From assembly GCA_947454525.1 (NCBI GenBank), contig CANGJM010000010.1:62001-126000 (forward strand): a DNA stretch of 64,000 nucleotides. Reading direction: 5' to 3'. A program made the position numbers and the translations under genes. Below the pieces are notes generated by a model. It was not told where the DNA came from. It saw only the letters and a list, made by a program, of their open reading frames with translations, and did not search any database. This DNA comes from Flavobacteriales bacterium. Its GTDB lineage: Bacteria > Bacteroidota > Bacteroidia > Flavobacteriales_D > Crocinitomicaceae. Below, piece by piece: positions 1 to 64,000 of this stretch (positions within the stretch are counted from its first letter, which is position 1; each line of letters opens with the position of its first letter).

Positions 1-194
1 ACGAAATCGTATTTTCCTTTCGCATAATAGTTACGGTCGTGCAACCAACTGATTTCCGTCAAGTAATGCAGGGGTCCTAGGTATGCATATGCCAATAAGA
101 ATGTTTCAAATGGATAAAAGTATGCAAGTACCGCTGTAATAAGCATTAATCCAATGTTGGCGTAGTTGATTTTGTCTTCTCGTAATGCATTCAT
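1..194 (-). CDS. N-terminal part of a multi-pass membrane protein (runs off the left edge)
   Basis: Starts at ATG 194 and is still open at base 1, so only about 64 residues are visible. The protein begins MNALREDKINYANIGL and has a hydrophobic segment (about 13-35), then a second hydrophobic stretch leading into HYLTEISWLHDRNYY. A good TAnnTTTG box lies 20 nt upstream, which supports the start. I do not recognise the family; an integral membrane protein is the most that can be said. Confidence 0.6.
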   Translation of the reverse strand, partial: MNALREDKINYANIGLMLITAVLAYFYPFETFLLAYAYLGPLHYLTEISWLHDRNYYAKGKYDF

Positions 195-213
195 GTTGGT
201 CGATTTTATCTAA

Positions 214-221
214 CAAATTTA
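214..221 (-). promoter_or_regulatory. Promoter -7 box for the gene at 1-194
   Basis: TAAATTTG on the minus strand matches the Bacteroidota -7 consensus TAnnTTTG; it implies a transcript start near 207 and a short leader before ATG 194. Confidence 0.5.
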
Positions 222-325
222 ACGAAAATAATAGCTAAAAAAAAGGTGTGAACAATTTCGATAATTATATAGAAAGATTCTAAGATTGAATGGGTTTCCA
301 TCACCTATTTTTAACCTTATCCAAT

Positions 326-520
326 TCAAGAACCCATTCCATTTCTAAAAAGGATGGCTAAACTGAAAAAGAAAAGGAATACAGATAAGGCAAAAGCCAA
401 AAGCAAGCCGACAAGCAACTTTACGCCATTGGTTTGACTACTGAATTTCCAAACGATTGGGATGCATAAGAATGGTGTGGCAAACATCAAATACCAACAT
501 ATTTCACCGATTACATCCAT
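326..520 (-). CDS. Small hypothetical membrane protein
   Basis: 64 residues, ATG at 520. Two hydrophobic segments (about 5-24 and 33-58) separated by the charged stretch WKFSSQTNG suggest a two-helix inner-membrane protein. No motif gives a function. It lies in the run of small minus-strand genes that fills the first 7.8 kb. Confidence 0.5.
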   Translation of the reverse strand: MDVIGEICWYLMFATPFLCIPIVWKFSSQTNGVKLLVGLLLAFALSVFLFFFSLAILFRNGMGS

Positions 521-562
521 TTTGTATTTGATTATATGCGAAGGTCATACATGAATTTTAGC

Positions 563-862
563 TTATTTCCACATTTCCTTGAAATATCGTTTTTGAACGA
601 AACGCTTTAGGAGGTCAAGAACCAGGAAAAAGATGAAAAAAATCAAAAAGTCTAACAGCAAATGCTTGCTTTTAAATCCATGTAATTGAAACTCCGTATA
701 CTTTGTGAAAAAGTAAAAATCATACGGCAGTCCTAGTTCAACAAATACGATTTCGTCTTCTAACATCAAGAACATCAATTGAACCATTCCGATTGCCATT
801 ACTACAACGAAGGAGCGAATGGAATAGTTAATGACGGCTAAAGACAATTTAAAAATGCGCAT
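563..862 (-). CDS. Small hypothetical membrane protein
   Basis: 99 residues, ATG at 862. An N-terminal hydrophobic segment (about 8-33), a soluble loop containing DFYFFTKYTEFQLHGFKSK, and a second membrane segment (about 68-86) followed by the basic tail KRFVQKRYFKEMWK. Unknown function; only the membrane topology is supported. Confidence 0.5.
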   Translation of the reverse strand: MRIFKLSLAVINYSIRSFVVVMAIGMVQLMFLMLEDEIVFVELGLPYDFYFFTKYTEFQLHGFKSKHLLLDFLIFFIFFLVLDLLKRFVQKRYFKEMWK

Positions 863-986
863 GAATTCCTATTTATCTTTGTTTAAATGAATGAAGGTGA
901 GCAACTCAAATTTAGGTAATAATCCACTGTTTTAGAGATATCAACAGGAATAAAAACCTAGTAGTCCAAATATTTTATCCCCAACT

Positions 987-1457
987 TTATTTCGGGATCA
1001 TGATCGACGAGAGAGCAGTCCATGAACCGAAAGAATATACATAACCTTCTTTAAAAAACGTAAGGAATCCCCTTCCTTTATAGGTTTTAAGAAACAACCG
1101 CGAATCGGGATACCCCCCTTTGACAAGCAAAGATCCAGGTAAATCGATTTCAAAATGTTTCTGTTCGATGTACAAATCAAACCTATATTCTAACTGTTCA
1201 TCTAGTTTGTTTCCTTTCAATTCAACATAGAAGTACCTGACTTGATACCTAGAAGTATCCTCCTGATCATCCACTTGCTCATAAGCGATGGTGTCCTTTT
1301 CATGTATGTTCATTTTTACTTTATTTACGCTAATGAACATCGAATCAATGAACATGTATTTATTCTTCTCCGATTTCAACTCATTCCTAAAGTAAAGGGT
1401 GTCCTGTGCATAGACCTCCATACTAATTAGGCAGCATACTAAACACAAAGATTTCAT
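987..1457 (-). CDS. Secreted hypothetical protein
   Basis: The open frame extends upstream to 1646, but the start is placed at ATG 1457. From there the protein opens with a clear signal peptide (MKSLCLVCCLISMEVYAQ, cleavage after AQ), whereas the 63 residues before it look non-coding. The mature part is about 138 residues, rich in charged and aromatic residues, with no motif I recognise. Probably periplasmic or surface-exposed. It lies downstream of the 1628-2101 gene on the same strand. Confidence 0.6.
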   Translation of the reverse strand: MKSLCLVCCLISMEVYAQDTLYFRNELKSEKNKYMFIDSMFISVNKVKMNIHEKDTIAYEQVDDQEDTSRYQVRYFYVELKGNKLDEQLEYRFDLYIEQKHFEIDLPGSLLVKGGYPDSRLFLKTYKGRGFLTFFKEGYVYSFGSWTALSSIMIPK

Positions 1458-1627
1458 ATTCAATGCAAGAGGAAACACCTTAAAGACATGAATTATATTA
1501 GCTAAATAAGTAAAAGGTTGGACTGTATTTCTTTGTTTCACAGTACTTAAAAATACAAAAAAAAGTTGGAGATTGATTTTATGAAACACTGTCTTAAACA
1601 CCATCCGAAGGATGACAAATTCAATAT

Positions 1628-2101
1628 TCAAATACTTGCCTTCCATTTTTTATTCAATTCCATCAAGGGTTGATAATTTTTATCTGAAACGAAAAACCTC
1701 AACTTCACTGTTGACTGATTCCATTCAAAATAGATGAAATTCGATTTACCGTCGTCCGGAAAGATCTTCTTAAAATTATCCAATCCTCTTCGACCTTCAT
1801 AACCATTTATCTTCAACTCTAAATGCGCCGTTTCCCCGATGGGTATAGGCTCATCGTTATTGATCTGGATGGTATCGTCAGTGAGGATTAACAGTCCTAC
1901 TTCCTCATCAAACTCAAAGAATTGCATCACCAGGCCTACGGGCAATATCAATACAAGGGATAGTACATTTAACGCAAGAATATTCCAAAAATTAGAATTC
2001 AACACCAACAAGATAAACCCGCAAAGGATTAGTCCAAGGAAGAATCGATACAATCCCATGGCTTTATTTTCTACAATTGGCAGTTTGATCTGTGTATTCA
2101 T
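1628..2101 (-). CDS. Hypothetical protein with two membrane helices
   Basis: 157 residues, ATG at 2101. After about 17 cytoplasmic residues come two hydrophobic helices (about 18-60), followed by a soluble domain of about 95 residues with the sequence LILTDDTIQINNDEPIPIGE. The layout resembles small membrane-anchored proteins that carry a PH-like or beta-rich domain, but I cannot name a family. A promoter-like box in repeat copy 2188-2263 lies about 90 nt upstream. Confidence 0.55.
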   Translation of the reverse strand: MNTQIKLPIVENKAMGLYRFFLGLILCGFILLVLNSNFWNILALNVLSLVLILPVGLVMQFFEFDEEVGLLILTDDTIQINNDEPIPIGETAHLELKINGYEGRRGLDNFKKIFPDDGKSNFIYFEWNQSTVKLRFFVSDKNYQPLMELNKKWKASI

Positions 2102-2187
2102 TTCCGCAAATTACGATTTATTCATCGTTGGCATACTAGTCTAGATGTACCGAGGTTTTCTCATCAGTCTAATCGTCTTTTTCCTAT

Positions 2188-2263
2188 TCAAAAATACGGA
2201 AATAAACGATGTGTTAAGACATGGGGAATTCCACTTGATTGCAAATCCGGCGGGGCCGTTTTT
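2188..2263. repeat. Dispersed hairpin/promoter repeat, copy A
   Basis: In plus orientation the copy reads TCAAAAATACGGAAATAA, a GTGT stretch, then an imperfect inverted repeat ending in CGGGGCCGTTTTT. The left end read on the minus strand contains TATTTTTG (2189-2196), a -7 box pointing at the gene starting at 2101. The hairpin sits just past the end of the 2274-2825 gene. Confidence 0.7.
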
Positions 2264-2273
2264 GGCAAGTATA

Positions 2274-2816
2274 TTAGTTTATCTTGAACATGCGAAACAC
2301 TTCCTCTAATTGAAGGTAGTATTTGTTGTCTTTCTTCGCTTCCATGACCTTTTTTCCGTCCAAGTGATACCTAATGTTTACGGCATCCATTTTCGCTATG
2401 ATCATTTCTTGTTTCGAATAGACTTTCACCTTTGAAAGTTGATCATCGTCTTCCAATTTGAACACATATCGAATTTCTTCGTTGATTTTACTTGTTACAT
2501 CCAGTGTCTTTCTGCTTTTTTCAATCGTTAAAATCACCTCATCATGGTAATACAAGGCGTACGTGTTTTTTCCAAAAAACTGTTGATGCTTGAATGCTAA
2601 AAGCGTATCGATTTGCGTTAAACGTATGTCTTTCGCTTGTTCATCCAATTGTAAATGTTCGATAGCCGTTCCGAAATTCCCTTTGCCATAAGCGAGGATT
2701 TTGTAGAGCATCTGTTTCTTTTTATCGGGACCAAAGATGGTTTCAAAATCCTTTTGAGCATAAAGGCAATTGGCGGAAATAGAGATTGTGAAAATGAACA
2801 ATAACAAACGAATCAT
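2274..2816 (-). CDS. Secreted hypothetical protein
   Basis: The frame opens at 2825, but the second Met (2816) gives a cleaner signal peptide, MIRLLLFIFTISISANCLYAQ, of about 21 residues; the first Met also remains possible. The mature protein is about 160 residues, rich in Lys/Asp/Glu, and contains GPDKKKQMLYKILAYGKGNFG. I do not recognise a family. Probably periplasmic or outer-membrane associated. Confidence 0.6.
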   Translation of the reverse strand: MIRLLLFIFTISISANCLYAQKDFETIFGPDKKKQMLYKILAYGKGNFGTAIEHLQLDEQAKDIRLTQIDTLLAFKHQQFFGKNTYALYYHDEVILTIEKSRKTLDVTSKINEEIRYVFKLEDDDQLSKVKVYSKQEMIIAKMDAVNIRYHLDGKKVMEAKKDNKYYLQLEEVFRMFKIN

Positions 2817-2903
2817 ACTTACCAATAAGGGTTAAATACATATTTTAGCTTTCCATCTCGATACCAGTGAACAAGCGAATAAAAACAATTCTTAAAGCTA
2901 CAA

Positions 2904-2970
2904 TGAATTCCGCCGGATTGCAAAAATAGCAGGACCGTTTATCGTCGGATTGCAAAGACAGCGGGGCGAA
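2904..2970. repeat. Dispersed hairpin repeat, copy B (two hairpins, no promoter part)
   Basis: Contains GAATTCCGCCGGATTGC followed by a degraded right arm, then a second shorter copy, CGGATTGCAAAGACAGCGGGG. The TCAAAAATACGG half found in other copies is missing. Confidence 0.6.
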
Positions 2971-2980
2971 TTTTATTGTC

Positions 2981-3313
2981 TTATTTTTTCTTAATACTTC
3001 TTTCTGTTACTAAAATAACAATAGTAAAAATGACAACACTTATGTTTAGCACATACAAATTTATCTCCAGAATTATTTTAATAAAAAATGAAACTGCAAA
3101 GAAAACAAAGTACAAGTTTCGGAATGATTGAATGCTAAAGCCATATCTTTTGTAGAATTCTAAAACCACAGTAACTAAAAATAGCAATGAATAAAAACAA
3201 ATGCTTTCCGTTCTTTTTACATAATTACCGAAATTTGGAAAGAAGAACTCTACAAACAAGGTTAAAAAAGTTATGGTGTAAACAATTTTTGAGACTTTAT
3301 TTAAATTCTGCAT
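2981..3313 (-). CDS. Small hypothetical membrane protein
   Basis: 110 residues, ATG at 3313. Four hydrophobic segments (about 10-28, 38-53, 62-80, 84-103) and a basic tail TERSIKKK. The codons are very AT-rich, like the neighbouring intergenic DNA. Function unknown. Confidence 0.5.
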   Translation of the reverse strand: MQNLNKVSKIVYTITFLTLFVEFFFPNFGNYVKRTESICFYSLLFLVTVVLEFYKRYGFSIQSFRNLYFVFFAVSFFIKIILEINLYVLNISVVIFTIVILVTERSIKKK

Positions 3314-3413
3314 TTTCTTCTTTTTTTTTAGAATTTATAAACTTACACTTATGTGCGTATGAATGCTCTAGTACGATCGTGTCCTAAAAATTGAGAGGGA
3401 CTCACCTTATTTC

Positions 3414-3911
3414 CTAATATTTTTTAGACTGGTATTTTGTCAAGAAAAAAGTTGGTTTTGCCTTGTTATTAGCACTTATTTGGTCATTACCATGAAGGAT
3501 TAAAACGTTGGGTGTTGAAAATTCAAATCGATACTTCATGCATTTATCTCCATTTTCAATTAAAATACAATTACCCTTTATTTCCCAACGACCTAATACT
3601 CTATCTTCCTTAACACTAGGTGTAATTTTCATGAAAGAAAAAACACCGCTTTTCCTGAAATTAAAAAGTTGGATTTTCTTCTCATTTTCTGGTCTATCAA
3701 TAACAATTTCATTTTCAGCAACTGAATCAATCCTCCAAGTACCGTAGCAAATTGATGAGTTTTCTTCTTTTTGATGAGTTGTTGGAATGTCCTTTTCTAC
3801 GTTCATTTGTGCGTTCATTTTTTTTGCCGACCCATTTTTACAGGATGAAAACAAAAAAATGACAGAATTTATTACGATTATCAAAGAGATTTTAATTGAT
3901 GTTTTCCACAT
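3414..3911 (-). CDS. Lipoprotein, possibly lipocalin-like
   Basis: 165 residues, ATG at 3911. The N terminus is a lipoprotein signal, with lipobox LFSSC and Cys at about residue 24. The body contains CYGTWRIDSVAENEIVIDR and VLGRWEIKGNCILIENGDKC. A GxW strand near the start of the body and a later RWEI strand are what lipocalin-like proteins of this phylum show, but the assignment is inference. The lipoprotein at 7053-7391 has the same general plan. Confidence 0.6.
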   Translation of the reverse strand: MWKTSIKISLIIVINSVIFLFSSCKNGSAKKMNAQMNVEKDIPTTHQKEENSSICYGTWRIDSVAENEIVIDRPENEKKIQLFNFRKSGVFSFMKITPSVKEDRVLGRWEIKGNCILIENGDKCMKYRFEFSTPNVLILHGNDQISANNKAKPTFFLTKYQSKKY

Positions 3912-4078
3912 ATTTTATTGATTTTTCATTTGACCTCTCTTCGTTGTTTCCACCTAGTATAAACAGCACAAATGGATAATCTCTTTATAAAGTATAACCT
4001 TCTTTTTTGTAGTAATAGAATGATTCGGACATGTATTTACAATTTGCAGCTAAAACAGTATGAAGACTTGTTTCATGA

Positions 4079-4150
4079 TCAAAAATACGGAAATAATTGG
4101 TGTGAAAATTTTTAGAAAGATCCGCAGAATTGCAAATCAAGCGGGACGGG
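4079..4150. repeat. Dispersed hairpin/promoter repeat, copy C
   Basis: Begins TCAAAAATACGGAAATAA, has the GTGTG motif and ends with TCCGCAGAATTGC plus a degraded right arm AATCAAGCGGGAC. The minus-strand TATTTTTG box is intact, but the nearest downstream start (3911) is about 165 nt away. Confidence 0.65.
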
Positions 4151-4160
4151 TTATGGTTCA

Positions 4161-4601
4161 TCATTTCACTTTCAAAAACATCCTAAAGACCCCATCTTTA
4201 TTATCAAAATAATAAAATGACACTTCATCTTTATAGTTGACAATTTTAAAGTTTTGGTAACAAAAGTATTCGCGTGACAAATACTTACTGATCTCCGTAT
4301 TATCCATTTCCATTTCAAGGGAATCCTTGTCGGTACAAATTATATCAAAAAATTCTAATCTTGTTTCACCCGTGTTATCCGTAAGCGACAACAAACCTAA
4401 ATTTTTCTTTTCGTTCAGCGCTATTTGAATTGATTTCAAATTGCCAATAAAGTTTTTGTCGAAAATTGACGCTTCATTTTTCAGCTGCGAAGAATCTATG
4501 AAAATTGTTTTTAAAGCACTATTTTCAACTACTATATCTACTTGTGAGAAGACAATTGAATGGCAAACTAAAAAAACTAAAATACCAATCAAATATTTCA
4601 T
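4161..4601 (-). CDS. Secreted hypothetical protein
   Basis: 146 residues, ATG at 4601, with the signal peptide MKYLIGILVFLVCHSIVFSQ. The mature part includes DIVVENSALKTIFIDSSQLK and shows no catalytic motif. Its leader and first seven codons match those of the next gene upstream (4768-5346), although the rest of the proteins differ. A promoter box in repeat copy D lies about 45 nt upstream. Confidence 0.6.
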   Translation of the reverse strand: MKYLIGILVFLVCHSIVFSQVDIVVENSALKTIFIDSSQLKNEASIFDKNFIGNLKSIQIALNEKKNLGLLSLTDNTGETRLEFFDIICTDKDSLEMEMDNTEISKYLSREYFCYQNFKIVNYKDEVSFYYFDNKDGVFRMFLKVK

Positions 4602-4637
4602 GTTTCAATTTTAATGGAAGGTGTTCAAGCGTTCCTG
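4602..4637. repeat. Duplicated leader, copy 1
   Basis: Plus-strand text from the start codon outward, TTTCAATTTTAATGGAAGG then TGTTCAAGC, is the same as at 5347-5378. The two copies lie in front of two genes that share only the first residues MKYLIGI. Confidence 0.7.
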
Positions 4638-4641
4638 TTAC

Positions 4642-4711
4642 TCAAAAATACGGAAATAAATAGTGTGTGGTGTTGGGGGAAAGCCGCAGGGTTGAAAATT
4701 CAGCGGGGCGG
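4642..4711. repeat. Dispersed hairpin/promoter repeat, copy D
   Basis: TCAAAAATACGGAAATAA, then GTGTGTGG, then GCCGCAGGGTTGAAAATTCAGC and GGGGCGG. The -7 box TATTTTTG on the minus strand points at ATG 4601. Confidence 0.7.
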
Positions 4712-4767
4712 AAACCTTGGAGTCCAAGCTGTACAGAAGCGTTCATTTGATCACCTGCAGTAAAAAA

Positions 4768-5346
4768 CTAGGGCAATAGTTTGATTGTTTTCGCACAATA
4801 AAGTAATTCCTTCATATGAACAACGTGGTCTTCATCTTTAAGTCCCTCAAGGCTTATTCCAACATAATTTGAAGCCTCTCCACGAAATAAAAAGCAAATT
4901 GATTCGTAGTCCTTTCCTCCTATTGTATAGATTGCATGTCCATAGTATGCTGGTAACGAAAGAAAATCCGTTAGTCCTTCTGAATGCATTCTGTAATTTT
5001 CAATCATTGGTAGTTTCGACGTCAGTCTTTTCCACGTCTTTTCCAAGGTCGTTTTTTTACCCGTAAAATGATATTTGAAAACAACTAACTTGCTCACGCC
5101 TTCTGAGATCAACTTTGTTGTATCTATAAAAGACTCCATACTTAATGTATCGCCGTTATCTTTCTCCGGTGATCCAAATCTCTTTGGCACTGAAATACTG
5201 TAATTTAATGTAGTACTTGTATAGGATCGAACATTAAAATTGGCGGAAATATCTTTCGTAAGTTCATTAAAAGACGGTTGCCTCTTACAGCCAGTTGCGA
5301 TGAGTATAACAGAAGAAAAAAATATAATGCCAATCAAATATTTCAT
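4768..5346 (-). CDS. Lipoprotein of unknown function
   Basis: 192 residues, ATG at 5346. Lipoprotein signal peptide MKYLIGIIFFSSVILIATGC with the lipid-accepting Cys at residue 20. The body (YSISVPKRFGSPEKDNGDTL, CAKTIKLLP at the end) resembles exported proteins with a PsbP- or DUF-type beta-sandwich fold, but I see no decisive motif. A promoter-like box of repeat copy E is about 45 nt upstream. Confidence 0.6.
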   Translation of the reverse strand: MKYLIGIIFFSSVILIATGCKRQPSFNELTKDISANFNVRSYTSTTLNYSISVPKRFGSPEKDNGDTLSMESFIDTTKLISEGVSKLVVFKYHFTGKKTTLEKTWKRLTSKLPMIENYRMHSEGLTDFLSLPAYYGHAIYTIGGKDYESICFLFRGEASNYVGISLEGLKDEDHVVHMKELLYCAKTIKLLP

Positions 5347-5378
5347 GTTTCAATTTTAATGGAAGGTGTTCAAGCTTT
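5347..5378. repeat. Duplicated leader, copy 2
   Basis: Same bases as at 4602-4633, in front of the 5346 start codon. Confidence 0.7.
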
Positions 5379-5386
5379 TTTGTCAC

Positions 5387-5560
5387 TCAAAAATAAGGAA
5401 TTAAACAGGGTGTGGGGTGTTTGAGGAATTCCCAAGGATTGAAAATCCAGCGGGCGGGTCGTGTGTGGCGGTTTAGAGAATTCCGCAGGATTGCAAATCC
5501 AGCGGGGCCGTTTTTCGTTGAGAAGAGCGCAAAGAGCAGCCAGCGGGGCCGTTTTTCGTT
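5387..5560. repeat. Dispersed hairpin/promoter repeat, copy E (three hairpin parts)
   Basis: One promoter half (TCAAAAATAAGGAATTAA) followed by three successive hairpin parts: near 5426-5456, a well-preserved one near 5478-5515 (CCGCAGGATT, GCA, AATCCAGCGG), and a partial right end CAGCGGGGCCGTTTTTCG at 5540-5558. The last two share GGGGCCGTTTTTCGTTGAG, so the element has been duplicated locally. Confidence 0.7.
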
Positions 5561-5616
5561 GAGTAAATCCGAAAGCATGTAGATTTTACGGAACGAAATC
5601 GCACAAATTTCTGGAA

Positions 5617-6171
5617 TTAATCCAAGTAATAAACAAAAATCAACCGATGAATTGTATCACTTTTAAAAGTAACCTTGATACTCATCGTAAAGGTAGAATC
5701 ACTCATCACAAGAGCTTTACTTCGGTCTTTTGTCAAATTTAACATCCGTTGTTTTAATTTTTTAGGCAGTGATCGGGTGTCTTCCATGTATGAATCGAAT
5801 ATCAATTTCGTTTTGGAATCTTTCTTTATATACCTATAAAAATTTTGACTTTTCGTAAGAATAAAAATCGTATCTCTGGATGAAGTCATCTCGTTCATGA
5901 ATGGTTTATAGAGATTATAATCATTCACTTCACTCATTAAAAAATCATAAAAATCTTCGGTCAACTGGGTATTTGAAATAGCATTTTGATCTGTTGTATC
6001 GTAGTAATCGAGTTTTAATAAATTATCAGTCATTTGTTGGTAACGCATGGAATCAATCTCCATTACCTTTTTACTTACCACATCTTCTTTACTTTTAAAT
6101 TTCCGATTTGGATGAACGCACGATGTTAAAACAAACAAGTATATTCCCAAAAACACGTTTCGATTTTTCAT
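5617..6171 (-). CDS. Lipoprotein of unknown function
   Basis: The frame opens at 6201, but ATG 6171 gives a lipoprotein signal (MKNRNVFLGIYLFVLTSC) and overlaps the stop of the upstream gene by 4 nt (ATGA), the usual arrangement for translational coupling. The mature part is about 167 residues, charged and mostly helical, with KVMEIDSMRYQQMTDNLLKL. No known motif. Probably lipid-anchored in the periplasm or outer membrane. Confidence 0.6.
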   Translation of the reverse strand: MKNRNVFLGIYLFVLTSCVHPNRKFKSKEDVVSKKVMEIDSMRYQQMTDNLLKLDYYDTTDQNAISNTQLTEDFYDFLMSEVNDYNLYKPFMNEMTSSRDTIFILTKSQNFYRYIKKDSKTKLIFDSYMEDTRSLPKKLKQRMLNLTKDRSKALVMSDSTFTMSIKVTFKSDTIHRLIFVYYLD

Positions 6172-6602
6172 AATTCTGACTCTATCTGATGCATCAAACA
6201 AGCTTCTTTAAAATCTAAAATCCCTTTCTCTAATTGTTCATTTAAAAAGCGTTTCACTTTTGCATAATCCAATTCTGCAGGGACATCAACGGAATACATC
6301 TGGTCCTTCATCCCTTCCCAACTACATCCAAAATTTTCTAAAATAGCCATGCTTTCATTTACTTCTGTTTCTTTAAAAAACACGAGTTGAACCGTTGAAT
6401 GTCCGGACATTCGAATTAATTGATCAAAGTACAATACCCCATTATCTTCTTTAACCGAAAAAACATCATTCAAGGCCAAATTAGGTGCGTAAAAAGGGAT
6501 GTTATCCACTTTGTAATGACCATCTTCCATTTTTTCAGCCCAGATTGCTTCTTCCTCAATGCGATCATTGTTTTTAAATACCAATACAACTTTGACTTTC
6601 AT
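6168..6602 (-). CDS. Hypothetical cytoplasmic protein
   Basis: 144 residues, ATG at 6602, stop overlapping the next start (ATGA at 6168-6171). Opens MKVKVVLVFKNNDRIEEEAIWAE and contains DNIPFYAPNLALNDVFSVKE. This pattern fits DUF4265-like proteins (pairs of strands, then GDVV/NDVF), a family known only from sequence. No signal peptide. The match is from memory of the pattern, so moderate. Confidence 0.6.
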   Translation of the reverse strand: MKVKVVLVFKNNDRIEEEAIWAEKMEDGHYKVDNIPFYAPNLALNDVFSVKEDNGVLYFDQLIRMSGHSTVQLVFFKETEVNESMAILENFGCSWEGMKDQMYSVDVPAELDYAKVKRFLNEQLEKGILDFKEACLMHQIESEL

Positions 6603-6640
6603 TGTTATTGCTTTAAATCGATTCTTTGATGAAATCCGTT

Positions 6641-6919
6641 TTAGTTCATGTTCAACTCTTGCTCTGAATTATCTTCAGATCGAATTTGAAAAAACCAATC
6701 ATAATCTCTGAATCGCATTTTGTTCAAGTTAGAAAGGTTTGATTGTATAAAAACAAATTCCTCTTCATTTAATTGTTGTGGGTCATAAAACTCAGAAGTT
6801 TCGTGTTTTAATATTTTGTTTTTTTTCAGTAACTGAATTTGATTATTTACGTCAATTTCTCCTACGAACTTACCGTCCTGCACATTGTAATATTCCAAAT
6901 ATAATGTGAGTACGTCCAT
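6641..6919 (-). CDS. Small hypothetical protein
   Basis: 92 residues, ATG at 6919, no signal peptide or membrane segment. Acidic and polar throughout (DVLTLYLEYYNVQDGKFVGE at the N terminus). Preceded at about 50 nt by the promoter box of repeat copy F. No family recognised. Confidence 0.5.
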   Translation of the reverse strand: MDVLTLYLEYYNVQDGKFVGEIDVNNQIQLLKKNKILKHETSEFYDPQQLNEEEFVFIQSNLSNLNKMRFRDYDWFFQIRSEDNSEQELNMN

Positions 6920-6969
6920 AAATCATCTACAAATTGAGGCTAAAAACATCATTGCGCTTTATCTTATGT

Positions 6970-7045
6970 TCAAAAATACGGAAATAGTTGGAGTGTATGG
7001 TCTTTGGGGATTCCGCAGGATTGCAAATCCAGCGGGGCCGTTTTT
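6970..7045. repeat. Dispersed hairpin/promoter repeat, copy F
   Basis: The most complete copy: TCAAAAATACGGAAATAG, then GTGTATGG, then GGATTCCGCAGGATTGCAAA, then TCCAGCGGGGCCGTTTTTCG. The minus-strand -7 box TATTTTTG is at 6971-6978 and reads toward ATG 6919. Confidence 0.75.
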
Positions 7046-7052
7046 CGATGAT

Positions 7053-7391
7053 TCATTTAACTGTATTCATTTCGCTCATTTTCACCTTCCGAAAGTTTAA
7101 ATCAGCATCATCTGGAGAAAACCAAAGTGTTTCATTGTTAAAAGTAACTTGATGAAACCCTTTTTTATTTTCATCATCTATCCAATCAGAAAATAAAACC
7201 TGTCCATTTTTAACAATCTTCCATCTCCCATAAGTCATGGAATGATTCAGATCATAAAGACGGTAACTACGATTCTTTTTTATTGATAATTTCTGACCAT
7301 AGTTATTGTAATAATCACCTATTAAATCATCCTTTCTTGTGCAAGAATAAAATAAAAAGAAACACAAGAGAAACGTTAGTTTTCTAATCAT
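7053..7391 (-). CDS. Lipoprotein, lipocalin-like plan
   Basis: Start set at ATG 7391 (not the frame opening at 7427) because it gives a standard lipoprotein signal, MIRKLTFLLCFFLFYSC. The mature part is about 95 residues: DLIGDYYNNYGQKLSIKKN, then YGRWKIVKNGQVLFSDW. A short GxW/GRW strand pattern suggests a small beta-barrel or lipocalin-like fold; this is inference. It lies just upstream of repeat copy F. Confidence 0.6.
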   Translation of the reverse strand: MIRKLTFLLCFFLFYSCTRKDDLIGDYYNNYGQKLSIKKNRSYRLYDLNHSMTYGRWKIVKNGQVLFSDWIDDENKKGFHQVTFNNETLWFSPDDADLNFRKVKMSEMNTVK

Positions 7392-7461
7392 GTTTTTGAA
7401 GGTTAAATTTGAATTTCCTTTTTTCAATTATCAATTTTCTTGTATTCTTTTTCAGCGGAGC

Positions 7462-7498
7462 TGGAATTCCGCAGGATTAAAATCCAGCGGGGACGTAT
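7462..7498. repeat. Dispersed hairpin repeat, copy G
   Basis: GGAATTCCGCAGGATTAAAA then TCCAGCGGGGACG; hairpin only, without the TCAAAAATACGG half. Confidence 0.65.
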
Positions 7499-7505
7499 TT
7501 ATGTA

Positions 7506-7790
7506 TTAACGTGCGAAGTTCGCGATCATGAGATGGAAAATACACATGACGACCACCACAATAAAACTAACTAAATTTAAACTAATCGATAAATGCCTTG
7601 AAAATGACGCGTTCCTTTTTCGCATAAAAAAGATGACTTCCCAAATCAATAAACCAATGGAAATCAAAACTGAAAACAATAGAAGTTCTATCGCTAATTG
7701 ACGTTCGAAAATACCGAGCAGCAACACAAGCGCTGGATTTAGGAAGGAACTGATTCTCCATGTTCTTGCTGGACTAATTCCCGTTTCCAT
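7506..7790 (-). CDS. Small hypothetical membrane protein
   Basis: 94 residues, ATG at 7790. Three hydrophobic segments (about 15-30, 34-55, 67-88) with the basic loop MRKRNASFSRH between the second and third. It sits 27 nt after the end of parC on the same strand and may be co-transcribed with it. Function unknown. Confidence 0.5.
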   Translation of the reverse strand: METGISPARTWRISSFLNPALVLLLGIFERQLAIELLLFSVLISIGLLIWEVIFFMRKRNASFSRHLSISLNLVSFIVVVVMCIFHLMIANFAR

Positions 7791-7817
7791 CTATCTAAGC
7801 TGGTTTAATGTAACGCA

Positions 7818-10511
7818 CTAAAACAACTTTATCTGGTCCTCGTTGTCCTCTTCTTCTTTCTTGGTTAAATCCCATTCCATGCTTGGAATTGGACCCGCTT
7901 CGTCTTCTTCAAGGATTTCTACTTCCTCGTCGTTGGTGGACTCTGCCGGTTTTTGATCTGGCCAAGGTTCTGGACTTTCATCAATTGGATGCGTCAAGAT
8001 GATTTCTTTGACTTTCAACTTCGTCATCTGATTCCCCTGCGCTTTCATTCCTTTGATATCAATCAAATCTGCGAGGTTCACAACGTTGTCCGGAAGGTTC
8101 TTCGTTTCCTTCAGTAATTTGTTGTACACAATCTTCGCCTCTGGACGATAGGCTGTCGATACAATGTCCATGTAGGAACCTGCGGACTCGCTGATGAACG
8201 AAACACGTTTGTCTGAAAGGACTTCACAAATGAAGCGTTTCACGTAGTGCAATTCTTTCTCTGCGTCGAAATACACGGTTGAGATAGGACGGTCTTGGAT
8301 CCATTTTTCGATGTGAACCATGTCCTCGTCGAAATGCGTCGCTAAATCAAAGGAACTCAAACGGTACTCTCCATTTCGGTACAAAGTCAAAATGCGATCG
8401 TCTCCTTTGAAGGAACCGAGGAACTTCCCTCTGCCCTCGTCGTTGAGTCGTCCAACGATGCCATCGTACCAAATCTTACGCGCTGCCAACGTGGATCCGC
8501 CGACTTCTTTTTGCACGATTTTCTGGATGATTTCCTTCGTTACTCGATTACCAGCTGAATTTCGTCCTTTGATGAGTAGTTCGCCTAAATCGACATCGAA
8601 ACGCAAACGTTTCAAATGTGGTCTTGGACGCAATAAAACCGTGATTACTTCGCGTTCACCATTCGGGTGGACAGAGAAATAGAGCATCTTCGATCCTTTT
8701 GCTCCTTTGGTTAAATCGTATTCTGAATCACGCGTGATGGAATTGACGTAGAATCGTTTCATCATCGTCGCACCACCAATACCGTCTTGATAGAACAAGT
8801 GGTAAATGGTGCGCGTGTCTCCTTTTTTCCAAACACTGGCAAAAATCAAGTCCTTGCCGACAAATTTCTTATCGGAAACCTTGGTCACCATCATTTTACC
8901 GGATGCAAAGAAACAAATGATATCGTCGATTTCCGAACAATCACCAATTGGTTCGTTTTTCTTCAATCCGTAACCGATGAATCCTTCTTCGTAATCCACG
9001 TACAACTTGCGGTTCGCAATGATTACTTTCGTCGCACTGATGTTGTCAAATACTTTGATTTCCGTTTTACGTTCTTTACCTGCTCCAAAACGTTTCTTTA
9101 AATCCTTGTAATAATCGATGGCGTATTCCACCAAGTTATTCAAATGCGCTTTCACCACTTGAATTTCCTCTTCGATTTTCAATAAGGCATCATCCGCTTT
9201 CGTGGAGTCAAATCGCGTGATACGAATCATCGGGATTTGTGTCAATTTGTGTAAATCTTCATCCTCAATCGCACGAATCAGCTGTTTTTTGAACGGTTCG
9301 AAACGTTTGTACAAATATTCGTACAAGGCCTCGCGATCGCTGTAGTGCTTAAAGTCGATGTACATCTCGTTATTGATGAACAACTTCTCCAAAGTAGAGA
9401 AATGCCATTGACGTTCCAACTCGTCCAAACGTATTTGCAATTCGAGTTTCAACAAGCGAACAGTATTGTCCGTGTTGATTTTCAGGATTTCCGTTACGCC
9501 TAAAAAACGGGGCTTATCTCCATCGATAATCGAGGAGTTTGGCGCCATCGACACTTCGCAATCCGTAAATGCGTAAAGTGCGTCAATCGTTTTATCGGGA
9601 GAAACTCCGGGGAATAAATGCACGATGATTTCCGCCTCCGAGGACGTATTGTCTTCGATTTTCTTAATCTTGATTTTTCCTTTGTCGTTGGCTTTGATCA
9701 CGGACTCAATCAAGGATCCAGTCGTTGTTCCAAACGGAATTTCGTGGATCGTCAAGGTTTTGTTATCGACCTTTTTGATCTTCGCACGAACGCGTACACG
9801 TCCACCGCGTAATCCATCGTTGTATCCTGTAAAGTCAGCCATTCCACCGTTTGGAAAATCAGGAAGTAACTCCACTTTTTTTCCACGTAAATGGTTGATC
9901 GACTGATCAATTAATTCAATAAAGTTGTGTGGTAAGAACTTACACGCCATTCCCACAGCAATTCCCTCTGCACCTTGTGCTAACAAAAGTGGGAATTTCA
10001 TTGGAAGTTGCTCCGGTTCTTTGTTTCGTCCGTCGTAGCTCAACAACCAATTCGTCGTTTTTGGATTAAAGGCCACATGCAAGGCAAACTTGGATAAACG
10101 CGCCTCGATGTAACGTGGAGCTGCTGCACCATCGCCTGTTAAGGTATTTCCCCAGTTTCCTTGACAATCAATCAACAAGTCTTTTTGTCCAAGTTGCACC
10201 AACGCATCACCAATCGAAGCATCCCCGTGTGGGTGATATTTCATGGTGTTTCCGATGATGTTCGCGACTTTGTTATAGCGTCCATCTTCTAACTCTCTCA
10301 TGGAGTGTAAAATGCGTCGCTGAACGGGTTTTAGTCCATCGTTCAATGCTGGAACGGCTCTTTCAAGAATTACGTAACTGGCATAATCCAAGAACCAATT
10401 TTGATACAGTCCACCAACAGGAATGATTTTCTCATCCACCTGTTTGTTTTCAAATGGATTATGTTCATCTCCCACGGATGGATTCAAGTCTTCTATTTCG
10501 TCTTCCGCCAT
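7818..10511 (-). CDS. parC: DNA topoisomerase IV subunit A (type IIA topoisomerase, DNA-cleaving subunit)
   Basis: 897 residues. The winged-helix and tower core is clear: HPHGDASIGDALVQL (about 93-107) and AAPRYIEARL (130-139), with the catalytic Tyr at 134 that forms the phosphotyrosyl bond with DNA. A coiled-coil region lies near 450-490 and a beta-propeller-like C-terminal half ends in a very acidic tail. Residues PRYIEARL are what Bacteroidota ParC shows in place of the MRYTE of GyrA. The start is 3 nt from the end of parE, so the two subunits form one operon. Main alternative: a GyrA paralogue; the pairing with parE favours ParC. Confidence 0.93.
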   Translation of the reverse strand: MAEDEIEDLNPSVGDEHNPFENKQVDEKIIPVGGLYQNWFLDYASYVILERAVPALNDGLKPVQRRILHSMRELEDGRYNKVANIIGNTMKYHPHGDASIGDALVQLGQKDLLIDCQGNWGNTLTGDGAAAPRYIEARLSKFALHVAFNPKTTNWLLSYDGRNKEPEQLPMKFPLLLAQGAEGIAVGMACKFLPHNFIELIDQSINHLRGKKVELLPDFPNGGMADFTGYNDGLRGGRVRVRAKIKKVDNKTLTIHEIPFGTTTGSLIESVIKANDKGKIKIKKIEDNTSSEAEIIVHLFPGVSPDKTIDALYAFTDCEVSMAPNSSIIDGDKPRFLGVTEILKINTDNTVRLLKLELQIRLDELERQWHFSTLEKLFINNEMYIDFKHYSDREALYEYLYKRFEPFKKQLIRAIEDEDLHKLTQIPMIRITRFDSTKADDALLKIEEEIQVVKAHLNNLVEYAIDYYKDLKKRFGAGKERKTEIKVFDNISATKVIIANRKLYVDYEEGFIGYGLKKNEPIGDCSEIDDIICFFASGKMMVTKVSDKKFVGKDLIFASVWKKGDTRTIYHLFYQDGIGGATMMKRFYVNSITRDSEYDLTKGAKGSKMLYFSVHPNGEREVITVLLRPRPHLKRLRFDVDLGELLIKGRNSAGNRVTKEIIQKIVQKEVGGSTLAARKIWYDGIVGRLNDEGRGKFLGSFKGDDRILTLYRNGEYRLSSFDLATHFDEDMVHIEKWIQDRPISTVYFDAEKELHYVKRFICEVLSDKRVSFISESAGSYMDIVSTAYRPEAKIVYNKLLKETKNLPDNVVNLADLIDIKGMKAQGNQMTKLKVKEIILTHPIDESPEPWPDQKPAESTNDEEVEILEEDEAGPIPSMEWDLTKKEEEDNEDQIKLF

Positions 10512-10514
10512 GAT

Positions 10515-12401
10515 TTAGGATGCAATTTCAATTTCATTTGTACTAAGTTCCGATTTTCCTTGATCCACCACATCCTTCTCAACGCGTAGATTATCAATGA
10601 TAAACTCTTGACGTTCTTGGGTGTTTTTACCCATGAAATAGGAAAGGATCGAATCAATGGAATTGTCTTTTGTCAATAGGACAGGTTCCAAACGGATGTC
10701 CTCACCGATAAAGTGAATAAACTCATCCGGTGAAATCTCTCCGAGTCCTTTGAATCGCGTGATCTCCGCACCTTTGCCAATTTCTTCGATGGCATTGCGA
10801 CGTTCTTCATCGGAATAACAGTAAATCGTTTTCTTTTTATTGCGGACACGGAACAACGGTGTTTGCAAGACATACACGTGGTTACGCTTCACCAAATCTG
10901 GAAAGAACTGAAGGAAAAACGTCAACAACAACATGCGAATGTGCATTCCGTCGACATCGGCATCGGTCGCAATCACAATCTTGTTGTAGCGCAAATTGTC
11001 CATGTCGTCTTCAATGTCCAAAGCCGCTTGAATCAAGTTAAATTCCTCATTCTCATAAACGACTTTCTTGGTCAATCCGTAACAATTCAAAGGCTTACCT
11101 CGCAAGGAGAATACCGCCTGAGTACTCACGTCTCTGGATTTCGTAATCGATCCACTCGCTGAGTCTCCCTCCGTAATAAACAGTGTCGTCTCCTCGCGTT
11201 TTTCGTCCTTCAGGTCCGTCAAATGCGTACGGCAATCGCGCAATTTCTTATTGTGCAAATTCGCTTTTTTCGAACGGTCACGCGCAATTTTACGGATTCC
11301 AGCCAATTCCTTGCGCTCGCGTTCGGACTGCTTGATTTTCTTTTCGATTGTTTCCGCTACATCCGGATTGCGGTGCAGGTAATTATCGAGTTTATCTTTT
11401 AAAAAGTCATTGATGAACGCACGCATCGATTTTCCACCTGGCTCGATTTCTTGGGATCCAAGTTTCGTTTTCGTTTGTGATTCGAAGACCGGTTCAATCA
11501 CTTTCACCGCAATCGCCGCCACGATGGACTGACGAATATCCGATGCTTCGTAGTTTTTGTTGTAAAAATCACGAATCACTTTCGCTACGGACTCACGGAA
11601 AGCACTTTGATGCGTTCCACCTTGTGTGGTATGTTGACCATTGACAAAGGAATAATAATCCTCACCATACGTTCTTCCATGCGTAAATGCTACTTCGATG
11701 TCTTCGTCCTCCAAGTGAATAATTGGATAAAGCGGATCACCGTCCATGTTGTTTTCCAACAAGTCTTTTAGTCCATCTTTGGATTGGAATTTCTCCCCAT
11801 TGTAATACATGGCTAATCCACGATTCAAATAGCAATAATTCCACATCATTTTATCTAAATACGCCGTTTTGAAAGCATATTTCTTGAAGATGGTCTCATC
11901 CGGAATGAATTCAACGTAGGTTCCGTTTACTTCATCCGTTTTCTCAATTGGGTGTTGCTTGACAAGTTCTCCTTTGGAAAATTCAGCGGCTACTTTTTCT
12001 CCTTCACGTACCGAGTAAACCATGAAATGCGAGGAAAGCGCATTCACCGCTTTTGTTCCGACTCCGTTTAGTCCAACAGATTTCTTAAACGCTTTGGAGT
12101 CGTATTTACCACCGGTATTCATTTTGGAAACAACCTCCACTACTTTACCAAGTGGAATCCCACGTCCATAATCGCGGACAGACACTTTGCCATCCTTGAT
12201 TTTGATATCGACGCGCTTACCATTCCCCATGACGAACTCATCGATACAGTTATCCACGACTTCTTTCACAAGGATGTAAATCCCGTCATCAGCTGCTGCA
12301 CCATCACCTAATTTCCCGATGTACATTCCGGGACGAAGACGAATGTGTTCCTTCCAATCGAGGGAACGTATGTTGTCTTCCGTATATTGATTTTCTGCCA
12401 T
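10515..12401 (-). CDS. parE: DNA topoisomerase IV subunit B (ATPase subunit)
   Basis: 628 residues. Start placed at ATG 12401 ([16 protein letters not shown]) rather than 12458, since the -7 box at 12428-12435 lies between the two. GHKL ATPase features: EVVDNCIDE (48-56) with the Mg-binding Asn, DYGRGIPLG (77-85), GLNGVG. TOPRIM motifs TEGDSASGS and DADVDGMH follow. It supplies ATP-driven strand passage to ParC, encoded immediately downstream. Divergent from efp across 233 nt. Confidence 0.93.
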
Positions 12402-12427
12402 TTCGATTTTTGAGGTTTTCGGAATAA

Positions 12428-12435
12428 CAAAAATA
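12428..12435 (-). promoter_or_regulatory. Promoter -7 box of parE-parC
   Basis: TATTTTTG on the minus strand, about 27 nt from ATG 12401; a start near 12422 would leave a leader of about 20 nt. Confidence 0.55.
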
Positions 12436-12605
12436 ACTTTTAGAAGGACTGAAAACACAACGAAAGTTGCTTTTTTATGAACGAATTTCCGTTGATAAAG
12501 GCCTTTAATTCAAGAACTAAGTTGAAATCATCCAAAAGTTCGGAAAGTGACACCGCGTTTCGAAGGAATTTCAATCGAAACAATTGTGTTTTCGGCTCAA
12601 AATCC

Positions 12606-12613
12606 TATCTTTG
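12606..12613 (+). promoter_or_regulatory. Promoter -7 box of efp
   Basis: TATCTTTG with a TTG at 12584-12586, spaced 19 nt, as in Bacteroidota -33/-7 promoters. ATG 12635 follows 21 nt later. Confidence 0.6.
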
Positions 12614-12634
12614 CCTCCAAATTTGAATTGAACC

Positions 12635-13201
12635 ATGGCTAATACTTCCGACATCCGAAATGGATTGTGCATCCGTCACAATGAAAAACTTTATCAAATC
12701 ATCGAATTCCAACACGTTAAGCCCGGAAAAGGTCCTGCGTTTGTGCGTACGAAAATGCGTCAAATTGAAACGGGAAGAGTGATAGACAACACCTTCTCAG
12801 CTGGACACAAAATTGATCCAGTTCGTATTGAAAACCGTGAATACCAATACTTATACCAAGAGGCTGAATCCTATGTGTTCATGAACAATGAAACATACGA
12901 ACAAGTAAATATTCCGTTGAAAATGGTTGAAAAACCTGGATTCTTACAAGAAGGAATGATTGTGAACATCCTGTTCCACGCGGAAGAAGAAATGCCATTA
13001 GTAGTTGAATTACCGATGTACATCATTTCTGAAGTTACCTATACGGAGCCTGGAGTAAAAGGAGATACCGCAACAAACTCGATGAAACCAGCAACGATTG
13101 CCACAGGAGCAGAAGTAAAAGTTCCTTTGTTTATCGATAATGGCGAGGTGATCAAAATCGACACGCGCACGGGTATTTATGTGGAGCGCATAAAAAAATA
13201 A
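12635..13201 (+). CDS. efp: Translation elongation factor P
   Basis: 188 residues, the normal EF-P length. The KOW-like N-terminal domain carries the loop KPGKGPA; Lys32 at its tip is the position that inserts into the peptidyl-transferase centre and is modified in many bacteria. Two OB domains follow, ending with [21 protein letters not shown] relieves ribosome stalling at polyproline. It is followed after 31 nt by gcvT and may share its transcript. No epmA/epmB-like gene is seen here. Confidence 0.97.
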
Positions 13202-13232
13202 TCGAAATTTATCTACTGAAAAACAGCAACAC

Positions 13233-14315
13233 ATGAGAAACACTGCACTCACACAAAAACACATTGATCTCGGAGCAAAAATGGTTCCATTTGCCGGATA
13301 CAACATGCCCGTACAATACGAAGGTGTGAATGCTGAACACGAAACCGTGCGCAACGCAGTGGGTGTTTTTGATGTTTCTCACATGGGTGAGTTTGTTTTA
13401 CGTGGTCCAAATGCCTTGGCACTGATTCAAAAGTTTGCTTCCAACGATGCTTCCGTATTGTTTGATGGCAAAGCTCAGTATTCGTGCATGCCGAATGGTC
13501 AAGGTGGAATTGTGGACGACTTAATCATCTACCGAGTGAATGCGGAAGAGTATTTCATCGTGGTAAACGCTTCCAATATTGAAAAGGATTGGAATTGGAT
13601 TTCTTCACTTAATGATCTTGGTGTGGAGATGGAAAATCTTTCTGATCAATACAGTTTGCTGGCAATCCAAGGTCCCAAAGCCGCGGAAGCAATGCAATCT
13701 TTGACGGACATCGATTTATCGAACATGACGTATTATACGTTCCAACACGGGACATTCGCTGGAATTGAGAACATGATGATTTCAGCAACAGGTTACACCG
13801 GTTCAGGTGGATTTGAAGTCTATGTGAAAAACGAAGATGCCAACAAATTATGGGATGCAGTTTTTGCTGCCGGAGCTGATTTTGGCATCAAACCAATCGG
13901 ACTTGCAGCGCGCGATACACTTCGTTTAGAAATGGGCTTCTGTTTGTACGGAAACGACATCGATGATACAACTTCACCGTTAGAAGCAGGACTCGGATGG
14001 ATTACGAAATTCACGAAGGATTTCACGGATTCTGAGTTCCTTGCAAAACAAAAAGAAGCAGGTGTTACACGTAAATTAGTCGCTTTCGAAATGATTGACC
14101 GTGGAATTCCTCGTCACGATTATCCAATCTTAGATGCAGCTGGAACCGTAATCGGAAAAGTAACTTCCGGAACGATGTCCCCAAGCATGAAATTAGGAAT
14201 TGGACTTGGTTACGTAACCATTGAGAACAGCAAATTGGAGAGTGAAATCTTCATTGAAATCCGTGAAAAAGGTGTCAAAGCACAAGTAGTAAAATTACCT
14301 TTCTACAAGGCGTAA
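13233..14315 (+). CDS. gcvT: Aminomethyltransferase, glycine cleavage system T protein
   Basis: 360 residues. N terminus [20 protein letters not shown] and [10 protein letters not shown] are typical of Gcv[13 protein letters not shown] holds the folate-contacting Asp. The C-terminal domain carries GIPRHDYPI and [11 protein letters not shown]. It transfers the methylene carbon from the aminomethyl-lipoyl H protein to tetrahydrofolate. The other glycine cleavage genes are not in the window. Its end overlaps the end of the convergent GDPD-like gene by 13 nt. Confidence 0.95.
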
Positions 14316-15103
14316 CCTCTTTCTTCCAACGCATTCCTGAGATCATCTGCGAGGATTCCTGTTGGATTCTTGGCATATGCTTGTCGAATTCCCTTCAACG
14401 AGCGGATATCGTACACATACACCGTTTGATTTTGCTGTTTGATCCATGTGACATCTTTTGCATCAATCGCCGCATTCCGAATGACTAGTCCAACGATGCT
14501 TGGATGTTTCTGAATCATTTTTTTTCCTTCTTCGACATCATCCGTTGAGTACAAAACTTTGTAATTAGCCGCTAATTCGTTCAGCCAATATTCATAGGCG
14601 CAGATAATTTTCAGTTGGTTCTCATGTCCTTGTAACTGTTCCTCAAAAGCTTCTTTCAAGCGTTCGAAGTCCACCCGTTCATTTTGACAAGAATTCACAT
14701 GTTTCAAATCAACAAACAACTGCTGATCCTCATGCAGCAAACTCAATACATCGACTAGTTTCACCAGCTTTTCTTTCTTCAACGTTTGATAATTAATCTT
14801 GGATAAATCCTGGTCACTCAGGTCTGAAACGCAGCCTTTTCCATTGGTTTCCGCTTCCAACCATTCGTCGTGATAGAGCCACAGGGTTCCATCTGCTCCT
14901 AAACGCACATCCACCTCCACCCCATTGGACGTTGGTAAATTCAAGGCAAGGGAAACCGCTTCTTTTGAATTGTCGTGATACATGGAATTATCCATACTCA
15001 ATCCCATTCCTGCATGTCCAAAAACAAGGATGTTCTTGACTTCCTCGCTTTTCGTGCAAGCAAAAAGGACACCTAACAAGAACGTAAACTTAACGTAGCG
15101 CAT
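14303..15103 (-). CDS. Glycerophosphodiester phosphodiesterase-like lipoprotein
   Basis: 266 residues, ATG at 15103. Lipoprotein-type N terminus [16 protein letters not shown], then GHAGMG (first active-site His), [20 protein letters not shown] (metal-binding Glu/Asp and second His) and LFVDLKH. The family is a TIM barrel that releases glycerol 3-phosphate from glycerophosphodiesters. The first motif is HAG instead of the usual HRG, so the Arg that contacts phosphate is missing and the substrate may differ. Overlaps the next upstream gene by 14 nt. Confidence 0.8.
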
Positions 15104-15590
15104 ACTGTAGTCCTAGTTTAAGGTGATAATTCCACGTGAATTGCTGATTCTTTTGATTCAAGTTGCTAAAGGATTCCATCGTTGGACCGAGCGTTGATTC
15201 TTGAAAAAATTGCCATTTTTCCCCGACAGCCAAGCGATATCCAAGCGAAGAATGAAGGTACAAGAAACGCGTACCAAAAACATACGAATCCATGGAAACG
15301 TCCATGACTGGACCTAGAGAAATTCCATGAATTTTCCAAAGATGGGCGTAATCAATTGCCAAGGATGGCGCAAAGATTTGTTGAGATGCTTTTTGCGAAG
15401 AAAGCCCAAGGTTCACAGCGAAGAAGTTTTTATTTCGTTCGAATTGAAGGCGTGCACGTGTAAAGGGTGTGAATTTCTGTACTTCTTGCGTGAGTCCAAT
15501 GCGCCAAACACGAGACGCAACGTGATTTTGCGCTAAACAAAACCCGTGTTGAAATACAATAAAACAGCAAAATATCAGTCGATGAATCAC
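15090..15590 (-). CDS. Secreted hypothetical protein, probably outer-membrane
   Basis: The open frame reaches 15656, but its first 20 codons lie inside the gdhA terminator hairpin. The start is therefore placed at GTG 15590 (VIHRLIFCCFIVFQHGFCLAQ, a signal peptide ending LAQ). A box CACCTTTG sits only 3 nt before this GTG, so the start is uncertain and the message may be leaderless. The mature part has alternating strands ([32 protein letters not shown] at the end), suggesting an outer-membrane beta-barrel. Unknown role. Confidence 0.5.
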   Translation of the reverse strand: MIHRLIFCCFIVFQHGFCLAQNHVASRVWRIGLTQEVQKFTPFTRARLQFERNKNFFAVNLGLSSQKASQQIFAPSLAIDYAHLWKIHGISLGPVMDVSMDSYVFGTRFLYLHSSLGYRLAVGEKWQFFQESTLGPTMESFSNLNQKNQQFTWNYHLKLGLQYALR

Positions 15591-15623
15591 GTACAAAGGT
15601 GCTGAAAATTCAGAAAATAAGCA

Positions 15624-15653
15624 CAAAAAAAATCCCGCCAAAGACGGGATTTT
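15624..15653 (-). terminator. Rho-independent terminator of gdhA
   Basis: On the minus strand: stem ATCCCG/CGGGAT with loop TCTTTGG, flanked by A and T tracts (AAAATCCCG ... CGGGATTTTTTTT). It starts 20 nt after the gdhA stop. Confidence 0.85.
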
Positions 15654-15673
15654 CATTTTTTATGAATTGGATA

Positions 15674-17128
<1,455 letters not shown>

Positions 17129-17217
17129 TTACCAAGAATGTTCAATCCTTCCAATAATTTATGATTGAAAAGACGGAAAACGGACCACACTTCCTTGTTA
17201 AACGAATCTTTTTTTCA

Positions 17218-17225
17218 TATTTTTG
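17218..17225 (+). promoter_or_regulatory. Promoter -7 box of the T9SS adhesin-like gene
   Basis: TATTTTTG with TTG at 17195-17197 (20 nt spacing). The predicted leader is about 65-85 nt. Confidence 0.55.
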
Positions 17226-17295
17226 GTCCACCTAAGCAACCACCTATTAGTGTTTGTCGTTTAAGGCACAGAACTAACTACTAGATTTCGAAAAT

Positions 17296-20025
17296 ATGTT
17301 ACACAGATCAACAAAAAACATGAGTTTTATTAAGTTATCCCTTGCATTTTTATTGATGTTAGCTACGCAGCTAAACTCCTACAGTCAAAGCAATGTTGTT
17401 TTATGTCTCGGACAAGATGCAACGGTTTGTGCTGGTCAAACGGTAACCATCAATAACTGTAACTCAGGAGTCAATCCCGGAACAGCAGCCGGAGTTTACT
17501 TAAATGCACCAACAAGTGTATTTTTAAGTGACGACGTTTGGTCTGGTTCCGTTCCAATTGGATTCCCTTTTAGTTTTTATGGAACGAATTATTCAAACTG
17601 TGTGATTGGTTCGAACGGACTCATATCATTCGTTACGGCAAATGCCGGTGGATATTGTCCATGGTCACTTGCTGGGGTGACACCTCTGCCAAACATGGCA
17701 TTCCCTTCAGCACGTAACTCCATCATGATTGCTTATCAGGATTTGAATCCTTCAACAGCTGGACAAGTACAATACCAAACCATTGGTACAGCACCGAATC
17801 GTAAATTTGTCGTGCTATACAAAAATGTAGCCATGTTCGGTTGTACAACACAGTGTAATTACCTAGCGATTATCCTTTATGAAACCTCCAATATTTTTGA
17901 GTTACACATCGGTAACAAACCAATTTGTGGTACTTGGAATAGCAGTTTAGCAATTCAAGGATCTGAAAACAATCCAATGACGGTTGCACATATCACGCCA
18001 GGACGCAATGTTTCTGTTTGGAGTGCAAATCAAGATGGAAGAAGATTTTTACCAACTGCTCCGGCAAATACTAACTCATACACCATTTCACAAATACCTT
18101 ATGTCATGGTGAATAGCCCAGGAAGTAATTTCCTTTGGGCAAACACATTGGGACAAACATTCCCTTACAACAACGGTACATTAAACGTAAATCCAGTTCC
18201 ATCGGGGACCACAGGTTACTTTTTAACAGGAGCAGCATGTGGAACTAGTGTTGGTTCAATCACCAACGATACTACTTGGTTGACTGTTTCTAATCCATCT
18301 TTAACAACAACAACTGTTCCTGATATTTGCTCGCAAGGAATTGGAACAGCGACAGCAGTACCGGGAGCTACTTCACCTCCACCATATACTTACTTATGGA
18401 GCAATGGTCAAACAGGTGCAACAGCAACTGGATTATTAGCTGGAACATACACGGTGTCTGTAGTTAATGGAAATGGATGTACAGCAACTGGAACAGCTGT
18501 TATCACAGATAATCCTGCTACATTTAACGGAACAACAACTCCGGTTTCTTGTCCGGGTGGTAGTGATGGGACAGCAACAGCGGTTGTGACTCCAGTTACA
18601 GGACCAGTGAACTTCCAATGGAGTAACGGACAAAGTACACAAACAGCTACTGGTTTAAGTGCAGGAAACTACTGGTGCTATGCAACAACTGCAAGTGGAT
18701 GTCAAGATACTATTTACGTAACGATTACGGAAATTCCAGCAATGATTTTGACTATGACAAACATTGTCGATGCTAACTGTTATACGATTGCGAATGGACA
18801 AGCTACAGTGAACGTCACACAAGGAACACCAGCGTACTCGTACAGTTGGACAGGTTCTACAGCTTCGGCAGCAACCGCATTGGATTTAGGGGCGGGATTA
18901 CACACCGTGACAGTAACCGATATGAATGGATGTGTGCAAACGTTGGATGTAACTATTAGTGAGCCAGCGCCATTGGACATCACCTTCTTGACACAAGATA
19001 CCATGATCTGTTCTGAGGATGCAATTCTATTGTCAGCAATTGGAGCAGGTGGATCAACTGCTTACACATACACATGGACAGAAGATGGATTGCCAATTGG
19101 AAATGGAAGTTCATTAACGGTGGATCCAATCAACTCTGGAACGGTTTACTGTGTGACTTTAAGTGAGTCATGTGGATCACCAACAACGACAGAATGTATG
19201 ACGATTACATTCCCATTAGAAATTATCCCGAATACGGTACCGGATTTTGCACAAAGATGTTTACCTGGAGACTTTGTCTTTAGTAACATGTCTACTAATG
19301 GTGGTGACGTTGCTACAACTCAATACATCTTCTCTACAGGAGAATCATTCACTGTGAATAGCCTTGATGCGTTACCACATACCTTACCTAACCCAGGTAC
19401 TTATTCGGTAGACATGGTTGTAACTTCGGTGCACGGATGTTTATACTTTGGACACTTCCAAGATATCGTAGAGGTTACACCTTTACCAACTGCAGACTTT
19501 ACCATGTCGAAAAGTCCATTGACTTGGTTTGAAACGACTGTTCAAACAAACGACATTTCTTCAGGAAACATTGCTAACTACAATTGGGTGAGTTCAGGTG
19601 CTACAAGCATAGTGAACAATGGCGGTAGCGCGATGATTACCTTCCCTGAAGGAGTAATGGGAACATATGACATTACCTTGATCGTTACAACGAATTTAGG
19701 TTGTTCTGATTCAGTTACGTATCCAATTCAAGTTGTTTCGGATGTGATTTTCTACACTCCAACTGCTTTTACACCAGATGATGACGAACACAATCAAGTT
19801 TGGATGTTCTATGTAGAAGGAATTGATAAAGCAAACTTCGAATTGACAGTACACAACCGTTGGGGGGAAGTCGTTTGGGAAACACATGACGTGAACTCTT
19901 ACTGGGATGGATACTACAATGGTCAAAAAGTTCAACCGGGAATCTACACTTGGAAAGCTTGGTACAAAGAGCTTGACAATGATGGTAAAAACGAAAGAAC
20001 TGGTATCATCAACGTTATTCGCTAA
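17296..20025 (+). CDS. Large secreted protein with SprB-type repeats and T9SS type B sorting domain
   Basis: 909 residues. ATG 17296 is the first Met; ATG 17320 (MSFIKLSLAFLLMLATQLNS) gives a tighter signal peptide ending YSQ. After a region with WSGSVPIGFPFSFYG come SprB-like repeats (TYLWSNGQTGATATGL, NFQWSNGQSTQTATGL, YSWTGSTASAATAL), PKD-like strands (from about 730) and a C-terminal domain starting FYTPTAFTPDDDEHNQVW, the gliding-motility-associated/T9SS type B signal. Expected to be exported across both membranes and attached to the surface or released. Probably an adhesin; the binding target cannot be read. Confidence 0.9.
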   Translation: MLHRSTKNMSFIKLSLAFLLMLATQLNSYSQSNVVLCLGQDATVCAGQTVTINNCNSGVNPGTAAGVYLNAPTSVFLSDDVWSGSVPIGFPFSFYGTNYSNCVIGSNGLISFVTANAGGYCPWSLAGVTPLPNMAFPSARNSIMIAYQDLNPSTAGQVQYQTIGTAPNRKFVVLYKNVAMFGCTTQCNYLAIILYETSNIFELHIGNKPICGTWNSSLAIQGSENNPMTVAHITPGRNVSVWSANQDGRRFLPTAPANTNSYTISQIPYVMVNSPGSNFLWANTLGQTFPYNNGTLNVNPVPSGTTGYFLTGAACGTSVGSITNDTTWLTVSNPSLTTTTVPDICSQGIGTATAVPGATSPPPYTYLWSNGQTGATATGLLAGTYTVSVVNGNGCTATGTAVITDNPATFNGTTTPVSCPGGSDGTATAVVTPVTGPVNFQWSNGQSTQTATGLSAGNYWCYATTASGCQDTIYVTITEIPAMILTMTNIVDANCYTIANGQATVNVTQGTPAYSYSWTGSTASAATALDLGAGLHTVTVTDMNGCVQTLDVTISEPAPLDITFLTQDTMICSEDAILLSAIGAGGSTAYTYTWTEDGLPIGNGSSLTVDPINSGTVYCVTLSESCGSPTTTECMTITFPLEIIPNTVPDFAQRCLPGDFVFSNMSTNGGDVATTQYIFSTGESFTVNSLDALPHTLPNPGTYSVDMVVTSVHGCLYFGHFQDIVEVTPLPTADFTMSKSPLTWFETTVQTNDISSGNIANYNWVSSGATSIVNNGGSAMITFPEGVMGTYDITLIVTTNLGCSDSVTYPIQVVSDVIFYTPTAFTPDDDEHNQVWMFYVEGIDKANFELTVHNRWGEVVWETHDVNSYWDGYYNGQKVQPGIYTWKAWYKELDNDGKNERTGIINVIR

Positions 20026-20027
20026 TT

Positions 20028-20759
20028 ATGCTTAAAATACTCGCATTCTCCTCCATTTCTCTCTTTGTAGGTACTTGTTCCAAAGTTGACTTATCCATGG
20101 TGAATGGATACGTGAATCCAGTTACAACTCCTGCTGCACCTAAATTAAGTAACCAAGAAGTTATTTCTGGACTCAAGGAAGCGTTGCAAGTTGGAATCAA
20201 GAATGCAGTAAATGTTACCTCAGTGACGGATGGTTTTCTTAAGAACGAAGCGATTCGTTTGGCCTTCCCTCCTGATGCGATCAAAGCACGTCAAAAAGCA
20301 ATTGACTTAGGAATGACCGCGCAAGTGGAAAAGTTCGAAACAACCTTGAACCGTGCAGCGGAAGAAGCAGCGAAGGAAGCGCTTCCAATTTTCGTTGATG
20401 CCATCACAAATATGAGTGTCCAAGATGGATTCGGTATTTTGAATGGTGGAAACGGAGCGGCAACAAAATTCTTGAAGGATCAAACGTCAGCGAAGTTAAC
20501 TTCTGCTTTCGCTCCAAAGGTTGCTGAAGCCATCTCACGTGTGAAACTGACAGAGTATTGGAGTCCAATCATGACGAAATACAATGCGGCAATGAACTTA
20601 ACGGGTGGTGAGAAAATCAATCCGGACTTAAACGCGTATGTTACTCAAAAAGCGATTGAAGGACTATTCAAAATGGTGGAACAAGAAGAAAATAAAATCC
20701 GTAAAGATCCAGCAGCCCGTGTAACAGAGCTATTAGCAAAAGTATTTGGCAGCCTTTAA
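20028..20759 (+). CDS. DUF4197 lipoprotein
   Basis: 243 residues, starting 2 nt after the preceding stop. The N terminus MLKILAFSSISLFVGTC is a lipoprotein signal (Cys17). The body is almost all helical: SNQEVISGLKEALQVGIKNA, LAFPPDAIKARQKAIDLGM, AVDAITNMSVQDGFGILNGG region. This pattern is DUF4197, a periplasmic family without known function. Tight spacing suggests translation coupled to the T9SS protein. Confidence 0.85.
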   Translation: MLKILAFSSISLFVGTCSKVDLSMVNGYVNPVTTPAAPKLSNQEVISGLKEALQVGIKNAVNVTSVTDGFLKNEAIRLAFPPDAIKARQKAIDLGMTAQVEKFETTLNRAAEEAAKEALPIFVDAITNMSVQDGFGILNGGNGAATKFLKDQTSAKLTSAFAPKVAEAISRVKLTEYWSPIMTKYNAAMNLTGGEKINPDLNAYVTQKAIEGLFKMVEQEENKIRKDPAARVTELLAKVFGSL

Positions 20760-20762
20760 TCC

Positions 20763-21626
20763 ATGCATTTTCCCGCTACCGAACTCGTATTAAACGAGCG
20801 AAACGAAGTTTATCACCTAGCCTTACATCCAAATCAACTTGCACACAAGGTGATTCTTGTTGGCGACCAAGATCGTGTTGCACTGATTTCCGCATTTTTC
20901 GACACCATTGAACATCAAAGTCAACACCGCGAGTTTGTTTGTCACACCGGAACGTACAAGGGAAAAAGAATCAGTGTCCTTTCAACGGGAATCGGAACCG
21001 ACAACATCGACATTTGTCTCCAAGAGCTCGATGCCTTAGTGAACATCGATTTGGAACAACGAACCGAAAAAACGAATAAAACTCAGTTGGAAATTGTTCG
21101 AATTGGAACCTGTGGTATTCTTCAATCAGATATCCCGCTGCATGCGTATATGTTATCCTCCCATGCTTATGGATTCGATAACGTTGCTCATTTCTATCCA
21201 ATTGATTATACGGAGCAAGAAACGCAACTGCGTGCAAACATTGATCAGCACCTGAACTTGCCCTACGGAATTACTCCTTACCTCATCTCTGCTGATTCAG
21301 ATTTAACCCAACGACTAAGTTCTACCGAAACTCACATGGGAATCACCATCACCAGTTCCGGGTTCTATGGTCCGCAAGGACGTAGTTTGCGACTAGAGAG
21401 CAAGATTAAGGATATTCATATCAAACTTGGAAGTTTTCGCCAAGACGAAACGAAAATTGTCAATTTCGAGATGGAAAGTTCAGCGATATTTGCGCTAGGA
21501 AGGCAATTAGGACATACCTGTGCAACGATTTGTTTGGGTGTGGCAAATCGTCCAAACATGGAGTTTTCTAAAGGCTGTGAGCATGAAATGAATGCGTTGA
21601 TTTCTTACGTTCTCGACCGAATCTAA
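20763..21626 (+). CDS. Nucleoside phosphorylase (uridine phosphorylase-like)
   Basis: 287 residues. The PNP/UDP family fold shows in HKVILVGDQDRVALISAFFD, STGIGTDNIDICLQELDAL (phosphate and sugar site), IVRIGTCGIL and NFEMESSAIFALG (ribose-binding Met-Glu-Ser). These enzymes split a nucleoside with phosphate into base and ribose 1-phosphate. Substrate (uridine, purine or other) is not certain. It begins 3 nt after the DUF4197 stop and converges on the TlpA gene with no gap. Confidence 0.85.
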   Translation: MHFPATELVLNERNEVYHLALHPNQLAHKVILVGDQDRVALISAFFDTIEHQSQHREFVCHTGTYKGKRISVLSTGIGTDNIDICLQELDALVNIDLEQRTEKTNKTQLEIVRIGTCGILQSDIPLHAYMLSSHAYGFDNVAHFYPIDYTEQETQLRANIDQHLNLPYGITPYLISADSDLTQRLSSTETHMGITITSSGFYGPQGRSLRLESKIKDIHIKLGSFRQDETKIVNFEMESSAIFALGRQLGHTCATICLGVANRPNMEFSKGCEHEMNALISYVLDRI

Positions 21627-22145
21627 TTACTTCAGTTGTTTATCGATTTGAATGTGCAATTGAATACCTCTCAGTTCACCTCCACTTGCAATGATATGAC
21701 CTTCCCCATCGATGAGAAAAGCGGAAGGAATGGACGAAACTCCATAATTTGCGGAAGCAATCCCATCCTTATCCATCACATGATTTTTCCATGATAGACG
21801 GTCTTCTTTGATTGCTTGTTTCCAGGCTGAAGCATCTTTATCAATGGAAACGCTGAAGACCTCAAATCCATCGGCATTTTTAAATTCCTTTGATTTGTAT
21901 TTCGCGTATGCCTCCACAACATTTGGACTTTCCTGACGACATGGACCACACCAAGAGGCCCAAAAATCTACCAGGACTAACTTTCCTCGCAGGTCCGACA
22001 ATTTACGAACCTTCCCATTGGTTCCTACCAACTTGATTTCCGGAGCAAGGTCTTTTGAATCAAAGGATTTCCCCGAACCAAAGCAAAGAGCGTAGCACGT
22101 ATATGCTGCGATAAAAACGAGTCCAAATATGAGTTGTTTCTTCAT
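21627..22145 (-). CDS. TlpA/ResA-like thiol-disulfide oxidoreductase
   Basis: 172 residues. N-terminal signal or anchor (6-21), then a thioredoxin fold with WASWCGPCRQESP, redox Cys66 and Cys69, and a cis-Pro loop VSSIPSAFLID. The AhpC-TSA-type start (LAPEIKLVGTNGKVRKLSDL) is typical of periplasmic reducing thioredoxins that serve cytochrome c maturation or protect exported thiols. Start codon overlaps the murA stop by 1 nt, so it is co-transcribed with murA. Confidence 0.9.
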   Translation of the reverse strand: MKKQLIFGLVFIAAYTCYALCFGSGKSFDSKDLAPEIKLVGTNGKVRKLSDLRGKLVLVDFWASWCGPCRQESPNVVEAYAKYKSKEFKNADGFEVFSVSIDKDASAWKQAIKEDRLSWKNHVMDKDGIASANYGVSSIPSAFLIDGEGHIIASGGELRGIQLHIQIDKQLK

Positions 22146-23452
22146 TAGCCAACGCGACGAATGTCCGCACCAATATTATTTAAACGCAATTCAATGTCTT
22201 GGTATCCACGGTCAATTTGCTCGATGTTTTCGATCACACTTTTTCCTTTAGCGGATAATGCAGCGATTAACAAGGAAACACCTGCGCGAATATCCGGTGA
22301 GGACATCGTAATACCGCGTAAGTCGTGCTCGCGATTCAATCCAATAACCGTCGCTCTGTGTGGATCACACAAGATGATTTGCGCTCCCATGTCGATTAAT
22401 TTATCCACGAAGAACAAACGAGATTCAAACATTTTCTGGTGAATCAACACGGAACCTTTTGCTTGAGAAGCAACCACCAAGATGATGGAAAGCAAGTCCG
22501 GTGTAAATCCAGGCCAAGGCGCATCGTATATCGTTAGAATCGATCCATCGATAAACGTATCTATTTCATACGACTCTTGAGCAGGAATATAGATATCATC
22601 TCCACGACGCTCTAATTTGATTCCAAGTCGACGAAAAACATTTGGAATGATTCCCAAATTCTCCCAACTCACATCTTTAATGGTGATTTCAGACTTCGTC
22701 ATGGCAGCTAAACCAATGAAGCTTCCGATTTCAATCATATCCGGAAGAATGCGGTGGAAACATCCACCCAATTTTTTCACTCCTTTGATGATGAGCATAT
22801 TCGAACCAATTCCGCTGATGTTCGCTCCCATGGAGTTCAACATTTTACATAATTGTTGAATGTACGGTTCACAAGCAGCGTTATAGAAAGTTGTTTCTCC
22901 TTCCGCCATCACAGCAGCCATCAAAATATTTGCCGTACCTGTAACCGATGCTTCATCCAAGTGAATGTAGGCACCTTTTAAGTTCTTTGCTTCTACAGAA
23001 TAGAAATGCTCACCCGCGTCGTAGTTGAATTTCGCTCCGAGTAACGCAAAACCTTCGAAGTGTGTATCTAAACGACGTCGTCCGATTTTGTCTCCACCTG
23101 GTTTTGGAATAAATCCAACACCAAAACGCGCCAATAATGGCCCAACAATCATGATTGACCCACGTAACGATGACGCTCTTTTTTTGAAATCTTCTGATTC
23201 CAAATACTTTAAATCGATGTCCTTCGCTTGAAAAATATAGGTTCCTTTCTCCACTTTCTCCACTTTCACGCCCATCGTTTGCAATAATGCAATCAACTTG
23301 TTGACATCAACAATGTCCGGAATGTTGGAGATCGTTACTTTTTCTTCTGTTAACAAAGGTGCGCAAAGCACTTGCAATGCTTCGTTTTTTGCTCCTTGCG
23401 GAATCAATTCACCCTTTAATGGTTTGCCACCGTATATTTCAAATGAAGCCAT
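22145..23452 (-). CDS. murA: UDP-N-acetylglucosamine 1-carboxyvinyltransferase
   Basis: 435 residues, full length. Catalyses the first committed step of peptidoglycan synthesis, transfer of enolpyruvate from PEP to UDP-GlcNAc, in the cytoplasm. Seen: PQGAKNEAL (Lys22-Asn23), EASVTGTANILMAA, and the flexible loop KPGGDKIGRRRLD. In that loop Asp121 stands where the usual catalytic Cys (Cys115 of E. coli) sits; Asp at this site is known to give natural fosfomycin insensitivity. Followed by tlpA, preceded 3 nt away by the DUF4290 gene. Confidence 0.95.
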   Translation of the reverse strand: MASFEIYGGKPLKGELIPQGAKNEALQVLCAPLLTEEKVTISNIPDIVDVNKLIALLQTMGVKVEKVEKGTYIFQAKDIDLKYLESEDFKKRASSLRGSIMIVGPLLARFGVGFIPKPGGDKIGRRRLDTHFEGFALLGAKFNYDAGEHFYSVEAKNLKGAYIHLDEASVTGTANILMAAVMAEGETTFYNAACEPYIQQLCKMLNSMGANISGIGSNMLIIKGVKKLGGCFHRILPDMIEIGSFIGLAAMTKSEITIKDVSWENLGIIPNVFRRLGIKLERRGDDIYIPAQESYEIDTFIDGSILTIYDAPWPGFTPDLLSIILVVASQAKGSVLIHQKMFESRLFFVDKLIDMGAQIILCDPHRATVIGLNREHDLRGITMSSPDIRAGVSLLIAALSAKGKSVIENIEQIDRGYQDIELRLNNIGADIRRVG

Positions 23453-23455
23453 CGT

Positions 23456-24097
23456 TTATTGCTTTTTTTGGAATTTCTTTTTTTGTTTTTGTTTGAAATT
23501 GTTTGTTTTCACAAATTTCTTGTTGTTCGAACCGAGTCCTAAAGTACGAAGTAAGGTGTTTGTATTCACCAAATCATCTGGATTCTCAAGAATCAGTTCA
23601 CCTTTCGACAATTCCTTCAAGTGCTCTGCAATCACATTGTTTTCCACCGCATCATTGTTGTGGGACAAGTATTGTTTTTTCATGAAATTAGCCATGGACG
23701 TTTTCAGGTATTCCTTTTCCGCTGGATCTTCCGTGTTTTTCGATTCCTCTAAAATCGTCTGCGTATACTTTCCGTAGTGTCCATAGCGAATGGAACTTTT
23801 CGGGTAAACAAGTCGATCGGGTTTTTCGTTGAGCACTTCTTGTTTCGGAATTTCGTAGGGAGAATCAACCTCCAATTTAAAATCCGACATCACGAATAAG
23901 TGTGTCCACAATTTGTGACGGTAATCGTCAACATCTCTCAAATGTGGGTTCAATTGTCCCATCACTTCGATAATTGCCTGTGCTGCACGGTTCCGTTCTG
24001 TTCGGTCCGCAATTTCCATTGCGTGTGCAATCATATTCTGCACATTACGACCATATTCTGGCAATATCAACTTCCCTCTAGTGGTGTTGTATTCCAT
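23456..24097 (-). CDS. DUF4290 protein
   Basis: 213 residues from ATG 24097 (MEYNTTRGKLILPEYGRNVQ); the frame opens at a TTG (24112) overlapping the purL stop, which is less likely. Contains the family signature (EYGRNVQNMI, MGQLNPHLRDVDDYRHKLWTH) and a very basic tail (KQKQKKKFQKKQ). DUF4290 is found next to murA throughout Bacteroidota; its role is not known. Sits between purL and murA in one minus-strand operon. Confidence 0.85.
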   Translation of the reverse strand: MEYNTTRGKLILPEYGRNVQNMIAHAMEIADRTERNRAAQAIIEVMGQLNPHLRDVDDYRHKLWTHLFVMSDFKLEVDSPYEIPKQEVLNEKPDRLVYPKSSIRYGHYGKYTQTILEESKNTEDPAEKEYLKTSMANFMKKQYLSHNNDAVENNVIAEHLKELSKGELILENPDDLVNTNTLLRTLGLGSNNKKFVKTNNFKQKQKKKFQKKQ

Positions 24098-24108
24098 GTT
24101 TTCTATTT

Positions 24109-26346
24109 TCAATTTTCAAAGTGTTTACCAAGCGCTGTATCAAACAAGTACTTCGCTTCTGTTATAAATCCAAAATGCTCCTCATCGATTTGCATTTTTC
24201 CTTTGGTCACGTGTCCAAGTAAGGTAATGTTCACTCCACAATTCACGGTGTACTCAAGGAATAACTCCTCTTGTTCCTCCGTTACTGAAACTACTACGCG
24301 TCCTTGTCCTTCTCCAAATAAGAAAGCATCCTCGCGAATTTCAGAATCCGTAACGATATCGAATCCAAGTTCACGTGGCATGGACATTTCCACTAAACTT
24401 ACGAATAATCCACCATCTGACACATCGTGAACGGCGTTTACTAAATTATTTTCGATCAGTCCTTTAACCGCATTTTGCATGTTAAATTCTTCCTCTAAAT
24501 CAAAGTATGGCGCTGGAGATGCTTTTATTCCATGGTAGGTTGCTAAATATTCCGAAGAAGCAATATCCTCTTTGTATTCACCCACCAAGAAAATCAAATC
24601 ACCTTTTTGTTTGAAATCTAAGGACATCACTTTTTCCTTGTCCTCCACCAATCCAATCATTCCAATCGTCGGTGTTGGGAAAACCGGTACCTCTACCCCA
24701 TTCATCGAAGTCTGGTTGTAGAACGAAACGTTTCCACCTGTTACTGGTGTTTCAAATTTCAAACACGCTGCCGACATTCCTTTGATCGCACCGACAAATT
24801 GCCAGTAGGACTCCGGATTATACGGATTTCCAAAGTTTAGACAGTTGGTAATCGCACTTGGAATTCCACCTGCACAAACGATGTTACGAGCAGCTTCAGA
24901 TACCGCGATCATCGTTCCAATCTCTGGATCAGCATTGACGTAACGAGAATTACAATCTACGGTCATCGCTAATGCTTTGTTTGTTCCTTTGATGTTCACC
25001 ACTCCTGCATCCGAAGGACGATTCGTTGTCATGGTGCGCGTTCCAACCATGGAATCATACTGTTCGTAGACCCATTTTTTCGAAGCGATGTTTGGCATTT
25101 GCAACAATGCATATCCGACTTCTTTCAAGTTTTCCGGTTGAGGAACTTGACTGATATTAAATTTCTTGTATTCTTGGTAATAAGCAGGTTCTGAATACTC
25201 ACGAACGTTTTGAGGAGCTCCACCACCAAGAACCAAAGATTCAGCAGGAACATCTCCGACCATTTCTCCATCCATGTAGTAGCGAACGCGTCCTGTATCT
25301 GTTACGTGTCCGATTTCCTCTGCGTGTAAGTCCCATTTGTCGAAAATGCGTTTTACAACAGACTCTTTTCCTTTTTGTACCACCACCAACATGCGTTCTT
25401 GGGATTCAGAAAGCAAAATCTCGTATGGTAACATGTGGTCTTGACGCGTTGGTACTTTATCCAAGTAAATTTCCATTCCCACATTTCCTGCAGCACTCAT
25501 TTCACAAGTCGAACAGGTAATTCCTGCCGCACCCATGTCCTGCATACCTACAATCGCATCCGTTTCGGACAATTCCATTGTTGCTTCCAACAATAATTTC
25601 TCCATGAATGGATCTCCAACTTGTACTGAAGGTAAATCAGACGCGGAGTCCTCCGTAATATCTTTCGAAGCAAAAGCTGCTCCAGCAATTCCATCTTTCC
25701 CAGTCGCTGACCCAACAATAAAGACTGGATTCCCAGGTCCTTTCGCTGTCGCTGAAATAATTTTTTTCGTATCAATAATTCCTGCAGAGAACGCATTCAC
25801 TAGTGGATTCGTGTTGTATGATTCATCAAAGAACACTTCACCACCAACGATTGGAATACCAAAAGCATTTCCATAATCGCCAATTCCTTTCACCACACCT
25901 TTCACCAACCATTTGGTACGTGCTTCTTCGATGTTTCCGAAACGCAAGGAATTCAATTGTGCAATTGGACGCGCGCCCATCGTAAAGATGTCGCGGTTGA
26001 TTCCACCAACACCAGTCGCAGCGCCTTGATAAGGCTCCAACGCACTTGGGTGATTGTGTGATTCAATTTTGAATACACAACCTAATCCATCACCGATATC
26101 TACTAATCCCGCATTTTCTTCTCCAGCTTTCACCAACATGTGTGGTCCGTCTTTCGGAAGTGTTTTCAACCAGAGGATTGAGTTTTTGTATGAACAGTGC
26201 TCACTCCACATCACCGAATAAACGGCTGTTTCAGTAAAATTCGGTGTTCGACCGAGGATTCCTTTGATCTGTTCAAACTCATCCGCACGTAGTCCTAAAT
26301 CAATTGCTTGTTCAAGCGTCGCTTCTTTTTGCAGGGTACTTTCCAT
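24109..26346 (-). CDS. purL: Phosphoribosylformylglycinamidine synthase, small-type PurL subunit
   Basis: 745 residues from ATG 26346 ([19 protein letters not shown]); the earlier ATG at 26367 overlaps the -7 box. Motifs: [44 protein letters not shown] and VHDVSDGGL. It makes FGAM from FGAR, ATP and glutamine-derived ammonia in purine synthesis. The ~740-residue form needs separate PurQ and PurS subunits, which are not in the window. purE lies at 36.6 kb. Confidence 0.95.
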
Positions 26347-26364
26347 TCTTTGAATTTTCTGAAA

Positions 26365-26372
26365 CAAAAGTA
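26365..26372 (-). promoter_or_regulatory. Promoter -7 box of purL-DUF4290-murA-tlpA
   Basis: TACTTTTG on the minus strand; predicted leader of about 12 nt to ATG 26346. Confidence 0.55.
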
Positions 26373-26553
26373 CATATTTTAATAGGAACTGCGTTTCGAA
26401 TCCGCCTTGTTTACCAACGATTTTTTAACATTTTATCCGCAATCTTAAGATCCGAATTCGGAATCCTAAAAAAAATGACTGATTATGTTCCGTATCCATT
26501 TAAATTCAGCTGAATTCAAAAGGCAAGAACCTTGGATTTTTCGCGAAAAAACG

Positions 26554-26561
26554 TAAATTTG
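26554..26561 (+). promoter_or_regulatory. Promoter -7 box of lpdA
   Basis: TAAATTTG with TTG at 26532-26534 (19 nt spacing), 19 nt before ATG 26581. Confidence 0.55.
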
Positions 26562-26580
26562 TACCCTAAAAACGAATCAT

Positions 26581-27972
26581 ATGAATTACGACATTATTGT
26601 TGTGGGAAGTGGCCCAGGTGGATATGTTACCGCTATTCGCGCCTCTCAATTAGGACTTAAAACAGCCATCGTAGAGCGTGAGTCACTCGGTGGAATCTGC
26701 TTAAATTGGGGTTGTATTCCTACCAAAGCACTTTTGAAATCTGCGAATGTTTTTGAATACCTAACGCACGCAAGTGACTACGGAATCACCGTGAAAGAAG
26801 CTACTGCGGATTTCGGAGCGATGATCAAAAGAAGCCGCGATGTTGCGAACGGAATGAGTAACGGGATTCAGTTTTTGATGAAAAAGAACAAAATCGATGT
26901 GTTGAAAGGTAACGGAGTAATCAAAGCAGGTAAAACTGTGTCGGTTACGGACGAAGCTGGGACAACAACAGATTATACAGCAAGCAAAGCGTTGATCATT
27001 GCGACTGGAGCTCGCTCACGTGTCCTACCTAACTTGCCACAAGATGGCGAAAAAATCATTGGATACCGTCAAGCAATGACCTTACCTACTCAACCGAAAA
27101 AATTGGTTGTGGTTGGATCAGGAGCTATCGGAATTGAGTTCGCTTACTTCTACAATGCACTTGGGACAGAGGTTACGGTTGTTGAATACCTTCCGAACAT
27201 TGTTCCAGTGGAGGACGAAGACGTTTCTAAACAATTAGAGAAATCGTTCAAGAAAGCAGGTGTCAACATCATGACAAATGCTTCTGTTGAATCTGTTGAC
27301 ACTTCTGGAAAAGGATGTGTTGTTACCGTGAAAACAGCAAAAGGAGAAGAGAAAATCGAATGTGATGTCGTTCTTTCTGCGGTTGGAATTCAAGCGAATA
27401 TTGAAAACATCGGTTTAGAAGAAGTTGGAATCGTTGTAGACAAAGGACGTATCCTTGTAAATGATTACTACCAAACAAATATCCCAGGATACTACGCAAT
27501 TGGTGATGTTGTTCCTGGACCAGCATTAGCACACGTAGCTTCTGCGGAAGGAATCATTTGTGTAGAGAAAATTGCTGGACATCATCCAGAGCCATTGAAC
27601 TACGGTAACATCCCAGGATGTACGTATTGTTCTCCGGAGATTGCCTCTGTTGGAATGACAGAAAAAGCAGCAAAAGAAGCTGGATACGAGATCAAAGTTG
27701 GTAAATTCCCATTCTCTGCCTCAGGTAAAGCAAGTGCTGCTGGAGCGAAAGATGGATTTGTGAAATTGATTTTCGACGCGAAATACGGCGAATTACTTGG
27801 TGGACATATGATCGGAGCGAATGTTACCGAAATGGTCGCTGAATTAGTAGCTGTTCGTAAATTAGAAACGACAGGAGAAGAGTTAATCAAAACGGTTCAC
27901 CCGCACCCTACAATGTCTGAAGCAATCATGGAAGCTGCTGCTGCGGCATACGGCGAAGTGATTCACTTATAA
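26581..27972 (+). CDS. lpdA: Dihydrolipoyl dehydrogenase (E3)
   Basis: 463 residues. FAD-binding GSGPGGYVTAIRASQLG (9-25), redox-active disulfide GGICLNWGCIPTK with Cys40 and Cys45, NAD-binding VVGSGAIGIEFAYFY, and the C-terminal HPHPTMSEAI that carries the catalytic His. It reoxidises lipoamide of 2-oxo-acid dehydrogenases and of the glycine cleavage H protein (gcvT is at 13.2 kb). It is the functional counterpart of the cysteine-free homologue at 40740. Confidence 0.96.
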   Translation: MNYDIIVVGSGPGGYVTAIRASQLGLKTAIVERESLGGICLNWGCIPTKALLKSANVFEYLTHASDYGITVKEATADFGAMIKRSRDVANGMSNGIQFLMKKNKIDVLKGNGVIKAGKTVSVTDEAGTTTDYTASKALIIATGARSRVLPNLPQDGEKIIGYRQAMTLPTQPKKLVVVGSGAIGIEFAYFYNALGTEVTVVEYLPNIVPVEDEDVSKQLEKSFKKAGVNIMTNASVESVDTSGKGCVVTVKTAKGEEKIECDVVLSAVGIQANIENIGLEEVGIVVDKGRILVNDYYQTNIPGYYAIGDVVPGPALAHVASAEGIICVEKIAGHHPEPLNYGNIPGCTYCSPEIASVGMTEKAAKEAGYEIKVGKFPFSASGKASAAGAKDGFVKLIFDAKYGELLGGHMIGANVTEMVAELVAVRKLETTGEELIKTVHPHPTMSEAIMEAAAAAYGEVIHL

Positions 27973-27994
27973 GATTTAAGAAATAACTCAATGG

Positions 27995-28026
27995 AAAGAA
28001 CGCAAGCAATTGCGTTCTTTTTTTTT
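27995..28026 (+). terminator. Rho-independent terminator of lpdA
   Basis: Stem AAAGAACGCAA / TTGCGTTCTTT closed by a GCAA tetraloop and followed by a T tract, starting 23 nt after the lpdA stop. Confidence 0.9.
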
Positions 28027-28054
28027 GCCTTCCAGTTTTTCTAATTCAGTATAA

Positions 28055-28672
28055 CTAAAGGGAAAGCTGGTAAACTAATTGGGCAATCGAAAATGAGATG
28101 GAAACAAACTGCGCTAGAATAAACCAATGAAACGGTTTTCTTTCTTTGCTTTTCAGGATAAACACCACCATGAGCAATCCGACAAAAAACAATCCATCTT
28201 CACCAACGAGCAGGACAGATGAGAGCAACAATAAGCCAAAAATAAGTAAATACATGCGTTTCTTCGGATGATTTTCAATCATGTTCCGAAACACCAAAAA
28301 CCATGCAGTACCGGTAAATAAAATGGATGAAATGGATTTTCCAATTAAACTAACTTGGAATGTAGCAACTTGCAGATCAATCGTTCGCGCGATTAAATTT
28401 GAGAATTGAAAGGTTAGAAAAAGGAAATTCATGAAGACACCTGCGCCGAGCAACCATACAAATGGCATTGATGTTAGTTCACTCTGGTAGTTCCAAATGA
28501 AAACGAACCATAAAACCAATAGAAGTGGATCAAAAAGTAGCGTCGGAGCTGCCCAGAAAATATCTGTGAATCCATTCCAAAACATGAACAACAAAACGAC
28601 TGCAATGCTTCGTTGCACCCAAATTCGTTCGATGTTCAGTTTATTTTCCAAGGGCTTCGTAAATGAAATCAA
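28055..28672 (-). CDS. Multi-pass membrane protein of unknown function
   Basis: Up to 205 residues. No ATG is available at the N terminus: TTG 28672 and TTG 28651 are the candidates, the second overlapping the map stop. About seven hydrophobic segments from residue 20 onward (IAVVLLFMFWNGFTDIFWAA, LLLVLWFVFIW, FVWLLGAGVFMNFLFL and others). No family recognised. Probably translated after map. Confidence 0.6.
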   Translation of the reverse strand: MISFTKPLENKLNIERIWVQRSIAVVLLFMFWNGFTDIFWAAPTLLFDPLLLVLWFVFIWNYQSELTSMPFVWLLGAGVFMNFLFLTFQFSNLIARTIDLQVATFQVSLIGKSISSILFTGTAWFLVFRNMIENHPKKRMYLLIFGLLLLSSVLLVGEDGLFFVGLLMVVFILKSKERKPFHWFILAQFVSISFSIAQLVYQLSL

Positions 28673-29414
28673 AGGTGGAAAGAATCACTGGTTCACCGTC
28701 AACGACTGCGATATCGTGTTCGAAATGCGCACTAGGTTGTCCGTCCGCAGTGACAATTGTCCATTGATCATCGAGCGTTTTCACTTTTTCCGTTCCCATG
28801 TTGATCATCGGTTCGATGGCAATCGTTAATCCGTTTTGGATTTTCTTTCCACGTCCACGTCGACCGTAATTTGGCACTTGTGGTTCTTCGTGTAATTCCT
28901 TTCCAAGTCCGTGTCCAACCAAATCACGCACCACACCATACCCATGTTTCTCTGCGTGTTGTTGAATCGCCCAACCAATATCTTCGATGCGATTCGCAAT
29001 AGTCGCTTGGGCAATCCCAAGGTACAAGCATTCTTTTGTCACCTCGAGTAATTTTTTCACTTCTGGCTTCACATCTCCTACTTCGAACGTGTAGGCATGA
29101 TCACCGTAATATCCTTTGTAAACGGATCCACAATCCACAGAAACGATGTCCCCATCCTGAAATGGACGATCTGTTGGAAGTCCGTGAACGACTTGTTCAT
29201 TGACAGAAATCAACAGCGTACTTGGACAACCATACAAACCTAGGAATCCAGGAATGGCGTTTTGAGAACGAATATAGTCCTCTGCCAATTTATCTAAAAA
29301 CCTTGGTGTAACACCCGGCTTCATATGTTTAGCAACTAATCCAAGTGTTCTACTAACGATTTGCGCTGCTTCACGCATGATTTCAATCTCCTGTGGTGTT
29401 TTGTATTTGATCAT
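28641..29414 (-). CDS. map: Methionine aminopeptidase type I
   Basis: 257 residues from ATG 29414 (MIKYKTPQEIEIMREAAQIV); earlier ATGs at 29441 and 29435 lie in or right after the promoter box. Metal-binding and catalytic motifs: SVNEQVVHGLP, VSVDCGSVYKGYYGDHAYTF, VGHGLGKELHEEPQVPNYG, IEPMINMG and HFEHDIAV. It removes the initiator Met from nascent proteins. Confidence 0.94.
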   Translation of the reverse strand: MIKYKTPQEIEIMREAAQIVSRTLGLVAKHMKPGVTPRFLDKLAEDYIRSQNAIPGFLGLYGCPSTLLISVNEQVVHGLPTDRPFQDGDIVSVDCGSVYKGYYGDHAYTFEVGDVKPEVKKLLEVTKECLYLGIAQATIANRIEDIGWAIQQHAEKHGYGVVRDLVGHGLGKELHEEPQVPNYGRRGRGKKIQNGLTIAIEPMINMGTEKVKTLDDQWTIVTADGQPSAHFEHDIAVVDGEPVILSTFDFIYEALGK

Positions 29415-29438
29415 TATTTTTTCTAGAAAAGACATGTG

Positions 29439-29446
29439 CAAAGATA
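29439..29446 (-). promoter_or_regulatory. Promoter -7 box of map
   Basis: TATCTTTG on the minus strand, leaving a leader of about 18 nt to ATG 29414. Confidence 0.55.
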
Positions 29447-29478
29447 CGGAAATGGATTGAATCTCTCTTCAGTTAATA

Positions 29479-30522
29479 TCAGCAAGTTGCTAAAAAGTGC
29501 ATGGTATCCATTCCATCGGGATAATCCATCAAGGACGGACATTGTGCTTGTCCGAATGGAATAAAATCTTGTCCCACGACACATTGAATCTGGGAGGAAT
29601 GCGCCTCTAAATAAGCCGTTAATTCTGCTGAACTCTGGTAAAACTGGTAATGAAGCATGGACAATGGTGAAAACAATTGGTCGGATTCCTTCATTAACAA
29701 GAAGTTATTATCCAAGAACTTACTCAAATTCATTAAATGCACCGCTTTGTTGTAATCGTAATTGTTTCCGTATTTTTTATTATTGACCACATCCGACAAA
29801 TCGACGATGGCTTCAAAAAAGCGATTGAGGTCGAATCCCTCTGGAAAAAGCAAATGTGTTACATTTCGACAACCACGTCCAAAGTAGGTCAAACAATCCA
29901 CACCGAGCGCGCGCAATTCCTCTTTGGATTCGTTTCCAGTTAGCACTGCAACCGAAGTCCGGTGTCCACGAAACAAATGCGGAACATGGGAAAAATACTG
30001 TTCAAAATGCAGCATACTATTGTTGCTTCCGGTCGCAATCACTGCATGGTAATCGACTAGTTTGCGGTCAGAGAAACGAATGCGTTCCGACAAATCAGGT
30101 TCAAATAACAACAACAACTTAACCAACGCAGGAAGAAGACGTGCGTCCTCCGAACCTTGTTTGCAAATGACTTGATGACCGGACAACAACACACACAAGA
30201 AATCATGAAATCCAACCAAGGGAATGTTTCCCGCCATGATGACAGCAATATTCTTCTTGTCGTTGTTTTCTGTGTACCGATTAGTCCAATCGTTCAGTTG
30301 TTCTGCTGTCAGCCAGTTTGCTATTTCACCAAACGCTTGACGAATGGAATCCTCCGTAAACCAACCATTGTAGTGAAACTCACGTTGAATCAACTCATTG
30401 ACTTCGGCATATTCTTCCTCCGTCAGCATCGAAACGGCAGCAGAATATGGATTATTTTCACTGAGTTCCTTTAAAATTGTCCCTAGGACAACAAATGCAT
30501 TGATTATTCTTGACTTTTTCAC
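29479..30522 (-). CDS. LuxC-like acyl-CoA reductase
   Basis: About 347 residues. ATG 30537 is just outside the -7 box TACTTTTG (30527-30534), so GTG 30522 (VKKSRIINAFVVLGTILKEL) is preferred; this would be nearly leaderless. Contains IAVIMAGNIPLVGFHDFLCVLLSGHQVICK, the nucleotide/acyl-binding region of the LuxC/aldehyde dehydrogenase family, GSNNSMLHFEQYF and a Cys in FGRGCRNVTHL as the probable thioester nucleophile. Reduces an acyl-CoA to an aldehyde; substrate unknown. Divergent from the ferredoxin gene. Confidence 0.8.
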   Translation of the reverse strand: MKKSRIINAFVVLGTILKELSENNPYSAAVSMLTEEEYAEVNELIQREFHYNGWFTEDSIRQAFGEIANWLTAEQLNDWTNRYTENNDKKNIAVIMAGNIPLVGFHDFLCVLLSGHQVICKQGSEDARLLPALVKLLLLFEPDLSERIRFSDRKLVDYHAVIATGSNNSMLHFEQYFSHVPHLFRGHRTSVAVLTGNESKEELRALGVDCLTYFGRGCRNVTHLLFPEGFDLNRFFEAIVDLSDVVNNKKYGNNYDYNKAVHLMNLSKFLDNNFLLMKESDQLFSPLSMLHYQFYQSSAELTAYLEAHSSQIQCVVGQDFIPFGQAQCPSLMDYPDGMDTMHFLATC

Positions 30523-30526
30523 GGTA

Positions 30527-30534
30527 CAAAAGTA
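30527..30534 (-). promoter_or_regulatory. Promoter -7 box of the acyl-CoA reductase gene
   Basis: TACTTTTG on the minus strand, only 4 nt before the proposed GTG start. Confidence 0.45.
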
Positions 30535-30586
30535 CATAACTTCTCTTTTTTTACCTCATCAAACAGAACAATCCAACTAGGCTTAT

Positions 30587-30594
30587 TATCTTTG
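30587..30594 (+). promoter_or_regulatory. Promoter -7 box of the ferredoxin gene
   Basis: TATCTTTG, 17 nt before ATG 30612. Confidence 0.6.
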
Positions 30595-30611
30595 TACAAA
30601 TTTTTGATTTT

Positions 30612-30959
30612 ATGGCAATCATTATCACAGACGAATGTATCAATTGCGGGGCTTGCGAACCTGAATGTCCAAACAATGCAATTTACGAAGGTGGCGCAGA
30701 ATGGAAATATGCTGATGGCACGTCCTTAAAGGGAATGATCACTACGTTGGATGGAGAAGAAGTTTCAGCTGAACACCAATTTGAACCTGTGAATATGGAT
30801 GTTTATTACATCGCTCACGATAAATGTACAGAGTGTGTTGGTTTCCACGACGAACCACAATGTGCAGCTGTTTGTCCAGTAGATTGTTGTGTGGATGATC
30901 CAGACTACCGCGAATCAGAGGATGAACTTTTGGCAAAAAAGAACTTCTTACACCTGTAA
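30612..30959 (+). CDS. Dicluster 4Fe-4S ferredoxin
   Basis: 115 residues. First cluster motif [12 protein letters not shown] (Cys9, 12, 15, 19); second [20 protein letters not shown], in which the second and third Cys are spaced wider than in the classic 2[4Fe-4S] type, as in the YfhL/FdxA-like group. An electron carrier in the cytoplasm. The acyl-CoA reductase is divergent from it and the hydrolase gene follows after 9 nt. Confidence 0.92.
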
Positions 30960-30968
30960 GTCCAAGTT

Positions 30969-33167
30969 ATGAAACAGGTTACCTGCTTTTTATTGGTAAT
31001 CTTATCGCTAGGTGCTTCCTTGTACGGAAACACCCAAGTTGCAGTTCAAGCAGCTCCTTTTCAACTAAACATCGTATTAACGGATGAACAGAAGTCAGTA
31101 GATCTTCGTTCCATACAAGCGACCTTCCAAAATGCGGGAATCAATCTTGATGTCCAATTTCAAACGCGAAAAAAACGTGAAGAGGATGACCGTAAATGGG
31201 AATTTCCAGCAATTGGAACCAATCAATACACGCGTCAACAGAAAGAATGGCGTGACCTCGATTTCCCGAATGGATTTCCGCTTGATGCTCATCAACTGTA
31301 CCTATATTGTGTTCCAGCGGACACGCAACAATTCTTTGCGATTCCACATAAATCCGTTGGCTTTCTCGGTGTAAAAAAAGGACTGATATCCTTGGAAAGC
31401 GTTCGAAAAACATTGCTCATTCAATTTGGTGTTTCTCCGAACCTCCTGGATTCTCTTGACGAAGACGGTCAATTAAGTACAAGCCAACTGAATGAACTGC
31501 AGAACAACGCTTTTCCTTTTCGCTTTAGTGACGATTACGAGAATATTCAAACATCGAATGGACGTGTAGCCTATTATTTTTGGGAAGAAAATCCAGATGG
31601 CACTTTTGAAGTCAACCCGGAAAATCCGATGGAACAGTTCACGCATCCATTCAAACAGAACCACTTTTACGTGTACTTGGACGTAAGCAATCCCTTTTTC
31701 AAACCGCGGTTTCATGTACTCGGTTACCACATTTGCCTGGTGCACCTTCTCGCTGTATTATTGACGCTCATTCTGCAGTTTTTTACCTTTCGCACCATTA
31801 ATCGCCGCATGTTGGACACACGCTTTTTCAAACGTTTGTCCTTTCGTTTTGCGAAACTGCTCGTTTGGGGACTGGCTATTTCCTCGAACATTTTCGCCTT
31901 TTACGCCACGGAATTCTATTACACAAACTACCACATGCGTTTTCATGAAATCACGAGTTTTCATGGAAAAAGTCAATCCAAACTTCAGCATGAACTGGAG
32001 GACAATACACAATTCCAAGTTCAAGAAGCCATTTTTACCAAAAGTCAAGTTTTCCGGAAAATCAACGAAAGTTGGTACGCGCAACATGAGGACCGTGTTC
32101 TTTACTTCGATGTTGACTCGTCCAATCACGCACGTTTTCTGCATTCACGGAACATCTTGGAATTGAACACCATTCCGTATCGAAAAACGACAAGTAGTCA
32201 TTATGTTGTCTTTCGTTACCATGATGCAAAGGATCAAATCACGAAAGAAAAAGTGTACAATCACATGGGATTTGAGTTAACACAGAAACTCTTATTGCCT
32301 GATCCCGCGAAACGGATTTTGGTTTTTGTCAACGGATACCGTCCAGTTTCGACCAATCAATCGATGTCGGACTTCCTCTCTAGCTTTCAGAAAAAAGGCG
32401 TAGAATTCCCAGATTCAAAAAACCAATTATTTTCCATAGACCGCTATGCTTACTGGGAACCGTGGAAGCAATTCAACCAACTTTTTCAGCAGCGCATTCA
32501 AGCCGACGAGATTTGGTACGCCGACGGACACCATTCCGTAGCCACATCGAATCATGGGTCCGTGATTCATTTTGCGGGAACCGCTTCAATTTACCCACCA
32601 TTGTGTAAAACCAAAAAGCACCACTGTTACCGAACCAAACTTCCGTCCGACCAATTTGTCTCCACAATGAAGTTACTCGAAATGAGTCCAAATTACGACG
32701 GATTCAACCTGCGATTTCAAAAGGGTAAAATTGCCGGTAAAAACTTACTTCAAGTATTAAATGAAGCGCCGAATTACTCGAAAAACGATACCGTTTTTCT
32801 TGTTTCTCATAGCATGGGACACGCGTATGCCATGGGAATGAGTGCCGTTTTAAAAGGGAAAGTCAATTTAGGTGATTGCTACATTATTGCTCCGGAAAAT
32901 CCACGTGGGAAAACATTTGCTCCCAACGAATGGAACAACGTTTGGCAATATGGAGCCTTTCGTCATGGTAAATCGAAACACGCGCCTTGTCAGCAGGATG
33001 GTGTTGCGCCGCAGTCTTTGGTAAAAGGACTATCCGCGAACCATCGCGTTGCCTTCCCGAAATCACAAGCGAAACACATGGGATTCTTTAACAGTCACTT
33101 TATTGGTTACTACACGTGGATTTTTGATATCCCGAAAGGAAAACCAGGTTATGTTCCTCAACATTAA
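30969..33167 (+). CDS. Large membrane-anchored alpha/beta hydrolase-like protein
   Basis: 732 residues. Signal peptide MKQVTCFLLVILSLGASLYG, an exported region, then two membrane helices (about 256-276 and 295-320). The C-terminal half has IRILVFVNGY-like strand (RILVFVNGYRP), WYADGHHS and VSHSMGHAYAMGMSA with the nucleophile Ser615 in a GxSxG-like elbow (SHSMG). This looks like a lipase/PGAP1-type hydrolase. Unusual: the nucleophile motif lacks the first Gly. Substrate unknown. Probably co-transcribed with the ferredoxin. Confidence 0.65.
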   Translation: MKQVTCFLLVILSLGASLYGNTQVAVQAAPFQLNIVLTDEQKSVDLRSIQATFQNAGINLDVQFQTRKKREEDDRKWEFPAIGTNQYTRQQKEWRDLDFPNGFPLDAHQLYLYCVPADTQQFFAIPHKSVGFLGVKKGLISLESVRKTLLIQFGVSPNLLDSLDEDGQLSTSQLNELQNNAFPFRFSDDYENIQTSNGRVAYYFWEENPDGTFEVNPENPMEQFTHPFKQNHFYVYLDVSNPFFKPRFHVLGYHICLVHLLAVLLTLILQFFTFRTINRRMLDTRFFKRLSFRFAKLLVWGLAISSNIFAFYATEFYYTNYHMRFHEITSFHGKSQSKLQHELEDNTQFQVQEAIFTKSQVFRKINESWYAQHEDRVLYFDVDSSNHARFLHSRNILELNTIPYRKTTSSHYVVFRYHDAKDQITKEKVYNHMGFELTQKLLLPDPAKRILVFVNGYRPVSTNQSMSDFLSSFQKKGVEFPDSKNQLFSIDRYAYWEPWKQFNQLFQQRIQADEIWYADGHHSVATSNHGSVIHFAGTASIYPPLCKTKKHHCYRTKLPSDQFVSTMKLLEMSPNYDGFNLRFQKGKIAGKNLLQVLNEAPNYSKNDTVFLVSHSMGHAYAMGMSAVLKGKVNLGDCYIIAPENPRGKTFAPNEWNNVWQYGAFRHGKSKHAPCQQDGVAPQSLVKGLSANHRVAFPKSQAKHMGFFNSHFIGYYTWIFDIPKGKPGYVPQH

Positions 33168-33685
33168 AAGGGACGAGCAATAGACGTTTGGATTTCAATC
33201 AGCGATGCACCAACTTTTCCCCTTGTGACTTGATCATCGTGCATCGAAAGTCCATCCTTGCCTTGAACGAGCACACGTAATTCCGTTTTCAATCTCCCCT
33301 CTCCTATCCCATGAACGACACGAAAGCGTTTGACTTTCGTTTGAATCATCTGATTACAAAAGCGTTTGAATGCATCCGTTTGCGCTACTAAAATGTCGTG
33401 TTTGCTCAAAAACCGCTCGTCCAAGTTCAATTCATGGTGATGTAAATCAATGGAAGGTATTTGTTCGGTTCTACTTGATTTCTTTGAGACACTTGTGGAC
33501 ACATGATCCTTGATTGGTACTTTATGAACTTCAATTTGCTTGCGACGCACGACAAATTCCAAAGATACTTTTCGTTCGAATCCATGTTCATCCTCCAAGC
33601 ATAGAAAAGCGCCCTCTGCACGGAGAACACGGAACAATCCTGACTCGTTCAGAATACTTACCTCTTCGAATTGTTGGAAGTTCAT
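33164..33685 (-). CDS. Smr-domain protein
   Basis: 173 residues, ATG at 33685. An N-terminal beta-rich part (VSILNESGLFRVLRAEGAFL), a linker with SVSKKSSRTEQIPSIDLHHHELNL and a C-terminal Smr domain with FRVVHGIGEGRLKTELRVLV, where HGIGEG corresponds to the HGxGxG of Smr nucleases. Such domains cut DNA or mRNA in stalled-ribosome or mismatch contexts. The 3 nt overlap with the convergent hydrolase is only at the stops. Followed upstream by the permease gene. Confidence 0.85.
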   Translation of the reverse strand: MNFQQFEEVSILNESGLFRVLRAEGAFLCLEDEHGFERKVSLEFVVRRKQIEVHKVPIKDHVSTSVSKKSSRTEQIPSIDLHHHELNLDERFLSKHDILVAQTDAFKRFCNQMIQTKVKRFRVVHGIGEGRLKTELRVLVQGKDGLSMHDDQVTRGKVGASLIEIQTSIARPF

Positions 33686-33688
33686 GAC

Positions 33689-35362
33689 TTAATTGAATCG
33701 AATGGCTTTGGTAGGACTAATTTTCGTCACCACGTAACTTGGAACAATCAAGGAAATCATGCAAACAACGAACGTAACAAGGTTGACCAAAAACCAGGAC
33801 ATTGGATTCATTTCCACCGGAACTTTATCCAAGTAATACACCAACGGATCCAATTTCAGGACTGCAAACTTCATTTGGATAAAACAGAGAACAAAGGCGA
33901 CGCTATTCCCATAAAGCAATCCGCGTCCAATTAAATGCGCCGCTTGATATAAAAACAGTTTTCGGATGGACCAATCGCGTGCACCCATGGCTTTCAACAT
34001 TCCGATAAGGTTTGTTCGCACCACGATGAGTACCAGCATCGCTGAACCCACATTGATGACGCCGATGAGCAGCATTAAAAAGATGATGATGTACACGTTG
34101 TAATCCAAGAAACTTAACCAGGCAAAAAGATCCCGTTCGGTGTCCAAAATACTACTGACCTGCATGAGTTCATTGTTTTCGTTTGGACGCATTTCAATGA
34201 TCGATCGGATTTCCTCTTCGACGTGCTTCAGTTGATTCCAATCCGTGATTTGAACTTCAAATCCCGAAACAAAATTTTTCCCTGTCCCGAGTCCTTCTGT
34301 TTCTGTCACTTGAACCGTAGCAAGGCTTGAAGTCATTTGATACGAGTTGATTCCAATGGATTCCTTGATCAATTCCCCGTTTTCGTCCTGCAGGAGCGCT
34401 GACGAAGCAACGAATACTTGGGAACAGTTGATCTGTATGTAACTCGTATCAATCGGCGTTTGCGTTCCTTTCACGGGGTCCGATTGGTAAACAATCAAAC
34501 GGAAGTTCGTGTCGGACAAATAAGGCAAGTAGAATCCACCGTAGATATCTGGACCAGCGCCCCAATCATACAGTAAGTTCGACGCTTTGCCTTCGACACC
34601 TGCTTTTAGAACAATTTTCCCATTGCTCAATTTATCGTCGATGATGATTTTTGTTTTAATCCCAAAATCATTCATTTTCTGTACTTCGGGCAAACGGCAA
34701 AACACCAACTTTTGATCGTATTCTTCTAATCCGGTTTGGTAAATTCCAACCACCTTGTACTTACGCAAAACAGGTTGGTTTTTGACGTAATACACAGAAA
34801 TGGTATCGTTCAAGGAATAATTCAGCTGGTCCGCCATGCGTTTAGACAAGACCAATTCTTCCTGTTTCTGTTGAAAGTTCAGCACGCGTCCTGAAACCAA
34901 GTGCTGCTTGATGAAGGTCCAATCGTACTCTTCCACCACCCCTTTCATCACCACACCGAGAATATCCTGTCTGTTGATGAGGGAATCTTTTCCGTTCGAT
35001 AGATGAATGGTGTCCGAAAAACGCGTGGATTGCAACATCGCTGGCTTGAATACAACGGGAGAAATTCCCTTCAATCCGTTTATCCCTGCTAGTTCATTGA
35101 GTGCTTTTTGGTCCTTGAAAACAGCATCTCCTTCAAAAATCTGCTTGGTTCCTTTCTTCGAAATGAAAAGTGAAGCATTAAAACCCGTAATTTTGTTGCG
35201 CACTTCATGTTGGAAACCTGTAACGATTGCAACTGTTACGACGTTAACAACAATAGCTAGTGCAATACTTAAAATAGATATGCGTACAATCGGTTTAGAA
35301 ACTTTAATACCTTGTAGCTTATTTTGGATGAGACGACGTGATATGAAAATTTCGAAGGACAA
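33689..35362 (-). CDS. FtsX/LolC-type ABC transporter permease
   Basis: 557 residues. Start codon is TTG 35362 (MSFEIFISRRLIQNK), supported by the -7 box at 35382-35389. N-terminal helix (about 30-50, LSIALAIVVNVVTVAIVTG), a large periplasmic MacB-like domain (50-420), and three C-terminal helices carrying VIVVRTNLIGMLKAMGARDWSIRKLF, the FtsX signature. Possibly part of lipoprotein release (LolCE-like) or of a MacB-type exporter. The ATPase partner is not in the window. Confidence 0.85.
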   Translation of the reverse strand: MSFEIFISRRLIQNKLQGIKVSKPIVRISILSIALAIVVNVVTVAIVTGFQHEVRNKITGFNASLFISKKGTKQIFEGDAVFKDQKALNELAGINGLKGISPVVFKPAMLQSTRFSDTIHLSNGKDSLINRQDILGVVMKGVVEEYDWTFIKQHLVSGRVLNFQQKQEELVLSKRMADQLNYSLNDTISVYYVKNQPVLRKYKVVGIYQTGLEEYDQKLVFCRLPEVQKMNDFGIKTKIIIDDKLSNGKIVLKAGVEGKASNLLYDWGAGPDIYGGFYLPYLSDTNFRLIVYQSDPVKGTQTPIDTSYIQINCSQVFVASSALLQDENGELIKESIGINSYQMTSSLATVQVTETEGLGTGKNFVSGFEVQITDWNQLKHVEEEIRSIIEMRPNENNELMQVSSILDTERDLFAWLSFLDYNVYIIIFLMLLIGVINVGSAMLVLIVVRTNLIGMLKAMGARDWSIRKLFLYQAAHLIGRGLLYGNSVAFVLCFIQMKFAVLKLDPLVYYLDKVPVEMNPMSWFLVNLVTFVVCMISLIVPSYVVTKISPTKAIRFN

Positions 35363-36644
35363 AGTGCTTTTATTTAAGATTCAAAAATACACAAAGCTTC
35401 TGTGCTTGAAAACAATTTTCGTGTTTTTACTTTTCAGCTGCGTACAAAATGTGAAAGGAGAACATGCAGCGACCGTTGGAACAGTCGTTATTGACGACAC
35501 TGTGAAAGTAGCAAGATCTTTGTTTCCGATGGAAAGACAAGAAGTAAAAAAACCCTTACTTGGAATTGATCGCTTGCATTTATTTGTGGATTCCTTGGCT
35601 GGAAAGCGCATCGCCGTTGTAGGAAATCAAACATCAGTTGTGCAAGGTGTCCATTTAGTGGATACGCTTTTATCCTTAAAACTCAATGTTGTCAAAGTAT
35701 TTTCACCGGAGCATGGGTTCAGAGGTGACGTGGACGCAGGAGAAAAAGTACACCATTCCATTGATGAAAAAACCGGAATTCCCTTGGTTTCACTCTACGG
35801 GAACAACAAAAAACCAAGTCCACAGCAATTAGAAGATGTCGACATTGTCATTTACGACATTCAAGATGTGGGTGTTCGTTTTTACACCTTCATTTCCACC
35901 CTGCATTACGTGATGGAAGCCTGTGCGGAGAGCAACAAGCAAGTAGTGGTGTTGGATCGTCCGAATCCAAATGGACATTACGTCGACGGACCGATTTTAG
36001 AGAAGGAATTCAAGTCCTTTGTGGGCATGCATCCTGTTCCGATTGTTTATGGAATGACCATTGGAGAATACGCAATGATGATTAACGGTGAAGGCTGGTT
36101 GAACAATGGCATTCGTTGTAATTTGTGGGTGATTCCCTGTAAAAATTACAAACACAAATTAAAGTATACTTTGCCGGTAGCACCTTCTCCGAATTTACGC
36201 ACCGATGGAGCGATTGCGTTGTATCCCAGTTTGTGTTTGTTCGAGGCAACGACAGTGAGCATTGGACGCGGGACAGACAAACCCTTTGAGTTTTACGGAC
36301 ACCCACGATTCCCGAAAATGGACTTTTCCTTTACACCGGTTCCAACACCTGGCGCAAAGACACCACCTCAAATGAATAAATTGTGTTACGGATACGATTT
36401 ATCCAGTGGAAGTTCCAAAAGAAGCTACGAGATTAATTTGAATTACTTAATTCAAGCAAGGGATTTATTGGGTGACTCAGCGGTGTTCATCGATCAAAAT
36501 GGCTTCTTTAATCGTTTGGCTGGAACAGCTACCTTGAAAGAACAATTGTACAAAGGATGGTCCTCGAAAGAAATCAGAGAGACGTGGAAACCAGGACTAG
36601 ACGCCTTTATGATCACACGCAAGAAGTACTTGTTGTACGAGTAG
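35343..36644 (+). CDS. DUF1343 (NamZ-like) exo-beta-N-acetylmuramidase
   Basis: 433 residues if started at ATG 35343. TTG 35406 (MKTIFVFLLFSCVQNVKG) is an alternative that gives a lipoprotein signal and avoids the overlap with the divergent permease gene; frame upstream of 35343 is rejected. Motifs: GKRIAVVGNQTSVVQGVHLVDTL, VFSPEHGFRG, VIYDIQDVGVRFYTFISTLHY, VVLDRPNPNG and RTDGAIALYPSLCLFEAT. NamZ-type enzymes release N-acetylmuramate from peptidoglycan fragments; this member is probably exported. Confidence 0.85.
   Translation: MKISKDKVLLFKIQKYTKLLCLKTIFVFLLFSCVQNVKGEHAATVGTVVIDDTVKVARSLFPMERQEVKKPLLGIDRLHLFVDSLAGKRIAVVGNQTSVVQGVHLVDTLLSLKLNVVKVFSPEHGFRGDVDAGEKVHHSIDEKTGIPLVSLYGNNKKPSPQQLEDVDIVIYDIQDVGVRFYTFISTLHYVMEACAESNKQVVVLDRPNPNGHYVDGPILEKEFKSFVGMHPVPIVYGMTIGEYAMMINGEGWLNNGIRCNLWVIPCKNYKHKLKYTLPVAPSPNLRTDGAIALYPSLCLFEATTVSIGRGTDKPFEFYGHPRFPKMDFSFTPVPTPGAKTPPQMNKLCYGYDLSSGSSKRSYEINLNYLIQARDLLGDSAVFIDQNGFFNRLAGTATLKEQLYKGWSSKEIRETWKPGLDAFMITRKKYLLYE
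35382..35389 (-). promoter_or_regulatory. Promoter -7 box of the FtsX-type permease gene
   Basis: TATTTTTG on the minus strand, about 20 nt before TTG 35362. It lies inside the open frame of the divergent gene if that gene starts at ATG 35343. Confidence 0.5.
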
Positions 36645-36646
36645 GA

Positions 36647-37132
36647 TTAGATTTCCAAATTTTTACCACTTTCTTCTACCATCTCCTTCATGGAAACAGC
36701 GTAGGCATCCATTTTCGCTTGAACGTCTGAATCAAAAGCTCCGATGATACGTGCCGCTAAAATGCCAGCGTTTTTTGCTCCATTTAATGCAACTGTTGCG
36801 ACTGGAATGCCATTAGGCATTTGAAGAATGCTTAGGATTGAATCCCAACCGTCAATGGAATTAGACGATTTGATGGGAACACCAATCACAGGTAACGATG
36901 TCATGGAAGCAGTCATTCCTGGAAGATGCGCAGCACCTCCTGCTCCAGCAATAATGACTTTGATTCCTCTTCCAGCAGCTTCTTTCGCGTAGGACACCAT
37001 TTTCTCCGGTGTGCGGTGCGCAGAAACGATTTCTACTTCAGATTGAATGCTAAATTCATCCAAAATGAGTTTTGCTTCCTTCATAATTGGCAAATCTGAC
37101 TTGCTGCCCATGATGATTCCAACGTGTACCAT
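36647..37132 (-). CDS. purE: 5-(carboxyamino)imidazole ribonucleotide mutase
   Basis: 161 residues, class I PurE size. [12 protein letters not shown] at the N terminus, SAHRTPEKM with the catalytic His, and [15 protein letters not shown]. Moves the carboxyl group from N5-CAIR to CAIR in purine synthesis. Its start overlaps the tatA stop by one base, and it ends 2 nt from the convergent DUF1343 stop. No purK partner in the window. Confidence 0.96.
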
Positions 37133-37578
37133 TATTCAATTGGTTTATTAGGTTCTGTGCTTTTTTCTTCTGCGACGGGAGTCACCTCGGATGCTGTTTG
37201 TTCTTCAGGCTCGCTTACTGGAACTTCCTCTGAAGTTGGAAGCGCATCTTGTGCCCTTGCTTTCTCTATCGGTGCTTGTGGCCGTCCGGTGTAATGAACG
37301 CTGTTCTCCACATCCGAATACATTTGATCCAAAGGTTGAACCAATTGTTCCTGTGTTTCTTTTAAAAGGGAATCGATATTTAACTCCTCCTTAATGCCAA
37401 CACCAGACTTCTTAATCTCCTGTTGTAATTCGTTCGAAGCATTGCGGATTTGATACATGGCTTGTCCCATTGTTTTCGCAATGCCCGGAATGCTTTTTGA
37501 ACCAAAAAACAGCAAAATCACGATTAAAATAACGACGATTTCAGATCCGGCAACATCTCCTAAAAACAATGGCAGCAT
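37132..37578 (-). CDS. tatA: TatA/MttA-family twin-arginine translocase subunit
   Basis: 148 residues from ATG 37578 ([20 protein letters not shown]). ATG 37584 lies about 4 nt from the -7 box and is less likely. One membrane helix with the [18 protein letters not shown] hinge and amphipathic helix typical of TatA/TatB. An unusually long acidic tail ([15 protein letters not shown]) follows, longer than in a plain TatA. Whether it works as TatA or TatB cannot be decided. Followed by purE. Confidence 0.88.
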
Positions 37579-37588
37579 GTACATAAAG

Positions 37589-37596
37589 CAAAGGTA
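37589..37596 (-). promoter_or_regulatory. Promoter -7 box of tatA-purE
   Basis: TACCTTTG on the minus strand, about 10 nt from ATG 37578. Confidence 0.5.
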
Positions 37597-37614
37597 TAAT
37601 TATTTTAACAGAAC

Positions 37615-38394
37615 CTAAGACTTCTTAGGCACTGTTTGCATTTTTTCAATCACCGCAGAAAGCATTTTTAAGGGAACAAATGGAACCATTTTTATTAAAA
37701 CCGCGAATGAAAACTCAGAAATCTGAATCACTTTTCCTTTCATCATTCCATCATAACCCGATTTTGCGGTTTTATAAGCCGACGCTCCTTTGTCGAACAT
37801 CGTTCCGCCTTCAAGTCCAGCAACGTGCTCAAATTCTGTTTTCACAGGACCCGGACAAAGTGCCGTTACGGTCACCCCGGAATTTCTAAGTTCATGGGAG
37901 ATTCCTTCTGTAAAGGAAACCACGAATGCTTTTGTTGCAAAGTACGTTGCTTGCAATGGTCCAGGTAGGAATCCAGCTGTACTCGCCGTGTTCAGGATTT
38001 TCCCATGTCCACGTTCTTTCATGTCTTGAAGAAACAAGTGTGTTAACTCAACCAATGTCGTAACATTCAATTGAATCATTTCCAAGTCTTTCTCTAAAGG
38101 ACGATCAACAAATACGCCATGTCCACCGAAGCCTGCATTATTCATCAAGTAGTCCACTTCTAATCCAGAGTGATTCACAAAATCGTATACTTTTTTCGCC
38201 GCGTGCACTTGTGTTAAGTCCTGTGTGAAGGTAGAAACCTGCACCTTGTATGTGGACTCCAATTCCGTTTTCAAAGCTTCCAATGCTTCTGTTCGACGAG
38301 CAACTAAAATTAAGTTCCCACCTTTCGATGCATGGATTCTCGCTAATTCTTTCCCAATTCCACTTGAAGCGCCTGTTATAAGTGCTGTTTTCAT
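37615..38394 (-). CDS. SDR-family short-chain dehydrogenase/reductase
   Basis: 259 residues. TGASSGIGKELA (NAD(P)-binding), NNAGFGGHG, NTASTAGFLPGPLQATYFATKAF with the Ser and YxxxK catalytic residues, and CPGPVKTEF. Arg at the end of the second strand (LVARRTEAL) suggests NADP. The classical type acting on small alcohols or ketones; substrate not determinable. It ends 18 nt before the tatA promoter box. Confidence 0.9.
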   Translation of the reverse strand: MKTALITGASSGIGKELARIHASKGGNLILVARRTEALEALKTELESTYKVQVSTFTQDLTQVHAAKKVYDFVNHSGLEVDYLMNNAGFGGHGVFVDRPLEKDLEMIQLNVTTLVELTHLFLQDMKERGHGKILNTASTAGFLPGPLQATYFATKAFVVSFTEGISHELRNSGVTVTALCPGPVKTEFEHVAGLEGGTMFDKGASAYKTAKSGYDGMMKGKVIQISEFSFAVLIKMVPFVPLKMLSAVIEKMQTVPKKS

Positions 38395-38416
38395 ATTATT
38401 TTTCTGTTTAAACTAT

Positions 38417-39280
38417 TTATTGATCCGAATAGGTCGTTTTCATTTTCGTAAACGAATAATTCTCATCTTCTTTTTTTCCAATTCGAATGATTTGATCCAC
38501 CTTCGCAGAATGTATCCATCCTGAATCTTTATCCAGCGATAGATGAATGCTTGCAGAACCAACCAAATTCAACGTTTCCGATTGTTCTTTAGAAATCATT
38601 TCGGACTCACCGTCGACTTGTAAATATTCCCCGCTGGACTGTACCAAGTGATAATTCGTTTTCAAGGTAGCTTCAATACTTTTCGAGTAAATCGCTGTTT
38701 CGGTTTCCCATGATTCATTGAATTCAACAGCCACTTTGGGATAAATCAAGGTAATGATTTCAAAGTTTCCTTTAAAGGCTTTCTCGCCATAAGCATCGGT
38801 TAAATTCGCCTTGATCTGCTCCACTTTTTCCTCTGGAAGATCTAGTCCTTTGATGCCATTAGCCACAAGACGATCGATTCCTTCCACGGAATTAATTTCA
38901 CCTAAAGAATTCATCGTAATGTAAAAAGGAGTGCGACACATTTGGTAAAAAAAGTTCGACAACAAATCTTTGGAAGGTTTATCCGAGTTGAAGTTCAATG
39001 ATGTACCATCCGCTTGATCGATGCTTATATTCATATTTCTATACTGCGTCTCGAGGTAGTAAGCATCCTTTTTAACCGACTTTACTTTGTAGGTGATTTT
39101 TGCCGTGATGACCATGTTGGTTTTTGTGGTTTTCCCGTTGGACCTTTGATAAATCTCCGATTGTGAATTCAGGACATGTGCATAGGTTTTTCCTTTCTCT
39201 AAATGCAATTGAACGGAGGTTTTCTGTGCGAACAAGGTTGGACAGCAAACTACCAGCAAGAGTACTAAAAGGAATTTCAT
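38417..39280 (-). CDS. Secreted hypothetical protein
   Basis: 287 residues from ATG 39280 (MKFLLVLLLVVCCPTLFAQ, signal peptide); the frame opening at 39310 is on the far side of the -7 box at 39298-39305. The mature part is beta-rich (KTSVQLHLEKGKTYAHVLNS, YYLETQYRNMNISIDQADG). DUF6263-like in plan, but I am not certain of the family. Likely periplasmic or surface. Confidence 0.7.
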   Translation of the reverse strand: MKFLLVLLLVVCCPTLFAQKTSVQLHLEKGKTYAHVLNSQSEIYQRSNGKTTKTNMVITAKITYKVKSVKKDAYYLETQYRNMNISIDQADGTSLNFNSDKPSKDLLSNFFYQMCRTPFYITMNSLGEINSVEGIDRLVANGIKGLDLPEEKVEQIKANLTDAYGEKAFKGNFEIITLIYPKVAVEFNESWETETAIYSKSIEATLKTNYHLVQSSGEYLQVDGESEMISKEQSETLNLVGSASIHLSLDKDSGWIHSAKVDQIIRIGKKEDENYSFTKMKTTYSDQ

Positions 39281-39297
39281 TTGGTCGATTTTGGAGT

Positions 39298-39305
39298 CAA
39301 AAATA
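39298..39305 (-). promoter_or_regulatory. Promoter -7 box for the gene at 38417-39280
   Basis: TATTTTTG on the minus strand; predicted leader about 13 nt to ATG 39280. Confidence 0.55.
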
Positions 39306-39313
39306 CGCAATTA

Positions 39314-40210
39314 TCAGCGCAAAAGATCCATTCCTGTGCGAAAGGTTTGTGCGTGCGCTTCAACGATGTCCTTTGTTTGTGGACTGTAACCGCCACCCAT
39401 TGTGCACACCACCGGAACACCCAATTGACGGATCCGATCAAAAACGAAGCGGTCTCGTTCGCGGCAACCGTTCATAGAAACTGCCAATTTCCCCAGTTTA
39501 TCCGTTGCTAAAATATCCACTCCACATTGATAAAAGACGAAGTCTGGTTGAAACTTACCCAAGATGTCGTCGAGGTTTCGAGCCAAAAGCGTTAAATATT
39601 CTTTGTCTTGAATGCCGTCTTCTAGTTCGACATCCATATCCGATTGTTCTTTTTGCAGTGGGTAATTATTGCGTCCGTGCATGCTGAAGGAAAAAATACG
39701 CTCATCGTTGCGCACTAAAGCGGCCGTTCCATTTCCTTGGTGGACATCCAAATCGACAATGAGAATCTTGCCCATTCCATGGTTCTTGAGTAAAAAATGA
39801 GCCGCGATGACTTGATCATTCAACAAACAAAATCCTTCTCCTCGATCTGCAAATGCGTGATGCGTTCCACCAGCAATATTGAAGGCGATGTGTGTTGTCA
39901 AAGCGATTTCTGCTGCACGAAGCGTTCCTTCCATGATGCATCTTTCTCGATCGACAAGGGCTTTTGAATGGACAAATCCGGATACTCGTTGTTCGCGATC
40001 ACTCAACTTCAATTCGCTCAGATTGCGCCAATAGTTATCATTATGAACAGACAATAGGTGCTCCTCCGAAAGGAATCCAGGCTCAAAAAAATCCGCTTCA
40101 TTCGCCGTTCCTTCATAGACTAGTTGCTTGGGCAATAAGTCGTATTTCTCCATGGGAAAACGGTGGTTTTCCGGCAAAGGATGAACATAAATCGGATGAA
40201 AAGCAATCAT
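39314..40210 (-). CDS. Histone-deacetylase-family (acetoin utilisation-like) amidohydrolase
   Basis: 298 residues from ATG 40210, which overlaps the upstream stop (ATGA). Motifs of the arginase/deacetylase fold: GGTHHAFADRGEGFCLLND, DLDVHQGNGTA (zinc ligands Asp and His), GVDILATDKLGKLAVS and MGGGYS. Bacterial members remove acyl groups from lysine or polyamines. The preceding part of the open frame (from 40384) is out of frame with the YkgJ gene and is not used. Confidence 0.88.
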   Translation of the reverse strand: MIAFHPIYVHPLPENHRFPMEKYDLLPKQLVYEGTANEADFFEPGFLSEEHLLSVHNDNYWRNLSELKLSDREQRVSGFVHSKALVDRERCIMEGTLRAAEIALTTHIAFNIAGGTHHAFADRGEGFCLLNDQVIAAHFLLKNHGMGKILIVDLDVHQGNGTAALVRNDERIFSFSMHGRNNYPLQKEQSDMDVELEDGIQDKEYLTLLARNLDDILGKFQPDFVFYQCGVDILATDKLGKLAVSMNGCRERDRFVFDRIRQLGVPVVCTMGGGYSPQTKDIVEAHAQTFRTGMDLLR

Positions 40211-40701
40211 GGATTCGTGATTTTCTCTACGATGCGTGCCACTGCTGGACAAACCGTTGTATTCGTGGCAGTGAGTTCCAGAATTTGAAACATGTTTTTT
40301 CGGTCCGTGTGTGGGTATTCGCGACACGCCAGCGGACGATCCTCGTAAATGGAACAAGTATTGTCGTCGTACAGGAAGGAACAAGGAGATTTTTTCAAAA
40401 CGTAGTCACTTTCTTCGTCCATCTTTAAGTATTGATCGATCAACTGCGCTTCTTTCATGCGTAAACGTTTGGCAATGCGTCGGATATCCGCATCGCGAAA
40501 AATGGGACTCGTCGTTTTACAGCAATTCGCACAAGTCAAGCAATCCATCTTTTGGAATTCTTGGGTATGCGCTTGATGAAACTTTTGATCCAATTCTTTG
40601 GGCTTGCTTTGTTTCCACTTGCGGAATGTCTTTTTCGTCTGTTCGAGTTGCTGTTTAGCTAACTCTAAGGCATTTTGATCATTTTCCTTCAATTGACTCA
40701 T
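40207..40701 (-). CDS. YkgJ-family cysteine-cluster protein
   Basis: 164 residues from ATG 40701 (MSQLKENDQNALELAKQQLE); the frame opening at 40737 crosses the divergent promoter. A basic coiled N-terminal half, then CLTCANCCKTTSPIF and CSFLYDDNTCSIYEDRPLACREYP: eight Cys that probably bind an Fe-S cluster or zinc. Its stop overlaps the start of the deacetylase gene by 4 nt, so the pair is translated together. Confidence 0.88.
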   Translation of the reverse strand: MSQLKENDQNALELAKQQLEQTKKTFRKWKQSKPKELDQKFHQAHTQEFQKMDCLTCANCCKTTSPIFRDADIRRIAKRLRMKEAQLIDQYLKMDEESDYVLKKSPCSFLYDDNTCSIYEDRPLACREYPHTDRKNMFQILELTATNTTVCPAVARIVEKITNP

Positions 40702-40713
40702 CTCTTTTCTCTG

Positions 40714-40721
40714 TATCTTTG
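40714..40721 (+). promoter_or_regulatory. Promoter -7 box of the Lpd-like gene
   Basis: TATCTTTG, 18 nt before ATG 40740. Confidence 0.55.
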
Positions 40722-40739
40722 ACGCGAATTTACACATTC

Positions 40740-42230
40740 ATGGAAGAATTTGACTTAATAGTGATTGGTGGAGGTCCTGCAGGTTATGCAGCGGCCATGC
40801 GCGGAATTGATTTTGGTAAGAACGTTTGCCTCATCGAAAAAGACCGAGTTGGAGGAGCTGGCGTGTACAATGGCGCTTTATCCTCGAAGACTTTGTGGGA
40901 ACTTGCGAGTCGTGTGGCCGACATCAACGACATGATTGTTTCGAAAGGAAGAACGAAATTCGAATTAACGTGGGACGACGTGCGTAAAAACTTATCAGAA
41001 GCCATTTTCGAACGAAAATTCCAATATGCTGCGCACATTAAATTGCTGCAGACGGAAACCATGAAAAAACTGCTTCAGTATGAGCGAGGAAAAGCAAAGT
41101 TGTTGTCCAAGCATGAAGTAGAAATTGACCATGAGGGCGAAAAAAAGATCATTCGTGGAGAAAAAATCATTTTAGCCACGGGAAGTCGTCCGAGGTCACT
41201 TCCGAACATCGAAGTAGACGAGGAAATCATTTTGACCAGCGACGGCATTGATCACATCACCGATTTCCCGAAAAGCTTAGTGATTGTTGGAGCGGGAGTT
41301 ATTGGTTGTGAGTACGCGACTATTTTCTCCAATTTCGGAAAAACCAAAGTGTATTTGATCGACCGTCAAGAGCGCATTCTACCCTTCGAAGATGAAGACA
41401 TTTCCACATTAGTGGCTAATAACATGAAAAAACATGGCGTAACGATTCACTCGAACGCAAAATTAGAACGCTTGGAAAAAATCGATGGCGAAGTCGAATA
41501 CGAATTGTCCTATCCAGATGGAAGTCATGAGATCATCCGAGTAGAAAAAGCATTGTTATCCGTTGGTAGAATTCCAAATGTCGAAGGACTCGGACTCGAA
41601 AACGCAGGCGTTGAAATGTCTCAACGCGGAGTGCACATCGGCGACGATGACACCGTAACGAGTGTTCCAAATATTTATGCCGTCGGAGATGTTTCCGGAA
41701 GAATCGCGCTGGTGAATATGGGCGAGATTGAAGCACGACACGCTGTCGAAAAAGCATTTGGAAATATTCCAGAACGCTTGAACTACGACAATGTCTGTAC
41801 GATCATGTTCCTTTCACCAGAAGTTGCTTCGGTCGGACTGAACGAACAACAATGTGTGGAGCAAAGCATTCCAGTGAAAGTGGTGAAAATCGATTATTCC
41901 TTGATCACCAGAGCCATTGCGATGCGCAAAACACAGGGATTCTTCAAAATCATCGTGACAAACGACAAAGACATGCGCATCCTCGGAATGCGTGTTGTGG
42001 GAGCACATGCTTCGACAGCGATTCAGGCGGTTGGCTTGTTAATCAAGCTCAACATGTCCATCGAAGTACTTTCCGAATTGATTCACCCGCATCCATCCAT
42101 CGTTGAAGGAATTCAAGAATGTGTGCGCATGTTGTTGAATCGTTCGATCTTTAAGTCTTCCGTATTCAAGGACAAATTAGCGTGTTATTCGCTTGTTGAT
42201 GGTGTAAAAACACCACTAGAACGTCTCTGA
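40740..42230 (+). CDS. FAD/NAD-dependent oxidoreductase, Lpd homologue without the redox cysteines
   Basis: 496 residues from ATG 40740. FAD-binding GGGPAGYAAAMRGIDFG, NAD-binding VVIVGAGVIGCEYATIFSNFG region (LVIVGAGVIGCEY) and the second FAD motif NIYAVGDVSG are present, as is the C-terminal HPHPS. At the disulfide site the text is GGAGVYNGALSSK, in which Gly41 and Ala46 replace the two Cys of GGxCxxxGCxPxK. So the disulfide exchange with lipoamide cannot occur; an NAD(P)H:acceptor or diaphorase role is inferred. Ends by overlapping the small gene at 42230. Confidence 0.85.
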   Translation: MEEFDLIVIGGGPAGYAAAMRGIDFGKNVCLIEKDRVGGAGVYNGALSSKTLWELASRVADINDMIVSKGRTKFELTWDDVRKNLSEAIFERKFQYAAHIKLLQTETMKKLLQYERGKAKLLSKHEVEIDHEGEKKIIRGEKIILATGSRPRSLPNIEVDEEIILTSDGIDHITDFPKSLVIVGAGVIGCEYATIFSNFGKTKVYLIDRQERILPFEDEDISTLVANNMKKHGVTIHSNAKLERLEKIDGEVEYELSYPDGSHEIIRVEKALLSVGRIPNVEGLGLENAGVEMSQRGVHIGDDDTVTSVPNIYAVGDVSGRIALVNMGEIEARHAVEKAFGNIPERLNYDNVCTIMFLSPEVASVGLNEQQCVEQSIPVKVVKIDYSLITRAIAMRKTQGFFKIIVTNDKDMRILGMRVVGAHASTAIQAVGLLIKLNMSIEVLSELIHPHPSIVEGIQECVRMLLNRSIFKSSVFKDKLACYSLVDGVKTPLERL

Positions 42231-42484
42231 TGTACGGGTTCGCTTTTCCACAATACCGAAAATTAGCAAACGAAAAATCGTTCTACGAGCTTATCGATGA
42301 TCGTCATTTCACCGAAAAACAACGCATTGGCAAACAAGTGTTTACGATCCATGTAGAAGCGAAGCAATATCCAGAAATTCTTCGTATTCAGGACATGTTG
42401 GATTGCGCGGAGGGATTCTTGGTTTCTTCCAAAGACGAGTTTGAGTCCATTGGAACGGAAAACATCCCGCCATATCAAGCATAG
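42230..42484 (+). CDS. Small hypothetical protein
   Basis: 84 residues. Its ATG overlaps the preceding stop (TGATG), which supports translation from the same message. Soluble and charged, with YRKLANEKSFYELIDDRHF and DMLDCAEGFLVSSKDEFESI. No recognised family. Confidence 0.6.
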   Translation: MYGFAFPQYRKLANEKSFYELIDDRHFTEKQRIGKQVFTIHVEAKQYPEILRIQDMLDCAEGFLVSSKDEFESIGTENIPPYQA

Positions 42485-42546
42485 TCTTCCTTAAACTTCG
42501 TTTGTATTTCATCCCGATTTGTTCCCTAAAATCAGCATTTTTTGCG

Positions 42547-42554
42547 TAGTTTTG
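42547..42554 (+). promoter_or_regulatory. Promoter -7 box of icmF
   Basis: TAGTTTTG, 25 nt before ATG 42580. Confidence 0.55.
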
Positions 42555-42579
42555 TCCATCAAACAACACGTGAAATAGC

Positions 42580-45500
42580 ATGGAACAAGTAGCTCCCTAC
42601 ATACCAGTTAATAAAATTCGCATCGTAACTGCAGCCTCCTTATTTGATGGACATGACGCTGCCATCAACATCATGCGTCGCATCATCCAAGCAACAGGAT
42701 GTGAAGTCATTCACCTCGGACACGATCGTTCGGTAGAAGAAGTGGTGGATTGTGCCATTCAAGAGGATGCACAAGCGATTGCGATGACATCTTACCAAGG
42801 TGGACACATCGAATACTTCAAATACATGTACGATTTGCTTCAGGAAAAAGGAGCGCCACATGTGAAAATTTTTGGTGGTGGTGGTGGAACCATTCTTCCA
42901 TCCGAAATCGCAGAATTACAAGGATACGGGATTACCCGCATCTACCATCCTGACGATGGACGTTCCATGGGATTGCAAGGAATGATCAACGATTTGATCG
43001 AGAAATGTGATTTTCCCGTGGGAGAACCGAGTTCTTTGCCAAGTACGACGGAAGTACTCACGAAATTGGCAGACAAATTCGTTCCAACGATTGCACGAGT
43101 GATTTCGGGAGCAGAAAATTTCCCAACGGAAAACAGTGCCTTATTAAAAGAAATTCATGCCATTTCAGATAAATCAGCGATTCCTGTATTAGGAATTACG
43201 GGAACTGGTGGTGCCGGAAAATCATCCCTCGTGGATGAGTTGGTTCGTCGTTTCTTGATTGACTTTACGGACAAACAAATTGCGGTGGTTTCCGTAGATC
43301 CATCGAAACGCAAAACGGGCGGAGCCTTGCTAGGTGACCGTATTCGCATGAACTCGATCAAAAGTGAACGCGTGTACATGCGCTCATTGGCAACACGTCA
43401 ATCCAATTTGGCTTTATCGAAGCACGTTGCTGAAGCCATCAGTATTTTGAAAGCTGCGAACTACGATTTGATCATTTTGGAAACTTCTGGAATTGGTCAA
43501 TCGGATACAGAAATCTTGGATCACTCTGATGTTTCTTTGTATGTGATGACGCCGGAATACGGTGCTGCGACACAATTAGAAAAAATCGACATGTTGGACT
43601 TTGCCGACGTGATTTCCTTGAATAAATTCGACAAACGCGGAGCACTCGATGCACTGCGCGATGTCCGCAAGCAATACCAACGCAACCATAACTTGTGGGA
43701 TTCCAATGTGGATGACATGCCGGTTTATGGAACGATTGCTTCTCAATTCAATGATCCAGGAATGAATTCCTTGTACAAGGTAATCATGGATAAAATGGTC
43801 GAGAAAACAGGCGCTGACCTGCATTCGACTTTCCAGATTACACGAGAGATGTCCGAGAAAATTTACGTGATTCCACCAGAAAGAACACGATATTTGTCCG
43901 AGATTTCTGAAAACAACAGAGCCTACGACAAGTGGGTGAATGAGCAAGTAAAAGTTGCGGATAGACTTCAAGGATTACAATCCTCTATCGGGACATTGGA
44001 GCAGTCAACGATTGAGGACAAAGACCGATTGATCAAAGGATTGCAAGAGACTTTGGACAAAGAAAAATTAAACTTCGATCCACGTAACTGGGAAATCCTA
44101 CAAAACTGGGATGCGAAGAAACAATCCTTCAAAAATCCGGAATACCAATTCAAGGTACGCGACAAAGTATTGAGCATTCAAACGCATACAGAATCGTTGT
44201 CCCATTCACAAATCCCGAAAGTTGCGGCACCAAGATACAGCAGTTGGGGTGATATTTTACGTTGGGTTCTTCAAGAGAATTTCCCAGGTGAATTCCCTTA
44301 CACTTCTGGATTGTTCCCATTCAAACGCGAGGGAGAAGATCCAACGCGTATGTTTGCAGGGGAAGGTGGACCAGAGCGCACGAACAAGCGTTTTCACTAC
44401 GTGAGTTTGGGCATGCCAGCGAAACGACTTTCTACGGCGTTTGACTCCGTGACTTTATATGGAAATGACCCAGCGATTCGTCCCGATATTTATGGGAAAA
44501 TCGGGAATTCAGGAGTTTCCATTTGCTGTTTGGACGATGCGAAAAAATTATATTCTGGATTTGACTTGAGTCATCCAGCGACGTCTGTTTCCATGACGAT
44601 TAATGGTCCAGCACCGATGTTGTTGGCCTTTTTCATGAATGCAGCGATCGATCAAAATTGTGAGAAATACATCAAAGCCAACGGACTTGAAGCTGAAGTG
44701 GAAGCGAAAATCGCTGCGATTTACCAAGCGAAAGGCGTTGCACGTCCAAGTTACCAAGGTGAGTTACCAGAAGGAAACGATGGACTTGGATTGATGTTAC
44801 TCGGTGTAACGGGCGATCAAGTACTTCCAGCGGATGTCTATTTGGACATCAAAACGGAAACCTTGAAACAAGTGCGTGGAACCGTTCAAGCAGATATTTT
44901 AAAAGAAGATCAAGCACAGAATACCTGCATTTTCTCGACTGAATTCGCGTTGCGTTTGATGGGAGACGTACAACAGTATTTCATCGAAAATGGCGTGCGA
45001 AACTTCTACTCGGTGTCCATTTCAGGATACCACATTGCGGAAGCCGGAGCGAATCCAATTACACAATTGGCATTTACCTTGGCGAATGGATTCACGTACG
45101 TGGAATACTATTTAAGTCGCGGCATGGACATCAACGACTTCGGTCCGAACTTGTCCTTCTTCTTCTCCAACGGAATTGATCCAGAATATGCAGTGATCGG
45201 ACGCGTTGCTCGACGTTTGTGGGCGAAAGCTTTAGCGAAGAAATACGGTGCGAATCCACGTGCGCAAATGTTGAAATACCACATTCAAACATCTGGACGC
45301 TCGCTACACGCGCAAGAAATTGACTTTAACGACATTCGTACGACGCTTCAAGCATTGTACGCAATATATGACAACTGTAATTCCTTACATACGAATGCGT
45401 ATGACGAGGCGATCACGACTCCAACAGAGGAATCTGTACGTCGCGCCATGGCGATTCAGTTGATCATCAACCGTGAACTTGGATTAGCGAAAAACGAGAA

Positions 45501-45975
45501 TCCATTACAAGGATCGTTCATCATCGACGAATTAACGGACTTGGTAGAATCGGCAGTATTAACCGAATTCGACCGCATCACCGAGCGTGGTGGCGTTTTA
45601 GGTGCGATGGAAACCATGTACCAACGTTCGAAAATCCAAGAAGAATCCTTGTACTACGAAACCTTGAAACACACAGGTGAATTCCCAATTATCGGTGTAA
45701 ACACCTTCTTAAGTTCAAAAGGATCTCCAACGGTGCTACCGAAGGAAGTAATCCGTGCAACGGAAGAAGAGAAAGAATACCAAATCACGATGTTGCAACA
45801 CCTGCAAAAAGGAAACGAAACACCTGCCTTGAATGGAATTTCGAAAATACAAGATGCGGCGATCAACAACCGAAACATGTTTGAAGAATTGATGGAAACG
45901 TGTAAGTTCGCTTCACTAGGACAAATTACTTCAGCCTTGTTTGAAGTGGGTGGTCAGTATCGTCGAAACATGTAA
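42580..45975 (+). CDS. icmF: Fused isobutyryl-CoA mutase (IcmF), B12-dependent
   Basis: 1131 residues in three parts. B12-binding domain at the N terminus (DGHDAAIN with His25, [12 protein letters not shown]); a MeaB-like GTPase (GTGGAGKSS with Lys214, then [17 protein letters not shown] and [10 protein letters not shown]); and a C-terminal mutase barrel ([43 protein letters not shown]). The order B12-G protein-mutase is the IcmF order, not that of methylmalonyl-CoA mutase. It rearranges isobutyryl-CoA and n-butyryl-CoA, with built-in GTPase chaperoning. Confidence 0.93.
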
Positions 45976-45982
45976 TTCGCTG

Positions 45983-47563
45983 ATGCGCATAGACATTCCA
46001 CGTTCTTCCACGCCGTTTTTCAACGAGAAACAGCGACTTTTCACCGAAAATCAAGCGGCCTTGTCTGCATGGATTCAACGTCCATTTTCGAAGGAAGCAT
46101 TCTTGGAACAGTTGACCGAAAAACAACGCGTTTTTGGTGCTTCACAGCGCGATTTGTTGCAAGAAGGACTCGAGGAATTGTATGAAGATGTCCTGCGTAC
46201 TGAACACGTACAAACGAACATTGAGAAACTAGGACAAGCCAATTGTTTTACGGTGACGACCGGACACCAACTCAGTTTAGCTACTGGACCCCTGTTTTTC
46301 CTGTATAAAATTCTTCACGTCATCAAACAATGTGAAGAACTGAAAGCGAGTTATCCGGACTACGAATTCGTTCCTGTTTATTGGATGGCATCCGAAGACC
46401 ACGATTTCGCCGAAATTCAATCGGTTTCATTGTTTCAGCAGGTCTTGAAATGGGATCGTTCCCAAGGCGGCGCTGTTGGACGCATGAACTTAGACGGACT
46501 CGAAGCCGTGATTTCAGAAATTCAAACGAAATTCCAAAATCATCCGGAAAGTGAAATTCATTCCTTGATGGAGGCGATGTCTGGTGAAACGTATGGCAAA
46601 GCCTTTTTTCAATTCGTCAATGAACTATTTGGACATTACGGCTTGATTATCATCGATGGTGACTTGCCGCTATGGAAAGAAGCGTTCTCCCCTATTTTCA
46701 AACAAGAACTGTTAAGCGGATTTTCAGCGAAAGCGGTTGAACGAACGAATCAATCCTTAAGTCAAGCGGGATTTCCCTTGCAAGTTGAAGCGAAGGACAC
46801 AAATCTGTTTTATTTGAGTCCCGACAAGCGCGAACGCATTCAACGGACGGAAACAGGATTTCAATTCGGTTCCAAAGAATTAGATACCGAAAGCATGCTG
46901 ACGGAACTAAAAAACCATCCGGAGTCCTTTTCCCCGAATGTGGTTTTGCGTCCGGTTTACCAAGAATTTCTCTTACCGAACTTATGTTACGTTGGAGGTC
47001 CGGGTGAAATCATGTATTGGTTGCAGTTAAAAGAAGTCTTCGAAGAAGCTGAAGTCTTATTCCCCTTGATTCAAGCACGAACAAGCATCCTTCTCTTGGA
47101 AGAAAAAAACTGGAACGAATGGCAAGCGATGGGATTCACCACGCAAGATTTATGGCGTAATCCGATGGAATTGAAACAAGAATTTCTCGAACGCGAAGGA
47201 AGTCAGGCAATCGATTTCAGTGAACTAGATGAATTGACCTTGAAATTGAGTTCCAAGTGGACGCAATTAACGCACGAAGTAGACTCCAATCAAGTCAGCA
47301 TGGTAGAAGCTGAACTGACACGTATTTCCAAGCAGTTGTTTCAATTGAAAGACCGATTGGAAAAAATCCGCAAAGGAAAATTCGATAAGCAATTGAAGTT
47401 GATCGATGCCATCTCTGCGAAGTGCTTACCAAAAGGAGAACTACAAGAACGTAGTTCAAACCTTTTTTCCTTCTGTGCGGACGGACATGTCTATGCACGC
47501 ATCGAACAGATCAAAAACGAAATGGATCCATTTTTAAGTGATTTTCAGTTCATTCTGCTTTAA
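45983..47563 (+). CDS. bshC: Bacillithiol synthase (cysteine-adding enzyme)
   Basis: 526 residues from ATG 45983 (MRIDIPRSSTPFFNEKQ), 7 nt after the icmF stop; the frame opening at 45941 overlaps icmF. BshC signature TTGHQLSLATGPLFFLYKI followed by PVYWMASEDHDFAEI, then YVGGPGEIMYWLQL. It adds cysteine to glucosaminyl-malate, the last step of bacillithiol synthesis, in the cytoplasm. BshA and BshB are not in the window. Confidence 0.94.
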   Translation: MRIDIPRSSTPFFNEKQRLFTENQAALSAWIQRPFSKEAFLEQLTEKQRVFGASQRDLLQEGLEELYEDVLRTEHVQTNIEKLGQANCFTVTTGHQLSLATGPLFFLYKILHVIKQCEELKASYPDYEFVPVYWMASEDHDFAEIQSVSLFQQVLKWDRSQGGAVGRMNLDGLEAVISEIQTKFQNHPESEIHSLMEAMSGETYGKAFFQFVNELFGHYGLIIIDGDLPLWKEAFSPIFKQELLSGFSAKAVERTNQSLSQAGFPLQVEAKDTNLFYLSPDKRERIQRTETGFQFGSKELDTESMLTELKNHPESFSPNVVLRPVYQEFLLPNLCYVGGPGEIMYWLQLKEVFEEAEVLFPLIQARTSILLLEEKNWNEWQAMGFTTQDLWRNPMELKQEFLEREGSQAIDFSELDELTLKLSSKWTQLTHEVDSNQVSMVEAELTRISKQLFQLKDRLEKIRKGKFDKQLKLIDAISAKCLPKGELQERSSNLFSFCADGHVYARIEQIKNEMDPFLSDFQFILL

Positions 47564-47602
47564 CAAAGGAAGAAATTACGACCTTTGTGTCAAATTGACC
47601 CC

Positions 47603-48160
47603 ATGAAACAAAATAAGATCCGCGAAGTACTTTCCAAACACCCTGTGATTCCAGTAGTGACTTTTCATGCTGTTGAAGAAGTAGCTCCTAAAATGGACCA
47701 ATTAATTGCACGTGGGATATTCTGTATCGAAATCACCTTGCGCACACCTGCTGCATTTGAATGCATTGCAGAGGCGAAACGATTGTACGGCGATCGTTGT
47801 TCGATTGGCATGGGAACGGTTGTTTCGGTGAGTCAAATTGACAAAGCAGTTGAATTAGGCATCGACTTCATGGTGAGTCCAGGATTGAACGCCACGCTTG
47901 CACCAGCATTTGAAGCAAGTGGAATTGCCTTTATTCCCGGAGTCGCAACCCCAAGTGAAATCATTGAAGGATTGCAATTCGGATGGGATACGTTCAAATT
48001 TTTTCCAGCAAATTTATTCGGTGGACTCGGCGCCTTAAAAGCATATGGACAAGTGTTTCCAGCAGTGAAGTTTTGTCCAACGGGCGGAATTACCGAAGAA
48101 ACGCACCCAGACTATTTGGCTTTAGACAACATCATTTCTGTGGGTGGATCTTGGATGTAG
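47603..48160 (+). CDS. eda: KDPG/KHG aldolase
   Basis: 185 residues from ATG 47603 (MKQNKIREVLSKHPVIPVVT). TIM-barrel signature CIEITLRTPAAF (catalytic Glu) and TFKFFPANLFGG, in which the first Lys forms the Schiff base, plus FCPTGGI for the phosphate. Splits 2-keto-3-deoxy-6-phosphogluconate or hydroxy-oxoglutarate. No Edd or dehydratase gene nearby. A weaker GACCTTTG element lies just upstream. Confidence 0.93.
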   Translation: MKQNKIREVLSKHPVIPVVTFHAVEEVAPKMDQLIARGIFCIEITLRTPAAFECIAEAKRLYGDRCSIGMGTVVSVSQIDKAVELGIDFMVSPGLNATLAPAFEASGIAFIPGVATPSEIIEGLQFGWDTFKFFPANLFGGLGALKAYGQVFPAVKFCPTGGITEETHPDYLALDNIISVGGSWM

Positions 48161-48206
48161 TTCTCACCAACTCCAACAACCTATTTCTCTCCAATAATAT
48201 CACTTC

Positions 48207-49340
48207 ATGATCTTTCTTTTCTCTCTCCTCTTAATCATTGGCGCCGAATGGATTTTCCTTCACGGACTCATGGAACATTCCTTGTATGTCCTAGCTGGAT
48301 TCCAAGGATTCGTGTTCATCGCGAGTGTTGGATTACTGTTCTTTAACTTTCGTCGTCGCTCTCAAAACGCCGATTACCGCTTGGTGTTTACATATATGGG
48401 TTTGTTCATCGCCACTGGAATTCCAGCGCTTGTTTATTTGCTACCTGGACTTTCCTATTTACTTCTTGGACTCCCCTATTTGCAATACATCGGATGGATT
48501 TTCTCCGTGGGAATCTTTCTCGGAATACTTTACGGCATACAATTCGGCCGATGGAATTGGAAAGTTCACCATGTGACGATTTCCTATCCAAATTTACCGC
48601 AAGCATTTGACGGACTTCGCTTTGTGCAAATCAGTGATGTCCACGTGGGTAGTTTCTTACACCGTTACCAAAAAGTTCAAAAGGCAATCGATTTGATTAA
48701 CGCGCAAGATGCGGATTACGTGTTTTTCACGGGGGATTTAGTCAATAACAAAGCCGATGAAATGCATGGATGGGAATCCCTTTTCTCCTCCATCCAAGCG
48801 AAAAAAGGAAAATTCAGCATCCTCGGGAACCACGATTATGGCGATTATGTGCAGTGGAATGAACAAGACGAAAAACAGGCGAATTTAACCAAGCTCATTC
48901 GCATTCATCAATCCATTGGATTTCAACCTTTACTGAACGACGCCGTTGAATTAGGCGATGGCTGTTGGCTGTTGGGCGTCGAAAACTGGGGAAAAGCTCC
49001 TTTTCGTCAAAGCGGAAAATTAACGGAAACCCTTTCCAAAGTTCCGGCGGATGCTTTCAAAATTTTATTGTCCCACGATCCAAGTCATTTCGATGCGCAG
49101 GTCTTGGACACAGACATCGATTTAACGCTTTCTGGACACACGCACGGCATGCAGTTTGGGATTGAACGCTTCGGGATTAAATTCAGTCCCGTTTCCTTCA
49201 AGTACCGCAAATGGGCCGGATTGTACCAAGTTGACAAGCAATATTTGTATGTCAACCGTGGATTTGGCTTCCTCGGCTTTCCAGGTCGCGTTGGAATTTA
49301 TCCTGAAATCACCCATTTTACCTTGCGCAAAGCCGATTAA
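48207..49340 (+). CDS. Membrane-anchored metallophosphoesterase
   Basis: 377 residues. Four N-terminal hydrophobic segments (about 1-20, 22-46, 60-85, 88-112), then a YkuE/LpxH-like calcineurin domain: ISDVHVGSF, FTGDLVNNK, GNHDYGDYV, LSHDPSHFD and SGHTHGMQFG, all the metal ligands. Faces the cytoplasm or periplasm at the inner membrane; YaeI/YkuE-like enzymes act on phosphodiesters, but the substrate is unknown here. Confidence 0.88.
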   Translation: MIFLFSLLLIIGAEWIFLHGLMEHSLYVLAGFQGFVFIASVGLLFFNFRRRSQNADYRLVFTYMGLFIATGIPALVYLLPGLSYLLLGLPYLQYIGWIFSVGIFLGILYGIQFGRWNWKVHHVTISYPNLPQAFDGLRFVQISDVHVGSFLHRYQKVQKAIDLINAQDADYVFFTGDLVNNKADEMHGWESLFSSIQAKKGKFSILGNHDYGDYVQWNEQDEKQANLTKLIRIHQSIGFQPLLNDAVELGDGCWLLGVENWGKAPFRQSGKLTETLSKVPADAFKILLSHDPSHFDAQVLDTDIDLTLSGHTHGMQFGIERFGIKFSPVSFKYRKWAGLYQVDKQYLYVNRGFGFLGFPGRVGIYPEITHFTLRKAD

Positions 49341-49395
49341 AAGTCCATTTGCTTCGCAGGAAGAATATTCCTACATTTAACTAAAATTATTCGAT

Positions 49396-50319
49396 ATGAC
49401 ACCGATTTACATTATCCTTGGTTTAGCCCTTGCCTTTGTCTTCAGTTCACTCCTTACCGTGACACAAGGAACGATTGCCGTGATTACCTTATTTGGAAAA
49501 TACCAGCGCATTTTGACGCCCGGATTACGCATGAAGATTCCCTTTTTGGAGCAAGTGTACCGACGTATTTCCATTCAGAATCAGAGTATTGAAATGGAAT
49601 TCCAAGCGGTAACCATTGACCAAGCGAACGTGTATTTCAAAAGCATGTTGTTGTACAGTGTGATGGATGCCGAAGAAGAAACGATTAAAAAAGTTGCGTT
49701 TAAGTTCATCAGTAACAAAGACTTAATGCAGGCTTTGATTCGCACCATCGAAGGATCCATTCGTGCGTATGTAGCGAGTCAGAAACAATCTGAAATCCTT
49801 GGTTTGCGCCACGAATTGGTCGAAAGTGTGAAGAATCAAATCGACCACACCCTGGAAACGTGGGGTTACCACTTATTGGACTTACAAATCAACGATATTA
49901 CCTTCGACCAAGCAATCATCGAGAGCATGAGCAAAGTCGTGGCATCGAATAACTTAAAGGCAGCTGCAGAAAACGAAGGACAAGCCTTATTGATCACCAA
50001 AACCAAAGCAGCGGAAGCCGAAGGAAATGCGATTAAAATTGCGGCCTTAGCAGAGAAAGAAGCAGCGATGTTGCGTGGACAAGGAGTGGCATTGTTCCGT
50101 CAAGAGGTGGCAAAAGGGATGAGTGAAGCAGCAGAAGAAATGAAGCAAGCGAATTTGGACACGAACGTGATTCTTTTCTCCATGTGGACCGAAGCCATCA
50201 AGAATTTCGCGGAATACGGAAAAGGAAACACCATCTTCTTGGACGGCAGTGCAGAAGGCATGCAAAAAACCATGAAACAAATCCAGGCGATGTTATCGTC
50301 AGACCAAAATCAAAAATAG
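49396..50319 (+). CDS. SPFH/band-7 (stomatin-like) membrane protein
   Basis: 307 residues. N-terminal anchor helix (about 3-25), then the SPFH domain (VTQGTIAVITLFGKYQRIL, ISIQNQSIEMEFQAVT) and a C-terminal coiled coil with the repeat ENEGQALLITKTKAAEAEG. Forms oligomeric membrane scaffolds that often regulate membrane proteases. No NfeD-type partner gene is visible. Confidence 0.88.
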   Translation: MTPIYIILGLALAFVFSSLLTVTQGTIAVITLFGKYQRILTPGLRMKIPFLEQVYRRISIQNQSIEMEFQAVTIDQANVYFKSMLLYSVMDAEEETIKKVAFKFISNKDLMQALIRTIEGSIRAYVASQKQSEILGLRHELVESVKNQIDHTLETWGYHLLDLQINDITFDQAIIESMSKVVASNNLKAAAENEGQALLITKTKAAEAEGNAIKIAALAEKEAAMLRGQGVALFRQEVAKGMSEAAEEMKQANLDTNVILFSMWTEAIKNFAEYGKGNTIFLDGSAEGMQKTMKQIQAMLSSDQNQK

Positions 50320-50355
50320 ATTCGTTTATTTCCTTTGTCAAAAGGAAGAAATTAC

Positions 50356-50363
50356 TATTTTTG
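50356..50363 (+). promoter_or_regulatory. Promoter -7 box of the 84-nt array and tRNA
   Basis: TATTTTTG with TTTG at 50334-50337 (18 nt spacing). Initiation near 50370 would transcribe the three repeat units and the tRNA as one RNA, ending at the terminator at 50724-50752. Confidence 0.6.
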
Positions 50364-50391
50364 CCAACCGTTACAGTTAAGATTGTAACTC

Positions 50392-50643
50392 GGTCCTATA
50401 GCTTCCCGTAACGACGGGACAAGCAACTTCGCTATAGGACAACTAAGATGTTTAACCGTTACTTCAATGTAACTCGGTCCTATAGCTTCCCGTAACGACG
50501 GGACAAGCAACTTCGCTATAGGACAACTAAGATTTTTAATCGTTACTTCAATGTAACCCGGTCCTATAGCTTCCCGTAACGACGGGACAAGCAACTTCGC
50601 TATAGGACAACTAAGATTTTTAATCGTTACTTCAATGTAACCC
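50392..50643 (+). repeat. Three 84-nt tandem units in register with tRNA-Met
   Basis: Units at 50392-50475, 50476-50559 and 50560-50643 (last two identical; the first differs at three positions). Each starts GGTCCTATAGCT, the same as the first 12 nt of the tRNA at 50644, which sits exactly one period later. Within a unit, GTCCTATAGC and GCTATAGGAC are perfect inverted repeats (10 bp) around an inner hairpin CCCGT-AACG-ACGGG; a second small hairpin GTTAC...GTAAC separates units. No spacers, so not CRISPR. The whole could be a non-coding RNA, a tRNA-cluster remnant or a repeat built on the tRNA start. Confidence 0.85.
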
Positions 50644-50717
50644 GGTCCTATAGCTCAGTTGGTTAGAGCAACAGACTCATAATCTGTGGGTCCACAGTTC
50701 GAGCCTGTGTGGGACCA
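50644..50717 (+). tRNA. tRNA-Met (CAU anticodon, elongator type)
   Basis: Acceptor stem GGTCCTA/TGGGACC, D-loop AGTTGGTTAGA, anticodon stem ACAGA/TCTGT with loop CTCATAA (anticodon CAT), T stem CACAG/CTGTG with TTCGAGC. The first pair is G1-C72, so it is not the initiator. A tRNA-Ile2 reading (lysidine-modified CAU) is less likely from the overall sequence. CCA is not encoded (discriminator A then CCC). Confidence 0.93.
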
Positions 50718-50723
50718 CCCTTT

Positions 50724-50752
50724 AAAGCCTCTTTAATGAGGCTTTTTTTTTA
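50724..50752 (+). terminator. Rho-independent terminator of the tRNA transcript
   Basis: Stem AAAGCCTC / GAGGCTTT with loop TTTAAT, followed by a T tract, beginning 7 nt after the tRNA. Confidence 0.88.
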
Positions 50753-50813
50753 TCACATACTGTTATCAGAATTTATCTACTATAATTGAACTAAATCTCA
50801 GACAATTATTCAC

Positions 50814-50821
50814 TATATTTG
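50814..50821 (+). promoter_or_regulatory. Promoter -7 box of mntA-hepT
   Basis: TATATTTG only 7 nt before ATG 50829, so the message is leaderless or nearly so. Confidence 0.5.
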
Positions 50822-50828
50822 ATTCGAA

Positions 50829-51137
50829 ATGATTGAAGAACTGTCAAATAAAATCGAAGCAATTGCAACCCTTTGTGAAACACATCAGGTGAAAACGATT
50901 GCTGTTTTTGGATCTGCGGCCCGAAATACCATGACACCTGAAAGTGACATCGATTTTCTTGTCCAATTCTCTGATGATATTGACGTACTCGACTTTGCCG
51001 ATAACTATTTTTCTTTGCTTGCATCATTAGAATCTTTAACAGGCAAAGCCATTGATTTAGTTTCGGTTAATTCATTGAAGAATCCTGTTTTAAAAGAAGA
51101 AATCGAAAAATCAAAAATTGAGCTTTATGCAGCATAA
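50829..51137 (+). CDS. mntA: MntA-like nucleotidyltransferase antitoxin
   Basis: 102 residues. Minimal nucleotidyltransferase: VFGSAARNTMTPESDIDFLV with GS at 28-29 and the metal-binding Asp40 and Asp42. Members of the MNT/HEPN type VII systems AMPylate the tyrosine of HepT and switch it off. The next gene begins within its last codons, the usual layout. Confidence 0.9.
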   Translation: MIEELSNKIEAIATLCETHQVKTIAVFGSAARNTMTPESDIDFLVQFSDDIDVLDFADNYFSLLASLESLTGKAIDLVSVNSLKNPVLKEEIEKSKIELYAA

Positions 51138-51465
51138 AGTTCTCAAATACATCCTTGATATTGAAAGTATTATTATCGAGATCGAATCGATAAAGAGAAG
51201 ACTCAATAATGACTTCAATCTTTTCTCTAAGGATATTATTATGCAAAGAGCAGTCGAAAGAGATCTTGAAATCATCGGGGAGGCCGTGCGAAAAATCAGT
51301 GAACTTCAACCAGACATTATTATCTCTTCATCCAAGAAAATTATTGGCTTACGAAACATCATTTCTCATGCCTATGATTCTATTGAACCTGCTTTAATTT
51401 GGGGAATTATTCAGAAAGACATTCCCATTTTGAGCGTAGAAATCCAAGATCTAAAAAACACTTGA
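51127..51465 (+). CDS. hepT: HepT-like HEPN ribonuclease toxin
   Basis: 112 residues from ATG 51127 (MQHKVLKYILDIE), overlapping the mntA end by 11 nt. All-helical HEPN (DUF86) fold. Catalytic motif RNIISHAYD: Arg76, His81 and Tyr83 (RX4HXY), where the Tyr is the known AMPylation site. Cleaves RNA when free of MntA. Ends 1 nt before the convergent GERSEIS remnant. Confidence 0.9.
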   Translation: MQHKVLKYILDIESIIIEIESIKRRLNNDFNLFSKDIIMQRAVERDLEIIGEAVRKISELQPDIIISSSKKIIGLRNIISHAYDSIEPALIWGIIQKDIPILSVEIQDLKNT

Positions 51466-51466
51466 G

Positions 51467-51633
51467 TTAATTATTATTTTCGTCAAAAATATTAGCCAAA
51501 TCCTTCTTAAGTAGGTTCGATATTTCAGACCTTTCGCCCACCCAAGCAGGGATTTCGTTCAAAAAAGCGGAATCCCCTTTTTTATGAACTCAAAAAATAT
51601 TTCAAGCTCATCTTTTGGTTCATTCCAGCTCAT
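51467..51633 (-). pseudogene. Frameshifted small gene with a WVGERSEIS C terminus
   Basis: ATG 51633 reads MSWNEPKDELEIFFEFIKK then stops early. A one-base shift at the AAAAAAGGGG tract restores a frame that runs DSAFLNEIPAWVGERSEISN and ends NIFDENNN before TAA. The end of this protein, VGERSEIS, recurs at 52970-53044. Family unknown; the homopolymer could also be a sequencing slip, in which case the gene is intact (about 56 residues). Confidence 0.55.
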
Positions 51634-51688
51634 TTCTAAACCTTTCTGAGCTTAAAATAGCGTTGTTTTAAGCCAGAAACGAATTTTT

Positions 51689-51739
51689 CACCCTTACTCT
51701 ATTACAAAATTTCGAATATTATACTCTTGTTTTATTACA
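51689..51739 (+). promoter_or_regulatory. Two degenerate iterons upstream of the mobile mystery genes
   Basis: CACCCTTACTCTATTACA (51689-51706) and TATACTCTTGTTTTATTACA (51720-51739), 33 nt apart. They resemble the five iterons TTACCCTTGTTTTGTTACA in front of the ATPase gene at 57197. Confidence 0.5.
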
Positions 51740-51755
51740 AAAAATTTACTTTTTT

Positions 51756-51833
51756 AAGGCTATACCCTTATATTTTATTTTTTATTTCAGGTTATAGCCT
51801 TATATTTGTGTCATATTTTCAGGTTATAGCCTT
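51756..51833 (+). promoter_or_regulatory. Three-site operator and promoter of the mobile mystery A/B pair
   Basis: Palindromes AAGGCTATACCCTT (51756-51769), CAGGTTATAGCCTT (51788-51801) and CAGGTTATAGCCTT (51820-51833) follow each other at exactly 32 nt, about three helical turns. The -7 box TATATTTG (51801-51808) overlaps the second site and the third site ends at the base before ATG 51834. Autorepression by the Xre-type first gene is the simplest reading. Confidence 0.75.
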
Positions 51834-52298
51834 ATGAAAAACACTAAGCAACAATTGCTCATACAGCAAACTGATAAGAAATTAGCGGTGTTTAAACCGT
51901 TAACGTCCAATGTTATCCCTGCAAAAGGATGGATAAACACCGTTCGAACCTCGTTGAAAATGTCTTTTCGGCAATTAGGAAATCGTTTAAAAATTTCTGC
52001 TCAAAGCGCTAAAGAAATAGAAGATCGCGAAGCAAATGGTACAATTACCATAAATGCTTTAAAAGATGCAGCAAATGCACTGGACTTGAAATTGGTATAT
52101 GGCTTTGTTGCTAAAAGTGGCAGCTTGGAACAAATGATTGATGATCGCGCGAAAGAAATAGCAACTGAAATTGTCATGAGGACCAATACCACGATGACCC
52201 TAGAAAATCAACAAAATTCAAAAGAGCGGATTGAACAAGCAATTGCGCAGAAAACATCGGAAATTAAATTTGACATGCCAAAATATTTATGGGATTAG
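51834..52298 (+). CDS. Mobile mystery protein A (Xre-type DNA-binding)
   Basis: 154 residues. A helix-turn-helix from about 40 to 85: TVRTSLKMSFRQLGNRLKIS followed by AQSAKEIEDREANGTITINA. C-terminal part to LVYGFVAKSG and beyond. Matches the pattern of the mobile mystery protein A family (TIGR02612), always followed by protein B. Probably a transcription regulator and antitoxin. Overlaps the Fic gene by 10 nt. Confidence 0.9.
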   Translation: MKNTKQQLLIQQTDKKLAVFKPLTSNVIPAKGWINTVRTSLKMSFRQLGNRLKISAQSAKEIEDREANGTITINALKDAANALDLKLVYGFVAKSGSLEQMIDDRAKEIATEIVMRTNTTMTLENQQNSKERIEQAIAQKTSEIKFDMPKYLWD

Positions 52299-52885
52299 AA
52301 ATCAATTATCTTGACGGTCAGACACCACTAAGCGAAGAAGAATTGGACGGATTAAAGATTCTATCAATTTCTACCCGCGAAGAGCTTGACGAGTTTGAGC
52401 AATTTAACATCGAAAAGGCCATTCAATGGACATTTGGTAAAAAAATCCAACCCAAAGATTTGCTTTCTGAGAAGTTCATCAAAGATTTACATAAAAGAAT
52501 GTACGGTGAGGTTTGGAAGTGGGCCGGTTCTTTCAGAACATCCGAAAAGAATTTAGGGATTAAAAGTTACCTGATTCCAGTTCAGCTCAAACAATTATTA
52601 GATGATGCAATGTATTGGTATGAAAACCAGATCTATTCGCCAGACGAAGTTGCGGTCAGATTCAAGCATCAACTCGTGAGTATTCATTGCTTTGCCAATG
52701 GCAACGGTAGGCACTCTCGCTTAATGGCAGATTTGATTATGGAAAAACTTTACAAGGAACCTTTCCTCCCATGGGGTGGTTCGAGTTTAGTGAAATCAAA
52801 CGAAAAAAGAAAAGAATACATCAATGCCATTAAAATAGCTGATCGTCAAGACTTAAGCCAACTCATTATGTTTGCAAAATCCTAA
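52289..52885 (+). CDS. Mobile mystery protein B (Fic domain)
   Basis: 198 residues. Fic motif IHCFANGNGRHSR at 132-144. His133 is the catalytic His; the usual acidic residue before GNGR is Asn138 here and Pro is replaced by Cys134, a pattern seen in this family. Fic proteins transfer AMP or related groups from a nucleotide to hydroxyl groups of proteins. With protein A it forms a toxin-antitoxin-like pair found on mobile elements (TIGR02613). Confidence 0.9.
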   Translation: MGLEINYLDGQTPLSEEELDGLKILSISTREELDEFEQFNIEKAIQWTFGKKIQPKDLLSEKFIKDLHKRMYGEVWKWAGSFRTSEKNLGIKSYLIPVQLKQLLDDAMYWYENQIYSPDEVAVRFKHQLVSIHCFANGNGRHSRLMADLIMEKLYKEPFLPWGGSSLVKSNEKRKEYINAIKIADRQDLSQLIMFAKS

Positions 52886-52969
52886 ATGACAACATCTGAC
52901 AATCATCTTTTTATCATGTAAAATAATCAAACATATTTATACCTGATGACGTTCTCATGTATAAATAAT

Positions 52970-53044
52970 TCACTTTTCTAATTCCATCACGACCCTCTCC
53001 ATATCCTCCCTCAACACCTTCGATATTTCAGACCTTTCGCCCAT
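52970..53044 (-). pseudogene. GERSEIS remnant, second copy
   Basis: ATG 53044 reads MGERSEISKVLREDMERVVM and ends ELEK before TGA. The bases TTCGATATTTCAGACC and TTTCGCCCA are shared exactly with 51515-51539, the 3' end of the frameshifted gene at 51467-51633. The rest of the gene is lost and the region upstream is heptamer repeat. The two remnants flank the mobile mystery pair. Confidence 0.55.
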
Positions 53045-53050
53045 AAAAAC

Positions 53051-53146
53051 AAAGCGGAGAGCGAGAGCGGAGAGCGCACTAGGCACTGAGCACTAGACAC
53101 TGAGTACTAGGCACTGAGCACTGTTCACTGTTCACTGAGCACTAAT
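53051..53146. repeat. GAGCG-rich stretch and heptamer (CACTNNN) repeat, copy 1
   Basis: AGCGGAGAGCGAGAGCGGAG then CGCACTAGG followed by about ten 7-nt units of the type CACTAGG, CACTGAG, CACTGTT. The 7-nt period cannot be coding. Related stretches are at 54635-54725 and 55921-56010. Confidence 0.75.
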
Positions 53147-53173
53147 CCCAAAAATAACAAATCATTCTCACAC

Positions 53174-53208
53174 AAAAAACCCCAGACACACGTGTGTTCC
53201 GGGGTTTT
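53174..53208 (-). terminator. Rho-independent terminator of the T9SS gene
   Basis: On the minus strand AAAACCCC pairs with GGGGTTTT around the self-complementary ACACACGTGTGT; a T tract follows. It lies 20 nt past the stop of the 53228-54520 gene. Confidence 0.8.
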
Positions 53209-53227
53209 AACTTTTAAAAGCTTTGTA

Positions 53228-54520
53228 TTACTTCACTACTTTCACAATCTCCACGCCATTTACGGTGTGAAGTTCAAGAAAATAAATGCCACTCGCTAAA
53301 GACGCCGTTTCAAGTTGAACTTCTAAGACAGCTGGATTCATTTGTTGGTGAATTTTCCCTTGGGCATCGCGCAAGATCAATGTTTGAATCGAGCTACTCG
53401 CCACGATGTTTAGTTGCTGATCAAAAGGATTCGGTGTCACTTTCAATTTGAACTTGTTGACATTATTCAAACCAGCTGAACCACCGTTCGGATTCAATCG
53501 CTCCGGTTCTGCTTGATAACAATCTGAAGGATGGCGCAGCAAGTCAAAATATAAAGCATTACTTGCAGCACCTTGTGGCGTTATTAATTGCTCAAATACG
53601 ACTAAACCAGTTGTTACCGAAATACCCGCAACCGCATAGCCGCCTTGCGGTAAGAGTGCCGAAAAGTAATAAACACCATTGATCGGATCTACAGTAGAAC
53701 TGCCATTGATGGTGTATGAATTATAAGGCAAAGACTGCTGAGAAACGCGTGTTGCCACGCCTGTTTGCGGATTGATTTTTCCTAAATAACACACATTTGG
53801 AATAGTGGTAGTGGTACGAATAATGCCGTAAATTGTTGTATCAGCACAATTGTAGGTGTAGTTGTCAAAGTACAAGCCTCCTTCGGGAAAAGTGATGGTT
53901 TGATTCGAATAAACTTGGCCATTGTACATATCTAGGCCGATAATTTTGCCTTGGTTGGAATAGTAATAAACCATCTCATGCGGATTAATAGCACAACCTT
54001 GCACCGCATACATTTGGCCTACCGATTGTGGAGAAATTTGAGTAATGACACCTGTATTCGGATCAATAGTAGCCAAATACAACTCACCATTAGCCTGCCC
54101 AATACCTGTAGAAGTAGAGCGACGTGCCAAACCGTAAATAGTGGAGTCACTGGTATTGAAGCGGTAATTATCAAAATAACTCGGCGCAATTGGGTTGGTC
54201 ATGGCATTTTGGGCAGAAGGCAAACCATCTAGCATATTGACCGACACAAAATCGGTTTGCGTCTGAAAAAAGTAAGTCTGGGTAACTGGATCAAGCGCCG
54301 CACCCGTTGCACTTATAATGGATGCCAAGCTATTGGGGCTCACCGGCGTAAGCACCCCACTACCCAAATCTAGTTTACCCAAACGAATGGTTCCGGCAGC
54401 CGTGTTGGTACCGACACCCGGCGTACGCATGACACCATATAAATTGTTGTTGTTTTGTGCCAATGCTGTGAACTGCATAGCGCTCAACAGTAGCAATAAA
54501 AGCGTTTTAAAAGATTTCAT
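53228..54520 (-). CDS. Secreted protein with a T9SS type A sorting domain
   Basis: 430 residues, ATG at 54520. Signal peptide MKSFKTLLLLLLSAMQFTALAQ. The central part has about six repeated beta segments (PVTQTYFFQTQTDFVSVNML, NPHEMVYYYSNQGKIIGLDM, DPINGVYYFSALLPQGGYAV) suggesting a beta-propeller. The C terminus LKVTPNPFDQQLNIVASSS ... LASGIYFLELHTVNGVE is the T9SS type A tail. Exported to the surface; ligand unknown. Codon use is more GC-rich than its neighbours. Confidence 0.88.
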   Translation of the reverse strand: MKSFKTLLLLLLSAMQFTALAQNNNNLYGVMRTPGVGTNTAAGTIRLGKLDLGSGVLTPVSPNSLASIISATGAALDPVTQTYFFQTQTDFVSVNMLDGLPSAQNAMTNPIAPSYFDNYRFNTSDSTIYGLARRSTSTGIGQANGELYLATIDPNTGVITQISPQSVGQMYAVQGCAINPHEMVYYYSNQGKIIGLDMYNGQVYSNQTITFPEGGLYFDNYTYNCADTTIYGIIRTTTTIPNVCYLGKINPQTGVATRVSQQSLPYNSYTINGSSTVDPINGVYYFSALLPQGGYAVAGISVTTGLVVFEQLITPQGAASNALYFDLLRHPSDCYQAEPERLNPNGGSAGLNNVNKFKLKVTPNPFDQQLNIVASSSIQTLILRDAQGKIHQQMNPAVLEVQLETASLASGIYFLELHTVNGVEIVKVVK

Positions 54521-54556
54521 CTCCTTGTAGTTTAGGGGTTTAACTTATTCAAACAA

Positions 54557-54564
54557 CAAAATTA
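54557..54564 (-). promoter_or_regulatory. Promoter -7 box of the T9SS gene
   Basis: TAATTTTG on the minus strand, about 37 nt before ATG 54520; AAGGAG sits directly in front of the ATG, closer than normal for a Shine-Dalgarno site. Confidence 0.4.
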
Positions 54565-54634
54565 AGTTATTGTTTAGAGAGAACGATTAAAAGTTATGTT
54601 TTTCAAACAATTCTAGAACATGTTCTATTTTTTA

Positions 54635-54725
54635 GAGCGAGTCCGCCGCGGCGGAGAGAGCGTAGAGCGCACTAGTCACTGTTCACTAGTCACTAGGCAC
54701 TAGTCCCTGTTCACTAGTCACTGAT
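54635..54725. repeat. GAGCG-rich stretch and heptamer repeat, copy 2
   Basis: AGAGCGAGTCCGCCGCGGCG then GAGAGAGCGTAGAGCGCACT and 7-nt units CACTAGT, CACTGTT, CACTAGG up to about 54722. It lies between the two flanking genes of the T9SS and ATPase. Confidence 0.75.
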
Positions 54726-54735
54726 CCCCAATAAC

Positions 54736-55860
54736 TCAATCGTTCTGTCGAACAAATTCCCGGAAATTCTCTTTGTCAATGACGTGTCCAATCGCGTTGT
54801 AATCTCTCAAGAAGACCGCAGGAATTTTCGCTTTTCCTTTGCTTTGCCATTTAAATTCATACGCGGTAATTTGTCCGTTGGAATCTTCCACGTAATCTAT
54901 TTCTTGTTTTTGAACTGTACGCCAGAAATAATTCGTCGAATATAGTTGATTATACTCCTGACGTTTGATTCGTTCAGAAATTAAAAAATTTTCCCATAAA
55001 GCCCCTTTGTCCGTGCGCAAATCTAATGGATTCAGGTTATTGATGATCATATTCCGAATGCCATTATCGTAAAAATAAATCTTCCGGTTATTTTTAATTT
55101 CATTCCGCTGATTGCGACTAAAACTGTTTAAGCGAAAGACGATGAACGATTTCTCTAAAAGATCAATGTACTTGGACACCGTAACTTTGTCAATTTGCAG
55201 CAAATTGGACAATTCGTTATACGATACTTCATTTCCTATTTGCAATGCTAGAGCCTTTAGAAGTTTGTCTAACAATTCTGGTTTTTTAATCCCTGTTAAG
55301 GAAAGAACATCTTTGTATAAATAGCTCGAGGTTAATTGCTTTAACACATCCCGTGCTTCGGATCGATGATTCAAAATATCGGGATACATTCCATAAATCA
55401 ACCGTTCCTCTAATTGTGCACTCGCCTCAACAAATCCAACATGATTTTCAAATTCTTCCCAACTTATCGGAAATAACTGGTATTCATATTTTCTACCAGT
55501 TAATGGCTCTTGTGTGGAATGACTTATTTCCAAAGAAGAAGATCCACTTAAGATTAACTGTACTTCTTTAAATTGATCCGTAATCATCTTCGCAATAAGT
55601 CCAATTTCCTTAATCCGCTGAGATTCATCTATAAAAACAATGTGATGCTTTCCAATGATGGAACGCAATTTTGAAACTCCAGCATTCTCTAATAAATCTC
55701 TATCCACTGGATCATCTCCGTTCAAAAAAAGAAACTCCTTTCCGTTCAAACATGCATGAATCAAAGTGGTTTTACCCACTTGACGAGGACCCAATAATAC
55801 AATTGCTTTCCCCTTGAAAAACTTTGTATTTAGTGTGTTAAATAAATCTCTTTCAATCAT
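54736..55860 (-). CDS. AAA/DUF4143-family ATPase
   Basis: 374 residues from ATG 55860 (MIERDLFNTLNTKFFKGKAI); a TTG at 55869 lies inside the -7 box. Walker A GPRQVGKTT (24-32), Walker B IVFIDESQ, a helical winged region with GNEVSYNELSNLLQIDKVTV, and a C-terminal restriction-like domain with EIDYVEDSNGQITAYEFKWQ (Asp/Glu and Lys as in PD-(D/E)XK). Role not known; members often lie in mobile or defence islands. Opposite orientation to the related gene at 57197. Confidence 0.88.
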   Translation of the reverse strand: MIERDLFNTLNTKFFKGKAIVLLGPRQVGKTTLIHACLNGKEFLFLNGDDPVDRDLLENAGVSKLRSIIGKHHIVFIDESQRIKEIGLIAKMITDQFKEVQLILSGSSSLEISHSTQEPLTGRKYEYQLFPISWEEFENHVGFVEASAQLEERLIYGMYPDILNHRSEARDVLKQLTSSYLYKDVLSLTGIKKPELLDKLLKALALQIGNEVSYNELSNLLQIDKVTVSKYIDLLEKSFIVFRLNSFSRNQRNEIKNNRKIYFYDNGIRNMIINNLNPLDLRTDKGALWENFLISERIKRQEYNQLYSTNYFWRTVQKQEIDYVEDSNGQITAYEFKWQSKGKAKIPAVFLRDYNAIGHVIDKENFREFVRQND

Positions 55861-55866
55861 AATCAC

Positions 55867-55899
55867 CAAATATAGTATTTTTTTAGTGATTTAAATCAC
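55867..55899 (-). promoter_or_regulatory. Promoter and palindromic operator of the 54736-55860 gene
   Basis: Minus-strand -7 box TATATTTG (55867-55874), 6 nt before the ATG (near-leaderless), with the perfect palindrome GTGATTTAAATCAC at 55886-55899 just upstream; its half-site TTGGTGATT recurs at the start codon. Looks like self-regulation. Confidence 0.55.
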
Positions 55900-55920
55900 C
55901 AATTATGCTATTTTTTCAGT

Positions 55921-56010
55921 GAATAGGAAGAGAGAGCGGGAAACAGAGCGAGAAGCAGAGCGCACTGTTTCTGTTTCTCGTTCTCGCTCTCTTTCTCGCT
56001 CTGTTTTGGG
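55921..56010. repeat. GAGCG-rich stretch, copy 3
   Basis: AGAGAGAGCGGGAAACAGAG then CGCACTGTTTCTGTTTCTCG and CTCGCTCT repeats. It shares the AGAGCGCACT start with copies 1 and 2 but the 7-nt part is replaced by TTTCTGTTTCTCG-type simple sequence with inverted symmetry (GAGCGAG ... CTCGCTC). Confidence 0.6.
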
Positions 56011-56030
56011 GCCCTCTCAACGTTTCACAG

Positions 56031-56480
56031 TCACTCGACTAACTGTGCCCCAAAACTACTCATCACCCTACTCCTATTCACCTCCGGATCGTACTTCAAA
56101 CTGTATAAATCTTTGCCCTCCGTGTATTCGAAATGATGCGTCAAGGTATTCGTGCAGTATAGGAAATAAAGATCGTAACCTTCGCGGGCGCGCTTGGCGT
56201 GAACGACATACATGAAGCGATCGTCGGATGGATTCACGAAATACGCGGCGAAATACAGGTTTTTTCCTTTGTTGAAGACCAAGTTCTCCGTTGGAAAACG
56301 GTTGGCTTTGATGACGGACAATACCGTTTTTCGGACCTCCGCTTCTTTGTCCAGGTGGATGAAGTAATTTCCCGCTCCGACCTGAATGAAGTCATCTTCC
56401 ATGTATTGGAATTGATACTGGGCAAATACCGGACTTCCTACGATCCATAGGATTCCGACCAACAATAGTTGCGTTTTCAT
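56031..56480 (-). CDS. Secreted hypothetical protein, paralogue of the next gene
   Basis: 149 residues, ATG at 56480. Signal peptide MKTQLLLVGILWIVGSPVFAQ. Aligns with the 56507-56932 protein: GAGNYFIHLDKEAEVRKTVL against GIGNFYLFTQREVDARRLIA, then YVVHAKRAREGYDLYFLYC against YVVHCIRGNKNGVSGYHIFC. No known domain. More GC-rich than surrounding DNA. Confidence 0.65.
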   Translation of the reverse strand: MKTQLLLVGILWIVGSPVFAQYQFQYMEDDFIQVGAGNYFIHLDKEAEVRKTVLSVIKANRFPTENLVFNKGKNLYFAAYFVNPSDDRFMYVVHAKRAREGYDLYFLYCTNTLTHHFEYTEGKDLYSLKYDPEVNRSRVMSSFGAQLVE

Positions 56481-56506
56481 ATGCGTTGATTTTTAGAGAT
56501 TGATGA

Positions 56507-56932
56507 CTAGTTCTTTTTTCCATTCGGTGATACGTCCAAGATGCTCGGATCGAAGATCACGGAGATTCGACCCTCGGACTCGCTGACATCGTAGAAATAC
56601 CGATAGCGATTTTCCATATAGTAACAGAAGATGTGGTATCCGGATACGCCGTTCTTGTTTCCTCGGATGCAATGCACGACATACACATATTCGCTGTTCT
56701 GCGCATCCTCCACCGCGAGGTTCAAAAGTAAATTGGCGCCTTTGTGAAAATCGATGGATCCCTTCATGTCATTGTCGTTCAAGGTTTCTGCAATCAGACG
56801 CCTGGCATCCACCTCCCTCTGGGTGAAGAGGTAAAAATTGCCGATTCCGAATTCTTCGAAGCGCTGCATGGTGCTCCATTGTGCCTGGACAACATTCGTC
56901 AGGACCAAGCAAATCACAAGTAATTTTTTCAT
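56507..56932 (-). CDS. Secreted hypothetical protein, paralogue of 56031-56480
   Basis: 141 residues, ATG at 56932, signal peptide MKKLLVICLVLTNVVQAQ. Shares the framework of the downstream protein (GxGNF/Y start, YVVH near the centre), so the two are tandem duplicates that have diverged. The 26-nt gap between them suggests one operon. Confidence 0.65.
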   Translation of the reverse strand: MKKLLVICLVLTNVVQAQWSTMQRFEEFGIGNFYLFTQREVDARRLIAETLNDNDMKGSIDFHKGANLLLNLAVEDAQNSEYVYVVHCIRGNKNGVSGYHIFCYYMENRYRYFYDVSESEGRISVIFDPSILDVSPNGKKN

Positions 56933-57024
56933 GACCGTTTGTTTTAGTGAGTAAATAAAGGGAAGCTTCTTTTGGATAATGTCGTAGCGCGAAATTGGTT
57001 ACATGACCGGCTAAAAAAATAATA

Positions 57025-57173
57025 TTACCCTTATTATGTTACATTTTCAGGTTGTTTTACCCTTGTTTTGTTACAAATATATTGTTTTTTTACCCTTGTT
57101 TTGTTACATAATTAGATTATTTTACCCTTTTTTTGTTACAAATAATTTGTTTTTTTACCCTTGTTTTGTTACA
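57025..57173 (+). promoter_or_regulatory. Five iterons before the DUF4143 ATPase gene
   Basis: TTACCCTTGTTTTGTTACA (19 nt) or close variants at 57025-57043, 57057-57075, 57090-57108, 57122-57140 and 57155-57173, spacing 32, 33, 32, 33. The last overlaps the -7 box TACATTTG (57170-57177), with TTTG at 57146-57149 as -33. The regular spacing, near three helical turns, suggests cooperative binding by one protein. Confidence 0.75.
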
Positions 57174-57196
57174 TTTGACATTCAAATGAATGAACA

Positions 57197-58552
57197 ATGG
57201 AAATAGAAAGGCACGTTTTAAAGGAACTATTGAACTGGAAAACCACATCCGGTAGGAAGCCATTGATTTTAAGAGGAGCAAGACAGGTTGGAAAAACGAC
57301 GCTTATTCATCAATTTGCAAAAAGCTACAAAAATAAGATCCTACTGAACTTAGAAATGACCGAGGACAGAAGGGTTTTTACAGATTTCGACCATGTAAAG
57401 AACGTCGTTGAATCATTATTTATCTCACATAACATTCCAACATCCGAAAAACGAGATACACTTATTTTTATAGATGAAATTCAAGAATCCACAGAGGCGA
57501 TATCCATGTTGCGTTATTTCTATGAGAAAGAACCGGACATTCATGTTGTTGCTGCCGGATCACTGCTCGAACACACCATGCGAAAAGTGAATAGCTTTCC
57601 AGTGGGAAGGGTAAATATGTTGTATCTATTTCCAATCAATTTTCCTGAATTCCTTGGAGCGAATAAAAAAACGGCTGCTTTGGATCAATTCAATACCATT
57701 CCCATCAATGAAGTTGCCCATCAAACGTTAGTAGATTTATTTAATCGCTATGCCATTATCGGCGGCATGCCTGAAGTTGTAAAGAACTATGTGAAAACAC
57801 AGAACATCGCCGATTTGACGTCCTTTTACGAAAGCATTTGGGAATCGTACAAGGAGGATGTTGTCAAATATGCAACGAATAATTCAGAAGCTCGCATCAT
57901 CAGACACATCATGTCTACTGCCCATCTGGGTTTGGATGCACGCATTAAATTTCAAAATTTCGGAAATTCGAATTACCGCTCAAGAGAGGTTGGTGAAGCA
58001 TTTCGAAACCTTGATGACGCCAAAGTAATCCAACTCATTTACCCAACAACCGACACAGCCCCTCCTATTCTACCCGATCTTAAAAAAGCTCCAAGACTTC
58101 AATTTCTTGACACTGGACTATTGAATTATGAATTAAACATTCAAGCTGAAATGCTTGCCATGGAAGATTTAAACAATGCATACAAAGGAGCAATCATTCC
58201 CCATTTAGTAGCGCAGGAACTTATGTCCATCAATACCTTAAAATCAGTAAAACCGATATTTTGGGTGCGCGAAAAAACCCAATCTTCAGCTGAAGTAGAC
58301 CTGGTTGTTCAATTCAACAAAATGGTTATTCCCATTGAGATAAAATCAGGCAAAGAAGGTAAACTGAAATCGCTGCATCAATTTTTAGAAACGGCTCCAC
58401 ATCCCTATGCAGTTCGAATGTACGCGGGTAAGTTTAGCATCGAAGAACACACAACAAAAAGTGGTAAAAAGTATTTCTTAATGAATCTGCCGTATTACCT
58501 ATCCACCAAACTCACTGAATATTTAAGCTATTTCGTTTCCAAATACAATTGA
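57197..58552 (+). CDS. AAA/DUF4143-family ATPase
   Basis: 451 residues. Walker A GARQVGKTT (27-35), Walker B LIFIDEIQES, sensor AAGSLLE, then a DUF4143 C-terminal domain with SSAEVDLVVQFNKMVIPIEIKSGKEGKLKSL, where Asp, Glu and Lys of EVD...EIK form a PD-(D/E)XK-like site. Related to but distinct from the shorter gene at 54736-55860. Likely acts on DNA or as a defence/regulatory ATPase; exact function unknown. Five iterons precede it. Confidence 0.9.
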   Translation: MEIERHVLKELLNWKTTSGRKPLILRGARQVGKTTLIHQFAKSYKNKILLNLEMTEDRRVFTDFDHVKNVVESLFISHNIPTSEKRDTLIFIDEIQESTEAISMLRYFYEKEPDIHVVAAGSLLEHTMRKVNSFPVGRVNMLYLFPINFPEFLGANKKTAALDQFNTIPINEVAHQTLVDLFNRYAIIGGMPEVVKNYVKTQNIADLTSFYESIWESYKEDVVKYATNNSEARIIRHIMSTAHLGLDARIKFQNFGNSNYRSREVGEAFRNLDDAKVIQLIYPTTDTAPPILPDLKKAPRLQFLDTGLLNYELNIQAEMLAMEDLNNAYKGAIIPHLVAQELMSINTLKSVKPIFWVREKTQSSAEVDLVVQFNKMVIPIEIKSGKEGKLKSLHQFLETAPHPYAVRMYAGKFSIEEHTTKSGKKYFLMNLPYYLSTKLTEYLSYFVSKYN

Positions 58553-58553
58553 A

Positions 58554-58997
58554 CTATTCATTAATCGTTAGCTCCACTAAACGGATGTGTTTTTCGCTTC
58601 CCGTCAGCTGAAGTACCTGAGACCCCCAACGTGCAATGGTATCGGACCTTCCTTCTTGGATTTGGTACGAACGTCCACCATCGTTGGGTAAGGATCCTTC
58701 GGGAAACAATGCCCACCATTCCTTCGAACGGTATTCCGCGCAGTAGAACAGCAACATGGGAGAGCCGAACAACGCTTTGCGGGAAATCCACCCATGCAGG
58801 ACCTTGTCCCGCCACTTCAAGTGGAAATGCTTACAGAAGTCTGCTTCGGTTTTCCAGCTGATGAAACTTTCTTCGGAACCATTCCGCAAATCGAATGCTT
58901 CATCCGGCGTGTCCGTGAATAATTCGATTAAGCGATCGGTGTCGGTAAGGCTTAGGAATTGGAGGACGATGGGATGTGAATTCTTTTTTAAAAGCAT
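58554..58997 (-). CDS. Hypothetical protein
   Basis: Up to 155 residues; ATG 58997 (MLLKKNSHPIVLQFLSLTDT) is preferred over ATG 59021, both being in frame. Soluble, with WWALFPEGSLPNDGGRSYQI and KWRDKVLHGWISRKALFG. No motif gives a function. Its DNA is relatively GC-rich. Converges on the ATPase gene with a one-base gap. Confidence 0.6.
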   Translation of the reverse strand: MLLKKNSHPIVLQFLSLTDTDRLIELFTDTPDEAFDLRNGSEESFISWKTEADFCKHFHLKWRDKVLHGWISRKALFGSPMLLFYCAEYRSKEWWALFPEGSLPNDGGRSYQIQEGRSDTIARWGSQVLQLTGSEKHIRLVELTINE

Positions 58998-59132
58998 GGA
59001 ATTAAAATAAGTAGACTTCAATTTAAATGGGCAGAAAGGTAATTCGTTACAAAAGTTTTCTACGTCTTATTTAGTTGGAATAGAGAATTGTATTAAGTAT
59101 TAAAATGAACATTAAATCTTTTTTCGCACCTT

Positions 59133-59149
59133 TATTCTTTCAAAGAATA
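59133..59149 (+). promoter_or_regulatory. Palindrome at the start of the MazG-nuclease operon
   Basis: TATTCTTT-C-AAAGAATA, a perfect 8 bp inverted repeat whose last base is the A of ATG 59149. No clear TAnnTTTG box is seen upstream. Candidate operator or translation-control site. Confidence 0.45.
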
Positions 59150-59487
59150 TGAGCGACATAAATACCTTAATGCAAGCCTTGGTTAAATTTCGAGACGAAC
59201 GCGATTGGAAACAATTTCACGACACTAAAAACCTCGCCATTGCTTTATCCATCGAAGTAGCAGAATTAAATGAATTGTTCTTATGGAAAGATGCCAAAGA
59301 AACCGAACAAGTGGATATTCAGCGCATCAAAGAAGAACTAGCGGATGTATTTGCGTATGCCCTTTTGCTCGCCGAGAAACATCAATTAAATGTGAGCGAA
59401 ATTGTATTGGATAAAATTCAACGTAATGCTGAAAAATATCCAGTGGAAAAATCCAAAGGAAACGCTCAGAAGTATACGGAATTATGA
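59149..59487 (+). CDS. MazG-like nucleotide pyrophosphohydrolase
   Basis: 112 residues. All-alpha NTP pyrophosphatase: DTKNLAIALSIEVAELNELF, followed by RIKEELADVFAYALLLAEKH, which together give the ExxE...ExxD metal site. Such enzymes split a nucleoside triphosphate to monophosphate and pyrophosphate. Its stop overlaps the next start by 4 nt (ATGA), so it is translated together with the nuclease-helicase. Confidence 0.9.
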   Translation: MSDINTLMQALVKFRDERDWKQFHDTKNLAIALSIEVAELNELFLWKDAKETEQVDIQRIKEELADVFAYALLLAEKHQLNVSEIVLDKIQRNAEKYPVEKSKGNAQKYTEL

Positions 59488-61349
59488 TTGTTTATCAAGA
59501 GAACAAGGACACCTTCATGTCGCAAGTACGTGAAAGCAAAATAGAATACATCATTCATGATAATTTCATTAAAAACCTTGGACGCGACACTTCCAAAAGT
59601 GAGGTGAATTCTTGGAAAAACTCGATGATGTACATGCGAAATGTATTGGATGACGCCGCGATTCCAGGTGACGCCAAAATCAGTATCGAATGTCAAGTTC
59701 CGAACACCAGTAAACGCATCGATTTTATTATTACCGGACAAACGGAGGACAGACGTGATTGCGCAGTCATTATTGAACTGAAACAATGGGAAACAGCACT
59801 TTCTACTGACCTTGACGGTGTCGTCAAAACATATGTTGGTGGTGCGGTGCGCGATGTGAGTCATCCCAGTTATCAAGCGTGGAGTTACGCCGCTTTGCTG
59901 GAAGGATTCAATTCGGCTGTTGAAGATGAAAATATTGAATTGCAAGCTTGTGCATTTTTACACAACTGCGAGGACCCAAGTTCGATGACGGGAAGCTTTT
60001 ATCAAAATTACCTAGACAAAGCACCATTGTTCGCGAAAAACGATGTCTTAAAACTTTCCGATTTCATCAAACTACACGTAAAATTTGGAGACTATCGAAA
60101 TGTCATGTATCAAATTGAACATGGTAAAATTCGACCATCAAAAGGAATTGCGGATGCGATTGCTAAAATGATTGAAGGGAATGAGGAATTTGTCATGATT
60201 GATGACCAGAAAGTTGTTTTCGAACGCATTTCACAGGTTATTCAATCTGCAAGTCCGAGTTCAAAACATGTGGTTATCGTAGAAGGTGGACCAGGAACAG
60301 GAAAATCTGTTGTCGCCATACAATTGACCGCAAATTTAACAAGTCAACAAAAATTAGTTCAATACGTCAGTAAGAACAGTGCTCCCCGAGATGTTTATGC
60401 GAGTAAATTAACGGGAATTCGGACAAAATCGTGGGTCAACAACTTATTTAAAGGTTCCGGATCCTACATTCAAGCTGAAAAGAATCAATTTGATGCTCTC
60501 ATTGTCGATGAAGCACACCGACTGAATGAAAAAAGTGGTATGTTTTCCAATCTTGGTCAAAATCAAGTCATGGAAATCATCGAGGCAGCAAGATGTTCCG
60601 TGTTCTTTATCGATGAAGATCAACGTGTCACTATGAAAGACATCGGCACCAAAGCCGAAATCGAAAAGTGGGCAAACTATGCAGGTGCCACTGTTCACAA
60701 GCTCCAACTTTCGAGTCAGTTTCGATGTAACGGAAGTGACGGTTACATGGCATACTTGGACCAATTACTCGGCATCCGTGAAACCGCAAACACAGATTTC
60801 AAAGACCTTGGATACGAATTTCATGTTTGTGCAAGTCCAAATGAACTTCACGAGAAAATACTATTTCACAACAAGGAACGAAACCGTGCACGCATGGTGG
60901 CTGGCTATTGTTGGCCATGGAACTCCAAGAAAGATCCGAAGGCAATGGATATCGTTATTCCAGAACATAACTTTGCAAAGCAATGGAATTTAACTCAGGA
61001 CGGAATGCTCTGGATTGTCAGTCCAGCATCTGTTGATCAAATTGGTTGCATACACACCTGTCAAGGACTAGAAGTTGATTACATCGGCGTTTTCATGGGG
61101 CCAGATTTGGTCATTCGAAATGGAACTTGGGTTTGTCAACCTGAAAAACGAGCTTCCAGTGACAAAAGCATCCATGGAATTAAATCACTTCTAAAAGTGA
61201 ATCCGAAAAAAGGAAAAGAAATGGCAGATGCCATCATCAAAAACACCTACCGAACACTCATGACACGCGGAATGAAAGGTTGTTTCCTTTGGAGCAGCGA
61301 TGAGGAAACACAGGATTGGTTGAGAGGGAACACAACTAGAACAAATTAG
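59484..61349 (+). CDS. DUF2075 helicase-like protein with an N-terminal nuclease domain
   Basis: 621 residues. N-terminal PD-(D/E)XK-like site: KRIDFIITGQTEDRRDCAVI then IELKQW (Asp80, Glu98, Lys100). ATPase part: GGPGTGKS (268-275), DALIVDEAH (337-345), a Gln-Phe-Arg-like SSQFRC, HTCQGLEVDY and the final TRGMKGCFLW. The DUF2075 helicase type is known from Schlafen-like proteins. Coupled to MazG in one unit. A defence function is likely from the combination but is inference. Confidence 0.85.
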   Translation: MIVYQENKDTFMSQVRESKIEYIIHDNFIKNLGRDTSKSEVNSWKNSMMYMRNVLDDAAIPGDAKISIECQVPNTSKRIDFIITGQTEDRRDCAVIIELKQWETALSTDLDGVVKTYVGGAVRDVSHPSYQAWSYAALLEGFNSAVEDENIELQACAFLHNCEDPSSMTGSFYQNYLDKAPLFAKNDVLKLSDFIKLHVKFGDYRNVMYQIEHGKIRPSKGIADAIAKMIEGNEEFVMIDDQKVVFERISQVIQSASPSSKHVVIVEGGPGTGKSVVAIQLTANLTSQQKLVQYVSKNSAPRDVYASKLTGIRTKSWVNNLFKGSGSYIQAEKNQFDALIVDEAHRLNEKSGMFSNLGQNQVMEIIEAARCSVFFIDEDQRVTMKDIGTKAEIEKWANYAGATVHKLQLSSQFRCNGSDGYMAYLDQLLGIRETANTDFKDLGYEFHVCASPNELHEKILFHNKERNRARMVAGYCWPWNSKKDPKAMDIVIPEHNFAKQWNLTQDGMLWIVSPASVDQIGCIHTCQGLEVDYIGVFMGPDLVIRNGTWVCQPEKRASSDKSIHGIKSLLKVNPKKGKEMADAIIKNTYRTLMTRGMKGCFLWSSDEETQDWLRGNTTRTN

Positions 61350-61370
61350 ATTTTAAGCTTATATCTCGAC

Positions 61371-61454
61371 ATGGAAGAAGAAACGTTACAAAAATACCTT
61401 CATCAAATTCAAAGATTAAAGAGATCTGCTTCGTCAGGGCATCAACTATCTTGA
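61371..61454 (+). pseudogene. Possible remnant of a broken gene
   Basis: ATG 61371 gives MEEETLQKYLHQIQRLKRSA, then SSGHQLS and a stop. The start resembles N termini of HNH-type nucleases, but in the +1 frame the same DNA continues RDLLRQGINYLEDFVCSTIF. So a frameshifted gene or its N-terminal stub is possible. Lies 21 nt after the DUF2075 stop. Weak evidence. Confidence 0.3.
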
Positions 61455-61684
61455 GGATTTTGTTTGTTCTACCATATTTTTCATTAAAAAACCGTGGACG
61501 GGAACGTGGAGGCAGTTGAATTTTTTTTCGATTTAGATGATTTCGGACCGCAAATTTTGGGGTCTATTTTAAGGTCATTTTTACGTTTCATTTTCCCAGC
61601 TAAACACCATTTAATTTAACGTTCTCACCTACTCTTGGTCATCATCCTTTAAATTCCAACTATAATTTTCGCTTTCGATTATAT

Positions 61685-61717
61685 TATGTCGCAAATATCT
61701 CCTATTTTTGCGACATA
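61685..61717 (+). promoter_or_regulatory. Operator and promoter of the abiE pair
   Basis: Perfect inverted repeat TATGTCGCAAA (61685-61695) and TTTGCGACATA (61707-61717), half-sites 20 nt apart. The -7 box TATTTTTG (61703-61710) lies within it, ahead of ATG 61732. AbiEi proteins are known to repress their own promoter by binding inverted repeats. Confidence 0.75.
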
Positions 61718-61731
61718 TTTATATCAATATC

Positions 61732-62328
61732 ATGATTCAAAGCATTGATGACAAAGCAATTATAAAAATAAAAAAAGCGAAGGGGGGCTCGCTATTTTTT
61801 ATTGATGATTTCCTTTCTTTAGGAAGTGCGAAAGCGGTTTCCAAGGCATTGGAACGCTTAGTAGCACGAAAAGAAATCGACCGAGTTGCAAGAGGTATCT
61901 ATTCTCGATTGGCAAAAGATCGGATTTTAGGACCACTAAAACCAAGCGCAGAGCAAATCGCAGAGGCTATTCGAAGAAGAGAGAAATCACGGATTATTCC
62001 CACAGGAAGCTTAGCATTAAATGCATTAGGCTTGTCAACGCAGATTCCTATGAACGTCGTTTATTACACCGATGGATCTGCTCGGAAAATTGATTTAGGA
62101 AGCCGAACGATTGTTTTCAAAAAGACTAGCGCAAAAAATCTTGCTACGATTGGAAAGATAAGCACATTAGTCATTCAAGCACTCAAAGAAATTGGTAAAG
62201 ACAATGTCACCGAAAGAGAAATAACGATAATTTTAGATCACTTAAAAAAAGAGGAACCGCTTAGATTGATAAACGACATTAAACTCGCTCCAGAGTGGAT
62301 TCGAATTATCATGAGAAGAGCGCTATAA
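61732..62328 (+). CDS. AbiEi-like antitoxin (DUF6088 family)
   Basis: 198 residues from ATG 61732 (MIQSIDDKAIIKIKKAKGGS); the frame opening at 61708 overlaps the operator. An N-terminal winged helix (LFFIDDFLSLGSAKAVSKAL, LVARKEIDRVARGIYSR) and a C-terminal antitoxin part (IPTGSLALNALGLSTQIPMN). In type IV systems AbiEi represses the operon and counteracts AbiEii. Followed after 12 nt by the toxin gene. Confidence 0.88.
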   Translation: MIQSIDDKAIIKIKKAKGGSLFFIDDFLSLGSAKAVSKALERLVARKEIDRVARGIYSRLAKDRILGPLKPSAEQIAEAIRRREKSRIIPTGSLALNALGLSTQIPMNVVYYTDGSARKIDLGSRTIVFKKTSAKNLATIGKISTLVIQALKEIGKDNVTEREITIILDHLKKEEPLRLINDIKLAPEWIRIIMRRAL

Positions 62329-62340
62329 CAATAAGAAACG

Positions 62341-63363
62341 ATGAATTGGTTAAATACCCCTGAAACAACAAGACGCAATACATTCATTCAACTTTCCATT
62401 GAAACTAAAATGTCTGCCTTCGCCATTGAAAAAGATTGGTGGGTCACGCGCACGTTGGATATTATTTTCCAGATGGATATTGCCAAACATTTGGTATTTA
62501 AAGGCGGGACATCTCTCAGTAAATCGTGGCACTTAATAGATAGATTCTCGGAGGATATCGACCTTGCAATAGACATGGAATTTTTCATGAGTCCAAAAGA
62601 TCAATGGACAAAGAAGGAACGCACCCTATTGAGGAAAAAAGCTGGAGAATATTCCACGCAAATTTTCTTCACTGAATTACAAGAAGCATTCGAAGCAAAG
62701 AAATTTGAAGGTCTCGAATTTAAAATCATCGAAACAACTGAAAGTGATCGTGATCCAAGAATTTTAGAAATCTACTACCCAAACCTCATTATTCCTGAGG
62801 GTAACTATATGAAGCCTTGTATTCAAATAGAGGTGAGCTGTCGATCTCTTCGTGAACCGTATTCGTTAAAAACGATAAAATCCATTGTTGATGAACATTA
62901 TCAGCACATGGACTTTGCGGAAAGTGGATTTGACGTACCAACAGTAAATCCCGAACGAACACTTTTGGAAAAACTCTTTCTTTTACACGAGGAATTCCAC
63001 CGGCCTTCGGAAAAAATGAGATTAGATAGGCTGAGTAGGCACTTGTACGATGTATATCAGCTCACGAAAGCCGGCATTAGTCATTTAGCGATTACGAACA
63101 AAGAACTGTATCAAACAATTGTCGCACATCGTTATTTGTTTACCAAAATTGGTGGTGTTGATTACAACGCACACAACCCTAAAACACTTGATCCCATTCC
63201 TCCAAAAAACATCATTGCTGCGTGGAAAAAAGACTACGAAAGAATGACTACAGAAATGATTTATCAGAAAAATCCTCCTTCGTTTGAGGAACTCATAGCC
63301 AATCTTGAAGACCTAAAAATCCAGTTAAACAATTTACCGTGGGATTTTGATTTGACGTTTTAG
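62341..63363 (+). CDS. AbiEii/AbiGii-like nucleotidyltransferase toxin
   Basis: 340 residues. Motif I FKGGTSLSKSWHLIDRFSED then IDLAID (GGTSLSK at 55-61; Asp72 and Asp74 as metal ligands), preceded by EKDWWVTRTLD and followed by NPERTLLEKLFLLHEE. The family are GTP-binding nucleotidyltransferases; AbiEii stops growth and gives abortive phage resistance. Confidence 0.9.
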   Translation: MNWLNTPETTRRNTFIQLSIETKMSAFAIEKDWWVTRTLDIIFQMDIAKHLVFKGGTSLSKSWHLIDRFSEDIDLAIDMEFFMSPKDQWTKKERTLLRKKAGEYSTQIFFTELQEAFEAKKFEGLEFKIIETTESDRDPRILEIYYPNLIIPEGNYMKPCIQIEVSCRSLREPYSLKTIKSIVDEHYQHMDFAESGFDVPTVNPERTLLEKLFLLHEEFHRPSEKMRLDRLSRHLYDVYQLTKAGISHLAITNKELYQTIVAHRYLFTKIGGVDYNAHNPKTLDPIPPKNIIAAWKKDYERMTTEMIYQKNPPSFEELIANLEDLKIQLNNLPWDFDLTF

Positions 63364-63388
63364 CATGTGTACCTATGCATTTCATTTT

Positions 63389-63417
63389 TGTCACAAAATT
63401 TGAAGATTTTTGTGGCA
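63389..63417 (+). promoter_or_regulatory. Second AbiE-type operator
   Basis: TGTCACAAAA (63389-63398) and TTTTGTGGCA (63408-63417) form an imperfect inverted repeat. The half-sites are again 20 nt apart and match those at 61685-61717 in 8 of 9 core positions; GATTTTTG (63405-63412) lies where the first operator has TATTTTTG. Confidence 0.6.
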
Positions 63418-63457
63418 TAACTAAGTTGTAAAAGTAAGGTTTCCGTTAAGTTGAGAT

Positions 63458-63568
63458 ATGATTAAGGTTGACGTATTCACTCTTTTAATGCTTAATCGAA
63501 CATCAACGAATAGAACAGTTTCTATTTATGTTAGAACTTATTCTAGAAATGAAAAGGCCAGATTTTAG
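63458..63568 (+). CDS. Possible very small gene
   Basis: ATG 63458 opens 36 codons: MIKVDVFTLLMLNRTSTNRT then VSIYVRTYSRNEKARF. It starts about 40 nt after the second AbiE operator. No family recognised; may be random. Confidence 0.2.
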   Translation: MIKVDVFTLLMLNRTSTNRTVSIYVRTYSRNEKARF

Positions 63569-63653
63569 ACGCAGTAAAGAAAAATCAAACATTTGGGTAT
63601 GAATACTATTTTTCTCTAGTGCAAATACTCATTATAAACTGTTTTCAATCTAA

Positions 63654-63661
63654 TACATTTG
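63654..63661 (+). promoter_or_regulatory. Promoter -7 box of the last gene
   Basis: TACATTTG, 22 nt before ATG 63684. Confidence 0.45.
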
Positions 63662-63683
63662 CGAAAATTTTAAATTTATCGCA

Positions 63684-64000
63684 ATGGAAATTGACAAAAC
63701 ATCACATCAGCAAAACCAGTATCCCTCTCGGTCTGCACTTGAGAAAATGACCAATAATGAGTTGTTTGAAGTGGCAAACCAACATGCAAGTTTCAGGGAA
63801 GTAATGGTAAAATTCATTTCAAGACTGAATGTAAAACCCAAACCAGTGGTAGTTATTTATGATGAGGAAGGTAATTATGATATCAGAAAAATTGGATTGC
63901 CAGAAAGGCTTAAAAATGTCTTGCTTCAAAATGATTTCGAATATTTGAGTGACTTCAAACATGTTCGTTCAGAAGATCTTTTTAAAATGAAAAATTTTGG
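63684..64000 (+). CDS. Protein with an RpoA-CTD-like end (runs off the right edge)
   Basis: ATG 63684; 105 residues are visible. After a polar part (MEIDKTSHQQNQYPSRSALE) comes VKPKPVVVIYDEEGNYDIRK and then LPERLKNVLLQNDFEYLSDF followed by KHVRSEDLFKMKNFG. The last part follows the pattern of the helix-hairpin-helix alpha C-terminal domain of RNA polymerase (turn, then EDLxKxxNxG). It may be a stand-alone alpha-CTD-like DNA-binding protein. Low to moderate certainty because the end is missing. Confidence 0.6.
   Translation, partial: MEIDKTSHQQNQYPSRSALEKMTNNELFEVANQHASFREVMVKFISRLNVKPKPVVVIYDEEGNYDIRKIGLPERLKNVLLQNDFEYLSDFKHVRSEDLFKMKNF

Follow-up and report, generated by a model that had tools for sequence, protein, structure and literature searches.

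Small palindromic units that copy a tRNA end lie beside tRNA genes in many lineages of one bacterial class

Why should a bacterial tRNA gene be preceded by a row of near-identical hairpins, each of which begins like the tRNA itself? The question is raised by a 64,000-nt stretch of DNA from a Flavobacteriales bacterium (family Crocinitomicaceae; assembly GCA_947454525.1, contig CANGJM010000010.1, positions 62,001 to 126,000), which we call the window. In it, three 84-nt units and a tRNA-Met gene share one register, with spacings of 84, 84 and 84 nt, exactly as a previous sequence-only reading of the locus had stated (Table 1). Each unit opens with GGTCCTATAGCT, which is identical to tRNA nt 1-12, and further on has GCTATAGGAC, which is exactly complementary to tRNA nt 2-11; both features had been claimed, and both are exact in every unit. 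The order within a Met unit is the GGTCCTATAGCT copy, an inner hairpin TCCCGTAACGACGGGA, CAAGCAACTTC, the right arm GCTATAGGAC, a spacer and a leader hairpin. The direct repeat is 104 nt long, its copies being 100, 97 and 96% identical to the reference copy. The GTTAC...GTAAC hairpins described as separating the units stand 5' of the units and of the tRNA, and the proposed enclosing elements lie where they had been placed. We take TATTTTTG to be a putative -7 box, the Bacteroidota -7 motif being TAnnTTTG, and the sequence of the tRNA-Met(CAT) suggests that it is of the elongator type.

Table 1. Features of the tRNA-Met locus, in window coordinates
Feature	Position	Strand	Basis
-7 promoter-like box TATTTTTG, 5' of the whole array	50356..50363	+	sequence; kept in orthologous loci with one and with no units
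First leader hairpin GTTACAGTTAAGATTGTAAC	50370..50389	+	50368-50392 folds at -6.7 kcal/mol, equalled by 2 of 200 shuffles
Unit 1	50392..50475	+	copy of tRNA nt 1-12 (50392-50403), inner hairpin (50404-50419), right arm GCTATAGGAC (50431-50440), spacer, leader hairpin; covariance model match
Unit 2, anatomy as unit 1	50476..50559	+	sequence, repeat, fold, covariance model match
Unit 3, anatomy as unit 1; leader hairpin ends 2 bases 5' of the tRNA	50560..50643	+	covariance model match
tRNA-Met(CAT), intact, taken to be elongator-type	50644..50719	+	ARAGORN; Rfam RF00005, 68.6 bits
Intrinsic terminator-like stem with T run	50724..50745	+	one found against 0.3 expected

Taken individually, the Met units fold at -27.1 to -27.4 kcal/mol (z -4.8 to -4.9; equalled by 0 of 200 shuffles), and the fold of the whole array region is similarly exceptional (z -9.5; 0 of 100 shuffles). 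The suggested long hairpin per unit thus holds for each unit alone, but equilibrium prediction pairs the units with the tRNA instead of leaving separate hairpins. At gathering score, Rfam finds the tRNA as the sole family in the window, the units matching no known structured RNA family, and ARAGORN does not report them there either. The stretches between the repeats are near-identical and not the differing spacers of a CRISPR array. Within the window, the 84-nt units leave no coding room, and no integrase element lies between the partial and the full tRNA.

Just 3' of the tRNA, 50829-51465 encodes a nucleotidyltransferase (NTP_transf_2) followed by a HepT-like ribonuclease, a pair that resembles a toxin-antitoxin system of the MntA-HepT type. 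At 51834-52885, a small ORF without a Pfam match, perhaps an antitoxin by its position, overlaps the start of a Fic/DOC-domain protein, and 54736-55869 on the minus strand encodes an AAA_14/DUF4143 ATPase.

The number of units varies at the same locus among members of one genus: three in the window, one in genome G015 and none in G002, whose contig stops at the last base of the tRNA. The -7 box is kept irrespective of unit number, as are the last leader hairpin and the end of the upstream gene, which in the window encodes a Band_7/SPFH protein. Many other members of the genus lack units altogether, and the rest carry one to three or more, sometimes at contig ends; a genome of another genus (G324) has at least four. 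A second tRNA-Met start, 67-97 nt 5' of the real one, occurs in 20 of 399 genomes of the order. Fifteen of these belong to the window's genus and four to another genus of the family. The remaining genome (G042), from another family of the order, has a different 82-nt unit, GGTCCTAAAGCTCATTGG...GGCTAGGGCC, before its tRNA-Met (L035/L056), without the usual core. Absence from close relatives, with random drift of the sequence, had been named as grounds for dropping the idea; many relatives do lack units, but the carriers share a conserved core, and the objection as a whole does not apply.

This core, approximately TTCCCG-hairpin-CGGGACARGC-NN-YTTCGC, directly follows tRNA nt 12. Searching the genome_contigs collection (84,980 species) for its exact pattern, with tRNA nt 7-12 included as ATAGCT, returned 32 stretches, some of the records apparently being the same genomes as the G-labelled ones. 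A tRNA adjoins 23 of them (22 Met and one Ala-GGC) and two are arrays cut by a contig end, while the other seven are isolated, come from other taxa and look like chance. A covariance model built from 19 units (R1) matched 36 of 200 genomes of the family, in all of which at least one match has a tRNA within 520 nt downstream. It also matched 21 of 395 genomes of the class: 15 at a tRNA (three only in mirrored form) and six, all weak, elsewhere. The link to tRNA-Met that the first reading had drawn was too narrow, as units of this kind stand on the 5' side of Met, Ala, His, Gly (GCC, TCC), Arg (TCT, TCG, ACG, CCT), Val-GAC and Lys tRNAs, with a disrupted tRNA copy between unit and tRNA in the Arg-CCT case. 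Mirrored 3' forms occur at His, Lys, Leu, Gln and Met tRNAs, and one tRNA-Met has both forms.

Proximity to a tRNA follows match strength. Across 38 genomes, mostly picked for having units and with tandem units counted singly, 40 of the 42 matches with E≤1e-5 lie 5' of a same-strand tRNA within 520 nt, and the other two belong to an array cut by a contig end. Between E 1e-5 and 0.01, 23 of 25 are at a tRNA, 19 on the 5' side and four mirrored at the 3' end; one exception ends in a tRNA start and then N, and the other looks like chance. Above E 0.01, just six of 21 are at a tRNA. Counted as distinct loci, 45 of the 48 at E≤0.01 have a tRNA. Context was placed for 88 of the 95 matches listed, the other seven all having E>0.29. 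A looser core pattern gave 30 matches in 25 of the 395 class genomes, eight of them known units; the other 22 about equal the count for the reversed control, so they cannot serve as an unbiased sample. Unit size is approximately 55-115 nt, and 3' half-copies lie up to some 225 nt away. The tRNA-Met array of the window is therefore not a local oddity, and the phenomenon is wider than a single sequence could reveal. Our searches of open PMC papers, including portions of PMC3733652, PMC2267715 and PMC9897764, turned up no description of hairpin units that copy a tRNA end.

Other inserts and palindromes were also seen. Two loci (L133, L208) hold copies of tRNA-Gly and tRNA-Arg(CCT) whose D-loop is interrupted by other inserts; an intact tRNA follows at some distance downstream. 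Palindromes that share the CGGGACAGGC tail and give weak model matches lie away from tRNAs in G324 (L194-L196) and G383 (L201, L204-L206), several of them nested in larger CCCC...GGGG or AATCCC...GGGGAT palindromes.

The outer parts of the units follow the tRNA at which they stand. We chose 39 representatives, one for each combination of genus, tRNA and tRNA start. Their left copy agrees with nt 1-12 of the host tRNA at 12 of 12 positions in 33 and at 11 or more in 38. Between the right arm and host nt 2-7, 3.26 of 6 positions pair, compared to 1.88 with shuffled hosts (0 of 5000 shuffles), and 2.81 compared to 1.86 (0 of 5000) in the 27 non-Met representatives, in a test that is biased towards arms because model R1 rewards paired arms. 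The arm-finding rule mis-anchors five of 61 units, which stayed pooled, and finds no arm in one. Several units have little or no arm, including many at Gly, some at Ala and those at the initiator tRNA. Among units found by anchoring on the tRNA, which are free of the model's bias, the Met arm of G287 is full and its His and two Arg arms are partial, while the Gly unit of G287 and the Arg-TCT and initiator units of the window's genome (G000) have little or no arm. Strong arms thus characterize some lineages and are no general trait. Of the positions that distinguish the left copy from the tRNA, the arm agrees with the tRNA at nine, with the left copy at four (three of them from one unit, in G475) and with neither at two. 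The arms thus cannot be called compensated, and we rejected the notion that drifted units keep their stems by compensation.

The tRNA-anchored survey took 63 distinct tRNA sequences from G000 and G287 and looked for the first 11 nt of each upstream, or its last ~15 nt downstream, up to 400 nt away and allowing a single mismatch; presumed real tandem tRNAs (Thr, Glu) were left out. By our own arithmetic, chance would give about 0.2 matches on the 5' side for 63 tRNAs. The survey found half-copies at ten tRNAs of G287, five 5' and five 3'. In the window's genome, they occur at tRNA-Met, tRNA-Arg(TCT) and the initiator tRNA (5' and 3'), so the genome-wide search that had been suggested added two tRNAs to the original one. 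At tRNA-Arg(TCT), two contig ends carry three 70-nt units each. These ends probably belong together, which would make an array of at least five units, because one unit could be shared between them. The Arg-TCT and initiator units carry the palindrome TCCGCCSCGGCGGA and, unlike the Met units, fold no better than shuffled sequences (z 0.1 to -1.3). G020, a member of the genus without model matches, has no 5' half-copies among 33 tRNAs surveyed; it has 3' half-copies at three tRNAs, with other inserts. Those inserts (L332, L333, L356) share words like TCCACTGCACGT and constitute a different insert family at tRNA 3' ends.

Several features suggest that the units are themselves built on a tRNA plan. 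The initiator units keep tRNA nt 1-12 and about 20-43 (to approximately the end of the anticodon arm) around a D-loop palindrome, and the Arg-TCT units also look tRNA-derived. Of the options raised by the first reading, tRNA copies with replaced interiors thus comes closest. Following the inner hairpin is a conserved ARGC(AA) that looks like the 3' strand of a tRNA D-stem (GAGC + AA), and GCTT...ARGC can pair as a D-stem. A unit may accordingly be read as acceptor stem plus D-arm, with the hairpin as D-loop and without anticodon and T arms; such a reading would account for the nt 12/13 junction and agrees with the initiator units, in which more of the tRNA remains.

Taking together the anatomy, the host matching, the junction, the variation in copy number and the occurrence at many tRNAs and in many lineages, all of which can be read from the sequences, we see about an even chance that the units are small palindromic inserts that enter tRNA genes, spare the tRNA and amplify in tandem within the pre-tRNA transcript. 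A non-coding palindromic element would enter the D-arm, its core coming to lie right after nt 12, at GCT^C, and the tRNA would survive because its first 12 nt are duplicated and a full tRNA follows the insert. The mirrored form would insert from the other strand into the T-loop, with duplication of the tRNA 3' end. The right arm of many units would pair with the additional tRNA 5' end and so enclose it in a hairpin. Tandem arrays would then arise as repeated tRNA starts and leaders recombine unequally. Lying between the putative promoter and the tRNA, an array would be part of the pre-tRNA 5' leader, from which RNase P would remove it. Compared by eye, the leaders mostly mismatch beyond the tRNA, which argues against an ordinary target-site duplication.

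Evidence on whether the inserts move is mixed. In G287, an identical 37-nt core precedes Arg-TCG and Arg-ACG, although gene conversion could account for it. Core likeness is 0.68 within a genome and 0.58 between genera (2 of 2000 label shuffles), but it is 0.675 for relatives in the genus, that is, for other genomes and other tRNAs, so the comparison does not separate lineage from movement. RAYT/Y1 transposases are not supported as movers: Y1_Tnp matches are found in 32 of 47 genomes, with similar frequency in those with units (19 of 27) and without (13 of 20), and the unit core pattern is absent from all 20 Y1/RAYT loci, which by eye carry other palindromes. The Y1/RAYT-type genes examined offer no transposase or integrase that can be linked to the units. 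A single unit lies near such a gene, ~0.4 kb beyond a Y1 match in G743, on the 3' side of tRNA-Gln, and it is too divergent for the core pattern.

In favor of inserts, the palindrome TCCGCCSCGGCGGA is also scattered elsewhere, with 31 forward and 32 reverse matches in the window's genome, 23 and 23 in G015, 10 and 10 in G002, and one or two in six more of 30 genomes; in these counts, self-complementary copies score on both strands and units are included. One dispersed copy in the window, the perfect 14-nt palindrome TCCGCCGCGGCGGA at 54642-54655, lies beside GCGAGA- and TAGTCACT-like simple repeats. Dispersed copies often sit within tracts of short tandem words (e.g., gctaatgt), many per contig (L361-L368: C16, C22 and others of G000; C12 of G015).

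A wider reading, to which we give somewhat less than even credence, is that the units form a class-wide tRNA-parasitic family tailored to its host gene. By bringing the host's own nt 1-12 (or 3' end) and often the complement, such an element would let a foreign hairpin sit in the pre-tRNA, and some lineages may have turned it into a switch for the acceptor stem. The host-matched arm could protect the extra 5' end or serve as a switch.

The second role leads to the alternative that the units are a functional tRNA-linked RNA with two exclusive folds, the unit either closing on itself or capturing both acceptor strands with its arms, and so tuning tRNA maturation or acting as a decoy for a processing enzyme. 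Equilibrium folding of one unit plus tRNA predicts a swapped structure at -62.8 kcal/mol versus -49.8 kcal/mol for unit hairpin plus cloverleaf, figures that are a rough guide because even for the tRNA by itself the program does not rank a cloverleaf best. The mean probability of the native acceptor pairs drops from 0.993 for the tRNA alone to 0.0 with the unit; shuffling the left copy gives 0.001 and shuffling the right arm 0.03, so the arm does not decide the outcome in this model. Such folding also leaves aside kinetics, modification and proteins, and the swap could be avoided during transcription, when the unit would be the first to close. A functional RNA is in keeping with the host-matched arms of many lineages and with stem covariation in 19 units, where four pairs changed on both sides (0 of 500 shuffles), though further pair types gave 41 of 500. 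Arms are also not seen around dispersed palindromes: the flanks of 34 TCCGCCGCGGCGGA copies, excluding those at locus edges and in initiator-tRNA units, are not inverted repeats beyond chance (mean 0.91 versus 0.78; 1548 of 5000 shuffles). We therefore rejected arms as a general by-product of palindrome insertion, a result that favors a role at the RNA level, although TCCGCCGCGGCGGA differs from the core of the Met units. What makes a functional RNA rather improbable to us is its patchiness: the two-start Met pattern is confined to the 20 genomes of the order described above, one with an unlike unit, close relatives manage without units, copy number is erratic, hosts vary by lineage and some units are armless.

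Neutral decay of tandem tRNA duplications is an unlikely alternative. Here the interiors of tRNA copies would have been lost and palindromes gained through replication slippage or quasi-palindrome correction, with gene conversion keeping nt 1-12. The tRNA segments retained by the initiator units speak for such decay, as do arms that agree with the tRNA more often than with the left copy. It is hard to see independent decay giving rise to a common core at many tRNAs and in many families, to a constant junction after nt 12, to mirrored forms at tRNA 3' ends and to a core shared without change by two tRNA-Arg genes of one genome.

The 3' forms, with their break in the T-loop and second copy of the tRNA 3' end, recall the scars or satellites of integrative elements with tRNA attachment sites, as do the half-copies with other inserts in G020. 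According to PMC9897764, a partial tRNA beside a full one is a usual trace of integration. We nonetheless consider this origin very improbable: units of ~55-115 nt leave no room for genes, the 5' form duplicates nt 1-12, and neither viral contigs (core pattern) nor phage and plasmid records (blastn with the array) contained a match, which leaves a phage, plasmid or viral origin without support. The earlier suggestion of decoys or antisense elements acting on an invading integrase gained no positive support from these searches, nor from the copied piece, which is usually nt 1-12, attachment of integrating elements being usual at the 3' end of a tRNA. That the arrays are assembly artefacts is hardly credible, since similar arrays occur in many separate assemblies and far from contig ends (contig position 112392 of 128395 for the window; G015), even though several lie at contig ends.

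Genes for tRNAs are classic landing sites of mobile DNA. Here, very small, tRNA-matched inserts are found at both tRNA ends in many lineages of one class. If they move, they would do so by a tRNA-targeting mechanism not known before; if they are kept for a function, they would constitute a cis control of tRNA maturation not known before. The swapped-fold prediction and the comparison with empty sites make either reading testable. The arrays also seem to break draft assemblies beside tRNAs.

Several known systems resemble the units in part. MITEs are small and non-autonomous and duplicate their target. The units are likewise small, with a seemingly duplicated target, but we saw no terminal inverted repeats of their own, we know of no autonomous partner, and the target copy is defined by the tRNA, being exact over nt 1-12 in the 33 representatives mentioned above and mostly mismatched by eye in the flanks outside. 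Rickettsia palindromic elements are small palindromes that invade genes and leave them working; they come from another phylum and, to our knowledge, do not copy tRNA ends as the units do. T-boxes and other tRNA-linked cis RNAs are RNA elements that can pair with tRNA, as unit RNA could, whereas the units lie 5' of the tRNA in what appears to be its own transcript and have no Rfam match besides the tRNA at gathering score; T-boxes, like integron attC sites, were considered and set aside. With integrative elements (PMC9897764), the units have in common a partial copy beside a full tRNA and, in the 3' form, a break in the T-loop; they differ in being tiny, tandem 5' copies of nt 1-12 with a complementary arm and no integrase seen. 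REP/RAYT palindromes, which are GTAG- and CGTC-tagged (PMC3733652), are short, non-coding and repeated within a genome, as the units are. The units differ from them in having an outer stem matched to the host tRNA and a core that lies almost only at tRNAs and is missing from the 20 Y1/RAYT loci. The letters GTAG occur where the tRNA itself has G7-T8-A9-G10; Met units have ATAG (or TTAG) and Val units TTAG.
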